From: Saururus chinensis
Taxonomy: Eukaryota > Streptophyta > Magnoliopsida > Piperales > Saururaceae
Direction of reading: 5' to 3'
DNA: 64,000 nt
Assembly: GCA_035235625.1 (NCBI GenBank)
Contig: CP141144.1
Span: forward strand, 23,557,014 to 23,621,013
The notes below the pieces were generated by a model. That model was given only the letters and a program-made list of their open reading frames with translations, ran no database searches and was not told the origin of the DNA. This document shows, piece after piece, positions 1 to 64,000 of this stretch. Numbering within the stretch: the first letter of the stretch is position 1; the number at the start of each line of letters is the position of its first letter. A program made the position numbers and the translations under genes.

Positions 1-421
1 TTAATTGAGAAGGGATTCCTGAATAACACTCCTTGTACATCTTATTATATGAAGTTGGTGTTTTTGAGTCAAGCGTTGCTCCAATAAAAATAAAAAAGAG
101 GCCAAGTGTTGCAAGTCATGATAAAATTTTTGTTTGTTTGTGTTAAACACTTTATTTGCAAATAACTAACGGTTTAATTTCATCATATCTTAGAGAAAGT
201 AAATAGGGGCATCTTGCAATTATAATAAGCAGTGGGCCTTTTCTGTTTTGTTATTTAGTATTAGTATTCTCTTGAAATTACAGTACATTATTTGCTGATC
301 TTCTGACTTCTATCCTTTTGGGGAGGATGACTATTTTCAAGCATCTCCTTGTCTTTGGTTTAGATGTACATGAAGACATTGGTGGTTCTTTGACTTCCCT
401 AGTTCCATCATGCTTGTGCAG
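1..421. other. Non-coding DNA before the first visible exon of the DTW gene
   Basis: No exon could be supported here. The sequence is AT-rich and ends in a pyrimidine-rich stretch followed by CAG at 419-421, which is the acceptor used by the exon starting at 422. It is most likely intron of the DTW-domain gene, whose first exon or exons would lie to the left of the window. A short internal exon cannot be excluded. Confidence 0.5.
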
Positions 422-731
422 GGAGATTTTAAAATTCAAGAGGATAAAAAACATAGAGCAAAATACCAATCTCTAAATGATTCTGAGAAGAAGCTTCAAT
501 TTTTTGCAGCTCGGCAGATAGCTTGCCGCTTGCTTGGAAGCAGGAGGTACCTATGCCAAAAGGTATTGGCATCCTCACGGGAATTATTTTCCCAAGCTGT
601 GGTGATACCTTTTCATTCTCTATTATGTGCTCTCTCTCACTTTCTCTAACACACACATAGACCCTAAATTTGTATGTGTGATCAGTTTTTGCATAACAGC
701 TAAATCATGTTGTTCTGTTATATATGATATG

Positions 732-780
<49 letters not shown>

Positions 781-3249
781 TCGGCAATGCAGTTAAAGAC
801 ACACATTCACAAAATGATAAAAACCATAAGTAGTCACTTTTTTTAAAAAATTATGCTTTGGTTTTTTGCATTATGGAGAATTCCAGTTGCTTTTTCCAAA
901 GTATATTCTTTTATTTTCTTACAGTGCTGGCTTGCTTTGGAAGATTGCATGTGCTCCAAATTGGTGTCATCTCCACTTTGGCATGGGATACGGTTTTGGT
1001 TATACATGCATCCAAAGGTTAAAAATTTATTAGTGATTCCAAAATTCTGATTGAGTAGTTCATTTCCTGTTAACACTTTTACTTTGACAGGATTTTTTAA
1101 GGCAAAATAATACTGGAAAATTGCTGTGGCAAGTATTTGGAAACCAAGCTGCAACATTATGCCTCTTTGGAATCCATGAGCATGAAGAATTTATGTGGAA
1201 TACCTTAAAGCATGCAGGTCTTTACGAATCCTAATATATATCATTTAATTTTCAACAATTTTTGTTAGAGAGCTTAACCTGTCCTTTGAAGTATATCATA
1301 ATATAAGCATTCAGTTTTGCTTTTGAGGCTGATATAATAACTACAAGAACTATTTTTCAATCCATTGCCCATACTTGAGCTTTAAACTGTAATTATCTGT
1401 AGTTTTAGACTCCTGTGAAACTGTTGTTTGTACACAATTGTTATGCAATTATTTAATCCAAATCCTGTGCAAAGTTGAATTCCTGTCCCTTGCGACCTGT
1501 CTATTATATTCCGATTTTGTCTGCACTCATTATGTAAGGTAATTGAAGGCTGCCTGTTGTGATTTCTAAGCACATCACACCTACTTATCTGTGCATTTGT
1601 TCTCTAAGTGTAACTTTTTTGTACATTTTCTAGGTAATGATGGGGGTTACAAAATCCCCTTATGATGGGTTTTGTTTCTAATTCCAGGAAAAAGCATGGT
1701 CTGGTGTCTCTATCCAAATAAAAATTCCGTCACCAACTCAGTTCAGGATATCTACTATCATCTTTCATCAACGAACTTGGAAGATCAGTCACTGATTGTA
1801 TGTTTTTTACTTTTTACCTATGCCAGACAAGTCTGTTAAGTATGATTGAAATTCTAAAATGTGTTTTAGTATATTGTGAGATCTTTGACAACTGGTTTGT
1901 TTCAATGCAGATGGATGGAGATGCCCCTCTAAATTTTATTCTGATTGATGGTACATGGAATAATTCAGCTGCAATGTTCAGGCGTCTGAAGGTGTACAGC
2001 TCATTCTTTAGCCTATCTTTCTTCATAATATTGTTGTTTCATTCTGAAGCCTCATATTTGTAGGTTGGCATATAAAGATTCATCTTTATCTTTGAGGAGA
2101 TGGTGATGCATATAAAAAATGCAAATCCCACCTGTTGACAAATGGAAATTGCATATTTGCTTATAGTTACTATCCGTTAGGCTTATATGATTTGTAATGT
2201 ATTAGCTTGTGTTTTTTTTTTCTTTCGTTGTGAATAGCGCATCAAACTAACTTTGCTTAAAACAAGAAATAAACTAAATGCTATTGCAGTTTATAAATGG
2301 TCCTTATAGGTCATATCTGCAATCTGGCTGCCAACAAGAAAGTCTTATAGTTGGCCTTTTGGTGTTCCCATCAATACTATTGGTGTTTTCATGTTCGTCA
2401 AGATTGCTTATGAAACATAAATATCATGTTAGAGGCCGCTGATGGTCAAAATTTATTTGTAATATGTATATAATACTTGTCAATGTCTCAACCTAGTGTG
2501 AACCATTTGTTTCTTTTCTTTTTTGGATTGTAGTAAACTTACTTTGATCATTCATCTTGACAGGCTTCCCTTCCATTTTCTGGCCAGTTGTTTCAACTTC
2601 CTTATCTAGTTTTTTACTTAAAAATGCATATGGAAGTAAAAATTGACTGTTTCTCTCCTTGGAAGCCAAATGGAATACCTAGGATGAGTTCATGTAGAAG
2701 TAGTAGTACAATAAGGTAGTTATGAAAGTAGCATAGGGATCATTTTTTCTTCCATGTGAGCAGTCAGTGATTGCCATGACCGATGATAAAGTGCATGTAG
2801 TTCACAAATTGAGTGGTGTACCTTCAGGATCGTGCAAAGCTTATTTGGGGTGAGGAAGACATCCGTTGCATTTCTTTGTCCACAGATGGTGTTTCTGTGA
2901 TGCACAAACTTCGGTAGCCTCTCTCTCTCTTTCTCACACACACGCGCGCGCATGCATTGCAAATGTGCCTACACATGCACACACTCACACCAGCACTCAT
3001 ACTCACTTAGAGGGTAAACCTTTTTTTAAGGGCAGGCCTCAGCCATCATGGGACCGTACGTGCACAGCAGCAGCAGCCATCCATCTCCTTTTTGAATTAC
3101 ACATTCGACCTGAGTTTAGCTTCCTGGGACTGGATAAGCAAGCAGAAGCAGTGGAGGCTGCGTTGGTTTCTCTATTAGAGGCTCTGACTGCACGACGCCT
3201 CCGTATGGGAAGGTCCATAACCCGCCGAGAAAGGCATAACAGTATGTGA
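422..3249 (+). CDS. DTW-domain protein, probable tRNA-uridine aminocarboxypropyltransferase (5' end outside window)
   Basis: Seven exons read continuously: 422-562, 925-1017, 1091-1217, 1688-1797, 1911-1991, 2828-2913 and 3036-3249 (stop TGA). All have GT-AG borders and compatible phases. The first two encode a cysteine cluster (YLCQKC, then DCMC) typical of the zinc-binding front of DTW proteins. The fourth and fifth hold KSMVWCLYPN and FILIDGTWNNSAAM, the family signature (D-x-T-W). The last two hold LRPQPSWDRTCTAAAA and the helical end RRLRMGRSITRRERHNSM. DTW enzymes transfer the aminocarboxypropyl group of S-adenosylmethionine to a uridine of tRNA to give acp3U; that role is taken from the family. 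The visible part is about 283 residues and looks intact. The start codon is not visible. The intron before exon 6 (1992-2827) is the longest. Confident in the family, less so in the exact tRNA target. Confidence 0.88.
732..780. repeat. Compound (TC)n(AC)n microsatellite
   Basis: About 13 TC repeats run directly into about 11 AC repeats, inside an intron of the DTW gene. A second, less regular CT/CA/CG-rich stretch lies at 2918-3000 in the last intron. Confidence 0.95.
2918..3000. repeat. Low-complexity CT/CA/CG tract
   Basis: Alternating pyrimidine-purine sequence (CTCTCT, CACACACA, GCGCGCGC, ACACTCACACC) in the final intron of the DTW gene. Such tracts can adopt Z-DNA, but nothing here shows function. 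Confidence 0.85.
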
Positions 3250-3858
3250 GTCTGGCATCATAGAAACTAAGTTCATCCATAGGCCACTCAGTTGTGCTTG
3301 ATGTTCATTTTGGTCTCTACTGTGTATTTTTATTTTATTTAAGTTCAATGAAGCAGGGCTACTGTATGAAGGAAGAAGGGGAACAATTTGTAGGAAAATC
3401 TTAACAAAAAAATAAATATTGGAAAAAGAATTTTCTTCGGTAATTGGAATGTTACATACATTAAATATTCTCTTTTGTGTCACATTTATATACATGTCTT
3501 AACTTCATTTCACTATTAAATTTCTTTCTTGGGGTTGTTGGCCATGAAAGATAATTCTTATGCAAATAGAGTGATCTTAAAACTTGTTCTTGCTATTTTT
3601 CCGTTTGATTACAGTCAATTTTTTCACACATAACCATCTGACACAACTTCTGTGCTCGCTATCACATTTTCTGGGTGTATGGTTGCTATGAATTGTTGCC
3701 GTACTTTTTCTTTGGCTGTAACTTGGTCCGCAGATTGATTCAGCCTAAAAAGTGGACTAGGGATTAAATAAACCTATATACCAATATTATTGGATGAGTC
3801 CAAATAACATAGAGCTGAATCAATGCACTCTATTGACAGTGAGCCCAGTGGTAGCTAT
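3250..3858. other. 3' flank of the DTW gene, nothing further recognised
   Basis: The first few hundred bases are probably the 3' UTR and terminator region of the DTW gene. No other coding segment or repeat structure was seen up to the inverted repeat at 3859. Confidence 0.5.
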
Positions 3859-3960
3859 ACATGGGAGCCGTTGATATTTTATATCGATAGTGCAATTGGA
3901 TCGCTACTAATGTGTGCTAATGTTTGCATCATTGATTTTTTGGATGGACGGCTCCCATGT
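3859..3960. repeat. Short inverted repeat (MITE-like hairpin)
   Basis: ACATGGGAGCCGT at 3859-3871 is repeated exactly in inverted orientation at 3948-3960, with about 76 bases between. The size and perfect 13-bp arms fit a small miniature inverted-repeat element, but I found no clear target duplication. Confidence 0.55.
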
Positions 3961-4044
3961 GATCCTTATGATATGCTCACTCTCAATGGAGACCATAGAA
4001 AATACTTCATTACTATAGAAACAAATAAAGTGCAGGGAAAAATA

Positions 4045-4722
4045 CAAATCTGGCAAGGAGTGGCAAAACTTCACACATTGTTGGCCAATATCTTTTCCCT
4101 AAGAAAAATATTTTAGTGACGTTTAGTTTATACGTGAGAACCTACTTTCATCTAGACACGGTTGATGAATAGGGTTCACTTTTGTAGACCCCACTAATCA
4201 AATGTTCTTAAATGATGAAATAGGTTCTTGATGTATAGAACTTAAAAGACCACACGAACCAAATGTTCTTAAATGATGAAATAGGTTTTTAATGTATAGA
4301 ATTTAACTTCAATGTGGCATCATTCAATAATTATATGATAGGCCATCGTATCTTTCCTATAATATTCTATTTGGATGACCATATTTTTGCCCCATGTTTT
4401 GGGTACCCCCTTGCCATGTCTGCAAAATTTTATACATTGCTGGTCAATATCTTTTCCCTGAGAAAAATACTGTAGTGACATTAAGTTTATATGTGGAGAA
4501 CCTATTTCATCATCTAGACACTGTTGATGAATAGGGTTCACTTTTTTAGACCCACTAATCAAATGTTCTTAAATAATGAAATAGGTTCTTGATGTTTAGA
4601 ACTTAACATCAATGTAGCATCACTCAATAATTATATGATAGGCCATTGTATATTTCCTATAATATTTTATTTGGATGACCAGTTTTTTACCCCATGTTTG
4701 GGTAGCCCCTTGCCATGTCTGT
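4045..4722. repeat. Tandem duplication of about 360 bp with an internal 60-bp duplication
   Basis: The segment beginning near 4066 (CCAATATCTTTTCCCT) is repeated with small changes near 4442. Both copies carry the strings GATGAATAGGGTTCACTTTT and ATAATTATATGATAGGCCAT and end in CCTTGCCATGTCTG. The left copy has an extra direct duplication of about 65 bp (around 4198-4265 and 4258-4318, both with AAATGTTCTTAAATGATGAA). No coding potential was recognised. Confidence 0.85.
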
Positions 4723-6161
4723 AGACCCTATTACCCAAAAAGGGGGGTGTGCTGTCCATTGAAGGGCTGCCCCAAACATGGATGGGAAACCGGCCATCCT
4801 ATTTTTCTTAGGATGTGTCTAGGCTAATTAGTCCATGACCATGGTACATAGGAGTCCTAACATGGTATATTGAGGCTTGATATAATAGCTATATACTATG
4901 TTAGTAATGTGGCACATATATTAAGACTTTATATACCATGTTAAGGCCTTGTATACCATAATCATGGAGGTCTTATATTAAGATGAGGATTTTTTTTTGT
5001 TCCAATATAACCACCAACATTCTGAATTACGGTCTTTCAGTCAAGCCGTTGGGGTGCCAACTCCACCAAATGCCCTCCTCTCGCTTATGATGAACCTGAT
5101 CACCTCCTCTATCAGCAGCACTTGGTTCTCAAGTTTATTTGTTTCTTGTGAACCTGACGCACCCCATTAAATTTCTCTATCCCACATTTCCTCTTTACCC
5201 CAACTCTACCTATTAAAATTTCTCGTTCATCCCCTACATCTAAAAATTCTTAACTTTTCTTTACCCGCCTTCCCCTCTCCTTCTCCAACTCCGGAGTCAC
5301 CACTGACGACCCAGTCTCAACCCTCCTCCCTTTTCCTCCTTACCCCCCTAAGCCCACTTCCTCCTTGGTTGTGGCTGCAGCCATCCAGGTTGCTTGCCTC
5401 GATGGACATAGCGTAGTCCTAGCTTGGCTTTAGCCTCTCACCGGAGGCCAAGGGCCATGTCCTCCTGCCAGGGCCTAGCTATGACCACCTGGTGTTGGCC
5501 TCTCTTGCAAGAGGCTAGTACATGGCTAGATGCCATATATCATGACATGGACCACAAGGGCCCCAAAGCTGTGACAAGGGGGAGAGTGCAAGCACGCAAT
5601 GTGGCCCACTAGAGAAACAATAATCATTTACTACCGATTATGATTATCTAGAATAATCCAACTCGTGGGAAGTTATTACAAAGCTTCAAATTGAAAGTAC
5701 TAGCCTAGTCTAATGTCTCAAAAGTCTAATCAACAATTACTCTTCTACCCTTGTCTTGAAAGACAATTATTGATTTTTGAACTCTCGCCAGCTCTTCCCT
5801 AAGGGTCTACAAAGTCAAAATATCTGTGTACAAATACACGTGGTGGACAAGTTCATAAAAAAAGAAACCCACCAGTGAGCTTACGCCCAGAAAGTAACTT
5901 AGACACACTATACCATAAATCATGTTTTGAAAATCATAATTACTTTAGGATGGGGTAGTGGGTTTAGCACAAGGCATATACAAACTAAGTGATACTTTTA
6001 GGGGTAATAGTTGTAAGATCTCTAATTTTATGTCATTCTAATTCTTTTTAATTGTGTGAATTTATATGGTTTTGCTTGTTTACTAGTTCGATATGATTTT
6101 TGGTGTTATGGCTTAGTTAATTATTTATTCCTTGCGGTTTAATTTTATTTTATGAGTTTTA
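4723..6161. other. Gene-free, partly pyrimidine-rich sequence
   Basis: No gene was recognised. Around 5160-5360 the + strand is strongly C/T-rich, and a short open frame follows at 5424-5612 without similarity to anything I know. From 5600 on the sequence is AT-rich. It is probably old repeat DNA. Confidence 0.45.
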
Positions 6162-6549
6162 GTGTCAAGCTTTATTTACCTAATTTTTATTGATTTAATA
6201 AAAAAAATTTAAATTTTTCCTTAATTAAGGGAGTGGACCCCACTATGGGCCCTACGTCCATGTTGGATGACATGCAATCTATTAGACCCTCCAGTCTTCT
6301 ATTATTTTATTTAAGTGGGTTTGGGTGTGATTAGACTCATTTTCAGGCCAAAAATTTTATTAGTTTGTGTTAAACTTGATTTATCGAATTTTTACCAATT
6401 TAATGACATTTTCTTTTAATTTTTCCTTGATTAAGGTTGTGAGCCCCACTTCCATGTTGGACGGTGTATGACCCATTTGACCCTCTAATCTTCTATTATT
6501 TAATTTAAATGGGTTTGGGTATGATTAGATTTGTTTTCGGGCTGAAAAT
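6162..6549. repeat. Direct duplication of about 190-200 bp
   Basis: The segment 6162-6354 (GTGTCAAGCTTTATTTACC ... CAGGCCAAAAAT) recurs in diverged form at 6367-6549 (GTGTTAAACTTGATTTATC ... GGGCTGAAAAT). Both copies carry the strings CCATGTTGGA and CTTCTATTATTT. Such duplications are common in the long terminal repeats of plant retroelements, and TGTAAGATCTC near 6011 could be an LTR start, but this is only a suggestion. Confidence 0.7.
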
Positions 6550-8337
6550 AACTTTAGTTAGCCACTTAGGGTGTTTTGACCTATTTCCCAGCCTAACAAT
6601 TTGTATACCCAGCCCAAAACCCTTACTATATGAAGCCTATTTGCTAAATAGGGAAGGGCTATGTTAAAAGGGAGGAAGTAATCTACCTTCATTTCCTAAA
6701 GGACAAATTTAGATTAAGGTGTGTTTTCTTCCCTTAATTTTTCGATTTTGGTCTTACTCACTTCTATCTTCATTTCTCCTATTTTAATTCTTATTTTTTT
6801 ATTAAAATTTTATTTTTTATTTCAATTTATAACCTTAATTAAGTGGTTTTCTTTTTTAGCCTTAAGCTGACCTAATTTTAAGTAGGTTTAACTAAAACCC
6901 ATAATATTTAGGTAAGATTTCTTGAGGATTGAAAGTCTTTTATGAATTCAAAAGCTTGTTAGAGGTAAGGGTATTTTACGTTTTATTGTTTTCTTCATTA
7001 AAATGCATGATTATAGGATTAGTTGAGTTACTGTCATTTTGAGGTTTAATAGTGACTTGTTAAAATCATACAATTTATGTTTATTTTCTTTTGATTAAAT
7101 ATAAAAATGATTACATCCATCATGTTCTATGCTTAGATTTGCTTATATGATGTTTTATGATGATTTTTGAATTTGTATGGAATTCAGAATTTTTTTCAAT
7201 TTGAGTTTCGAAAGGTTTAAGATGAACCAAAAAAAATTAACTGTTCTAACTGAGCGAATGGGTTAATAGCCATGACAGTTCATTCAAAAGGCCAGGCGTT
7301 CGAACGACTATACTACAAAATGGTGCAAACGATGGCTATTTTGTGGATTTTTTGGTCATTTCTTGTTCTTCTCTCATAATTTTAGTTTTCTATGACTATG
7401 ATGAGTTATGATCACTTATATTATTTAATTGCATGTGAACTTTTATTAGATTGTGATTTAGCTTAAGTATGATGATGTTTATACTTGTCTAGATTTAGTA
7501 TGATGCTCTACTTATCTTAAATCCATATTTAAATAGTTTCTTTGCATTTACTCCATGATAAGAAAATAGAATAATTTTTTTGTCAAGTGCAAATATGAAA
7601 AATTACAAAAGTAGTCCAAGTGGGCTCTAGCAGAATTTTGGTGGCATAGGTATGTTTGGTGCCAACTATAGATGGACCGTCCAAGAATGTGGCCCCTTCG
7701 GTGAAAGGTGTTGAGGTAAAGTAAAAGATAATTGTTTATATTTTTTTTAAACCATATACATTTTACTTAAATATGTTTAGGGCAGAATGCCTCGTGCTTG
7801 TTTTTATTGTTATTCTAAATATGACATAGGGATAGTCATGTTAAATTACATGGTGGCCACAAATATTGTTAAATTAAGTAATTCTTTATTGTGTTATATT
7901 TGATCTATTGTGCATGAGTTTTGCTTTAGTTGAATAGCATTGATGTAGATAATTCATGACATATTGTATGTTCATAAAAATTAAGAGTACTAAAAGAATT
8001 ATATTCATGTGGTATGACGCATGTAGATGCATGAGCGTGCTTAGGGTGCATGTAGTTTGCATATTTATCATGATATAGGGTAGTAGCAGCCAAGCCTACT
8101 AAACTTTGGTTTATAGGTTGTTCACCAACATGCGTAATTTGTATGCGCATGTATGCACAAGATAATAGAAGATGGATTCAAAATACTCCTCGTTACTCAG
8201 TGATCTTGTGCCTCTAACTCAGTACTACTTTAGTTCGTGTGAGGTGATTATATTATTTGTAGTAATTTGTAAAAATTATTATGTTGTAACTTCTGAAAAA
8301 TATATGGTGATTTGGGTCAAGACATCACTACCCCCTT
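6550..8337. other. AT-rich gene-free DNA
   Basis: No coding exon, RNA gene or paired repeat could be supported. The sequence resembles decayed retroelement DNA in base composition, but no protein remnant was recognised. Confidence 0.45.
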
Positions 8338-9290
8338 TGTCACACCCTATGAATTTAAACTCATTTTTATAAATAGAACAATTAATTTTTTTTTCAAAAC
8401 TTATTATCAAACTATCAACAAGATTATTCAAGGTATGTACCAATCATTTTTTTTAATATAGAAATACTAAATAAGAGTATGATAGTAATCTAAGTCACAT
8501 CACATCTTGAATTAAACAAAGTACTCTTGCCCAAGTATATGATTGAATATTTCGATATGTACAAATATAAACAGATCAACACACGCCTAAAGTTATCCAC
8601 ATTAAGTAAGAAAACATTTAAAACATGCCAAGTTACTTAGCAACATCATCATTGTCATACAACCAAATTCATAAAGGAGCTTTAACCTTGCAAGTTACTT
8701 GTATCACATGGATACTAAGTATACGAATATACCAAATAGGATGGCTAAACAAGAACCAAGTAATGACAACATGTTCATAATTTAAGAGCATCATATAAGT
8801 AATCCATGATAATTATTTCGTGAAGCACAATATTAAAATAGAATAAGCCATAATATATAAGCAAGCTCAACAGAACAAAAACTTAATTATTCTGTTGTCA
8901 TTACCACACTTATGAGTCAATTTCCTCTCTAAGTGTAAGCTACAATGGTTTTAAACAACATGGTAGCCATGTCTAGGAGCTTCTCAATAGACTATGTACT
9001 ACTCACAAATTCAATTTTAGTTCTTCTAAAGTCAACCGGCCCCATCCAAATTATGAAGTTAAGGCCCACATTATTCATGGACCAAATTGGATGAGATCTC
9101 AACTAGCATAATTGCTAAACCTCTTGTATTTTGTTGTGCCCGACTAATTATCTTTTAAAATTTTAGTTCATTCGAACCTAACTCCCCAAGCTAGGGGAGA
9201 GATCCTACATAACCCTCTCCCTTGGGGGGCCAAAAGACCATGATCTTTTTTTATACCCCACCATTCTATTCTACATGGGTAAATGACTTA
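8338..9290 (+). repeat. Repeat family A, copy 1 (left part), LTR-like fossil
   Basis: Starts with TGTCACACCC, a common start of plant Ty3-type long terminal repeats. The stretch 8930-9260 resembles 41500-41890 on the + strand and 48660-49050 on the - strand: the same order of short blocks, including a CCATGATC/TCATGATC block followed by an AT-rich TATACCC block. The copy appears cut near 9290 by the CACTA-like block and may resume after 13153. It is an old, decayed element without recognised coding parts. Confidence 0.45.
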
Positions 9291-9904
9291 CTTAAGGAGT
9301 CGACATTACATTAATAGTCTTTAAAATGTCACTAATGCTTAATAGTGATGCTTAAAAAACATTGCTAAAAGCATAAAAAAACTCCCATCACAATTGCTCA
9401 CTTGTGACACATATGAAAAGCGTCACTATAATAGTTATTAGTGACACTTTCTTTTGCGTCGCAAATACTCAATTGTGACGATTCTTATTTTCGTCGCCAA
9501 TAATTATTAGACATTTTAAATTTTCATCACAAGAAGATATTGGAGATGTTTATTAAGTGTTGCTTATATCTAAATTTATAACAACATTTATATTTAACAT
9601 CGCTAAAACTAAAGTATTTAGCAATGTTGAATATGTTGGTAAATGGTTTTATGCATTGCTTTTAGAAGAGCGTTGCTAAAAAAATCCTATTAGCGGAGCT
9701 AATTAACTTAAATTTTTTTAAATAAAAATTGCTTTATCAAATATGCTTTTTAAAGTTTCGCTAATGTTAAAATAATTTGAAAAAAATATACGGTGGAAGG
9801 AGGGGAGAGGGAGTGACTAGGGGGAGAAACGTTGGAGGCTAGCTAGTCGCATAGGGGGGACAAGGGGCACCAGACTCTAACGCCCCTCCTCTCTGCCTCC
9901 TGCT

Positions 9905-10015
9905 ATCTGACACCAGCAGGGGGAGGGAAAGTGGCGAGTTGGGGGGAGGGAAAGTGGCGAGTTGGGGGGAGGGGGTGTGGGTGGGGGTGGGGGGAGAGTG
10001 GGATGGGCATTGGAA
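9905..10015 (+). repeat. G-rich tract with a short tandem duplication
   Basis: A unit of about 21-24 bp containing GGGAAAGTGGCGAGTTGGGG is repeated in tandem (about 9922-9970) and followed by long G runs to about 10010. At least four runs of three or more G lie close together on the + strand, enough for a potential G-quadruplex. It sits inside the CACTA-like block and may be a captured fragment. Confidence 0.7.
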
Positions 10016-11978
10016 TCTGGCTCCGCTCCTCTCCTCCTTTGGCCGACCGGCAATAGGAGGAGTAGGGAGTAGATGACTACAAAAGGGACAACGATGGCAG
10101 AAGGGGAGGCGACAACACAACCAACAATAGATTGGAGCAAAAGGGGAATAAAGGACAAGGACAAGATTTTGCTTGAGTTTTATTTTCAATGAGGACTATT
10201 TGCAACACTTACGAAAAGCATTGCAAATAGTCCAGGATTTGTAACATTCATTCTAAACGTTGGAAATAATTTATTATGGACATTATTATATATAATACAT
10301 TATTTAATATATATAATATATATTTTAAGTAAAAAAATAAATTAATTTTTTTAGTCTTGTATGTGTGAATCCGGGCTTTGACTATAGTCAGATTTAGATC
10401 CAATGGTAACTTCGATTTTAAATTAAGCAACCTACTTGCCCCTGGTGTTATATGCATTGTCATCAAACATTTTCATTGAAGGTTTTAATTTCAATTTTAA
10501 TGTAAGAAATTTTCAATTATCTGCAGGTCATGCCCTCATGTTCTCACTAACTTGGCTGTGAGTTGATAAGACATTATAGTAAAAGAAAAACATGAGCTAC
10601 CACATATTGCATGACATTGCGGTTACAAGTTATAAAACACAACTTATTCTAATAAAATGATTATGTAAATTTGGCATCTTATAGAGTAGATGCAAATAGA
10701 GGAAATTCAACACAGACCAAAATAAGCTTATATATGAATCTCATCATCTCATCGATCATTAGAAGGTTAAAATAGGAGTAAGTGTTTTCAATGGCTAGTT
10801 AGGATTCCTCCCCTCAGCAAACACACAAATGAGTTTGTTATGAGTTAAGGAGAGGGAGAGGAGAGAGGTCAGAAAAGGAATTAAATAGTGACAAGGTTTG
10901 GGGGAAATAATTCATTTTTTCATATTTATTATATATTATATGTTTAAATATTAAATAATAAATAAAATAATATTATTTTTGACACATATGACTATACATC
11001 ATAAATACCCTAGGTTATTTGCAATGCATAGTCTTGTGGATCGCAAATAAAATAGGGTATTTGTGACACATAGTCATATGCATCGCAAATACTATATGAT
11101 TTTAAATAATAATTGTTTGATTTTTAAAATTTATTATTTAATAATAAATACATACTATATTATTATATAAAAATTTAAAATAATTTATTTATTCCCAGTT
11201 GTGTGAGCATGGGGGCATGCATCCTGCCTATTCTATGAGTTATGTGCGTTGTTTGATTTCTATTAGATGTCCCACAAATTCGGGGCTCGCACTCATGCAC
11301 ATGTGCCCAGTCTCACACATATTGGAATTAAGATGTTAAGTAAAACTAGTTTAGATCAATGGTGCAAAGGAGCATGCCACCTACCTATGCACTGAGTTAT
11401 AGCATCGTTGGATCGAAATATGACGTCTCATGTGTGAGCCTAGTCCCACATATAGGAGAGTGAAGACATAAGTTTAAATTTTGTTAGATAACTATATATT
11501 AAGTATTATATATTTAAATATTTTAGAAACTAAAAAATATACTAATGAAATTATATAAACTAACATTGCAAATAGTGTATAATTTTATTTATATATTTTT
11601 TATTTTTCAAAATATATTATTTAATATCCCTAGATTAATTAATAATGTAGGTTATTAAATTAGGCAAAAGTTAGGGTGAACCGTCAGATCCATGTTACTC
11701 AGGGCAAAAATGTAGCCTGTGTAACATGGGCAGTTAGATATAAATTCGATCGCCTAATGAGTTTGAGCTCATGTAGCCACCCTTAAGCCTAGGTTCACAT
11801 CAGCTACTCTCATAGAATTTTTTAAAATTAATTTTTTATTTATATATTATATAATAGATTATGTTATTTCAATGATATATTTATAAATAAATTAATATTT
11901 AAAATAATACTATTTGTAATATTTAATGTTAATCATCACAATGTAGAAATGTTGTACATAGTATACATTAGTTGCGAC

Positions 11979-12516
11979 TAGGGTTGCAAATAATACGGCT
12001 AGCCCGCAAGCCCGGCCTAGCCCGAAAATAAGCGGGCTTGGGCCTTAAAAAATAGGTTATGGGCTAGGCAGGGCTTTAAATATAAAATCCCATCAATTCT
12101 TAGGCGGGGCCTAGGCATGGAAAAAAAAAGAGGAAAAACCCGGCCCATCCCGCAATACCAAATGGAATGTACTCCATACCAAATAGAATGTAATGATTTT
12201 TATTTATCAAATAGAATACAATGAAGTTTTTATATAATTACTTAGTTTTTAAGCTTCTCTCATATTTATTTATGTACTCAAGATATATATAGATTTATCA
12301 TCTCATATAGTAAAATACTTGAAATTAAAAAAAAATTATATTACTTCTCTTTTGGCCCGAAAGCCCGTGGCCAGGCCCAAGCCCGTCTAAATTTTGGGCC
12401 AGGCCAAATTTTTTAACCTTAGCTACGGGCCTGGCCGGGCCTTAAAAATTTTATTTTCTTTGGGCCGGGCTTGGGCCTACCCTGGCTCGTCAGGGTCCAG
12501 TGTGTTTGCAACCCTT
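11979..12516. mobile_element. hAT-type non-autonomous element with 8-bp target duplication
   Basis: The left end TAGGGTTGCAAA (11979) pairs with the right end TTTGCAACCCTT (to 12516), 11 of 12 positions inverted. The flanks are identical 8-bp direct repeats, GTTGCGAC at 11971-11978 and 12517-12524. This combination defines a hAT insertion. The inside is rich in GGCCCGGGCTTGGGCC-like segments near both ends, with an AT-rich centre, and has no transposase. It inserted into a motif copy of the surrounding CACTA-like repeat, so it is younger than that repeat. Confidence 0.88.
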
Positions 12517-13153
12517 GTTGCGACGTTGGTGAATAAACATCACAACTATTATAGACTATTTACAATGTTTCATTATAAACATTTTTCTAATGTTTAGATG
12601 AATACTATTTGTGATGTTTATTTATAAACATTGCAAATAGTGTCAATTAGTTGGGACGTTTGTAATTAAAAGTCGCAAATAGGTCTTCTATTTTCTATGC
12701 TTTACATAAGTATCACAAATAATCATTTTGTTTATATTTTTTAAAAGAATAGAATTTGTGACATTTATTTGCAAACCTCGCAAATAGTGTTAACTAGTTG
12801 CTACATATGTAATTAAATGTTGCAAATAGGAGACCTATTTGCAATGCTTATACATAAGCGTCGCAAATAATCCTTCTATTTATATATTTTTTGTTTAAAA
12901 GAATAGTATCGTAGGATTTATTTGTAAACGTCACAAATAGTGTTAACTAGTTGCGGTGTTTGTATATAAACATCACAAATAGAAGCACTATTTGCAACAC
13001 TTATTCATAAACATCGCAAATAGTGGTAGTATTTTGATGTTTATGAATAAGCATTGCAAATATTATTATTTTTTTGCAACACATTATTAAGTGTTGCAAA
13101 AAACCTTTTTTAGTGATGTAAGTGCATCACAAATAGTCCTTTTTGTTGTAGTT

Positions 13154-14818
13154 TCAATACAAAGATTCATACAAACACTCAGGCACATATAAACCCATAT
13201 GTCATTAAGCTCATCGTCACATATAATGCATTCTCATGTACATAAACCAATGTCATTATAATACTTAATAATAGCAAATATTATAACTTACGCTGAAAAA
13301 ATACTCAATATTGACTTACTTTTTGTAGATTCATTGATGTGTCGGCCTAGTTACTGAAGCCCATTGGCAACACATAGACATCGAATCCTCACTGATAGGG
13401 GGTGACATGGAATAACTTACCTCGTTGATGGTACACCGATGCTTCGACCTCATGGCAAATGATTGATTGGTTGTACACTGTACATGTCCATGTTAGTATT
13501 GTCATATGTCTCCATTCACCAAAGCCATAACCTACATGTCAATGATCAAGAATAAACAATGGAGACTGATCCCGGTTCCCAAAATCACTCCAAATCATGC
13601 TATACCATAAACTTTTATACACACCCTTCTCATAATGACTCATGATGATTAATCTATCACGTAATTAGTAAAAAGTGGGAAAATACATAATCTCAATAAT
13701 ATTCATGACAAGATTATTAAAATACTATTTACATGCTTTCCTACTAAGAAATGATCATGATCCATTCTATACATTTACTCCAAACCAAATCATGGTAATG
13801 AGGTTAGCAATCTGACATAGAATCATGAATTCACTATATTTTGAGAAACCCAAAATTCCTAAAATCATGCATTTTTTAAGTTTGAAAACCATAAAGGGTT
13901 CAAGGTCAGCAATCGACCTATTTGATGATATGAAATTCTTTTCACGTGTGATTCCAACCAATCCTTGTAGAAATTTACACCCTCCTTTGATTCTTCTTGA
14001 TTTGGAAAGCTCTTAATCTTCTCCCTCTACATTTTGAAAAGTCTTTGTAAGAAAATGTGAGTCTAAGAGCCTCAAAGGGTACTTATAGGGAAAGGTGATG
14101 AAATTCTCATATAAAATCGTCAAACTATGTGGTTTCTGAGCAAAACTGCATAACTACCTAAAACCATTGACACTTGGTCGACATGTCTATGGTTTGCTAA
14201 TAGTAAATGAAATTTCATAGGTGCAACCATTGTTAAGTTGATGTTTGTTGACATTACCTAAGTTTCAGCTTTAGATAGTCATAACTTCCTCATATGGACT
14301 CCAATTCAAGCATACTTAGTGGCATTAATCTTAGTGGAGATATGAAGATTTTTGCTTATACTTTCTAACACTAATTTTAGATCAAAATTTCTTATGTAAA
14401 AAAATTTATGCTATTAGCAGCGTCCAAGAGTCATATATGTATGTGTTAGCAAGTCATGACAGCACCTCAGTCCAATTTCAAACAATCATACTCCATCCAA
14501 ACTTTGATTCATAAATTCTTGAAGGTTTTCTGAAGCTATGTTTATCTAGTTTTTATACCCAAAGTTTCACATACAAATTCAAACCACGTGATAATTTATT
14601 GCCTTTGAGAATGCACAAAAGTCTAATTCATTATTTTTCATGTGTGCTTTGAAACTTCCTTAATGTTACATCTATCATAATTTCCTCATTTGAACTTTGA
14701 TATGCTCTCTCTTAATAGCTCTATGGAACTCTTATATCTACCTTTTAATAGAAAAGTTTCATATCCAAAATGTATATATAAAGAAATTTACTATACCAAT
14801 AAGACCTAAGGTTCAAAT
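13154..14818 (+). repeat. Repeat family A, copy 1 (probable right part)
   Basis: From about 13330 the sequence loosely follows the blocks seen at 42100-42800 in copy 2: a segment with repeated CATCGA/GATGTGTCGG strings, then a CT-rich segment near 13980-14040 with TTCTCCCTCTAC. The similarity is weak and read by eye, so continuity across the CACTA-like insertion is an inference. No gene was seen. Confidence 0.3.
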
Positions 14819-17090
14819 TGTAACATCCTAGAATTTTCTATATTCACAAAGGTGATCACGTGGAAATTAGGGTATTGAACCCTTAACCTTATTATAAGAA
14901 TAACTTTGTTAATATTCAAATTATTTTGAATTTGTGTGAATGAAAAGTATACAAAAAGAGCTTCAAAACTCCACCAAGAATGCTCAAATCAGATATCGGA
15001 TGAGGGAGATATGACCATTCGAAGGTAAATATTACGTAGGCTAGTTTACCCAAATTAGACGTGTAAATTGTTCGTTTAAGTCACTATATGGACTCAATTA
15101 ATTGATTGATAGAATTTAATTTAAGAGGCCCAATTCGGTTGCCTAAGGGAGGATGAGTTATCCCAAATATCTTGGGGAACCCTAACCCCCTTATTATAAA
15201 AAGGACTAATTAGGCTTCTAGGGGGGAGCTTTTGGCCCAAACTTCTTCAGTTGTAACCACCTCTGTCAGGGAGAGGGGAAGACTAGGCCACAACAGGTTG
15301 CTACCATGACCATTTGGACTAGGATAGTGTAGATCATGATAGTGCAAAGCACAGGAAAATTGATGCTTTGGACTCTGGAGGGAGGCAGGGTGGCCATCAG
15401 CTAGAATGAGACCAAGGTTGCCAGAATAGCTGTATAATGGCGATCTGGTAAGGGCCAACACATCACCACACCGCAACACCACTTGGTGTCCAAGGGTGGC
15501 ACGGCTAGTAGGCCTTTGTCTGAATGTGGAAGAGATGACCCATTGTGTGGGTTGTCAGGTCCAGATTTGGGTCAGGTCACCCAACCCATTCTTACCCAAA
15601 TTGATCCTTAAAAAATGGGTTACCATTGAACCAGGTCTGGTTTAGGAGGTATAAGAGTCCAATTATTTTAGAAAATTACTATTGTATCTCGAGTGGGGTT
15701 GGAGTGTCCTGACCGCATATATAATGACCCTTTTACCCCTTATAGTTAAATTGTCGTGTAATATTCACGTACCTAACTTAAGAATCTAGTTCATGGGCCT
15801 ATGAGTAGATTAAAAATTGAGAAAAAATTTAGTGAGAGTTTAATATGTGCCCTAAATATAGAATGAAATAAATAATGAGAAAAAATTTCAGTAAGTGGAT
15901 AAATGACTCCCCCCCCAGGGTTTAAGGTAAACCGTCACAGTAGGTTCAAGGGGTTCATGACCTTGTCAAATGCAAGGAAAATTTCCCTGGGTCTATGATG
16001 TTATGGAGTACTCTTGAACTCAATTATGAATCCATTAGAATTCAGAAAGGCCCTAAATAAAATACCAAAAATACCCCTTTGATTGGACTACCCACATTAG
16101 TTTAATGAAAGCGTGAGTCAATTTAACAGTGAGCCTTGGAAGAGGTCAATGACTTAAAATCAATAGAAGGGCGGCGAGAACAGAATGACCCAAGGGAGTG
16201 TACCATACCCAGGTGATAAAATTATCGTAATGCCCTTAGGGACAGTCTACCTAGTTTTATCTCGAACAAATACCCTGGCCAAAGGAGAGTTAGGGTGCAC
16301 CCTAAATTAATAAAAGTTTTATATGGAAGGGGTGTAGCTAGTAGATGACAGGAAGACATTTACAAGTTCCAATGTCACAGGAAACAAGGGGAAGAACCCT
16401 CATTTTTAGTGTTTGAGGTAGCACATTACACATGTTTGTAATATAGCGCATCAATCTACTAGTGTAATATATATGTAACTTGAGTGATGTATTAGAGTTA
16501 TTTGCATTCTTATGCTTAAATTTATATAGCCCTAGCCCTGCAAATGAGTGCAATGGGCCTTTGTTTATTATTAATGGACTTGTGTGACTTCATATTATAT
16601 ATGTTAATTACTCTAATATATAATATTATTATTTATGCGTTAATTTATAATGGCTACTTGAGATCAATGAAGATTAATTAAGATATTAGTTGCCATTAGA
16701 TTGGGGGGAGAACATCTAATCAAGATAAATACTAAAATACCCTTAATAGGGTTTGAAACAAATTCATAGAGTGTACTTGGCTTTGACATAGAATTTTACC
16801 TCGGTTAATAAACTAAAGGTAGTTATGGGGGTCTACCCTAGTCCCATGGAGATTATTAGGGTTTGGGATGTTCATTGAGACATAGCTTAGTGGATGAACT
16901 ATTTATTGGGTCGATTCATAATATAAAGAGGAACCAATTGGTTGGGCAAATACTTTGACTTGATAAAATTATCAAAGCTAAGTTTCAAATATTTAGGGGA
17001 AACAGGGGTCGTAAAGACCTCAGGCTTCTATGAGTTACATTATTTATGTCTTTGAAGATATTTCTCTCAGAGTTGGGAGGGTGGAGATTG
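14819..17090 (+). mobile_element. LTR-retroelement fossil (candidate)
   Basis: TGTAACATCCTAGAATTTTC at 14819 resembles the start of plant Ty3-type long terminal repeats. A TATA-like string (TTATAAAAAGG) lies near 15193, as in LTR promoters. Near 17076-17091 a purine-rich string (GGGAGGGTGGAGATTG) is followed by TGATACC, the arrangement of a polypurine tract and the start of a 3' LTR. No protein region was recognised, so it is a broken relic or relics of one or two elements. Age and exact ends cannot be given. Confidence 0.35.
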
Positions 17091-18197
17091 TGATACCTGT
17101 ATATATTTTTTAGTGCCACAATAGTTTGGGTATTTGCTAGTGAGGTATTTACTGTGGGTATCTCATAGGTCATCACAGGATCATATAGTGTGTGCGAAAA
17201 GCGGAGTTACATGAACATCATAGAAGACTTGTGTTTCTCATTAATCTGTATCCATGAGCACAATTGAGATCTTCTACTCTAGCTTTGTGGCAGGTTACAC
17301 ATAACCCCGGGGATTTGGGTCAAGTTGCTGTTAAGTAGTCTATTCCAAAATTGAAGTTCTGTATTTGGTAATTTATTTGAAAGTCAAGTTATCTCTAAGT
17401 AAAAACATATTTATATTATGTTAAACCTAGAGTTAGGTCAGAATAATGAAGGGTAGTTAGTGTTATATGTCATTTTAGTTGACATATGATGTGTTTGTTT
17501 GTCAAAGAGATTAGATAGGGGTATTAATTATTAAACAAAGGTTATGAAATAATTAATAACATTGATTGTTGTTTATTGTTAACTAGCACAAGTAGAATGA
17601 TGAAAGGAATTGCATAATGTAGGTTGATTTAAAATACTTAAGCATTGCATATTTGATCCTATGCCTTTTGATATTTTAGAGTTTCCAGGTAGAATTACGT
17701 CTAGATTCAATCTTGTTGGAATAACATTAGAGATGTTGTTTGATAAGTACAAATGCAAATAACATTGGGTGATATTAGCCCGATACAAAAAATATTGATA
17801 AATTTTTTTTTTTCTTTTGAAACTCTTCTCTTGAGGTTGGAGAGGTTCCATTATTATTAGTTAGTTGTTTAGTTATAGGTTCTTTAGACAGGAACTAGTA
17901 AGGCTACAATAGGCAAGCGTGAGTTACAATTCCTCATCTCCACAATTTTGATAAATAACTATATATTTGGCATAAGATTCAACTTAATTATTTAATTTTA
18001 GACTAAGCATAAACTTGTACTTAAATAGATATGCTATTCTTTATGGATTTTTATGACATGTAATAATATTATATAATTTGATATTTGTATTTGTGAACCC
18101 CAACTATCATGACTTGGATATGAACCCCAACTATAATATTGTTTATGGATTTCCTCATCTAGTACTTCAGCTGTGTTACCCCACCCCCAATATGAAG
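17091..18197. other. Gene-free AT-rich DNA
   Basis: Nothing coding was recognised. A short direct repeat, ATGAACCCCAACTA, occurs twice near 18095-18140. The region ends where the duplicated HAC segment begins. Confidence 0.45.
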
Positions 18198-19605
18198 CCT
18201 CACATTACTTTGTGAGACTAATATGAACTTTTTCATATCTTTGTTGCGCTTATAGTTAAGGATTAATCATTTGATACACGTACATCATTTTGGAATGCTT
18301 AACATGCCAAAGAGTATCAACAAAATGGTAACTATTGATTAATCATTTAATACAAGTACATCATTGTGGAATGCTTAGCATGCCAAAGAGTATAAACAAA
18401 ATGGTAACTGTTGATTAATCATTTAATACAAGTACATCATTGTGGAATGCTTAGCATGCCAAAGAGTATAAAAAAAAATAGTAACTATTGTCCAAGAGAG
18501 TGTCTGGAATCAAATATTTCATTTTTCTTGGTGTCATCTCCATCTGTGGTGTCGAACCGAATATCATCCACTTCAACCTGATTTATATGTTACAAGTTAG
18601 TGATCATGTAAATTATGAACAAACTACAAGACCTGTTTCTATCTTTAAAGAGTTGTTACTCACTGAAAAGAAGGTGTGTCAAGATGAACATCTCTTATTT
18701 GTTGGAGCTTTAATGTGAACCTCATAACAACTGCAATGTGAAAAAGTAGAATGTTTAGAATTATTGGAAAGGATGTTAAATCTTATGGGAGATGGCAGAA
18801 AGTAAACACTCAAGCACCTACTTATTACAAAGATGATAGGTACTATAGTGCTGCAATCCCATATTTCTCTTGATATTACTTACTTTGGGTAGAGTGTGCA
18901 AATGGAATGCAAAAGTGCGCCAAGATAAAGTTCTTCATATTCTCAATAGTTTGTTCAATATGTCAGGACGAATAAATATCAGCTCTTATCTAACTTGTAG
19001 ATAGTATATTTGGCTATGGAAAATGTTAGGACTAGTATCTAATCTAAGTAATATATCATCAAGATATATTAGCTTTAATTAATGGTAGAAACAATAACAA
19101 ACTTTAAAAAAAGAAGAGAACTTAGCATATAGGATTACCAAATTTTTATTTAGATGAAGAGGCAGGGAATTGTACCTCCTTCGAGAGTAGGATATCGATC
19201 ATGGAATAAATAGGGTGGATGACAGACTTGACATCCTTTAGAGCCCTCCTGCTTATTTAAACTTTTGAGTTCTTGCATCGCTCGCTATCATTTGTGACTT
19301 CTTCGATATTGCTGATAGTATCTTCTGTAGTAGCCGGCAAATAATCACCATCAAAGTAGGGCAGCCTATTTTGCCATCATACAGGTTGGTGACCCCCACC
19401 ACAATACATTCTTTGCCATCTTTTGTAAGCATAGCATGATACCTGGTAACAATTTTTCAATAAAACTACAGTTGAATGTACCAAACAAAAATAATAAGAA
19501 CAACAATAGAAAGACTAATTTAAAGATTTTGAAAAAAAAATTTGAGACTTGCCATTCACTAAGCTTATCAGATGTGTGGGATTCTTCAGTGTGCCAGGAT
19601 AGGAT
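18198..19605 (-). pseudogene. Decayed tandem copy of the last exons of the HAC-like gene
   Basis: This segment is a diverged duplicate of 19606-20885. Read on the minus strand it contains counterparts of exon 8 of the neighbouring gene (19465-19190; TNLYDG... but with an internal deletion of about 40 bases and an in-frame stop after NSKV), exon 9 (about 18990-18850), exon 10 (18715-18650) and exon 11 (18590-18490). The exon 11 copy breaks off after VEVDDIRFDT...FDSRHS. Introns are duplicated too, so this was a DNA-level tandem duplication and not retroposition. It cannot encode the HAT domain and is a pseudogene fragment, although it could be transcribed as a 3' extension of the HAC gene. Confidence 0.85.
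18261..18488. repeat. 76-bp unit repeated three times (derived from HAC terminal exon)
   Basis: Units begin with GATTAATCATTT at 18261, 18337 and 18413. Each contains AAGTACATCATTGTGGAATG or a close variant, and CTTAGCATGCCAAAGAGTAT. On the minus strand this is the end of the HAC reading frame (the DTLRHAKHS region), so a terminal coding exon was amplified locally. Confidence 0.9.
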
Positions 19606-19671
19606 TCACTAAGCCTCACACATCTTTGTGAGATCGATCTGACCTTTTTCATATATTTGTTGCCCTTATAG

Positions 19672-22600
19672 TTAAGGATTTTTCATTTGATACAAGCACA
19701 TCATTGTGGAATGCTTAGCATGCCGAAGAGTATCAAAGTGGTAATTATTGTCCTTGCAAAAGTCCAAGATAGTGTGTCTGGATTCGAATATTTCATTTTG
19801 TCTGTTCTCATCTCCATCTATGGTCTCCAAGGGAATATCATCCACTTCAACCTGATTTATATGTTAGAAGTTAGTGATCATGTAAATGATGAACAAACTA
19901 CAAGACTTGTTGCTTTCTTTCAAGAATAGGTACTCACTGAAAAGAAGGTGTGTCTAGATGGGCATCTCTCATTTGTAGGAGTATTAATGTGAACCTCATA
20001 ACAACTGCAATGTGAAAAAGTAGGATGTTAAGAATCATAGTAAAGGATGTTAAATCTTAGGGAGATGGCAGAAAGTAAATTCAAGCACCTACCTGTTACA
20101 AAGATGATAGGTACTACAGTGACTGCAATCCCATATTTCTCCTGATATTATATACTTCGAACAGAGTGTACAAATAGGATGCAAGTGTGCCAAGATAAAG
20201 TTCTTCTTCATACTCTCGATAGTTTGTCCAATCTGTCAGGGGGAATAAATGTCAGCTCTTATCTAACTTGCAGATAATATTTTTGGCTATGGTAAGTAAT
20301 AGGTCATCAAGATATATTAGCCTTAATTAGTGGTAGGGACAACAACAATCTTTAAAAGAATAGAACTTAACATATAGGATTACCAGAGTTTTATTTAGAT
20401 GAAGAGGCAGATAATTGTACCTTATCCATGAGTTGGATATCAATCATGGAATCACAAGGGTGGATGACAGAATTGGCAGCCTTTAGAGCCCTCCTGCTTA
20501 TTTGAACTTTTGAGTTCTTGCATGGGTTGCTATCATTTGTGACTTCTTCGATATAGCTGAGGGTATCTTCTATTGCACCCGGCAAGTAATCACCATCAAA
20601 GTAGGGCAGCCTAGCTGCAGTTATTTTGGCCTTAGATACAGTAGCAGATGAGAAGTTTTGATCATATAAGTTGGTGTCCCCCACCACAATACGTTCTTTG
20701 CCAGCTTTTTTAAGCATTGCTTGATACCTGTGATAACAATTTTTCAATTAAACTACAATTGAATGTACAAAGTAAAAATAATACGAAGAACAATAGAAAG
20801 ACTAATTTGAAGATGATGAAAAATTGTTTGAGACTTGCCATTCTGTAAGCTTATCAGATTTGGGATTCTTCTGTGTATCAGGATGGGAGTATATTATGTA
20901 GTCGTCTCCTTTCATTGGTGGGCTAGCCCAAATGTAGCAACTAGTGAATCCTCGTTTCTTGACATAATCAAGGTAACCAATCTAAAGAAAAGAAGATACA
21001 GAAATAAATCAAATCAAACATAGCTTAGAAGGGGGAAAAAACAACACGAGAGCTCAAAATCTTATGAGAAATGAAAGAAATCCCACCAAAATTTCATGGT
21101 AGACAAATGTTCGAAGTGCCTCCCCGGATGCAGCTTTGATGTCAGGGCGGAAGTATTTGACAGAATCAAGATATGAAACATAGACATGCCTTTGATTTGG
21201 AGCAGGGCATTCGGCACCATACTCTTGGACAAACATGGCAAACAAGAGCACATCTACTCCTTCAATCTTCTGAAACAAAACAATTGCCTGAACAAACAAA
21301 TATCCATTAGCAACCGAGATCTGAGTCAGTCGCATAAGATTAGTAGTTGGAATAAGAATGGAAGTTAATTGTCAGCACCTTTGATTTGTAAGGGAATTCC
21401 GATGGATAGTTGTTGTCAAGAATTCTCCTAAATCTTTCTGTCACTTTCATGCTTTTGTCAACTGAGGAAACCACTCTGACCACCAGATTTTCTGCCGTTG
21501 GAGCCTGCTACCAAGATAATGCAGTTAGTTTTTTACCATGAAAAAAAGGAAAGAAAAGAAAAAAAGCCAATTGAAGTAAATGAAAACACTACCTCATCAA
21601 TGCACACCCGTGACTTCTTTGCACGTTCCTCCCTCTCATCTCTAAGACGAGTGGCAAGTCTATTCTCCAAGTGGTCACTGAGGTTGCATGTAGGCAAATC
21701 TTTTGCGCCTATGACACAGCTCTCTGGCAAGGGTACCCGGTCTCCACTCTCAATCTCCCTCATATAGCAAGTGGGACATGTGTATGGGGCTTGCCCATCC
21801 TCATTCTTCTTGTCATTGAAAAGAGAGCATATCTGATGCTGCCAAGATGGACATTTGCAACATTGCACCCACTGCACATTGAAGAAAAAGAATAAAACAG
21901 ATATAGACACAACCTTTTCTTCATGACCAATGCTAGTCAAATACAACATCTATTGTATATAACTTAATGCCTACTTAATTTAATGACAAAATCCAATGCA
22001 ATTATAGTTGGAAGTAAAAAAAAGTGACGTACTAGTTCTCCAACTCCTTCAGTGTGTTTCACCCTGTTCAACTTGGTTTTTACAATTGGAACGCCATCAA
22101 ATTTGAAATTCTCGGCCCTTGTTGACGCATAGCAGCGACCGCAGACGTAGTGCGCCTCATTGGATGAGGTCTCCCTCGGAACTGTGTAGTGCGCAACACC
22201 GTTCACAATTGGGGCAGAGCAGAAGAAGCACAATTTGCTTGGTGGCTTAAACATGAGTGTCTCTACCCCACACAAACTGCATGAATTTTCGTTCTTCAAA
22301 TTTTGCATTTTGTTACTCTGCAGGAAAATCGAATGGTCAAATCTTGAAGAAAGTAGATTTGAAAATGTCCATCTGCAAAATACATCCACTTATGCAAGGA
22401 AATAAAGACAAATTGAAAATGACTGCAAACGAGAATAAGCTTAAATATAATAGTGATCCCAATAGTTTTACCTTGCCAAGTTCTTCCCTCAAACTATGGA
22501 TGTGCTGCTTCATTTGTTCCACAGTAAAATGTTCTGTGAAGGTCACACCTTCCATTTTTATTTTGGCTTGCACTTCTTCCCCTCTCCTTCCCTGGTCACT

Positions 22601-23833
22601 TGGTAGTTCAGCAGGGCACATCTTCACCTCCAATGTCTCATTAGCTCTTTCGGGTTCTCCTTCACTATCTCCCTTAATAATCTGGAAGGACTCTTCAGCC
22701 AATTGTGATGGGACTAGACCACTTACATCCATTTGAGGAACCAAAGGTGGGGGATGATCCACCATTATGTTTCCTATTGGAGGATCAAATCTTCCTCCAA
22801 AATTCACTTCTTTGGCACAGCGAACAGGACCACACAGTACACATGCATTGTCACAACACTTACTGTAGTGTTCGATGATTTTCCTAAAGTTGAAACATTT
22901 CTTTGGGCACTTTTCTCTGTTGCAAGTATTGAAATGCCTCTGGATAAAATTTTTCACCTTTACGCAGCGGATCCCATATCGACACTCTTCTGGAGGCACA
23001 GAACAGATTGAACCATGGAGATAGAAGTATAAATTCCTTTGGACACGGACTAGCTCGGGGGCAGAATTCCAAAAATTCTCATCATGTCCATTATTTGCGT
23101 GACAAGAAGATTCAACAAGTGGTGGCAAGTCTGTTGCAGTTGGTCCCATGGGATGACGACAATGCGAGGCATTATCCAGCTTCATTCGCTTTGCTGGAAT
23201 CTCAATTCTCTCCCGAGCATCTAGTTCATGCAAAGCCTTCACATGACCAGCAAATGAACACATTCTATTGATTTTAGCAAACTTTTGCCGGTAAGCGGGT
23301 CCTTCGCCACTTGCTAGTTTTATTTTCATTCTGTTGCAAAACACCACTGGACACGTCCCTTGTTTAGCATCACAATTCAGACTATGTTGATACACTTGAT
23401 TAAGCTTCTGCAAATCCTTCAGCCGTAGTCTCCATAGTTGTTGTGGCGGATCCATTCCACTCGACAACTGAGTCGATCTTCGCTTGTCTCCACAGTTAAC
23501 CACGGTTGTTCCATTGTTAATGCCCATTGCCGGAACGGTGTTGACTGGGACTTGCTGCACCTCCTGGGAATGGGGTCTAGCAGGCATCTGGCTAGACTGG
23601 TTGTTCGGCTTAGCAGCCTGATTCCGATTCTTCCAGTCCAATATTATGTCTAGAAGTGTATAAGGCGTGTAACCTGCCAAAGTCTCTGTTATGTTAGACG
23701 AATAGAACTACTTCATTCAGAACATAAACAACAGGAAAAAGTGGGAAGATGAAGTTGTCGGTTTTGAATGATATTAACCCATAATCATACCTGGTGAGCC
23801 AAATGAAGAAGAAGAAGAACAACAAGGCTCCAT
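19672..23833 (-). CDS. HAC-like (CBP/p300-type) histone acetyltransferase, C-terminally short
   Basis: Eleven exons on the minus strand join in frame: 23833-23791, 23673-22472, 22317-22033, 21871-21593, 21504-21379, 21287-21087, 20981-20839, 20727-20421, 20232-20093, 20004-19938 and 19851-19672, giving about 990 residues. Visible domains in order: a TAZ-type Cys/His cluster (about 218-304; [19 protein letters not shown]); a PHD-like cysteine cluster (about 415-560; [27 protein letters not shown]); the CBP-type acetyltransferase domain (about 604-850; [30 protein letters not shown]); and one ZZ finger (about 863-931). These enzymes acetylate histone tails and act as coactivators in the nucleus (family knowledge). 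The frame ends right after [14 protein letters not shown], so the second ZZ and TAZ2 found at the end of typical plant HAC proteins are missing; those proteins are much longer. The intron after exon 7 uses a GC donor (GAATG|gcaagt). Introns and domain order look functional. Confidence 0.88.
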
Positions 23834-23855
23834 TGTGCTCTGCATTTGTCTTCAA

Positions 23856-24850
23856 CCTACACGGTATCAGAACAAGTTAGCCACTAAGCAAACTCCAAAA
23901 AAATACTCCCTTTCCATGGTTGAAGAAGCAGTTATACAAACGGTAACATCACATTCAAACTAGTGAAATGACTGGAATGACCCCAAAGACAGAGAAAAGT
24001 GTATTACTAACAATGGCGAAGGAAAGACTTTTACATCTACTGTTATGAAAAGCACAACAAAGATACAGAGATGACACTTCTAAATATAAATTAAAAGAAC
24101 ATTCTTTGGAAACTTTGTTCTAAGTAAAAAAAAAAATCCTTATTTGAGTAGTTAAACATCTCCCATGGTCCTGATTGCATCATCAATACGAGTAATGGCA
24201 TGGTTGCTCGCACTACGGACGCTTGCCATGAGCAAAGCCATGCCCAATCATATGTCTTTTTGCTTCCATCGCGCTCATAACATTCTCATTAAAGAAACTA
24301 CAAAACTTAATTTCTAAATTGGTTTAGTAGGTCCAATGTTTCAAAACCCTAAATAACAAAATTTAATTTCTTACTTGGTTTAGTAGATCCAATGTTTCAA
24401 AACCCTAAATAACAATTTTTAATTTCTAAATTGGTTTAGTAGGTCCAATGTTTCAAAACCCTAAATAACAAAATTTAATTTCTAAATTAGTTTAGTAGGT
24501 CCAATGTTTCAAAACCCTAAATAACAAAATTTAATTTCTAAATTGGCCTGTTTAATAGGTCCAATGTTTCAAAACCCTAAATAACAAAATTTCCATATTC
24601 CTAAGTACAAAAATCCATGCATCTGGTGCGTAAATAAATTCCAACCCAAGAAGACCTAATCAAAGTAGCCATGAAGCATTAAAATATGCTCACAGAATTT
24701 ATTAGTCATGAACAATATACAACACAGTAAATTAAATTACAGAAGCTAAGACATGATCATACCTTTTGAGCACAACGAGATGAGCAATTAAAGATGAGCT
24801 GCTTTTGATCCAGAAGCTGCAAATTGATACAGCTTCAAGATGCATGGAGT
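23856..24850 (-). promoter_or_regulatory. Probable 5' UTR intron and leader exon of the HAC-like gene
   Basis: An acceptor (GTGTAG at about 23862-23857) lies 23 bases before the start codon. Upstream on the minus strand a donor (CAAAAG|gtatga, exon end 24763) follows a non-coding leader. This fits a leader intron of about 0.9 kb (23857-24762), common in plant regulatory genes. It contains the minisatellite at 24307-24597. The transcription start was not identified. Confidence 0.55.
24307..24597. repeat. Minisatellite, five units of about 57 bp
   Basis: Five imperfect direct copies of a unit with TTAATTTCTAAATTGG, then TTTAGTAGGTCCAATG, then TTTCAAAACCCTAAATAACA. The last copy has a 4-base insertion. 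The block GGTCCAATG recurs at spacings of 55, 57, 56 and 60 bases. It lies in the probable leader intron of the HAC-like gene. AAACCCTAAA is also a telo-box-like string, present once per unit. Confidence 0.93.
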
Positions 24851-25140
24851 CGAACCAAAAAAAGATGCATGGCGTTGCCAAATATATAGCACACGCAAGG
24901 CAGTAACGCAAGCAAGAGGAATTTTTGTCTTATGAGACTTTCCTAATTCCTATTGCGGGAAACTGAAGCAAAATCGGATGTATTTGGCTCTCAAAGAAAA
25001 GAAATATTGGCCATTCATCTAGTGGAATTAAGGGAAAGTAGGAAGAGTTTAATCGGAGAAAGAAGTTAGACGACAGTAAGAATTAAGTAACCTGGACTTC
25101 TCGTGGAAGTATGACTTCCATGATAATACGGACTGGCCAT

Positions 25141-25590
25141 TGGTGTTGTTGAAGCATGGGTGGAGGAGGATGGTTTTCACCAATATGAGCTGGTATCTAC
25201 TAACCTGGACATCAGCTTCGATTCATACTCGTGCATTCACAGCATATGCAACGGTATGATCGTTTGCAGCGTGAAAGAAAAGCAAGCACCTTCCTGGCCC
25301 AAGCTTGTTTCCAAGACTCTTTACGTTGTGAACCCTGTAACTCAGTGGCGAAAGTTGTTCTACTAACCGAACCGCAACAAATTGTTTATGGAAACCTGGA
25401 TCGTAGTTTCAGATCTGGCTTCATTAATCTGGCCTTTGATCCCCGGGTCTCCCCTCACAACAAGGTAACTGCATATGGCACGTCCAATATTATTTCTATT
25501 TCTCATCGGAAACAGGTGGAGGAAATCATATGCATTTGAACCTAATTGAGGAGCTGCACATAGATCGGATGGAACTCCGATCTGCACCAT
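25141..25590 (+). pseudogene. F-box-associated-domain gene fragment
   Basis: Two overlapping frames give parts of an F-box-associated (FBA) domain: one reads CIHSICNGMIVCS and LYVVNPVTQWRKL (25225-25366), and the other continues with SGFINLAFDPRVSPHNKV (about 25415-25470). The order NGM..., NPVT..., AFDP...SPHYKV is that of FBA domains in plant F-box proteins that recruit substrates to SCF ubiquitin ligases. The change of frame near 25355, the absence of an F-box and the early stop mark a relic. A sequencing error could in principle mimic the frameshift. Confidence 0.6.
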
Positions 25591-26274
25591 GTTCTATATG
25601 CAGCGACGAACGCAGGATTTTTAGTGTCAGGGGTGGTCATGAGATAACGAAGTTTTAAATTTTCGTATGAGAATAATAAGGCTAATAATTAAGATATACT
25701 TAAGTAAAATATAAAATTAAGATAAAAAACATAAGAAATTATAAAAATTGTTAATAAAACATAATAAGTATTTAATATGAGTTAAATACATACCCATTCA
25801 ATATCCTTATAAACTTTATTTGCAATAATTTTTAATATTCATGAATCATGCATCTCAATGCCAAGAAAATAAACGTTTTCTGTTTAAAAAAGACAAATGC
25901 TAATAGGATACTAATTTCATTTTAAAACCTAACTAGTGCAAAATCTCATTAATGCAAGGAAAAATAAGAATATACAAATAAGAATAAAAACTAACAAATA
26001 AATAGATAGTATAATGAAGACAATATTACCATTGAGATGGCAATTGCCCTTGATGAGATTTCATGTTTTAGAAGCATTTAATGATCTTCTCATTATCAAT
26101 TTTCTTGAAAATGTCATTCTCAATATATGTAATCAAACAATCACTTATCTTTCATCAATTACAAAGCTTATTCTTTACAATTCATCTATTACAATTTGAA
26201 GGGTTAATGACAACTTTATGAGCAAATAAACTAAAGGAAAGCATAATTTTTTTCTTTTCTACCATTTTCTTAGC

Positions 26275-26385
26275 AAGAGAGAGAAAGAGGTGAGAGAGAG
26301 GAGAGAGAGTAAATAGAGAGAAAGAGAAGAGAGAGAAAGAGGAGAGAGTGAAGAGAGAGAAAAGAGAAGAGGGAAGAGAGGACAA
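26275..26385. repeat. Purine-rich (GA)n-like tract
   Basis: About 110 bases almost entirely of A and G on the + strand, made of GAGAGA, AAAGAG and GGAGAG runs. Simple-sequence DNA. Confidence 0.9.
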
Positions 26386-27050
26386 ATTAGTATTTGTATT
26401 AATTTTGTCCTTGCAAAAGACAAAATCAGTTATAGAATTGTTTTCGTCCTTGTTCCTTTAAAATGATGAAATAATAATAATAATAATAAACTACATAGGC
26501 ACCGATGCTTGGCTAGTGCCTACTTGGCCAAAATAAATATCATTTTGGTAAATATTTTTCTTTCTTTGCTATTTTTGTAAATAAATTTTTTAATATTATT
26601 TATATAATTTTCCTAACATTTTAACACATGTATCAAAATGTTAAACATTTTAACAAGAACAAATCCTTAGTTAGTGCAACATGTCCTTAGGTAACTAAGG
26701 ATGAAGGCATCCTTAGGTAGGACTTGAGAAGTGAGAGCCTCCTTCCTACGATAGACATTGGCACAGGCCTCAATGGCGACTACAATATGGGCAACCACAT
26801 TTGGCATGATGCCGACGTCAGGCATGAAAGTAAGAGTGGTGCAAGTCATTGGTGTCATCATGCTTCTGAATGACGAACATCTTGTTGTTAGCTCTATCGT
26901 ATGGCCAGATGAGCTTTGATGGATCAACAAGGCTACATAAGTCGAGAGGTCTGCGGGGATTTTAATCATAGTAGAGGTAGTAGATAGAGGTGGTAGAGCG
27001 GTAGAGTACATAAGTGCAGTGTCATCACTGCCGCTAGGGAGGTCGAGGTT

Positions 27051-27104
27051 TCTTCTTTTAAAGAGACGACACTATAATCTTCTTTTAAAGAGACAACACT
27101 ATAA
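27051..27104. repeat. 27-bp tandem duplication
   Basis: TCTTCTTTTAAAGAGAC followed by (G/A)ACACTATAA occurs twice head to tail, differing at one base. Confidence 0.9.
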
Positions 27105-27369
27105 TGAGAAAGAGGAAGGGTATCAAAAGGCGTCATAATGGAAAGGAGGAAGGGGCAGGAGGTAGGGGATAACCTCTCATGACGGGAGCACAAACTAAAA
27201 GTTATTCGAAGGCTTTAGTGATGATGTTCTGTAAAGTCAAACTAAGAGGTACGTGAAAGCAAAAATATCATAAAAAGGTGTACACACGAGAAAAGAAAAT
27301 TCTCTCTAAAAAAATGAAAAAGAGAACTTTAGTAAAACCTTCACCAGTTCTGATATGGAAGCATTTGTG

Positions 27370-27421
27370 TGGGCTTTGGGCTCCGCGAGCTACAGACTCA
27401 CCAATAACAGGCCCATGGGCT
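27370..27421 (+). promoter_or_regulatory. Site II (TGGGCY) cluster upstream of the complex I gene
   Basis: TGGGCT occurs at 27370-27375 and 27416-27421, and its inverse GGCCCA at 27410-27415; the last two form the palindrome GGCCCATGGGC. Site II elements, bound by TCP factors, are known to drive nuclear genes for mitochondrial respiratory proteins in plants. The position, about 220-275 bases before the start codon of such a gene, fits. Function is inferred from motif and context. Confidence 0.6.
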
Positions 27422-27644
27422 CGGTCGTTTATAAGGGCAATCATGGAGGACTCCCACTCATCACCGTCGGCTCCTCCGTCGTCCTGAGCATCTGCGTCAG
27501 TAGGTAAGCCGGCCTCCGAATACTCTGCAAATTTGCCTTTCTAGGCGTCAATGGCTCTGTAATTCTCTCCGATTTTGATCTCAAATTCATGATTCTTGGT
27601 GTTGGGATACAGTAGTTCCTGCGAGTAAAGAGGTGGGAGGGAAG

Positions 27645-29518
27645 ATGGGCGGAGGGGACCACGGCGGGCATGGGCTCCCGGAGGGGGCGGATTTTAGGAA
27701 CAAGGTTTGGAGCATGACGGGCGGGCCTTACTGCAGGCCCAAGCACTGGAAGCGCAACACGGCTATCGCGATGTTCGGCATCTTCCTCGTCTGCATTCCC
27801 ATCGCCATGAAATCCGCGGAGCTCGAGGTTTAGTGTTTCTTCTCTTGATAATATAGATTTAGATTATTCCTTCATGTTCATGTACTAATCAATTATGTGT
27901 TTGGACTGTAAATTAGGGTTGGGTTTTGACTTAAGAAAGGTGCAAATGGTTGGTTATATATATATAGTATACACATGATACATATTAATTGAAGCAGATA
28001 TATGTATGACAACAAGTAATGCCAATAACCAATAAAAAACTGAAATCCAAATTAAATTCACTGTTGGTATATTTAATTCAAAACAACTAAGAATTAGAGG
28101 CATTTCTATAAGTAGAATAAAATCATGACTTTATTTTCTTTCAATCAAAACCAATGCATTCAACTGCAGAAAATAACAAGAATCATAAAATGACGAGTGT
28201 TGAACGCTTTTCTTAGTGCCAAAAAACAAATGCTGGATGCTTTCCAATACAGGTTCCAATGCTCTCTAAAGTCAAATTAGAGGACCTGATCATTGTAAAA
28301 AAATAGAGTGAGGCTATGAATCTAGTTAAGGATTTATGAGAAGGTAAGGAAAAAGCCAAAATGGTTGCTGAAATTCGAGTACCTAGGACATGAATTGCTC
28401 TAAATATACAAATATAACTCCATGCTTGACCTACAAAATACTTTATGTCGATGATCCAATCTCATCATATCATACATTTCTAAAGCAGAATTGAGTGAAT
28501 CATGATGCCCATATGCAAAATTCATCAACTTCCAGGGAGCAAAGTTCCTCTCACACATCTCATTAAATACACAATGCACATATTACAATTACCCAAATCT
28601 GAGGTACACATCCATGAGAGAATTTGACACCAAAAACATTGGACCCAAATCCGCAGTTCAAAATATTCAAGTTCTGCCCAACCCATGCTTTCCTCACATT
28701 ACAAAACAACAAAACCTTTTTTTTTTGGCGAGAGAGCCAGACTTCTGACCCTTGCACTGCTCAGCTTCCTTGCTGGCCTCACTATGGTACTGGAGGTGGG
28801 CCTTGGCCAGGCTAGTCCAATCTGTATCGTCAGCTGCATTCTCAATGTTGGGATTGGTGGCTATGGCCAGAAAAATGGCTCTGAAGGAGGCAGAGGGCAG
28901 TGAGAAAGGGTAGAAAAGTGGTGGTGGAGGTGGGAGTTCAGTATGAATTTGTTTTCTAACCCAAGGAGGTGAGGAATGGAATCACATTCTTTCCATTTAT
29001 TTCAACTTTGAAGAGAGAATCGTATCTCACTCGGCGAAATACAATCCCCCACTCAAACAGCCCCTTCATTATAGCCCATGAAATTGTTCTATTTTCTTTT
29101 GTCAGCTACTTTTCTGTGTTTCTTTTGCTCACCATTCTGTATTTCACTTGGAATAGAAGACTGAAGGTTACATTACTTCTTTCATGGAGTTATTGGTTTC
29201 ATTAGTGATTGATGAACATACACACTGGCAGAAAGATACATATGGCAACTCTCAATTTCCCGCTCATTAGCAGTTTACTGATCTTAATTGAAATGCAGCT
29301 TGAGTTTATTATTTATTATTTGGTGCAACTATCTTGGGTGTTGAATGCTTTTAAAGCTTTAGACTTTAATGTGTAAACTGCTTGTTTGATTGAACTTGTT
29401 TTAAATTGTGGCCAAAAAGCTAATGAGACTATATTTTCTGCAGCGACGACCTCATCCTCCTGTACGTCCAATCCCTTCGCAGCTTTGGTGCAAAAATATT
29501 GGGAACAAGGAATATTGA
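27645..29518 (+). CDS. Mitochondrial complex I subunit, NDUFB4/B15-type (plant At2g31490-like)
   Basis: Two exons: 27645-27827 and 29444-29518 (stop TGA), with donor GAG|gtttag and acceptor TTCTGCAG, giving 85 residues. The protein starts MGGGDHGGHG, has the conserved block VWSMTGGPYCRPKHWKRNTA, one hydrophobic segment at about residues 38-56 (IAMFGIFLVCIPIAM), and ends VRPIPSQLWCKNIGNKEY. This pattern is that of the small plant protein assigned to the membrane arm of NADH dehydrogenase as the B15/NDUFB4 counterpart. It would sit in the inner mitochondrial membrane as an accessory subunit. It has no cleavable presequence, as usual for this group. An upstream in-frame GTG adds nothing conserved, so ATG 27645 is chosen. 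The gene looks intact. The subunit name is from memory of the family. Confidence 0.85.
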
Positions 29519-30703
29519 TCTGCTCCTGGCTCTAAGCATGATATAATGTGTTAGTTGAAAAAATTGTTTTGGGGTTTAGAATTTGTTTGAGAGCTGAAAG
29601 AGCGCGTTTCACCCAGACGTTGGCTGTTTGGTACACATACTGTCCTGAAATAAGCTACTCAATTGCAGCACTTTAATTATGGATAAATCATTTTTCTTGA
29701 GCTCCCAGTGGATAAGTATCTGCTAGTCCAAGCCCGCGTACCAGTATATGTTTATGTTTTTTATTTGTGATTGATAATGATGTGGGAATTGGTTGAGTAT
29801 AAAGGGCTGCTAAAATGCGTAAATTGACATAGATGTTTCCTGTAATCTAGTTAACGTTAAAGGTGAATGTTGTGATTCCATGATTTAACTTTGTTTTCAA
29901 TTACTTGGAGATGTTTCGGTGTGAACTGACTGAATGTTTAGAAGTCCTTTTTGAAATTATACTTCTGACCTTTGCTAACAAATGCGTATAAGTTTTGTTG
30001 AAATTTGTCAAATGGTTAGGTTGATGATCAGTCATTGTAAGCTAAAGCAAGAGGAGGAAAACTGTAGAACTTCTGTTTGTAAACCGTCATGTTTTTATTT
30101 GGCTTATGGCAAATGCGTCTAGTGGTGACATTAGTCTACGCAGCAAGGAGGGAATGACAAGCAGAGATCGGAATGCCGTGGACAAAATATTTGGACCGTT
30201 TACCCTGTCCGCGAAATGGCCAAACTGGCCTTTGATGGTTGGGCAAGCTGCAGCTGTTGCCAATTATTATTGTGTCAGTGCAGAATGTGTGTCCTAATCC
30301 ACCATGTTTGTTGATAGAGTTGGTCCCAGTACCAATTGATTAGAGGTCAGGTCTCTGATATTAATTGTGATAGAAGCAAGCCTCTAAATGCACTGATTGA
30401 AGAAATTTCTGTCCACACCAAGACCCTGAAAGATATGGTGCCAGTTGAGTCCTATTGTAACTTCTTAAGGCTGGTTCATGAGGACCGCTCTTTGAGTGGG
30501 ATGCAACTCATCAATACCGCATGCATTAATTGGTCGGTTGAACTACAGGAAAGTTGGCTAATCCATGCACAGTTATGATCAAGTGATATAGTCCTCCATT
30601 TGCCTTTCTTTGCGCGCCGAACTTGTAAAAGCAATACTTTCATACTTTTAGCACGTAAAAATTTACTGGGTACTATTTTAATCTCAATTAATGCAATGAC
30701 TAA
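29519..30703. other. 3' flank of the complex I gene, no gene recognised
   Basis: Includes the probable 3' UTR. Two short open frames around 30106-30578 show no similarity I recognise and no splice logic connecting them; they are treated as chance. Confidence 0.45.
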
Positions 30704-31767
30704 GGGTATGTTTGTTTACCTTAATAAGGTCTTAGTTGATTAAGTTACTTAAAAGTCAGCCCTTAATAAGGTCTTAGTTGACTAAGTTACTTAAAAGCCA
30801 GCCAAAGGCCGACTTTTTTGGCTATTTATTCCGAGCTAAATTTTCGGCTGATTAAACAAAAAAAATTAGATTACGTGTATTTTTATAACCCGGGGATCAT
30901 ATGTATTTACCCGGCTGATTTGCTAAATTCGAAGTTTGAAGCATGTCCCTCCCTCGACTGGGGAGGTCGTCTACCCATTGTTGCTACTGCCGGCTGAAGC
31001 GGTGGTCGTTCTATTTGGCCGCCTTCGACTCTCCTCTCTGCCTACTCTCACACCTTCCATTCCTCTCCTCTCCAAGGTTGTCGCTGCACCACCGTCACTC
31101 ACCGAGACCCTCCTCCGTCATCTCCCGTTGCTGCCCCTCCTCATCTGCTCTTCGTTCTCCGTCACTCACCGATAAACTATCTCTAGCATCTCCCCAAGTT
31201 CGTTTGGCTCACCTTTAGATCTCAGATCTCAGATATACTGCTTTTGTCACTCAACATTTGAAAGCCCTAATTCTTCTCTAGCATCACCGATTGATTTTTC
31301 ATCAAAAAATGTACTGCTTTTGCATCGCCATCGCCTTTCATTTTTTTGGTTTTTGCTTGCTTCATTTCTTCATGGATAACTAATTAATAATTGTCTTAGC
31401 CAACCAAATACCCTTGAGTGGGATGTCCGGAGGCGTGCAAAAATGGCTGTTGGACCTTACTCCATAATCTTGAAGGATAACACATTTCCCTTGTCAGTTG
31501 AAGCTTTTTTCTTCCTCTCCCGGCACGAAATGCTTATTATAATTCACCGACTTCTGCATTATAAAATGATAGTTAAACATGTACGATAGAAAGCAGTCCC
31601 TTCAGTTGCTTTTGCAGTGGTAAGCGTACTAATTCGTGGACACAAATGTTAGTTTGTTATTTTGGTGGTATTCTAGCAAGGCATAATGCATATCCTGTTT
31701 GAAATTTCTACTATGTATAGCCTAATTATTCACATTCAGTCACTTTCTTAATTAGTTTTATCTAATA

Positions 31768-31870
31768 CTTCCTCTGTCATATATTAATAGCTATATTTAA
31801 TTTTTTAAAATAAATTAATTTTAATTCATTTTGAAAAACCAAATATAATTACTAATTTGGGACAAAGGAG
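31768..31870. mobile_element. Stowaway-type MITE
   Basis: A 103-bp element flanked by TA (31766-31767 and 31871-31872). Its left end CTTCCTCTGTCATATATTAA pairs with the right end, which reads CTCCTTTGTCCCAAATTA in reverse complement. The ends, AT-rich inside and TA target identify a Tc1/mariner-type Stowaway element. Confidence 0.88.
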
Positions 31871-33641
31871 TACAACTTTGGATCACCTAATTATGAAATT
31901 TGCTTGTATTAAAGTAAAGTATCTTCGTTTAGGAAGGGATGAAGGTTTGTAGTTCTTATAATACACCCGGCAAAAAATTCTGACCCAGCGTCAAATATCT
32001 TACCAAAGGCTTGTCTTGTTTACTGATTGTTCAATGGCAAACAGTAAATCACAACCAACACTGGACCCAAAAAGAGTACAGCTGATAGACAGTCACAATT
32101 CGTATCTAATAAATTATACTAATATATTCGTCTCTATATATAAATGTGTATATGTTTATATATTTATATAAAAGTTAATATTATGAGCCCTGGCTCACGT
32201 TGAGCTGGGGAATTTAAAGGTCATCAGTTGGAAATCAGACAACACATTTACTCAAAGGGGAAGACTGCCTTTGAGTAAAATACACCATCAAATCTCAATC
32301 CGACAGCTTAAAATGTCCGGCTCATACAGCATATGAGCCAAGTGTAACTTATATTACCTTTTCCTATATTTATATAATAATTAATAAATAACGTATATGC
32401 AAAATCAACCCACATACAGGGGAAAAAAGCATTTGGCATGATGCTAATATGTCAGTACAGCTACCACACGGTTGGCAATTAACCACAAGTGTATCTATTA
32501 GTTGCAACCACAAGTGTATCTATTAGTTGTATCTATGACTGGTAATTATTTACTGATGAAAAATGGTATTTTTGGTTGGTTTGTGGTGTATCTATTAGTT
32601 GCAACCACAAGTGTGGTTTGTGTTATCATCCTTGCACTTTTGGCATATGTTATACTCCCTCTGTTCTGCATTAAGGATTTTATTGAAGGATTTTATACTC
32701 AGGGCCTATAATCTTAAATGCATAATAGATCTCCATGTTGCACGTGGCTCACAAAATGGGATGGAACATAGTGGCAGTAGGGATGGTTCCATAGACTGGC
32801 CTAAATCTAGTGTCAATTTCAGCTTTATGTGATAAGGAAGTCCCGATTTTTTGTTTGCTGCTGAATGATTATCATTTGTTTAAGCACCAATTCTGAGTCT
32901 CTAACCTGAAGATGATTATTCATGCTTACCAGCTGTTGGTGTTTAAATATGCATTGTTCCTTGCATATGTCTTATCTAGTACTCTTTATGCCTTTCAAAT
33001 GACATTTGTTTTTCCTTTTTACTTGAAGTTGCTAAAAAATGTAGGACAAGCATTTGCAGATTAGGTGGCATTGAAAGTAAAACAAATTAATGGAGTTCTT
33101 CCATTTCACAGCATTTATGGAATTTCACTATTTCTCTGCAGAACTCTATGGTTTTTTAAGGGTATTCATAATCTGTGTTTGTTAAGGAAAGGAGGTCGGA
33201 ATGAAGGGTCTTTAGTGATTTTTTTGCAATGTTTTATGTAATTATACTTATGTAAATCACTCCATTGATGGTCTTTAGTAACTTTTAATATGCTTTGAAG
33301 GTTTGACTAAGGAGCTATGGAGAGACAAGAACCTAGTCTAGCTGCTACTATGAGGAAATTCAATCTCCAAAAATAAGGATAAAGCTCCCCTTTGATGATC
33401 GGTTCTGGTGGATAAAGCGTTGTCGGCAAACAGTTCTTCCAATTTTTCCTCTTTTTTTATCGATTTGTTTGGACTCAATGAGGCTGTAATTTCGTATTTT
33501 GATGCAGTCTTGTGATTTTGCCAGTGGATTTATAAGTTGTGATGTAGTAGTCTCTGAAAGGCTTCGCTTTTAAAGTAGGTTTTTTTTATGATGGATGATT
33601 TATGCCTATGATTTTTTTTTTATGATGGATGATTTTTTCAG

Positions 33642-33801
33642 GGACTACTATCGGATATCAGACTTCCCATGGCCTCCCACCGTGCAAGAAATGTTCCCCA
33701 ACAGAAACCAAGTAAAGGAGTACCTTGAATCCTATGCCCATCACTTCGATCTTTTTAGACACATCAAATTCAATTCCAAAGTTGTTGGACATTTGTATTG
33801 A
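33642..33801 (+). pseudogene. Flavin-containing monooxygenase exon fragment
   Basis: After an acceptor-like TTTTTTCAG the frame reads DYYRISDFPWPPTVQEMFPN, continues through QVKEYLESYAHHFDLF and IKFNSKVVG, and then ends. This matches the N-terminal part of plant flavin-containing monooxygenases (YxxSDFPWP...FP...QVxxYLxxYAxHF). The FAD and NADPH glycine motifs are absent nearby, and the piece ends after about 52 residues, so it is a fragment of one exon and not a gene. Confidence 0.75.
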
Positions 33802-34156
33802 GCTAGATATATCACTGCAGAACCTCAAGGCTCATGAAAGCAGGAAGCAAATATTTTCCACCAGTGCATCAGCAGAGAATTCTTTCATTCATAATGCCAA
33901 AAATATCACTGAACCACCTCCATGGTCTAATACGTCTAATGCATCTGGCGCATCCTCTTCCTCAGGGTAAGCTTTCTGTTTGTTCTTCTTCAAAGCAATC
34001 ATGTTATATAAATGTGCTTTTTTTCAATTAGCTCATGAATTAAAGATGTCTTTTTTAATATTTTTAACAATTGCAGTTTAGAAGTGTATCTATGCTTTAA
34101 GTGGCAAATATGTAGAGCTGCTCTACCACTTTATTACTTTTTCGTGCATTTTTTAG

Positions 34157-34440
34157 TTGGCATTTGAATGTGATGGTGGAATGAATGTGATTTTTGTTGC
34201 GGCTGAGGTTGCTCCATGGAGCAAAACTGGGGGGCTCGGTACACGCTATGACCAATACAGGGACTCATGGGATACATGTGTTCTTTTAGAGGTACAACAT
34301 ATTTCCAGAATTTTATCTGAGTCATAAGCTTCAAATGCTTAAATTTGCTTGCCAACCGTTATGATTTTTTTGCAGTTACAAGTTGGAGACAAGGTTGAGA
34401 CTGTCAGCTTATTTCACTTCCAATGTTGGATACAAGTTTC
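34157..34440 (+). pseudogene. Granule-bound starch synthase-like exon fragments
   Basis: After an acceptor (TTTTTTAG) the frame reads [20 protein letters not shown] and continues directly with [16 protein letters not shown] up to a donor-like gt. A second exon-like piece from 34376 reads LQVGDKVETVSLFHF. In granule-bound starch synthase these blocks follow in this order, but about 20 residues (the GDV..LP..L..RGH region) lie between the first two, so an internal piece is missing. KTGGLG is the ADP-glucose-binding motif of starch synthases. The rest of the enzyme is not present. A preceding piece (33815-33967, ending ASGASSSSG before a gtaagc) might belong to the same gene. Confidence 0.72.
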
Positions 34441-34599
34441 TGATTTTTGTACATGTCATGCAGATTCTTCGGCGAGGCAGCAAATACTGGGCAATCTTTA
34501 GCTAATTTTTTCTCATTTTTCTGGCATGTGGGTCTTTCTATGTGTATCAAACAGTGTAACAAGCCCACTTCCAAAGGATTTGAAAAAAGTTTAAGATAT

Positions 34600-34696
34600 T
34601 GTAAATCAGCAAATAAAAGATGAGTTGAATGTATTTGCTAGTGAAGCTAAACTTGATGAAGCAAAACGTATTACTATGTTGCGTGCTGTATTTGGA
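34600..34696 (+). other. Unidentified exon-like fragment
   Basis: A frame reading [20 protein letters not shown], then [13 protein letters not shown], ends exactly at a good donor (GAA|gtaagg). The helical, charged composition looks like real protein, but I do not recognise it. It lies in the same orientation as the neighbouring captured fragments. Confidence 0.4.
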
Positions 34697-34926
34697 GAAG
34701 TAAGGGTCTAGTATAATTTTATTTGACTTTTTTATAATTTTTTATAACAGTTGTATTGAACTTGATTGATAATAATAAGTTTCAAATTTAGATTCAGCTA
34801 ATTTAGCTTTAGATTCAGCTAATTCAGCTCCAGATTTAGTTTCAAATTTAGCTAAATCAGATAATCAACTTTTCAGCTAATTAAGATAACTTTTTAAATT
34901 AAGATTCAACCGAAACAAACGGACCC

Positions 34927-36260
34927 TAAGAAGGATATGTTTTTTTACTACCTATCAACATCTGTAGCTTCAAAAGTTGCTCATGTTATCAAAAAAGAAT
35001 GTTGCTTATGTTGAAACAAGATCCAATGTTTATCACTTAAGGATGCTCCCTTAGTAACACACGTATTCGTATTCCGACAGTCATGAAACCTTGTCTTATG
35101 AAGTCATGTGTCATGTTACGGGGTAACAAAGTGTATTATCCGTGACACGTGCTAGGATACATATATGTATGAAAATATTGTATATTAAGTATGCATATGT
35201 TACGGGAACTATCAGCAATGTTATACATACACCTTATATGCAAGCGTTGTAAGGAAGACCTGCAAAGTTACGCAACAAATATAAGCAACATTGCGCATAA
35301 TATACACAATGTTGTACAGAATGTACATTATGATGTATGTACATAGTTGATCATGTTGTGACATTTGGTTGGATAACATATATTTAGAGTATTAAGATGT
35401 CTTATCCCCCCCTAAATAGAGTTAGATAGTTTTCTAGAGTGTTTTTGAGCTGTTTGGCAAATTTTGGAGAGATTATACCATTACAACTACTTTGACTACT
35501 ACTCTATCATAATGTAAGAAATCTCTTATACTATATAAGAAGGGACTTGGCGAGTTGAAATGTATTAGTTAATATGATGTCTAATCTTGAAATCGGCTAT
35601 CCAAAATGACATGGAAGGTAGGTTATTATTCATCATGCAAGGAGCCCCATTTACTAGGGAATGTGGCTCTCTGACTTATGGGTTAGTTGTTCACCTTTAT
35701 AGCCTTGTTAAAAAGAATGACATTTGTATACATATGGCTAAGATAGAATCTTTTGATGTCTAAGTTGCCTAATTTGAATATGTGCATGGTAAAGAGACGT
35801 CCCCCATCGGTAGCTTACTTGGAAAATATACTAGTATGTTCGCCTTAGATAAGTTCGTTGTTTAGCTTCGCAAGCTAGACGCTTGATCGAATGATACAAA
35901 GTCACGACTTTAACAAAGAAAGACTTACATACTTGGCTATTTAATCTTATAAGTGTCGCACAGAGGGTGCTTCCAGGCGCCTCCATGACCGTCATCCTAG
36001 GCTTATATTACTAAGAATGAAAAACTAATATCTCATAAATTTTCCTGAATTTTAAACCCCGTGGAGTTGTATTTTCCTTAGGGAAAACCAATAAATTTAT
36101 TTATGATAAGAGGGGTAAACCCATAAAGCCACAGTGGCCATTCAAATGTAAGATGCCACCACGTCCATTCATAGCAAATTGCCACTCCCAAAAGACACCC
36201 ACGATCACAACTCAAACTCGAGGCCGAAGGAGTTGCCACGTCCGACAACAGAGGAAGGAG
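34927..36260. other. Gene-free sequence before the phosphoglycolate phosphatase gene
   Basis: No exon or paired repeat was recognised. The stretch 35100-35360 is rich in GTTATGCATA/TACATA-type words. The last part, 36000-36260, holds the promoter and 5' leader of the next gene. An in-frame ATG at 36153 gives a longer, non-conserved leader and was not chosen. Confidence 0.45.
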
Positions 36261-39200
36261 ATGCTGAGCAGAGTCTCTCACTCACTGCTGGCTGCCTCGT
36301 CGCCGGCTCTGTCCCCCACCACCGCCAGGCTCCTCACTCCCACTCTTCTGGGGCCAAAAAGGCTCGCCGGCACCCGCAACCCTTTGTTGTTCTGTGTAAG
36401 GAGGAGGGCATGGAAGTCTAGTATGGCGGGTCCGAATGCCGGTTCGAGTGTCAGGGCTGCGGCCCAGCAGCTCAAGAATGCGGACGAACTGATCGACTCG
36501 GTAGAGACTTTCATCTTCGATTGCGATGGTGAGGTTCGAGCAGCTCCGGAAAATCTCAACTGGGTCAAATTTAAATTCCTGCTGGAAAATAGAATCCTTA
36601 TTATTGAGTGAATATCTGAATTGGGTGAAGGAACGAGAATTTTGATAAGTTTTTGTAATTTATAGTTACTGATTGCTGTCGCGAGCCTTTGTTATTGTAT
36701 GTAAATTAGGATCCTATAGCCAGTTCCATGCATAATTCTCTAACTTTGCAATGCATGCAAGAAATCATCAACATAGATTTAGATACTCTGAGTTTTTCGT
36801 TAAAGAAAATTGTGTCCTGTCAACATTATTACATCATGAGGAATTTGGCTTGAATTATTTTGATTCTGATGTTTAATTATATTAATTTCATTTGGAGAAT
36901 TGTTTTTGCTCATTCGTATAACCTAGTGGTTATCACATAGTATTTATATACTAAACGATTTAATGGTTTACGTGCTCGCGCTTTCACATGTATTCAGAAT
37001 GTGGATGATACCCTCATTCGCTTGTCTCTGTCTCTGTCTCTGATATTAAATTTAACCTAAATATTGCGTATCATATAATTGAAGCATCCCTCAGTTAATT
37101 TTATACTATTTATTGTACCATACTGGCAACTTTATCACTACCTACATCTGACAGGGGAAAGAAATTTTGCATCCTCAATTTTATCTGCGCTGGGATGTCA
37201 TCTGATCATGTGACATATTACAGGTGTTATATGGAAAGGGGATAGTCTAATTGATGGCGTACCTGAAACTTTGGATATCCTTCGTTCAAGGGTGAGTAAA
37301 TAAGATAATTCGTTCTATGACATTTTTTCCCCAAAAAGTTGGGAGGATATGTATCTGAACTCACTGACTGTTTCATACTTATTTCTTTCATGGTAGTGAT
37401 CCCCATATACCAACTTAATCTAATGGTTACTACAAGGTTTTTTAGGTGGTAATAGCTGCTTTCCTACTTTCTCACTGCAGGGAAAGCGACTAGTTTTTGT
37501 AACTAACAATTCAACGAAGTCTAGAAAGCAATATGGGAAGAAGTTTGAAACACTTGGTTTAAGTGTAAATGAGGTCAGTTGAAGATAATCCTCAGTTATG
37601 TTCTTTTCTCTTTGTCTCTCTTTGTGGGTTGCAATTACAACTTCAATAAGGTTATGTTGAATGTAGGAGGAGATTTTTGCTTCATCTTTTGCTGCAGCTG
37701 CCTATTTGAAGTCCATTGATTTCCCCAAGGACAAGAAGGTATTATGTAATGCTATAACTCTCATTGGACATTATTGCTGACTTATTACTATTGCTACGCA
37801 TGCTTTAAAAAATAGGTTCTATGATTAGTGGATAATATCTGATGCTCTGTTAACTTGGCTTTGTATTGTATGCCGACATCGTCATGATATGTTCAGGATA
37901 TATTCTCTAATTACTTCAACTTTTTCAACTGACTTTCTATATTGTTTGGTCTGTTTGTAGATGTTGTACTGATTTACCCATATTCTAAGTTGGTCTAAAT
38001 CTGTCTGAAAATCCAGGTTTATGTCATTGGGGAGGATGGCATTTTGAAGGAGCTAGAACTTGCTGGATATCAATATCTTGGTGGTCCGGTATTTATTCTT
38101 CTTCCATTACTTTTTATCGCTTGACTTACAACACCAAATCTGTAATGTGGAAACAGTTTGTATTAATAACCTTTGGAGTAAGTAAAATCTATTGTAATAT
38201 TATTTCTTTTGGAATTTTAGAAACTTCCATTTAGACAAAACATTGCAGATTGCTATAGATATGGATAAAGCTTGCCCTTCATGAGTAAAAGGATGTATCT
38301 AAGGAATTTCGGAAATATCAACTTTATTTAACTAGAGCTGCAGTTGTTTCTTTGCATCATCTTGACACTCTTTAAGTTACTGGATCTCATGTGCCACCTC
38401 ATATTAGGATGGATATGGTGGATACTTATATATCCATTGTATAAGTTTATTCCTTTCAAACTTTCACATCTACATGTCAGGTTGATCATATGTAATAATA
38501 TTTTAATTCAGAAAAATAAAAAGTATCAAATAAAACAGCAGAAGTTATCATAGAAATTTACCAGTGTCATATACTCATTTGTAAAATGTCTAATCGTGTG
38601 TTAGTTAACTGATGTCTTGTATGGATTTTCAGGCAGACGGTGACAAGAAGATAGAGTTGAAGCCTGGATTCCTAATGCACCATGATGAAGATGTACAGTT
38701 TTAGCTTTACTTTGTTCTTATAATTTGCAGAACAGTGGGGATCAAATCATGAAGTAATTGATTCTTTTTCTTCACTCATTACACTTACGTTTGCAAATTG
38801 TTGATAGGTTGGGGCAGTGGTGGTTGGATTTGACCGCTACATTAACTACTACAAGATTCAGTGAGTATATACGTTTGTTGTTTGAGATTTGATATTGGGC
38901 AAGCATTAACATATTAACTTACAAATGTCCCTGTGACAACCCACGCTTATGCTTTGAACCAACCTGTACCACTATTCCTAGAAATAGAAGTATTTCTTAC
39001 TTTTTGTAGCTAACTTGCAGGTATGGAACTCTATGCATACGTGAAAATCCTGGATGTCTTTTCATTGCTACAAACCGTGATGCTGTAACACATCTCACTG
39101 ATGCCCAAGAGTGGGCGGGTAACAATTTGCCATCTTTGTCAATATAGATTTAAATTATTTTTGTGTTTTTTCCATCTAAATATGGGACTATGGAAATTAT

Positions 39201-40251
39201 TGCTCTCTTGTATGCACAAGTTTATTTCCATTGCCTTTCACATGTAGACCTTTCTGATTATGCAAATTATATCTAAACTATGGACACTGTTTGACTCATT
39301 TCTCCATCTTTAGGTGGTGGCTCTATGGTTGGAGCTATTCATGGTTCGACTCAGAAGGAGCCTCTTGTTGTAGGGAAGCCATCCACATTTATGATGGACT
39401 ATTTGTCAAACAAGTAAGAAAGAATCAGAATTTTATTTCTTCCTCCATTAGATGATGCTTTTATTTTTTATACGCTATTCCATGATAATTGAGGTAATTA
39501 TTTTGGTTGAGGCCCATCTTGTACGTATACTTTTGCTTGTAAGATGTTTTACCCATATTACATTATTTGAAACAAAAAGTTAATGATTTTGAATAGTTAA
39601 CCTTTCGTAACATGTCCGTAATTAGGGATCCTGGTCTGGGTTTGAGTAATTTTTTCTGCATGTAGCTAACTTCTAAGCTCTCACCTATAAAAGAAAAAAA
39701 TTCTAAGCTCTTGCTGTGCTATTTTTAGAGTTGTAAATTATTCTTGTAGCTTTTTCATGGTTGAGCTAACTTTATATGGTGGATGGTCAAACTTAACGGA
39801 AAAATGTCAGAAGAAAAGGCCTGCAATAAAGTTAAACAGTTTTCTAATGAAGCATTTAGAAAGTGTGCAAGCTGCAATTTGCGATAATCAAATCTGCTAA
39901 TGCTAATGAAAATATACTATTGTCATGCATCTTTTTGTGTTTGATAATTTCAGGTTTGGCATCCTCAAGTCACAAATATGCATGGTTGGAGACAGATTGG
40001 ATACGGATATTTTATTTGGCCAAAATGGTGGTTGCAAGACACTTCTTGTTTTATCAGGTATTTGCAGTTCCTAGTTATTCATAATTTCTGTTTTCTTTTA
40101 GATAATGACTTCAAAGATGTGTTCTTGTTTCTCTACCTGTGAAGGGGTGACAAGTCTTGCCACACTTCAAAGCCCCAGCAATACCATCCAACCGGATTTC
40201 TACACTAATAAAATTTCGGATTTCCTCTCCCTCAAAGCTGCAACTGTTTAA
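36261..40251 (+). CDS. Phosphoglycolate phosphatase, chloroplast (photorespiration)
   Basis: Eleven exons join in frame: 36261-36528, 37224-37291, 37481-37573, 37667-37738, 38017-38088, 38633-38692, 38808-38860, 39021-39118, 39314-39413, 39954-40057 and 40145-40251, giving 364 residues. The enzyme hydrolyses 2-phosphoglycolate made by Rubisco oxygenation, the first step of photorespiration in the chloroplast. HAD-family motifs are clear: FDCDG at about residues 86-90 (nucleophile and acid/base aspartates), VFVTNNST (motif II), and [14 protein letters not shown] (motif IV, Mg binding). [11 protein letters not shown] and VGKPST are also typical of the eukaryotic phosphoglycolate/pyridoxal phosphatase group. 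The first 70 residues are rich in Ser, Ala and Arg with few acidic residues, as in a plastid transit peptide. ATG 36261 gives this transit peptide. All splice sites are GT-AG. The gene looks intact. A cytosolic paralogue is possible but less likely given the leader. Confidence 0.93.
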
Positions 40252-40794
40252 TCTGATCCTTCATCTGTATAACTACCTTCAATAGGCTGCTTATTTTGCA
40301 CTTCCCATTGCTCTGTGCATACATTCAAAAAAAGTTTTATTTTCTTCACATTGCAACAAAAAGAAAAAGAAAAGAAACTTAAAAAAGTGAGGAATATTTT
40401 CTTCACATTGCAACAAAAATAAAAGAAACTTAAAAAAGCAAGGAATACTTGTTTCCACTCATCGAACAATATTCTGTAGAAGGAATAGGGCAATTACTTG
40501 CCTTTAGGAATGAAAATGAGTCATTTTACCATAATAGCGAAACTAATTATATCAGCACTTCGAGATTTGGCAATGCCCACATTGTTAAGTGCCGAATGTT
40601 AACATGTTTGCAATCAATTTAAAAATGGTTTTTTCTCTAACATTGATTTGCAAAATTTCATTGAGTTCCTGGACGTAGAGCTGATTGAGTTGGATCTTAT
40701 TCTTGAATTTCTTCTTGACAACTGAGTGAATTAGACCCCTTAGGATAAAAGATAACTAGATGCTAGCTTCTAAAATAGGAATAAGTGTGCTTAT
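40252..40794. other. 3' flank of the phosphatase gene with a small duplication
   Basis: Probable 3' UTR, then spacer. A block of about 57 bp (ATTTTCTTCACATTGCAACA followed by an A-rich run and AAACTTAAAAAAG) is present twice, at about 40337-40393 and 40395-40448. Confidence 0.6.
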
Positions 40795-40990
40795 CTATGG
40801 TGCATTTGGCCACCCGTGTATCGGGTGTGCAAGCCATTGGATTGAGCTCTGATGGTACCTATTTCTCTAGAGGGTAGGCAGGTGATCTAAATTCACCTAC
40901 CCCTGAGTAATGGGAACCATTGGATTGAGATTCAACAACACTTGATGCACCTAATGCATGCCCTCCCATATGCACTAGGTGCATGTTACA
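40795..40990. repeat. Possible small MITE-like element
   Basis: The segment contains GTGCATTTGGCCACCCGTG near its left side and CACTAGGTGCATG near its right, with internal ATTGGATTGAG twice (about 40838 and 40920). The layout suggests a short non-autonomous element, but the ends do not pair well and no target duplication was fixed. Confidence 0.3.
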
Positions 40991-40999
40991 CATCTATTT

Positions 41000-43200
41000 T
41001 CTAAATATTTTCTTTTGAAAAGATATATTATATTACAATAAATAATATGCAATGGAGAAATTTATTTATCATAAGTATAAAATTTCTCAAAGTCTAATTG
41101 GGAATATGATATCGACACTTTTGTCGTAATTACATTTCTAAAACATCTATGTAACATTAAAATAACCACATAATTTATAGTTGGATATTTGTCTATATTC
41201 TAGTTAATATAAATAATAAATGGCACCCTCCTATGCATAAAGATGTTGAACCTATGAATGGAAAAATAGATCAACAACTACAAATAAGAGATACTTCACT
41301 ATGGCTACAGCCTTCTTGAACCCTTTATGCAACTTCTCCTACCTTGAAACTTGCATTACAAAGGATGCTGAGTATTTAGATATACTCAGCGGGATTGTAA
41401 AACCAAAACAAAGGTTTACACAAAAATACATCGAGAAAAAAGTTGTTTAAGTAAATAATTTAATAAAAGACAAGTGAAAACAAACGTACCTTTTAATGCC
41501 ACAATCATATTTATAAGCAAAAGGAATTCAACTTCAAAAGGTTTTGTAAACACAATAGCCTCATCTAGGAGTTCATGATTCATACTATATATTTGAGTAG
41601 CACAAACTCAACTTTAGTTAATGCCTAAATTTTGCCCCTCTATCCACTCCACGAAGCAAAAGTCTACTAAGGCTCATGGACCATAGTAGTCGAGATCTTG
41701 ACTTCTATAATTATTGAGACCTCCTATATTGTATTATATTGGACCGATTTTTTTTTTTTTGCTTCGATCCTTTCAAACATAGGCGAACGGTTCTACATAC
41801 AACTCCTACCTTTTGAGAGCCAAAAATTCATGATCGTGTTTCATATTATACCCTTCCATTTATAGCTAAAATGGCTCATTGAAGGAGCTAACCCGACACC
41901 ATGATCCTTTGTCCTTGAGTATCTAATGCATCGGTTTGGGTGACTATTTATCATAGGTTTCACACACATGCATTAAGATTTACTTACCCTTAATAATACA
42001 TACTTAACAACATATAATCATGCATTCAAATACAATAAAAACTATGTTATTATATAACTACTAAATAGCATAAACATTGATCCAAATAACGTTAAAAATC
42101 TCATATCTTGAGGCACCATAGGTGACCTAACTAATGTATCGGTCAGGGCATTGATGACCATCGACATCCTATCGATGTATTGAACCTCTATTGATAATGG
42201 GTTGGCTAGGAAAATCCTCATCAACAATGTCACACTGATGCATCAATCTCATTGCTTATGACCATTGAATATGCATGCATAGGTGATGTTCATCTTCCTC
42301 CCTACATTTGACACAAATACCGACGTGTTGATAATCAGCTGATGATATGAAAGAAAATGAACAAAGACTATACCAGTTATCTGAACAATTTTCTAATCAA
42401 AATAGGTAAAACTCTTTCAATTTCAAAGTTTAATGAACTTTATTTACGAAAATAGATGGTGAAACCATCCCAATTTGAAATCACCATTGTTACACTTTGA
42501 AGCATAAAAGATTTCAAGAGATCAACATATGTATATTCAAATGCACCAAGAACTTGAAGATAATTATTCTCATACAAACATTTTGATTAATTAAGGAAGA
42601 AGAGTGCAGTCTAATCGCATGAAGCTTTTTCTCTCTCGATGCGAATCCTCCACAACTTTACTCTCAAACCCTCCACTCGTGCTTTGACTCCCCAAAGACT
42701 TCTCTCACATCCGAAAATCCTAAGTTTCACTCTCTTTAAATAGGGAATAACCATTCTCAGTTCAAAATTATAAAATCTCCTCATTTTTCAAAATATTAGA
42801 AAGATGCAATTTCTAATATTTCAAGAGATCAACATATGTATATTCAAATGCATCAAGAACTTGAAGAAAATTATTCTCATACAAACAATTCGATTAATTA
42901 AGGAAGAAGAGTGCAGTCTAATCGCACAAAGCTTTCTCTCTCTCTCGACGCAAATCCTCCACAACTTTACTCTCTAACTCTCCATTCGTGCTTTGACTCC
43001 CCAAAGGCTTCTCCCACATCCGAAAATCCTAAGTTTCACTCTCTTTAAATAGAGAATAATCATTCTCGGTTCAAAATTATAAAATCACCTTATTTTTTAA
43101 AATATTAGAAATATGCAATTTCACCGACACAGTCATCAATGTGTTAATGCTTACCAATAGTTGAATACATTGTTCATTGGTAAAGTACCGACTCGCTGAT
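41000..43200 (+). repeat. Repeat family A, copy 2 (LTR-like fossil)
   Basis: Blocks at 41500-42130 match copy 3 (48415-49050, inverted) and copy 1 (8930-9260): CTCATCTAGGAGTTC, GGACCATAGTAGTCGAGATC, GCCAAAAATTCATGATC and ATGATCCTTTGTCCTTGAG, in the same order. It contains a direct duplication of about 300 bp (42511-42817 and 42818-43115). No coding remnant was recognised. It is old and decayed, with uncertain ends. Confidence 0.5.
42511..43115. repeat. Tandem duplication with a 307-bp period
   Basis: ATTTCAAGAGATCAACATAT begins both copies (42511 and 42818), and both end in a segment with CTTTAAATAG followed by TCAAAATTATAAAATC. They are about 90 percent alike by eye, so the duplication is younger than the surrounding decay. 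Confidence 0.92.
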
Positions 43201-43587
43201 AGTTTGCTAATAAAAAATTTTAAAATATAAAAAATTATATTTTTCCTTCAAAAATATGTGATCATACATGCATAATATTGGAAATTTTATATACTATCTG
43301 AAAAAAATAATGGTAGTTGTGCTCCCCACCCCATTCGGGGCTTGTGTGCTTGTTGTGATGTTGTTCACCTATACATAGACTTTTTACATGTGGCCCCACA
43401 AAGCCATTGTAGCACCTTACTGCAAACTGATAAGGTTGATGCTATGTAGCATTAATGCGACAATAAATGAAAAAGAATGGATATGATAAAAGTCATTTAT
43501 GGAAGATTTTGTCTTAGTGGCCTCCATTTGTGGGATGGAGTTGATGGAAAGGCCCTTTCCGCCCAAGCTTGAAAGGATACACATTTA
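43201..43587. other. Gene-free spacer
   Basis: Nothing was recognised between the family A repeat and the Tourist-like element. Confidence 0.4.
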
Positions 43588-44410
43588 GGGGCTGTATGGA
43601 TGCTACTTTCCCATGTGAGAAAGTAGTTTTTAAGCTTCTTAAATGGGCTTTAAATTAATACTAGGTTTGGAATGGTCATTTTAAGTTAAAATGACCTTTT
43701 TATGAAGAAATGTGCTTTAAAAAATGACCCTTCTCATAAAGAGGGTTAGAGGAAGGGCCTTTCTTTTGTTTTTCAAGGTGTTGCCTAATAAGTCCTTAAT
43801 GCAACTATTTTATAAATTGACTCAAAATGTCATTTCTCAATTAACCCTTCTACTTATGATGTTTCTATAAAACTTATGATGTTTCTATAAGAAAAGACAT
43901 TTTGATTTTCAATGGTATGAAAAGTCATATCTATCGTCATCTTTCAATTGTTCACTATCACATGTTTTACATTTTTTTGTCATTTACACTAAAAGCAAAA
44001 CTCGTCTTAGAAGCCCTTTTCTTTTCAAAATCATCACAAAAACACATCTAAACATGACCCATTTTAATTTTATTTTTGAAGAAAGGAAAATCATTAAAGG
44101 GACTTTTATTTCTCTACCAAAGATGCATCCAAAAGAGGTGGAAAAGCAGAACAAGTATAAAGTTGGCCTAAGAGGCAAAAAAAGGAGAAATTATGTGGGG
44201 AAAGACACATTTCCACTTTTCAATGTATTTTTTCCTTTTCCAGGGAATCGTCCACATGAGGATGGTTCTTCTAGAAAGGCTCTTTTTGCCATTTCTTCTC
44301 TACTATTTCAGCTACTCCAAATATTACGCCCCTTCCAATGTCATTTTTTAAAAGGTAAAATTGGTAAAAACATCTTTCTTTTCTTATGAAAAGCGCATCC
44401 AAACATAGCC
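43588..44410. mobile_element. PIF/Tourist-like non-autonomous element
   Basis: The left end GGGGCTGTATGGATGC (43588) and the right end, reverse complement GGCTATGTTTGGATGC (from 44410), pair at 12 of 16 positions and are flanked by TTA on both sides (43585-43587 and 44411-44413), the target size of PIF/Harbinger elements. It is 823 bp long, AT-rich and without transposase. A 3-base target is weak evidence, so the class is less sure than the presence of an element. Confidence 0.6.
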
Positions 44411-45698
44411 TTAATATACATCAAAGGCTTGCTAGTGAAAAAAAAATGAGAAACATGGAAATTTGTTACGTGAATAAACAAAAAACATCAAAGGCAACTT
44501 CATTCATGGTGAGAAGAAAAATTCTTCACAAAAAATAACAAAAATGAAAGTGGAAAAATAAGTAGAAAATATGTATTGATGATGCCTATTCAATAATAAT
44601 TTGCAATGACACCGAGGAATTTGTGAAACCATTTATATATATCTTTCATTCTACTATAATTAATTCAGCATTCAGTTGTTTACTTTTGATATTTGCTTAG
44701 AGAAGGTAGGGGAAAGTGTGCAACCTATGAATGCATCTACTTTGTGCTTTGAATGTTTGTAATATTAGTCATTTTGAGGTATACATTTAGAAGGATGAGT
44801 AGAATGTAACCCCCTCTTTTAGCCAGCCCACCCCGCTTATACACGCGGTGGGGAAGGCTGGCTAAAAGAAGGGGTGGTGAACTAAGACGTTTTCAAAGTC
44901 TAACAACTTGTATTGATAGATTCAAAAAAATTATTCTAACTATAAAATGCAATTTGAGCTCTCATACTTGTGTTATGCATACATGCGATCATATCCTACA
45001 ATGCCAATGTAAACTGATTGATGAAGCAACAAGAACGATAAGCAGAAGAGCAAACTAACACGCAAATTGCTGTATGGTTGGAATGCCGGCCGTTAGCCCC
45101 TATGTTCCTATTCCACAATTCTCCTTCAAAAAGACGTCCTATGATGCTACTATCAAGGACATTTTTTACCATATCATACCATCTCACTCCTAAACATCAA
45201 GGTTGATAGGATCTAAGTTAATGACAAAATGTATAGAATGGCGGTCTATTTTTGCTAGATTTGCACTCTTGAAGCACTCTGTTCATGAGCACTGCTAATC
45301 ATAACCATCAAAATTAAATTACTTTTGAAGGGAAAGCAGTAATCTTGAATTTCCAAAGTCTTCCCGCAGCCAATCCTTTTCCCTTCTTGTCCACTGTATC
45401 TTTTAAGAAAAACTAAAACCTAAAAAGCCACAGGTTGCAATAAAATCAGCTGCATCTATCATGTGCCAGGACATAATTCTTCGCACTTACCACCTATGCT
45501 CTATAAAATCCTTAACCAGCATCGCATCTCCTCCAAAAATAAAATAGGCAATTTAGCAAGGGCAACGAGGTATTGTGGCGATTGACAATGATCTCCCTCA
45601 TCAGCAATGACATTTCAGATCACAGTCCTCATTCGTTGAATCATACAGACAATGATCCAGGACCTCCTGGATGCTAAAAGCGAGCCAGCTATAACCAG
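44411..45698. other. Spacer before the PPR gene, with one hairpin
   Basis: Apart from the hairpin at 44810-44874, nothing was recognised. The last 150-300 bases are probably the 3' UTR of the minus-strand PPR gene. Confidence 0.5.
44810..44874. repeat. Strong hairpin of about 65 bp
   Basis: TCTTTTAGCCAGCC (left arm) pairs exactly with GGCTGGCTAAAAGA (right arm), extended outward by CCCC/GGGG and inward by the mostly pairing CACCCCGC and GCGGTGGGG, around a loop TTATACAC. The GC-rich arms stand out from AT-rich surroundings. Possible origins are a tiny MITE, a microRNA-like foldback or a terminator-like structure; none is shown by sequence alone. Confidence 0.75.
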
Positions 45699-47441
45699 TT
45701 ACCAGTAATCTCGGCAAGAACAGGAACCACCTATGAAATGGTGGAATCGATGCTTGTCTCTAATGATAATTTCTCTCCTTTCTACAGCAGAAATGAACTT
45801 TATTGCAACATGACAATCATCACATATTCTGAGGTTTTTCACAATTCTGATCAGAGTTCCACTGGAGGTTTTCATCAGACCGTATGCTATTGCCAACTTC
45901 TCGCTGTGGAATCTAAGAGCCACTTCCCTCTCCTCTTCTTCCAATTCATGCATCACCGACTCCGTCTCTGGTACATAACCAGCTCCTCTGATCTTGGACA
46001 TTAGCTCCTCTAAATAAATATGTATCCACTCTGCCTCAGGATGTGAGTCATCTCCCATGCAAAACATGTGAGCCACCCCATCAACTTCTATCAAACTATA
46101 CCCAGTTTGCTTTTTCAATCCTCTGCTAATCATTCTATTTCGAACCATTTCAACCCGATCCATCCTGCCTGCCAAGGCATAAATGTTTGAAAGCAGCACA
46201 TAATGGCCAGGATTCTCTGGCTCAACAGCCAGCAAACGTTCGGCAACGCGAACTCCCAGATCAAAATTTTTGTACAACTTGCAAGCACCAAGCAGCGCTG
46301 TCCAAACTGCAGCTCCTGGCTCCTCCGGTATTGAGTCCCTAATAAATCTCAGTGCTTCGTTAAGATATCCAGCACGCCCAAGCATATCAACAATGCAAAC
46401 GAAATGCTCCAATCTGGGAGCCATCCTGTAATCACCTTTCATACATGCAAAAGCCTCCAGGCCTTCCTCCACCAGTCCCGCATGGGCACATGCAGACAGC
46501 ACTGCAATGAAAGTCACATCGTTTGGAAGAGGTCCGACCTCCCTCATTTGATGAAAAAGGCCAACAGCTTCACATCCATGGCCATGCATCCCATAGCCAG
46601 AGATCATGGCTGTCCATGCAACCACATTTCGATGAGGCATCCCATCAAACACAGCCCTGGCTCTACGTACGTCCCCACATCTGGAGTACATGTTGATCAG
46701 CGAAGTACCTAAGATTACATTAACATCCAAACGATTACTAACAACGTAATCATGCACCCATTGGCCTAAACTAAGATGACCCAGTTGAGAACAAGCAGAT
46801 AGCAGGTTCACCAGCGTGGTGGAGTCCGGCTCCACCATCTCCTTCCACATCTGGTAGAACACTTCGACCCCTTCCATGGCGAGCCCATTCTGCTCGTGCC
46901 CCGAGATCATCGCATTCCAGGCAATAATGCTTCTCGTGGGAATTCGATCGAACACCTTCCGAGCAGTATCTAGATCACCGGATTTCCCATAAAGACTCAC
47001 TAGCGCGGACTGCACGAAGGAATCTGAGTCGAACCCAGATACCAAAACATGGCCGTGAACCCATTTTCCGATTTCTAGATTCGAAACATCCGCGCAAGCT
47101 TTAATGACGGCGGTGAAAGTGAAGTTGGACTGAGGAAGGTGGGCAAGACGCATTTGGCGGTAGAAATCGATGGTGTCCCACGAGAAACCGGACTTGGAGG
47201 AGGCTCTGAGGAGGGAGTCGAAGAGGAAGGAGTCGGGCCTGGGGACGGAGAAGAGGAGGAGGCGAGAGTAGTCGATGGAGCCGGCGAGGCAAGCGAGGGT
47301 GAGAAGTTTCGTGAGGAGAGACCGGCTGCCGTGGAGGCCCAAGACGAGGATTTGGGCGTGGACTTGCCGGAGCTGCCCCAGCCGTGGGCCGGCCAGCAGT
47401 AGAGCTCTGTATGTCGGAGAATGCCAAGACTGCCATTCCAT
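45699..47441 (-). CDS. Pentatricopeptide repeat protein, PLS class with E and DYW domains (At2g33760-like)
   Basis: One uninterrupted frame of 580 residues, as usual for plant PPR genes. PPR repeats cover about residues 70-400 (for example FVQSALVSLYGKSGDLDTAR, SIIAWNAMISGHEQNG, VVAWTAMISGYGMHG, LEHFVCIVDMLGRAGYLNEA). E/E+ motifs follow (PGHYVLLSNIYALAGRMDRV), then a DYW deaminase-like domain: HSEKLAIAYGL from 512 (zinc and catalytic H-x-E), CDDCH at 540-544, and the terminal CSCRDYW. Such proteins bind organelle RNA in a sequence-specific way and direct C-to-U editing in mitochondria or chloroplasts. The organelle and the RNA site cannot be read from this. The start is the first ATG of the frame; the N-terminus is compatible with an organelle presequence. 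The resemblance to At2g33760 is from memory. It looks intact. Confidence 0.93.
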   Translation of the reverse strand: MEWQSWHSPTYRALLLAGPRLGQLRQVHAQILVLGLHGSRSLLTKLLTLACLAGSIDYSRLLLFSVPRPDSFLFDSLLRASSKSGFSWDTIDFYRQMRLAHLPQSNFTFTAVIKACADVSNLEIGKWVHGHVLVSGFDSDSFVQSALVSLYGKSGDLDTARKVFDRIPTRSIIAWNAMISGHEQNGLAMEGVEVFYQMWKEMVEPDSTTLVNLLSACSQLGHLSLGQWVHDYVVSNRLDVNVILGTSLINMYSRCGDVRRARAVFDGMPHRNVVAWTAMISGYGMHGHGCEAVGLFHQMREVGPLPNDVTFIAVLSACAHAGLVEEGLEAFACMKGDYRMAPRLEHFVCIVDMLGRAGYLNEALRFIRDSIPEEPGAAVWTALLGACKLYKNFDLGVRVAERLLAVEPENPGHYVLLSNIYALAGRMDRVEMVRNRMISRGLKKQTGYSLIEVDGVAHMFCMGDDSHPEAEWIHIYLEELMSKIRGAGYVPETESVMHELEEEEREVALRFHSEKLAIAYGLMKTSSGTLIRIVKNLRICDDCHVAIKFISAVERREIIIRDKHRFHHFIGGSCSCRDYW

Positions 47442-48049
47442 GAAATCGGAGGCCGACCCCCATGGGCCACTGTTGTAGAGGTGAGCTGGTGCTGTCCGCG
47501 AGAACCTAAGTTATATGAAAAACATTGAACTATGTACTGCACAACCTACCGAAGCTTATACGTGGGTCCCACTTAAATTACGTCTAATAAAGGTACAAGT
47601 GGGGTCGACCGCCCCCACCATCCTTAACCTCGTAGCTTATACGGTTCACGTGGACCATAATACGTTAGACCAAATCAGGCCCGAGCCTATACCATAGTCC
47701 AATATGTACAACGTGACAATATGCATCCTACCGAACTCTTCGGTCCTCTCTTTCCCATTTACCCTACCCATACCAACTTAAATCTCTCACCCATCCCTTA
47801 CATCAAAAAAAAAAAATTTACCACTTTTTTACATTAATATAAGCCTTGTAATTCAATAAAAAAAATTTATATTATTAAGCATGACCTATCTTCCTTATCT
47901 AACTAAAATGGTGTAAGGCTTATATTATAAAAAAATAGAGTAAAAATAATATTTTATATTTATTCTAAGTTCTCCTTACCTCATTTTCCCCTCTCTTTAA
48001 TTGTGTGTATGTGGTATTTGCATTGTGCATGCATGAGTGTACTATAATG
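47442..48049. other. 5' flank of the PPR gene
   Basis: Promoter and leader of the minus-strand PPR gene followed by AT-rich spacer. A further frame opposite the PPR start is a chance reading of the GC-rich N-terminal codons. Confidence 0.5.
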
Positions 48050-49619
48050 GTGATTTAAAATTTTAAATAGTTTTAATGTATAGTTTATGAAATAAATAGT
48101 TTAGAACTTTAATTAGAGGAGCTTTATATGAGTTTTTCACAAGAAAATGTGTTTGAAAAATTTGTAGGTCATTAATCATTTTCTTCCCAAGCATGAGTGG
48201 AGTCATAGACATGTTGGTATCTACACCTCTAAAGGGAGGAAGATAAACAATGCAATACCATGTATATGCACTAGCATTGGTAGTGAAACCCACGCGTCAA
48301 GGTGGCATCGGTGAGGAGGGTTGTCTTAGTCAACCCATTGTCCGTAAAAGTTTGATACATTAATGAGATTACTGATATTATTGGTGTCCTTGTTGACACA
48401 TCGGTGAGGTTATTGATGATGCCTCAAAATAAAATATTTATATTATAATTTATAATAATGATTATGCTATAGAGTTATTATATAATTGCATACTTTCCAA
48501 AGAATTTTGTATACATTGATGGATGATGAATAAATATGTATTAAGTAGGGGTTAGTAAACCCTACTACGTGTATATGAGATCTTATAATTTGATGATTAG
48601 TCACTCGAAACTGATATATTGGACACTTAAGGACAAAGGATCCTGATATCATATTGGCTCATCAAGTAATTTGTTTAGCCACATGAAAATAAAGAGTATA
48701 GTATAAAACATGATTATGGTTTTCTGGCTCTTTAAGGGTGGAAATTATGTAGAGCCACTCTTTTGGCTTTAGAGTTAAGTTCGAATTAACTAGAGCATTA
48801 AATGATGATTGTTTCTATACAACATAATACAAGAAGTTTCAATGATCATGATGGTTGAGATCTCGACCACTAGGGTTCATGAGCCCTAATGGCCTCTTAC
48901 TTCATAGCATGGGTGGAGGAAGGTAAGCTTCAGGCAAAGAGTAAAGTTGTATTTGTGGTAGTCAAGTATCCAGTCAAGTAGGAACTCCTAGATGAGGTTA
49001 TCATTTCTAGTTAATCCTAAAGTAGAGTTCTATGTTTGTAAGTATGTTTGACTCAGGAAAGTATGTATATTCTAGTTTTTCATAGTTTATGTAATTGTTT
49101 CAACAACAAATTCCTTCTTTGTATGTTTTGTCAAATTGTCTATTTCAATTGGTTGAAATTTTACTAAGTATACCCATATACTCATCATCCTCTGCCGTGT
49201 ACATTTCTCTAGGTAGAAGATTTGTTTAGAGATATTGTGAAAGTTTTAGCTATAGAGTGGAGTTACTTTTTGGTTTGTTAGTTCATCTCCTTTATGTAGG
49301 TTTATTTTTAGGCACAAGAGAGTGTTATTTATCAATTTTATTAACTAGTATACATATACATGTAACAGACAAGTGCTAAGCCGTGAATCCTGTGACCATT
49401 ATATATATATATATAGTTATTTAGATGTGTAATTTATGGTATTATCGCAAGTGAAGATTGTGAAAGGTATGATTTTAATGTCCCCAATTAATTTTTTTAA
49501 TATTTTATAAACTCAGGAAATAGTTTTATTCACTACAGATTGTGAAGGGTGGCATGACATGATGTTTCATTTGGGAGGAAAAGAATTTATAAATGATTGT
49601 GTAAATTGGGGGTGTGACA
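48050..49619 (-). repeat. Repeat family A, copy 3 (LTR-like fossil, inverted)
   Basis: Read on the minus strand it starts with TGTCACACCCCC at 49619, the same start as copy 1 (TGTCACACCC at 8338). It then shows the same order of blocks as copy 2, including GGACACTTAAGGACAAAGGA (as seen on the + strand near 48620) and the GATCATGA/CTCATGATC blocks. The inner end near 48050 is not certain. No protein remnant was recognised. Decayed. Confidence 0.5.
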
Positions 49620-51723
49620 TAAAGTATACACTATAAAATAAAAAAAATTTAATAACAAAAATCACATTCCTAATTGCAATCACAATCTATTGATTTTACT
49701 AAATGATCTAGACTCCAACTTTACACAAAACTAATCTCCATGGCATGTTCATTGCATTCTATTCTTCCACTAGTACTTAATCACCCTAGATTTCCACTAA
49801 GGATAATGAATGAATCACTTTCTAGCGATTCAACCAAATATTATGAAAGAAAATATTTAACTTTGATATAAGGTTTAGAGAATACCTAACTCAAAAACTT
49901 CAAAACATTAGAAAGACTTCTAGGAAGTTTGTTGACTCAAGGTATGATTCAATCAATGAAAAATAATGTCTTGAAGTCTTGGATACATCATCAAGAGAGA
50001 AACCAGAATAGAAAACTCGCTAGGTTGAAGACTAGGGCTCTTTAGGCAATAGAAAAGGCTTCCCTCAAATAGGTTATCACTGAACACTCATATTTAATTA
50101 TGAAGAGGTTCAAAATAACGTTTGGCACAATTATGAATCAATTCAAACTAAATTGGGAAATTTTCTTGGAGGGCAATTAATTGAACAATCAATCAACCTG
50201 AGTAAATTGATCCTAAGAACAAGAGAACGATCAGGGCTCAAACTTACTGGAATTTGCCCATAACATGGGCCATTGGGCAATTGACCAACTTGCAAAAAAT
50301 TAACTTGCATTTCAAACTTAATTATGACTTTCGGACTTCATGGACAAGTTCAATAGGTCATGAAAAGATTAGAATAAAGGTCAAAAAATTATAGAAGTGT
50401 GTATATACCCATGATTTCGTGCACTTTAGGTAGAAGCTTCTTAAGGGGTTTGACTTGAGTATAATCTCTTTGAACCTTCAATATTTACCTTGATCACTTC
50501 AGCAACCCTATAAATTATAAGTTACAAAGTAAATTTACCTAAATACATATAATAAGAATTTTTTGTCATAGAATTAGCTAATATGATACATGTTATTCCC
50601 TTACATGGGGGAAAAGGAACTCCTATCTCTGCGATTAATAAAGAGTAAAATTGGAATCTCATGCTCTAACATCATTCCAATTTTGGCTGAGATGGCAAAA
50701 TAGGCTGAATCATTGATTCAGTGGAAATTTTGATTCATTTTAATTGATGCATTTAAATACCATTCTAGTAGGATCAAGCATAATCAAGACAAAATAGACC
50801 GAATTGGGGGGCATATTCGCTATCTAAGCATCCTCTAAGTAACAAATTGCAGCAAAATTAAAAGTTTTGATTCTATTCCGCTTCTATCCTCAATTCCGTA
50901 GACTCACTAAAATCTTTTCTTGAGGACATTTAACAAATTCTATTGATCCTACTTCAGTTTCCACCTTCGGCCATCATTGTTAACTTTTATCCACATTAGA
51001 AGGCTTCCACATGGCCATTCCATCAAATTCCTTTTTATTCATTTCTATTACTAATTATAATTATGATTCCATAGCCTTCTGATGAAATTAATTCTAATGA
51101 ATTTGCATTCCATTTTCAATTCAATTAAATATCCAAAATAGTCCCTTGGATGGTTAAGGGGATTCTTGCTTGATTCCACCCAATTCTGCCATAAACACAA
51201 TAACTAATAAAATCAACCTGATTCCTCCTTGACTCTATGGTTGATTCCATATCCAAACATCCAATATAACAAACAAGGATTCCTACCTCACCCTTTTTAC
51301 TTTTTTGTTTCTTTCTATGTCAACACCTCTCACCAAGTCCCTTTCCATCCTAACTTCCAACTCTTAATGCCCCACCACTCGCCTTGGCCTCCCATGCACC
51401 TAGACCCCACACTCACCACCTCCTCATTGCTCTTGCTTGCCCTCCCTTATATGCTTCAACCTTGCTCAATGCCTTGACCTAACCCTCGCCACCTCCTTGC
51501 AAACTTTGGCTCACTCTCCTCCATCCTTCTCAGCCTCCTTACGCCTTAGCACACTCCTCCCCATTTGTTAAGAACTAATGTGGCCAACTACCTCTAGAGT
51601 ACATAGAGAGTACAAAGGGAAATATTGCTGCAATGACTAAGCCATTTTCATGTCCATTAGGCAGTGGCCAACCCCTGTCATATTTGTTAAGAGCTAACGG
51701 TGGTTGGCAACTGCTGGAATATA
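49620..51723. other. Gene-free AT-rich spacer
   Basis: No gene was supported. A C/T-rich stretch lies at 51280-51560 with a short meaningless frame. Words such as GATTCATT/AATGATTC recur around 50690-50760. It is probably old repeat DNA. Confidence 0.45.
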
Positions 51724-51826
51724 TTCTCTTTATCTTATATTAATATTTTTATTTAAAATTTTAAAATAACTAATATCAATTTATTTTAAAAAAATTAAAT
51801 GAAACTATTAATTTAGTACAAAGGAA
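51724..51826. mobile_element. Decayed Stowaway-type MITE
   Basis: Same length (103 bp) and layout as 31768-31870: TA on both sides, left end TTCTCTTTATCTTATATTAA, right end reading TTCCTTTGTACTAAATTAAT in reverse complement, AT-rich inside. The ends have drifted from the consensus, so it is an older copy. Confidence 0.65.
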
Positions 51827-52121
51827 TATATTTATAAGAGATTACCTAGATTCTGGACATATTATAGCAGTGGTAAGCCACCACCAAAGTTGTGCGACTT
51901 CTTAGCATAGTCAACAACAGGATGCAACATGAACTGCCACATGGTGGACATGGCTGTTCATGAGGAGTTTGATAAGAAATGGATTTAGGATTCTTCTTCT
52001 TGTAACAAGTCAGGTACTCTTGGGAGGGCATATTCTTTCTTTGAAATGGTAAAAATTGAAACTTAGAAAAAAGGGTGGTGTGCAGAGTATTGAATGGGGT
52101 GGGTAGAGTAGGAGACAAATG

Positions 52122-52130
52122 ATGAAAAAA
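52122..52130. repeat. Left 9-bp target duplication of the Mutator-like element
   Basis: ATGAAAAAA directly precedes the left terminus and recurs directly after the right terminus at 59804-59812. Nine bases is the normal target duplication length for Mutator elements. Confidence 0.9.
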
Positions 52131-52500
52131 GGGAAAATTATTAAAATAATAATAATAAAAAAAATATTTACCAAAATATACCACTTTGGAAAATATTTCC
52201 CAAAGTGATGTTCGTTTTTGCCACACAGGCGCCAGCCAAGCAGCTGGAGCCAGCGTGGCTTTTTTTTTTAAGTTGATTTCGTCGTTTAGAACGACGAAAT
52301 TGGTTCGAATACGATTTCGTCGTTCTAAACGACGAAACCTTTTATTACTTGACCCGGTTTCGTCGTTTAGAACGACGAAATCAACTTAAGCTGATTTTGT
52401 CGTTTTGAACGACGAAACTGCCACACTTGGCTAATTTCGGCCTTCGGCTGTAGAACAACACTGATTTCTGATTTCGTCGTTCAGAACGACGAAATCAAAT
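52131..52500 (+). repeat. Left terminal inverted repeat with five palindromes
   Basis: Contains five copies of a 23-bp palindrome, arms TTTCGTCGTT and AACGACGAAA around 3 bases: 52277-52299, 52315-52337, 52358-52380, 52395-52417 (one arm base changed) and 52472-52494. The outer part (52176-52262) reads CCACTTTGG...CCAAAGTG and GCGCCAGCCAAGCAGCTGG, further short inverted repeats. All of this recurs inverted at the right end. Confidence 0.9.
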
Positions 52501-52989
52501 TAAATTTTTTTAAAATTACTATTTAAAACTAATTTTATCACATGTCCTTGTTCATTCATTCAAAACACAGAACACAGAACACAGATGTATATGCACGACT
52601 TCATTCATTCCACCCATAACAAATATCACCATAACAAATATCACTATCACGAATATCACCATAACAAATATAAGTAAAGTACATCATATACGAGTAACAA
52701 ATATAATACATCACAAGTAATATCATAATCTCCTACGTCCTCGTCCTCAACGGTGGTGTACGAGCTCCTCATGATCTACCTCTGGCTGTGGCTCTAGCTC
52801 TGGCTCCGACTAGGGCTGGGGCTCCGGCTGCGACTCCATGTCAGGCTCCTGCTTGGGCTCCGGCTCAGCATAAGTAATAGATGGTACAATATGAGCTGGC
52901 CGATGTCGTCTATAATATAAAATCGGATCTGGCTGAGTGACATGTGTAGTGTCTGGAAATGATGAACCTGAAGGAGAGCTATATGCTGC

Positions 52990-55004
52990 TCAAAATGATG
53001 GAATATCAGGGCATGAAGAGTGCATCGGCTGCATCTGAGCGGCCTCGTCGATAGGATAATCTCGATGAACATCCGTGATCACCGAATGAAGTAGTGGCAA
53101 GCTATGAAGGACATCATTAGACGCTCTAATCACCGACTCACATGCTGCTGCTAAGTCCTCGCGCGAAGTACAGGTGACAAGTGCATCACTCAAATACGCA
53201 TTAGTATGTCGAATCTGACGAATCTATAAAAAAATAAATTAAATATTAGATAAATAATTAAAACGAAATAAGAAAATAATATATGCCTTAATTAACAAAG
53301 TTGTACTTACTAGAGCTGCCTCGAATGCTCCCCTAGGCTGATATGTCATCTCCTCTACATCATCACGTGGTAAAATATATCGCCGTGTAATCGGTAAATA
53401 CCAGTGCATATAAGTACTACGAACATCTCGCAATGTCGTAGCCAGCTCCCCTCTAATAATAGTGGCTCTCCTATCCTCCCATCGAGCAATATATGACGCA
53501 TGATATATAGCCCAGTCGGTAATATGGCGGCCCTGTCGAGTGATGCGATGGACAAACTTGACAGTAGAAGGTGGGACCCCTTGCTCCAGGTTAAACTGGA
53601 GCATTACATGATCTGGCACATACATCTCTATAATCTCATAACATATGAGAGGGGTTCGAGAAAGCCACACCTCTCGACCGTCAGTGCAGAGTGGAGGTAT
53701 CACAGCCAACAAGTCCTCCGAGTACGGCTGCCAAATAATCTATATAATATATAAAGATACGTTAGTTTAAATAACGACAATTTTTTTTAAAATCATTACA
53801 TAAAAAAGTTCAACACGGTAATAAAATTACCTGGTATGGCCGCTGGTGGTCTAACTCCCCTCTATACAAACGGAGGACTCCTTGTGGATTTTCGGTTCTC
53901 TTCTTCCGAACATTCCACCTTAAGGAGTTAAATTTAAGAAATGAGTTCAGCATATGTTCATAAAACGTTGCTTAAAAAGTAATGTGGTAAACATAAATAC
54001 AACCTACCTCGCCCCTAATGGAGCACCCTCGACCAAGCAACCCATCTCAGCAGTTGATCGGCCGACGTGTAAGTGCTCCCACGACCATAACTATGTCATA
54101 AAATAGTGATAACAAATATTAGAATTAAAAAATTATACGTGACTAAAACTCCAAGTAAAGTTACACAATAATTTACCTGAAGAAGAGTCAGACAGCCCGC
54201 AATCCCCGAGGTCATGGCCTGACATGCCTTTCCTAACTCTCGGTATAAGAATGCGAGAGTAGCACTGCCCCATGAATAAGTGCCAGCCATGTCAAAGTCG
54301 GCAAGGAGAGAGAGATACGAAACATGCACGTGGCTGCTGGTGGTATCCGCAAATATGGTGGCTCCAAGTAAATGCAATATATAGGCTCGTGCATGCTGCT
54401 CGATAACTATCTCTGTAGCATCGGCTGGGAGCTCACGAAACTCCTGTAAGAGCCATCATAGGCTCACTCGGCTACCATGCATCACTGTAGGAGGAGGAGC
54501 TCTACCAAGAAGTCTAACTAATATATCCATATGAGCTCCTCTTGTCGTGCCTGTCACCAGACGTCCATCAATACGGAGTCCTAATAGAACTGCCACATCC
54601 ATGAGCGTGATGGACATCTCTCCATATGACAAATGAAACGTCTATGTCTCCCTCCTCCATCTCTCAACAAGAGCTGTCAATAGAGGCCGATAGAGACGAA
54701 CATACTGTAGATGAATGAAATGGCCGAATCCCGCTCACTCGATATAAGGTAATACACGCTCATCTATAGGCCAATGGCGGAGATATTTAAAATGTTCGGT
54801 GCACTCAAGGCACCTGGGGTCCTATAATAAATTTTAAAATTATAACATGTCGTACTATATCAACCAAAAAAAAAATAAAACAAATTTTATTTTTAGTTAT
54901 CATACCTCTCCTCTCCAAATAGCAGCAGACCTATGTGACTCCTGCTCTACGAGTAAAGAAGCGTCACTCGGGCCTGGCCCGTAACAAGGCTCTGCATGAT
55001 CCAT
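52990..55004 (-). pseudogene. Plant mobile domain (MAIN/PP7-long-like) gene inside the MULE
   Basis: Exon 1 (55004 to about 54907) reads MDHAEPCYGPGPSDASLLVE and ends WRGE before gtatg. The next exon begins DPRCLECTEHFKYL and holds the domain core: ALVERWRRET, TFHLSYGEMSITLMDVAVLL, GLRIDGRLVTGTTRG, then FADTTSSHVHVSYLSLLADF, SWGSATLAFLYRELGKA and, in later exons, RTPLICYEIIEMYVPDHVM, GVPPSTVKFVHRI and ITDWAIYHASYIARWEDRR. This order is that of plant mobile domain proteins (MAIN, MAIL1 and the long form of PP7), known to occur also inside transposons. At least three in-frame stops lie in the core (after LPYIE, after RRET and after RVSL), so it is a pseudogene copy here. The C-terminal end is rich in Pro-Glu/Ser-Arg repeats of low complexity. 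Confidence 0.8.
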
Positions 55005-55099
55005 ATGATCTGTGGAAGATGAAGATCATATCATTAATCGTAAGGAATACATGCGTACATAACTAAAAAATATAATAAATACAGAGGTTGATTATATGT

Positions 55100-57946
55100 T
55101 TACCAATCAATAGGAGGGTTTCTACATGATTTACTATTATGCCCACTTTGTTTACACCTCTCGCATTTATATCCTCCTCTACCATCTCTTTCCATTGTTC
55201 TGCGGTTCATGGTATTTCTAATGCGAACAGACTGTGGGCGACCGGGTTGCCTTGTTGCTATCGATGGGTATAACACAAACGGTATATCCCTCTCCCAATA
55301 CTCCCGACCACGAGGAGAATAAAATTCTGTGGAGTGCACATTTCTATAAGTAGAAGATGTGTAAAACAGTGATGCATTGATTGGCTCCCGCCGCTTTGCC
55401 CACACGGCGATAAGGTGCGAGCAAGGATAACCATAAACCTGAGGGATGTTGCATGTACAAGTATGCATCGCACCATTTACCATAACCTTGCGGGCACGAA
55501 TTGATGTCACTTCGTACTGACTCCTATTGATCCTATTAACTATATACTCCCCAATTTTTCTTGTTTGCTCTCTCAATATGGCTTCCACTCTAGGAGTATA
55601 TGGGGTGGCTATGGTAGAGGTGGCAGAAGATCATTTAACAAAAAATTTTATGAGCCAATAAAAGATAGCTGACACTAAAGCCTGCATGGGTAACCCTCGT
55701 GCCCCCTTCAAGACGCTATTTAAACTTTCAGCCATATTTGCAGTTGTCATGCCAAATGTCATTAAACCACCGTGTGCAAGGGACCACTGTGCAGGAAGCA
55801 ATTCTCCTCCTAAGAGGAGATGTTTTGCCCTAGGACTCTCTTGACCAATCAAGTCCATTTTAGCATCAAACTTTTCTACTGTGAGTGCACAAGCTCCTGC
55901 CCCAATGAAGTCCATCAGTGTATCATTTTTTAACTCCTTAAAATTTGCTTTTATGTGACGGATGCAATAACGATGGTGGTAATCCGGCTCTGGAAGAACC
56001 TCAGGCACTGCCTTCTGAAGCCCCTTATGTCGATCTGAAATAATGACGATGTTCGTCATGCCCATCAGTACATGATCCCTCAATTCCATTAGAAACCATT
56101 TCCAATTGTCTCCGCCTTCCTTCCCGACAAGCCCGAATGCAAGAGGAAATAACTCATTATTTCCATCATAGCCGTTGCAGCCATAAGAGCACCAGGATAT
56201 CTGCCATACAAGTGAGTGGCATCAACGCTAATCACAGGGATGCAATGTCGAAACCCAGCTATAGACGGCCCAAAGGCCCAAAACAACCATCTAAATCTCC
56301 TACAAGTGCCACCATCTGCACGAGGTACTACATCATCCTCTAAGCGGTAGTAGGTGTGAGGATTGGCTTCTTGCACCGCCCTTAGGTACATTGGCAATAA
56401 TTTATACGATTCAACCCAATCTCCATAAATGGCCTTAATCGCCATATTCCTTGCTGCCCATGCTTTCTTATAAGATATGTCAACATGATACTTCTCCTTC
56501 ATTCTTTGAATAATATCCCCTGGTGTGAGGGTTAATTCGGCTTGGATAGCGGGCATTATGACCTTCAAAATAAAAGAGGCACTGCACTGCCTATGATCTG
56601 TGCTAAGCTGGGCATTCCGACATGTGTGGTCACCTTTGTACGTCTTCAATTTAAAGAACCCACCACCCCTTTTGATTGAGCCATGCACTCTCCAAGGGCA
56701 AGTGCTATCAATGCACTTCACTGTATACTCCGCCGGATATGTTCGTACAACCTTGTATTCGACATGATTTTGAATGGAAAACTCCTGCAAGGTTGTAACG
56801 AATGCTTCTTTATTCTCAAAGATGCGACCAACATATAACTCATCTTCATTTTGTTGGTCCAAATCCATTGTAGAATTCACTGCCGCATCTATCTCCTCAT
56901 CTGTGATGTGTGCATAAAGTGGCTCCACTTCACAGTACGGCGGCTCTTCATCATCTACATTCATATCATTCCCAGCAATGGCATTGTCTACCGCATCATC
57001 CCCCTCGCCGTCAACCATCTGTTGAGCACTTTCTTCACCTCTAACCCCTTCTACATTCATATCAGAATCTTCTCCACTTACTTCGTCAATGTTATCTTCA
57101 CCTTCATTATCCTCATTTTCATCAATATCTTCACTGTAGACATATCCCCCCCTACATATAAACATCGCATATGTATTAAATTTCGTAAGCCTAAAAAAGT
57201 TGAATTCATTTATAAATATATATTTCACCTCTGATTAGATGGTCCAGCATCGGTATGACCAACATACGTGTAGGGGTAATGAAGGCCCATCGAACTTTGA
57301 GTTTCATACCATGCACCGCCTTGAGACATTTGAACGCTAAATGACTCGTGTGCATGCGTCGTAGACCTTCCATATTACACACAAAATCTCAAAATTTAGC
57401 TAAACGTATTTTCATTAAATGATAATAAGATTGAAAATGTATTCACAACTAAATCAACCCTTACCTCCAAGTAGGTCCACTTCCATCGTAAATAGGGGCA
57501 GACGACCTATGACGTTCATTTGAAGCTACTGTCATAGATAAATTTCCCTCTTCTTCGCCGTCCACCGGCACTTGCATATGACTTTCATTGTTCACATTTC
57601 TATCCGAGCTCCTTTGTGAGCTTCTGTGGGAGCTCCTATATAAACTACTTCGCCTTTCACTAGTCACTCGGGCCTCTTTTTCGAGAAATAACTCGAAAGA
57701 AATTATGTGACGCGAGTGGTGAAACATTAAAGCCATTGATGAATCATCATTTATGTTCATTAGTATCATTCTCGATCCATAGGATGGAAGATTACATTTG
57801 ATAGTAATTTTCCATCTTCTTCGATCTAACCCAACCTTACTTGCTACGTGCATCTCAAATTCATCAAATGTAGACGGTTTCTTCATTAATAATCCTTCTA
57901 TGCGCCCGTCGTAGTTAATGAAAAAACTAACCATTTCTTCTGCCAT
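55100..57946 (-). pseudogene. MuDR/Mutator-type transposase with two disabling changes
   Basis: Three exons: 57946-57465 (N-terminal PB1-like part, VSFFINYDGRIEGLLMKKP), 57366-57229 and from 57151. Exon 3 carries an acidic stretch, the MuDR DNA-binding region (VGRIFENKEAFVTTLQEFSI ... YKGDHTCRN), the DDE-like catalytic core (SVDATHLYG; IISDRHKGLQKAV with CIRHI; MAESLNSVLKG), a SWIM finger (CTCNIPQVYGYPCSHL) and a CCHC knuckle (CERCKQSGHNSKSC). The enzyme cuts and inserts Mutator-like elements. Two lesions are visible: a one-base loss near 56165 that shifts the frame between ALMAATAM and FPLAFGLVGKEG, and an in-frame TGA at 55633-55631 before SSATSTIATPYTPRVEAIL. Otherwise the frame is open for more than 900 codons, so decay is recent. 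Splice sites are all GT-AG. Confidence 0.88.
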
Positions 57947-58284
57947 TTCTATTCAATTAATTCATAAATAATAAATTAAATTAATATTAGATTAAGCAAA
58001 CTAATACTAATATCTACCCTAACAAATATATTTTCAAAATATATACGCATAGAAACTAATAACTTAACTAAGTATATAAGCATATCATTAATACTTTATA
58101 TTAATGAGTAAATTTTCTAATTAATAAAATTACACAATTGATGCAATAACGCATATAATGTCACAAATCATATAAAAACATGTTCAAAAACTCAAATCCT
58201 CCTTATTTTCCAAATTTTGAGAGACTTGCCATCTTAAAAAACAAAAACTCATTAATTAAAAATCCATCTCAATTTAATAATCTT

Positions 58285-59002
58285 AAACAAAAAACACACA
58301 AAATGACTTAGAACAATACTTCTAAAATTAGGGCTAAATGATAGGACATTCAAAACTTCAAATTTTTTCAATGTAATATACAAAAACTATATTTCTTCAA
58401 TGTAACATACAAAAAATATATTACAATAATTGAAAAATAGGTAAATAAAAAAAATAGAAAAACACATACCAAAAAAATGAAATGGGAGTGGCTCGACGTG
58501 GGCAGTGGCGGGCTAGACCAAGGCGGCGGTGGAATGAGGTCGACGGCGGCGGGCTGGACGGCGGCGGCGAGTTTGGCAGCGTCCGGACGTCGGCAGAAGC
58601 GGCGGAGCGAAAACAACACACTAGAACGCGACGGGAGGCGGAGCGGAGTCGCGGATATAACGACAATGAGAACGACGAAATCAGTGTCCTCCCACGACCG
58701 AGCCCGAAATAACACAAGTGCGGTAGTTTCGTCATTCAGAACGACGAAATCAGCTTAAGTTGATTTCGTCGTTCTGAACGACGAAACCGGGTCAAGTAAT
58801 ATAAGGTTTCGTCGTTTAGAACGATGAAATCGTATTTAAGCCAATTTCGTCGTTCTAAACGACGAAATCAACTTAAAAAATATAAAAAAAAAAGCCACGC
58901 TGGCGCCAACGTGGCAAAAATGAACACCACTTTGGGAAATATTTCCCAAAGTGGTATATTTTGGTAATTATTATTTTTTAATTATTATTTTAATAAATTT
59001 CC
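58285..59002 (-). repeat. Inner copy of the MULE right end (subterminal region plus TIR)
   Basis: Parallel to 59003-59803: the same AT-rich lead (AAACACACAAAATGACTTAG against AAATACACAAAACGACTGAG), the same GC-rich stretch, and four palindromes (58727-58749, 58764-58786, 58807-58829, 58845-58867), then CCACTTTGGGAAATATTTCC and AATAAATTTCC. It is more diverged at its outermost bases than the outer copy and has no target duplication of its own. Confidence 0.85.
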
Positions 59003-59803
59003 AAACAAAAAAATACACAAAACGACTGAGAATAATACTTTTAAAACTAGGGCACAATGATGGTACAATTAAAACTTCAAATTTATTCAATAAAACTAGG
59101 GCACAATGATGGTACAATTAAAACTTTAAATTTATTCAATATAGCATACAAAAGATAAATTACTTCAATTTAACATATAAAAGATCCTTTACAACGATTG
59201 AAAAAAGAAATTAAAAAAAAAAGGCAAAAGTTCGCACCAGAAAACTGCACTGGAGCGGGTTGGACGCAGGCAGCGGATGGGCTGGACGTGGGCGGCGGTG
59301 GCTGGACGGTGGCGACTGTGGGCGGGACGTTGGCGATGGGCCGGATGTCGGCAGAGGCGGGCGGTGGATCGCTCGATGGAGGCGGAGCGGAGCGGAGAGC
59401 AATTCACTGAGGCGACTGGAGGCGGAGCGGATTCGGAAGTATAAGCACGATGATTTTGTAGTTCAAAACGACGAAATTAGTGTTGTTACATGGCCCAAGG
59501 CCGAAATTAGCTAAGTGTGGCAGTTTTGTCGTTCAGAACGACGATATCAGCTTAAGTTGATTTCATCGTTTTGAACGACGAAACCGGGTCAAGTAATAAA
59601 AGGTTTCGTCGTTTAGAACGACGAAATCGTATTAAAGCCAATTTTGTCGTTCTAAACGACGAAATCAACTTAAAAAAAAACCACGTTGGCGCCAGCTGCT
59701 TGGCTGGCGCCTGCGTGGCAAAAACTAACACCACTTTGAGAAATATTTCCCAAAGTGATATATTTTGGTAAATATTTTTTTTTATTATTTTAATAATTTT
59801 CCC
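59003..59803 (-). repeat. Outer right terminal inverted repeat of the MULE
   Basis: Contains palindromes at 59524-59546, 59561-59583, 59604-59626 and 59642-59664, plus a degenerate one near 59455-59477. The part 59700-59803 mirrors 52131-52240 closely, including GCGCCAGCTGCTTGGCTGG. A 48-bp segment (ACTAGGGCACAATGATGG...) is duplicated at about 59047-59140. Confidence 0.88.
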
Positions 59804-60110
59804 ATGAAAAAATAATCCCTTAAAGTTGATGACATCAATTATTTTGGGTAAGGAGCCTAGATGAGGGGGTGGGCAAACCAACCATATGCTGTATCAGGGT
59901 TCATGGGATCAAGATATCAGAGTATGCATAATAAAGTGGGTTATAAAAAATTGAGATCCAACCGCTCACATAACCAAGGGGCCAACCCAAATAGACGGGG
60001 CCCGAGGGTGCATGAACGCATATTAAAGGCACCCTTTTATTCTTTTAATAAAAAAATATTATGTACTACTAAGTTGGAGAAGGTAAAAATTGTCAACAAA
60101 AATTGTAGCT

Positions 60111-60290
60111 CACTACAACAAAGAAAAAAGGTTTTGAGGAAACAAATACAAAAAACCAATTTTTGGGTGACTTTTTTTTTATATATTCTTGCATGTGGTT
60201 ATGCACAATTCTGTGGGTTAATTTGCAGTACTATAAAAATATGAATGAACATGTAACTACAAAAAAGTAAAATTAAAACAAAATAGTGGA
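60111..60290 (+). repeat. Possible CACTA-type terminus
   Basis: CACTACAACAAAGAAAAAAG at 60111 is the classic form of a CACTA element end. No matching other end was found, so it is a solo terminus, a tiny derivative or chance. Directly left lies ATTGTAGCT, giving an imperfect head-to-head TTGTAG...CTACAA. Confidence 0.3.
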
Positions 60291-60671
60291 TTCTCTTTAC
60301 AAGGGAAACGTTTTTTTGTGACAATAAGCCGAATGTAAGCTACTTAATCAGAGCCCGAGCCCTTGATCGCTAACGTCCGTTAGCACCATTAATATCATGA
60401 ATGAAGGGTTCTAGCTTACGCTCATCGTCAGTGAGAGCATGAAAAACGATTTTCTTTGCAATGTTCACAATGCCCCAAGTAATCAAAGACATTCGACAAA
60501 CTTTCCAAGAAATGCTCCGATACAAGATATGCCAAGAATCTAAAGGCCTCTTTATCACTGTTTTGTTTGCACAGATTTAAACTCGCCCATGTTCGTATCG
60601 GCTTCCTCAGAGGAAGCATAGAGGTAGACAAAGAAGAAGAAGAATTGAAGGAACTTCTCTGCTCAACCGCC

Positions 60672-62709
60672 ATGGAGAGGCCCATCATGGAGGCCCTCTA
60701 CTGGCTACTGATCGACGGAGGATTCCCCGAGACCGTGCGCATGTGAATACCCATCATCGTTTTCTTCTTTCTTCTTCCTCTGTTCCCGTCCTTATCCTGC
60801 ATCTTCTCTGTTTTTTTCTTTCGAAAGGTTCGAGCAGGAGACCAGGATCTATTTCAACTTCAATTACTTTGATTCTCTTATTATGAATGGCGACTATGAT
60901 AGAGCAATGACATACCTTTCCGCCTTCTCACCCCAAGACGACAATCCGGACTCTATACGAATGTTTCACAAACTCTTTCTTGAAAAGGGCTTTGAAGCCG
61001 TCTCCAGGTCTTCTATCTTTGTTCTTCTCCTCTGCATTTTGAATCTTCCTTTGTTGGGTGGTTGACAGAAGAAGCATGCAGTTTTTCTTGATTTTCTGTT
61101 TTCGGTTGTCTTCTCTTTTTTCTGTGCAAATTTGACTGCTCATTTGGCTTTCAGTTGTTTTCTTTGTTTTTTCTTCTTCTTTCTTCCTTCTCTCGCTTAA
61201 ACTCTATCGTGTTTGTTGTCTTTGAATTCTGTTTTTGCTTGATTATATGCTCTAATTTGATGTTTTCTTAGCCAAAAACATGGCAAAGACAACAGCGAAG
61301 GAAGAGAATCATTGGTTGATGAGCTTAAGTACCTGCTAAAAAAGAATCCTCGCACGCGGTTCAAGCTGAATTGTCCCATCTTCAACATCAGAGATTTCCA
61401 TGAGACCATAACAAAAATGTAAGCTGTTGTCTTGTTCAAATCTCTTGTTATTTCCTTTTCCAATGTCTCCATTCACATGCCCAGTAACATGAATACATAC
61501 TTTCCCATCATTAGTAGCTTGAATTGACTGTATATCAAATTAAAATGAGTCTTAGCTTGAATTGAGGCAATCAAATGTTTGGATTGTGCCTCCTCTAATG
61601 CACAAAAGCTGCTAAAACTACTCAATTCTTGGTAGCTTGTGTTGCTTCATACTGAAATTATTTAGTTAGAAGCTGCAGATTAGATTAGTTTTCATTTCTA
61701 AATTCTCAATATGAAGTATCATCCATTATGTTTCATGCAGAATCCAAGCTACTTATTTTGCTGTGTGGTCCAAAGAGTCCCTTTAGTTGCCCTTGTCATC
61801 ATCCTCTGCTCTGGTACTGCAGGTGGAACACGCAGAACAATGAGTATCAACCCCCACCAGAGAGTCACCCACCAACTGATTATGGTCCGGTAAATCATCA
61901 TATTTAGAAAGGAAACAGACAGAAAACAGATTACTTTCTTCTTTCTTCTGTTCTAAGACATAATTCAGTAATTAAACTGTGTTTATGACTTTATGTTTAT
62001 GCAGATAAATTAGACAGGAGATGCACCTCATCCTGCAGCAGGTGCTGGACCCTCAGCAGCTGCCCCTACCATTCGTCCCCTCTCACCTGGAAACTTTGGT
62101 GATTCACTCATCTGTTTCTTTTAAGCTTTTTTCATGTCAATCATGCAATGATTTTCTTCTTATGATTCCATGCAATATCTGACTGCTTGATTGCCGATGC
62201 AGAATTTATTGAAAAGGGTACCAAAGTCAGTGAGGCAACACCGACTGCAACAGCGTCTGGTCAGGTACCAAATAACTAGCAACATTTAGAAAATTTCTGA
62301 AGACAACTAGCTAGCCTATATATGATCTTATTTTTCATGTTGACGAGAAAACTGATACTTCTGTTTTGAATCTGAAATAGGGTCCTTCTGTGAATCAATC
62401 ATCTGATGCCGCTGACTTAATTTCGATTGAAAATGGATTACGGTAGGGAAAATTAGTTGCCAATGAATGAACTAGATCAGAATGCTTTACATGTCTTTAG
62501 TTTCTTCAATCTGTCAATTACCTACATCTGTTCCTAAAAATTTCGTTTCTTAATATAGTTGAGATTGTTGTGTTTTCAGATTTGAGGCCTCGAAACGTGC
62601 AGCTCGGCCATCTGAACAGAGTTCGCCTCAGCCTGAAGGTAGCGGCTCTGGCAGCAGCTTGGCATGGAGTTCCTTGCCCCCAAAGAAGCGCCATGGTCGT
62701 CCAAAGTGA
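60672..62709 (+). CDS. Short TOPLESS-like LisH/CTLH protein with basic AT-hook/NLS-like tail
   Basis: Eight exons join in frame: 60672-60742, 60828-61007, 61272-61418, 61823-61889, 62014-62098, 62203-62264, 62381-62442 and 62580-62709, giving 267 residues. The first half resembles the N-terminus of TOPLESS/TPR corepressors: a LisH-type start (PIMEALYWLLIDGGFPETVR, then MFEQETRIYFN), a CTLH part (FDSLIMNGDYDRAMTYLSAF, FHKLFLEKGFEAVS), and LVDELKYLLKKNP with ITKMWNTQNNEY. In TOPLESS this fold binds EAR-motif repressors and forms tetramers. The WD40 half is absent; the tail is Pro/Ser/Ala-rich (APHPAAGAGPSAAAPTIRPL) and ends LPPKKRHGRPK, a nuclear-localisation or AT-hook-like motif. Exon 5 starts at the second AG (62014); the first one would bring an immediate stop. 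It looks intact. A role as nuclear adaptor or competitor of TOPLESS is inference. Confidence 0.75.
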
Positions 62710-63030
62710 AATGCATATAGTAGTGGCAGTACGGTGCATGGCTTTCCCTTCCAAATCTACCAGAGCAAATTTTCGCACATTTCAATGAATTCTGGTGGCT
62801 TCTATCTCTAATTTTGGCCGCATGTATTGAGGATTTAAGAGTTCTATTGTTGAATGGAATCAATTAAAACATGGAATTAAATGAAATGATGCAGACATCT
62901 GCGAAGACAGAAAAAGAGTAAATGCAGCAACCCAAATGCTTTCACAGCTCTAATATGCCTACGTGTTATATTTTCCTATCTAATATTGGTCTCCTAGTAA
63001 CCGGTTAGGGTGAACCAGTTCACATATTAT

Positions 63031-63712
63031 TAGGGCTGGTCGTGGACGTCAATTGTCCGACATCCGGGCTGTATCCGAGGTGTCTGTGGCTATGTCCGGT
63101 CGAATTCTTTTGTCCGCCAATTTTTGGACATGGTCATGGACAAAGACCTCGTCCAGCCATCCGTTTGTCTAAGGTCTGATTAACTTTTAAATACATTGTG
63201 CATTTTTATATGAAGGACAATTTTAATTTCTCCTCTAATTATTCTTAAACATCATTTTCTTATTCTTAAATCTTTAACAATTTAAATACAATCATGTTAA
63301 TGTTATATTTGAGTTCTTCTTTAAAGCTAGTTATTAAATATTTTTTTTGTCCCACATTAATAGCTCTATTTGGCTTTCAAAATGAACTAATTTATCTAAT
63401 AGTAATATTACAAATAAAGAAGATGACATATATAAGTTTTAAAATTATTATTATATGCTAAATTACTTAATCTAGAGATCCTCACCCTAGTCCCTAGCTA
63501 TCCTACTTAGTTAAAGTCGTTAACACTGCTCTCATTCTCTCCAACAACTTCAACCCTCATCCAATTGCCTAAGAGACTATGTCAATGGACAATGGCCATG
63601 TCTGCCGAAAAAGAAGCTTTGTCCATGGACAAAATGCCAACAGACAAATTGTTAGCGGACATAGACATGGACAAGCCTTGTCCGCCGACTATTTGGCCGA
63701 AGACCAGCCCTA
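63031..63712. mobile_element. hAT-type non-autonomous element with 8-bp target duplication
   Basis: TAGGGCTGGTC at 63031 pairs exactly with GACCAGCCCTA ending at 63712. Identical 8-bp repeats CATATTAT flank it (63023-63030 and 63713-63720). It is 682 bp long, with both ends rich in GTCCG/GGACA words and an AT-rich centre, and has no transposase. The centre (about 63347-63420) holds a Stowaway-like half (TTGTCCCACATTAATAGCTC). It lies 320 bases after the stop of the LisH/CTLH gene, so it could affect its 3' end. Confidence 0.9.
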
Positions 63713-63720
63713 CATATTAT

Positions 63721-64000
63721 AGAGGTATACTTACATAGGGGTAGACTCATAACCTATTACATGTGTCACACTTGTTTGGTGGGCCTGAGTCACACGATAG
63801 TCTCACTTGTATCCACTCCCTCGGTCCTATATTACTAGCTCCAATAGAAAAAAATTATTATTCCATATTAATTACTCCATTCGGCTGAATTTAAGTCATT
63901 AGATAGGTCTTTGATGCTTCTCGCACAATGTGTTTTTTACTTCGCTCGAGAGCTCCTAGTTTTGAGGAGAAGCGGAGGGGGGATGATGATGGTGTTGGAC
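63721..64000. other. Flank with a partial Stowaway-like end
   Basis: CTCCCTCGGTCCTATATTAC near 63816 resembles a Stowaway terminus, but the other end is not clear within the window. Nothing else was recognised. Confidence 0.35.

Follow-up and report, generated by a model that had tools for sequence, protein, structure and literature searches.

The question raised by this locus, within the 64-kb window analysed (64,000 nucleotides of Saururus chinensis), is whether a MULE that carries a plant mobile domain (PMD) gene beside its transposase makes use of that gene. Carriage of PMDs by plant MULEs is known, while whether the elements use them is unsettled in the literature drawn on here. PMD-bearing groups 46–50 (MuDR-9_OS, MULE-Monocots, MDR, MUDRAVI2 and MUDR) and MULE-Solanaceae_1 are listed in Table 1 of Dupeyron et al. 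2019 (PMC6446971), and Ikeda et al. 2017 (PMC5418596) describe MULE-transposase/PMD-C fusions in grasses and Amborella, speculating on an anti-silencing role; the counter-silencing idea for TE-borne PMDs also appears in a review (PMC8616336). The presence of PMDs in plant MULEs and the anti-silencing idea are thus already in print. Our main new result is purifying selection on the PMD core along the internal branches of the family tree.

The element spans positions 52131–59803, base-exact, and is flanked by the identical 9-bp sequence ATGAAAAAA at 52122–52130 and 59804–59812, with both termini starting with GGGAAAATTATTAAAATAAT. Its terminal inverted repeats (TIRs) comprise two abutting arm pairs, one of 208 nt (91% complementary) and one of 111 nt (92%), which span 52157–52468 (312 bp). 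The 9-bp target duplication, the long TIRs and the MuDR/MULE transposase domains identify it as a MULE. Five 23-bp palindromes lie in the left terminal region (52131–52510, plus strand), with starts at 52277, 52315, 52358, 52395 and 52472. At the right, the end is doubled: an inner, native unit with four palindromes (58282–59002), collinear with single-ended family copies, stops at 59002 and is followed by an outer, extra unit (59003–59803) with five (≤2 mismatches), the two units sharing ~74% identity over 720 aligned positions. This second, diverged right end makes the window copy longer than the ~6.9-kb family copies. MULEs with tandem terminal repeats have been described (Ferguson and Jiang 2012, PMC3310237); as reported there, one of their ends likewise carries an extra terminal repeat arranged in tandem. 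A query across the junction of the doubled end fully matched the window copy alone among 40 scored places, giving no clear sign of tandem-end amplification.

Both genes lie on the minus strand, and Pfam detected the two that the first-pass annotation had proposed, a MuDR-type transposase and a PMD gene. Six-frame translation and Pfam placed the first transposase exon at 57462–57946 (PB1-like, below cut-off, E=0.069) and the main exon, whose 5' limit is approximate, at 55100–57180; the latter carries MuDR DNA-binding, MULE, SWIM and CCHC-like stretches, of which DBD_Tnp_Mut (PF03108), MULE (PF10551) and SWIM (PF04434) exceed their cut-offs and the CCHC knuckle falls below. The PMD (PF10536) was detected in three exon pieces. 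Exon 1 (54907–55004; 3' limit approximate) has its presumed start ATG at 55004, exon 2 (54177–54821) is the PMD core (profile positions 1–181), and two small exons, 3a (54007–54090) and 3b (53831–53917), have inferred limits, those of 3b drawn from reading frame and splice-like sites. Exon 4 (53315–53739; 3' limit approximate) covers profile positions 239–346 (E=2.5e-20), and the last exon, placed by six-frame translation at 52797–53223 with approximate limits and broken here, encodes acidic P/E-rich repeats, followed in the intact copy L042 by an RG-rich tail. AlphaFold2 modelling of the PMD core alone gave a pLDDT of 39.7, and a search of PDB chains with the PMD profile gave no match at E≤1.

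The 95 bp between the transposase stop and the PMD start (55005–55099, minus strand) resemble a short GT-AG intron, and a similar gap is found in other subfamilies. Read by eye, the best-looking GT-AG pair, if spliced, leaves a stop between the frames; another donor, weaker and less conserved, could join the two. The published MULE–PMD-C fusions similarly have a PMD adjoining the transposase, but as they are described (PMC5418596) they appear to differ from the present arrangement of two frames separated by an intron-like gap.

The transposase frame of the window copy is shifted near 56170 and is interrupted by an in-frame stop at 55631–55633, and PMD exon 2 has three in-frame stops, at 54737, 54644 and 54458. 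With both genes broken, this copy is dead. The element had been called complete, which is correct for its two ends and target duplication, both of which confirm the proposed delimitation, but not for its genes. It is an old, inactivated, double-ended member of a high-copy MULE family. Several transposase hits followed the window frame past the frameshift, which had suggested a frameshift-sharing subfamily, a dead lineage spread in trans; this was rejected for the window copy, as none of five aligned hits has the window's base loss. Four distinct single-base losses occur among these hits, with L069 and L071 sharing one, and the window frameshift is therefore private among the five, which were selected by the query.

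We searched the genome (516 Mb, 11 contigs) for further copies, whose absence would have spoken against a mobile element. Copies sharing these ends proved abundant, so that outcome did not arise; the left end is present in at least 40 scored places. Among the matches listed, a PMD partner accompanies 75 of 113 transposase hits, in every case downstream and on the same strand (75/75), and contiguous transposase sequence lies upstream at 25 of 29 PMD-seeded family loci. PMDs are also present in diverged subfamilies, and copies with open frames exist elsewhere in the genome. In a flank comparison covering the window copy, L039–L042 and L071, identical 9-mer target duplications flank the window copy, L039, L040, L042 and L071, as well as L041 on the assumption that two bases at the start of its left end have changed. 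The suggestion that full-length copies always keep both genes was borne out in all seven end-to-end family copies examined (7/7) and failed for L071, which retains both ends and has lost PMD exons 1–4 and the end of the transposase.

Selection was assessed by branch-based omega with intron calibration, using 36 of 39 loci and comparing internal branches, each ancestral to several copies, with terminal ones. Internal-branch omega was 0.20 for PMD exon 2, 0.41 for PMD exon 4 and 0.22 for the C-terminal part of the transposase, against 0.72, 1.42 and 0.87, respectively, at the tips. Stops on internal branches numbered 0 against 14.8 expected, 3 against 11.1 and 0 against 23.7 in the same order, and the ratio of non-synonymous to synonymous changes differed between internal and terminal branches in all three (Fisher, P = 8e-9, 6e-5 and 1e-15). 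The last PMD exon is weakly constrained (omega 0.81). Purifying selection on the PMD core along internal branches is thus equal in strength to that on the transposase, with tips near neutral, and we conclude that the PMD is a working part of the element. Together with the linkage counts, this identifies the PMD gene as a regular, selectively maintained component rather than the chance insertion that had been envisaged as an alternative, and we are nearly certain that the element and its gene pair under selection are real.

These data bear directly on the idea of the PMD gene as a passenger, picked up by the element as a host gene fragment and lacking function. MULEs often carry such fragments (PMC6446971, in the parts drawn on here) and some copies, such as L071, have lost the PMD, but an internal-branch omega of 0.20 with no stops, and the recurrence of the PMD in diverged subfamilies and in a second family, leave this disfavoured reading with hardly any probability. 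The element also differs from a Pack-MULE in that a transposase is present and the PMD is under selection.

The second, distant MULE family has a different transposase and bears its PMD convergent with it, on the opposite strand in 49 of 49 linked pairs. L011-type PMDs, considered as candidate host genes, proved to form this repeated family beside a MULE transposase, and the host-gene reading was rejected; no host MAIN/MAIL or other host PMD gene was identified in this analysis. The second family's PMD is also under selection: non-synonymous and synonymous changes number 10:26 with no stops on internal branches and 78:37 with 10 stops on terminal branches (P = 3.3e-5). Two MULE lineages in one genome therefore keep a PMD-type accessory gene in different orientations. 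The groups of PMC6446971 resemble ours in the 9-bp target duplication, TIRs, SWIM/CCHC transposase and PMD gene, the latter lying sense, as in the window family, or antisense, as in the second. The PMD selection and palindrome arrays seen here are not reported in the parts of that paper drawn on.

Of the two roles that the first-pass annotation proposed for the PMD protein, counter-silencing and mobility cofactor, we prefer the first, to which we give a probability of roughly 0.45: the protein would serve the element as a trans-acting counter-silencing factor. Working family members encode two proteins from one strand, the MULE transposase and, 95 bp downstream, the PMD protein, which may be drawn to the non-coding ends of the element itself, with their approximately five 23-bp palindromes each, and may there sustain transposase transcription in the face of host DNA methylation or a MAIN/MAIL1-type pathway. 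The analogy is with the VANC proteins of VANDAL MULEs, DUF1985-bearing proteins that act at short-motif arrays in non-coding DNA (Hosaka et al. 2017, PMC5735166, as far as drawn on here). We favour this reading because of a weak PMD–DUF1985 resemblance and the palindrome arrays in the ends, and the selection and linkage results are in keeping with it.

Purifying selection would fit a transposition cofactor equally well. Such a protein, like maize MURB, would work with the transposase at the element ends and not on silencing, and this is the foremost of the less likely readings. The two genes lie 95 bp apart on the same strand under selection of similar strength, and mudrB is described as apparently needed for integration (PMC6446971). 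However, Table 1 of the same paper lists many MULE groups without a PMD, host PMD proteins are described as functioning in silencing and expression (PMC5418596, PMC7156037), and the opposite-strand PMD of the second family means that co-expression from a single transcript is not general.

The resemblance to DUF1985 covers ~55 residues. Pfam DUF1985 gives sub-threshold hits in all 24 PMD proteins (best E=1.9e-4), all 24 PMDs outscore 2400 shuffles with a DUF1985 profile, and in the reverse direction 7 of 7 DUF1985 proteins outscore 1750 shuffles with the PMD profile (12 loci, 5 too broken). Neither of two DUF1985 proteins scanned gave a PMD match up to E=10, and hhalign on shallow alignments assigned the pair a probability of 16% (controls: reversed DUF1985, 0.03%; transposase versus DUF1985, 0.15%). 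Pfam results for PMD pieces and cores contain no DUF287. VANDAL elements, as described, share with the window family an accessory gene beside the MULE transposase, short motif arrays and this remote resemblance, but have degenerate ends (PMC10398659) where long TIRs are present here, and DUF1985+DUF287 in place of a PMD; here, moreover, the motif is a CG-containing palindrome within the TIRs.

This palindrome, TTTCGTCGTTNNNAACGACGAAA, is 23 bp long and occurs in about five copies per element end. It has 1152 exact genome occurrences (reversed control, 0), and its 14 matches in the window (≤3 mismatches; 0 expected) are confined to the element ends. The palindrome arms are 95.6% conserved, the outermost stretch 94.8% and the spacers 90.0%. 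CG pairs are retained at 394/481 within the palindromes and at 164/210 elsewhere in the ends, so that the use of CG retention as proof of protection is not supported. With CG retention much like that in the rest of the ends and arms conserved about as well as the outermost stretch, the palindromes could be no more than sites for the transposase, and it is doubtful that they are the target of the PMD protein.

Two further readings were weighed. In one, the PMD would act on the host MAIN/MAIL1–PP7L complex as a decoy or dominant-negative, causing genome-wide rather than family-specific derepression. MAIN and MAIL1, themselves PMD proteins, are described as interactors of PP7L with a role in silencing (PMC7156037), and TE-made PMDs have been proposed as a counter-silencing strategy (PMC8616336), but derepression across the genome would presumably be costly to the host, and we regard the decoy as improbable. 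In the other, the PMD would restrain its own element, for instance by damping transposase expression. Host PMD proteins are reported to repress TEs (PMC5418596) and strong selection gives no direction of effect; the high copy number argues against self-restraint, as does the expectation that element-level selection would be unlikely to retain a restrainer over many transposition rounds, making it very improbable.

A broader proposal, which we consider unlikely, derives PMD and DUF1985 as two branches from a single MULE accessory domain that originally served sequence-targeted anti-silencing. Each lineage's version would have its own motif array, here the 23-bp palindrome, and MAIN and MAIL1 would be a transposon weapon in domesticated or mirror form.

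These findings indicate that, in each of two separate families within a single genome, the lineages that went on spreading also retained an intact PMD core. They give the 2017 speculation a concrete experimental form, supplying a gene, open-frame copies and a candidate target motif. If the PMD is indeed a counter-silencing factor, the host MAIN/MAIL1 pathway and transposon counter-measures would share one domain.

The MULE in the window occupies 52131-59803 between identical 9-mers (ATGAAAAAA), which bears out the exact 9-bp target duplication reported in the first-pass annotation; its end arms show 91-92% complementarity over 52157-52468. The minus-strand pairing of a transposase with a plant mobile domain (PMD) gene, also claimed there, is confirmed by Pfam: MuDR DNA-binding, MULE and SWIM domains exceed the cut-offs (the CCHC knuckle falls below), and downstream the PMD gene is detected as three exon pieces, its presumed start 95 bp from the transposase stop. 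Both genes are disrupted in this copy. Among other copies in the genome, the 711-codon main transposase frame is open in L040 and L041, and PMD exon 2 is open in L040 and L042.

A search for further copies with the same ends, as the annotation had proposed, found the left end at 40 or more scored places. Family sequence adjoins the end at all seven of the best-scoring of these that we fetched, leading into the PMD side in L002, L004, L007 and L008 and into the transposase side in L003, L005 and L006. Among the matches listed, at least 75 of 113 scored transposase matches have a PMD partner, on the same strand and downstream in 75/75; the other 38 are not proven to be PMD-less, as they include L041, L068 and L069, all with a PMD gene. 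The distance from transposase to PMD exon 4 is 2374-2383 bp in 50 of the 66 pairs measured, once a 443-bp exon offset is subtracted from the minus-strand figures, and 2135 to 5596 among the remaining listed figures. Ten transposase-bearing stretches were covered whole (window, L039-L043 and L068-L071). That full-length copies always keep both genes is true of the seven that align end to end but not of L071, where both ends are present and PMD exons 1-4 are missing along with the end of the transposase; in L043 and L070 the match to the family ceases within PMD exon 4. Identical 9-bp duplications flank the window copy, L039, L040, L042 and L071, and also L041, provided that the first two bases at its left end are counted as altered. 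Starting from PMD matches, 29 of 30 fetched loci belong to this family (the thirtieth, L011, to a second), and 25 of the 29 have contiguous transposase sequence upstream; it is interrupted in L028 and L034, and none was found within the 1.5 kb examined upstream in L018 and L026.

We then analysed selection across the PMD gene and the final third of the transposase, aligned for 36 of 39 loci (L018, L026 and L071 were too short), counting changes by parsimony on one tree and separating branches shared by several copies from single-copy tips. The mutation spectrum came from introns, with CG and CHG contexts separate; this calibration comprises 305 columns only, with an undetected small exon 3a left in, and an earlier count that left exon 3b among the introns yielded a matching pattern. 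Along the shared branches, the transposase part had an omega of 0.22, PMD exon 2 (the core) 0.20, exon 4 0.41 and the tail exon 0.81, with 0, 0, 3 and 1 stops seen against 23.7, 14.8, 11.1 and 7.5 expected. At the tips, the corresponding omegas were 0.87, 0.72 (possibly biased, as most loci were chosen by PMD score), 1.42 and 0.93, and stops came close to expectation (32/29.9, 26/29.1, 25/23.9 and 14/14.5). The transposase and exon 4, which had little or no weight in locus choice, give the same result as exon 2, while the tail exon showed no internal-terminal difference in N:S (p=0.54). Copies thus decay near-neutrally after insertion, and the lineages that continued to jump kept the PMD core. 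Together with the linkage of the two genes, this purifying selection shows the PMD gene to be a regular part of a two-gene element, with selection on both genes, rather than a chance insertion at one locus.

The two genes are separated by an intron-like 95-bp bridge (55005-55099, sites judged by eye), and of the 36 aligned copies 35 have a homologous gap, which is missing from L028. Sequences resembling a splice donor (G/GTAAA) and a splice acceptor are retained in most copies, across subfamilies differing by a 3-bp indel. In grasses the MULE and PMD form a simple fusion; here, by contrast, splicing of this GT-AG gap would leave a stop between the two frames, so a simple fusion is probably not the best reading.

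A separate repeated family is made up of L046/L072-type PMDs, which share 41-43% identity with that of L024 from the window family. In L072 (4583-6034, plus strand, and 7781-9592, minus strand), the PMD converges with a MULE-like transposase (PF10551 26.7 bits, cut-off 27.6) whose first part lies outside the stretch examined. The transposase reading frame runs on for hundreds of residues, including what we take to be an OTU-protease-like stretch, absent from the Pfam matches. Comparing 69 transposase pieces (of 86 listed places; some copies yield two) with 78 PMD matches (of 150 listed), we found a PMD within 20 kb of 49 pieces, 42 of them within 8.3 kb, and convergent in 49/49. By BLAST, the transposases of the two families share 17% identity over 139 positions (E=0.002) and 20% over 112 (E=0.098) in their two longer aligned stretches, and the PMDs 39% over 223 positions (E=7e-50). 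Because the PMDs are far more alike, separate acquisition or exchange of the PMD fits better than joint descent of both genes, with the caveat that the two genes may evolve at different rates. The second-family PMD is also under selection (N:S:stop 10:26:0 internal and 78:37:10 terminal, p=3.3e-5, 12 rows with a duplicate removed; omega 0.23 and 1.03 with the duplicate row included).

The ends of the window family are marked by arrays of a 23-bp palindrome (TTTCGTCGTT-NNN-AACGACGAAA), three to six per end in the 8 copies counted, allowing up to 4 mismatches. Genome-wide, there are 1152 exact matches to the pattern and 0 to its reversed control. The consensus of 25 ends contains five such palindromes and, closer to the tip, a near-perfect 30-bp palindrome (ACCACTTTGGGAAATATTTCCCAAAGTGGT; 52180-52209, with counterparts at 58926-58955 and 59730-59759). 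A GC-rich imperfect hairpin follows the latter, and the ends are thus palindrome stacks. Such arrays characterise the family and are plausible candidate protein sites. The 25-end alignment did not establish special protection, with conservation of 95.6% in palindrome arms, 90.0% in spacers and 94.8% in the outermost stretch, and CG pairs retained at 394/481 inside palindromes versus 164/210 outside.

The right end of the window copy is doubled. Ordinary copies measure 6906-6948 bp and are collinear with its inner end (up to 59002), which makes the outer 801 bp extra; at ~74% identity over 720 aligned positions, the two units do not reflect a recent duplication. Among the best 40 scored places, a 161-bp junction-spanning query matched whole only at the window, and most other matches end within ~15 bp of the junction. 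Two extend 20 and 35 bp beyond it (92 and 90% identity), so the junction may be partly common to other copies. Given the 9-bp duplication at the outer end, either a double-ended form inserted or the extra unit is part of an older resident. The window copy resembles the MULEs with tandem terminal repeats described in the consulted part of PMC3310237. We also observed a ~49-bp-spaced repeat near 59057-59140, within the right-end region (58282-59803) that holds the extra diverged unit.

We propose that the PMD would counter host silencing of the element, perhaps via the end palindromes; a role as a cofactor ranks close behind. DUF1985 is a named domain of VANC proteins, which act in anti-silencing at short-motif arrays in non-coding DNA (PMC5735166, in part). 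All 24 PMD proteins scanned matched Pfam DUF1985 below cut-off (best E=1.9e-4), and with a DUF1985 profile 24/24 scored above all 2400 shuffles. Conversely, 7/7 DUF1985 proteins of this genome (from 12 loci, five lacking a frame of 115 residues) scored above all 1750 shuffles with the PMD profile, in alignments of ~40-55 residues. Against kinship, hhalign gave 16%, and neither of two DUF1985 proteins scanned had a PMD match. Our literature search, thin on subscription papers, found no paper naming both 'DUF1985' and 'plant mobile domain'. DUF1985 proteins are themselves repeated, at 150 or more places (at least 146 above cut-off among the matches listed); three of the 12 loci (L056-L067) have open frames, of 226-250 residues.

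The MULE-PMD pairing is already known from other plants, since PMD-carrying MULEs are described in Table 1 of PMC6446971 (groups 46-50, with PMD in most members of 47-49 and antisense in most of 50; antisense in MULE-Solanaceae_1; 'PMD and/or DUF' in half of VANDAL members) and in the consulted part of PMC5418596 (fusions in grasses and Amborella, with anti-silencing speculated). Eudicots have mainly genic PMD-C, according to the part of PMC7156037 consulted. An earlier selection test on a MULE-borne PMD was not found in our search, which covered few subscription papers. Our analysis adds such a test, and reveals PMDs in two MULE families of one genome with opposite gene arrangements.
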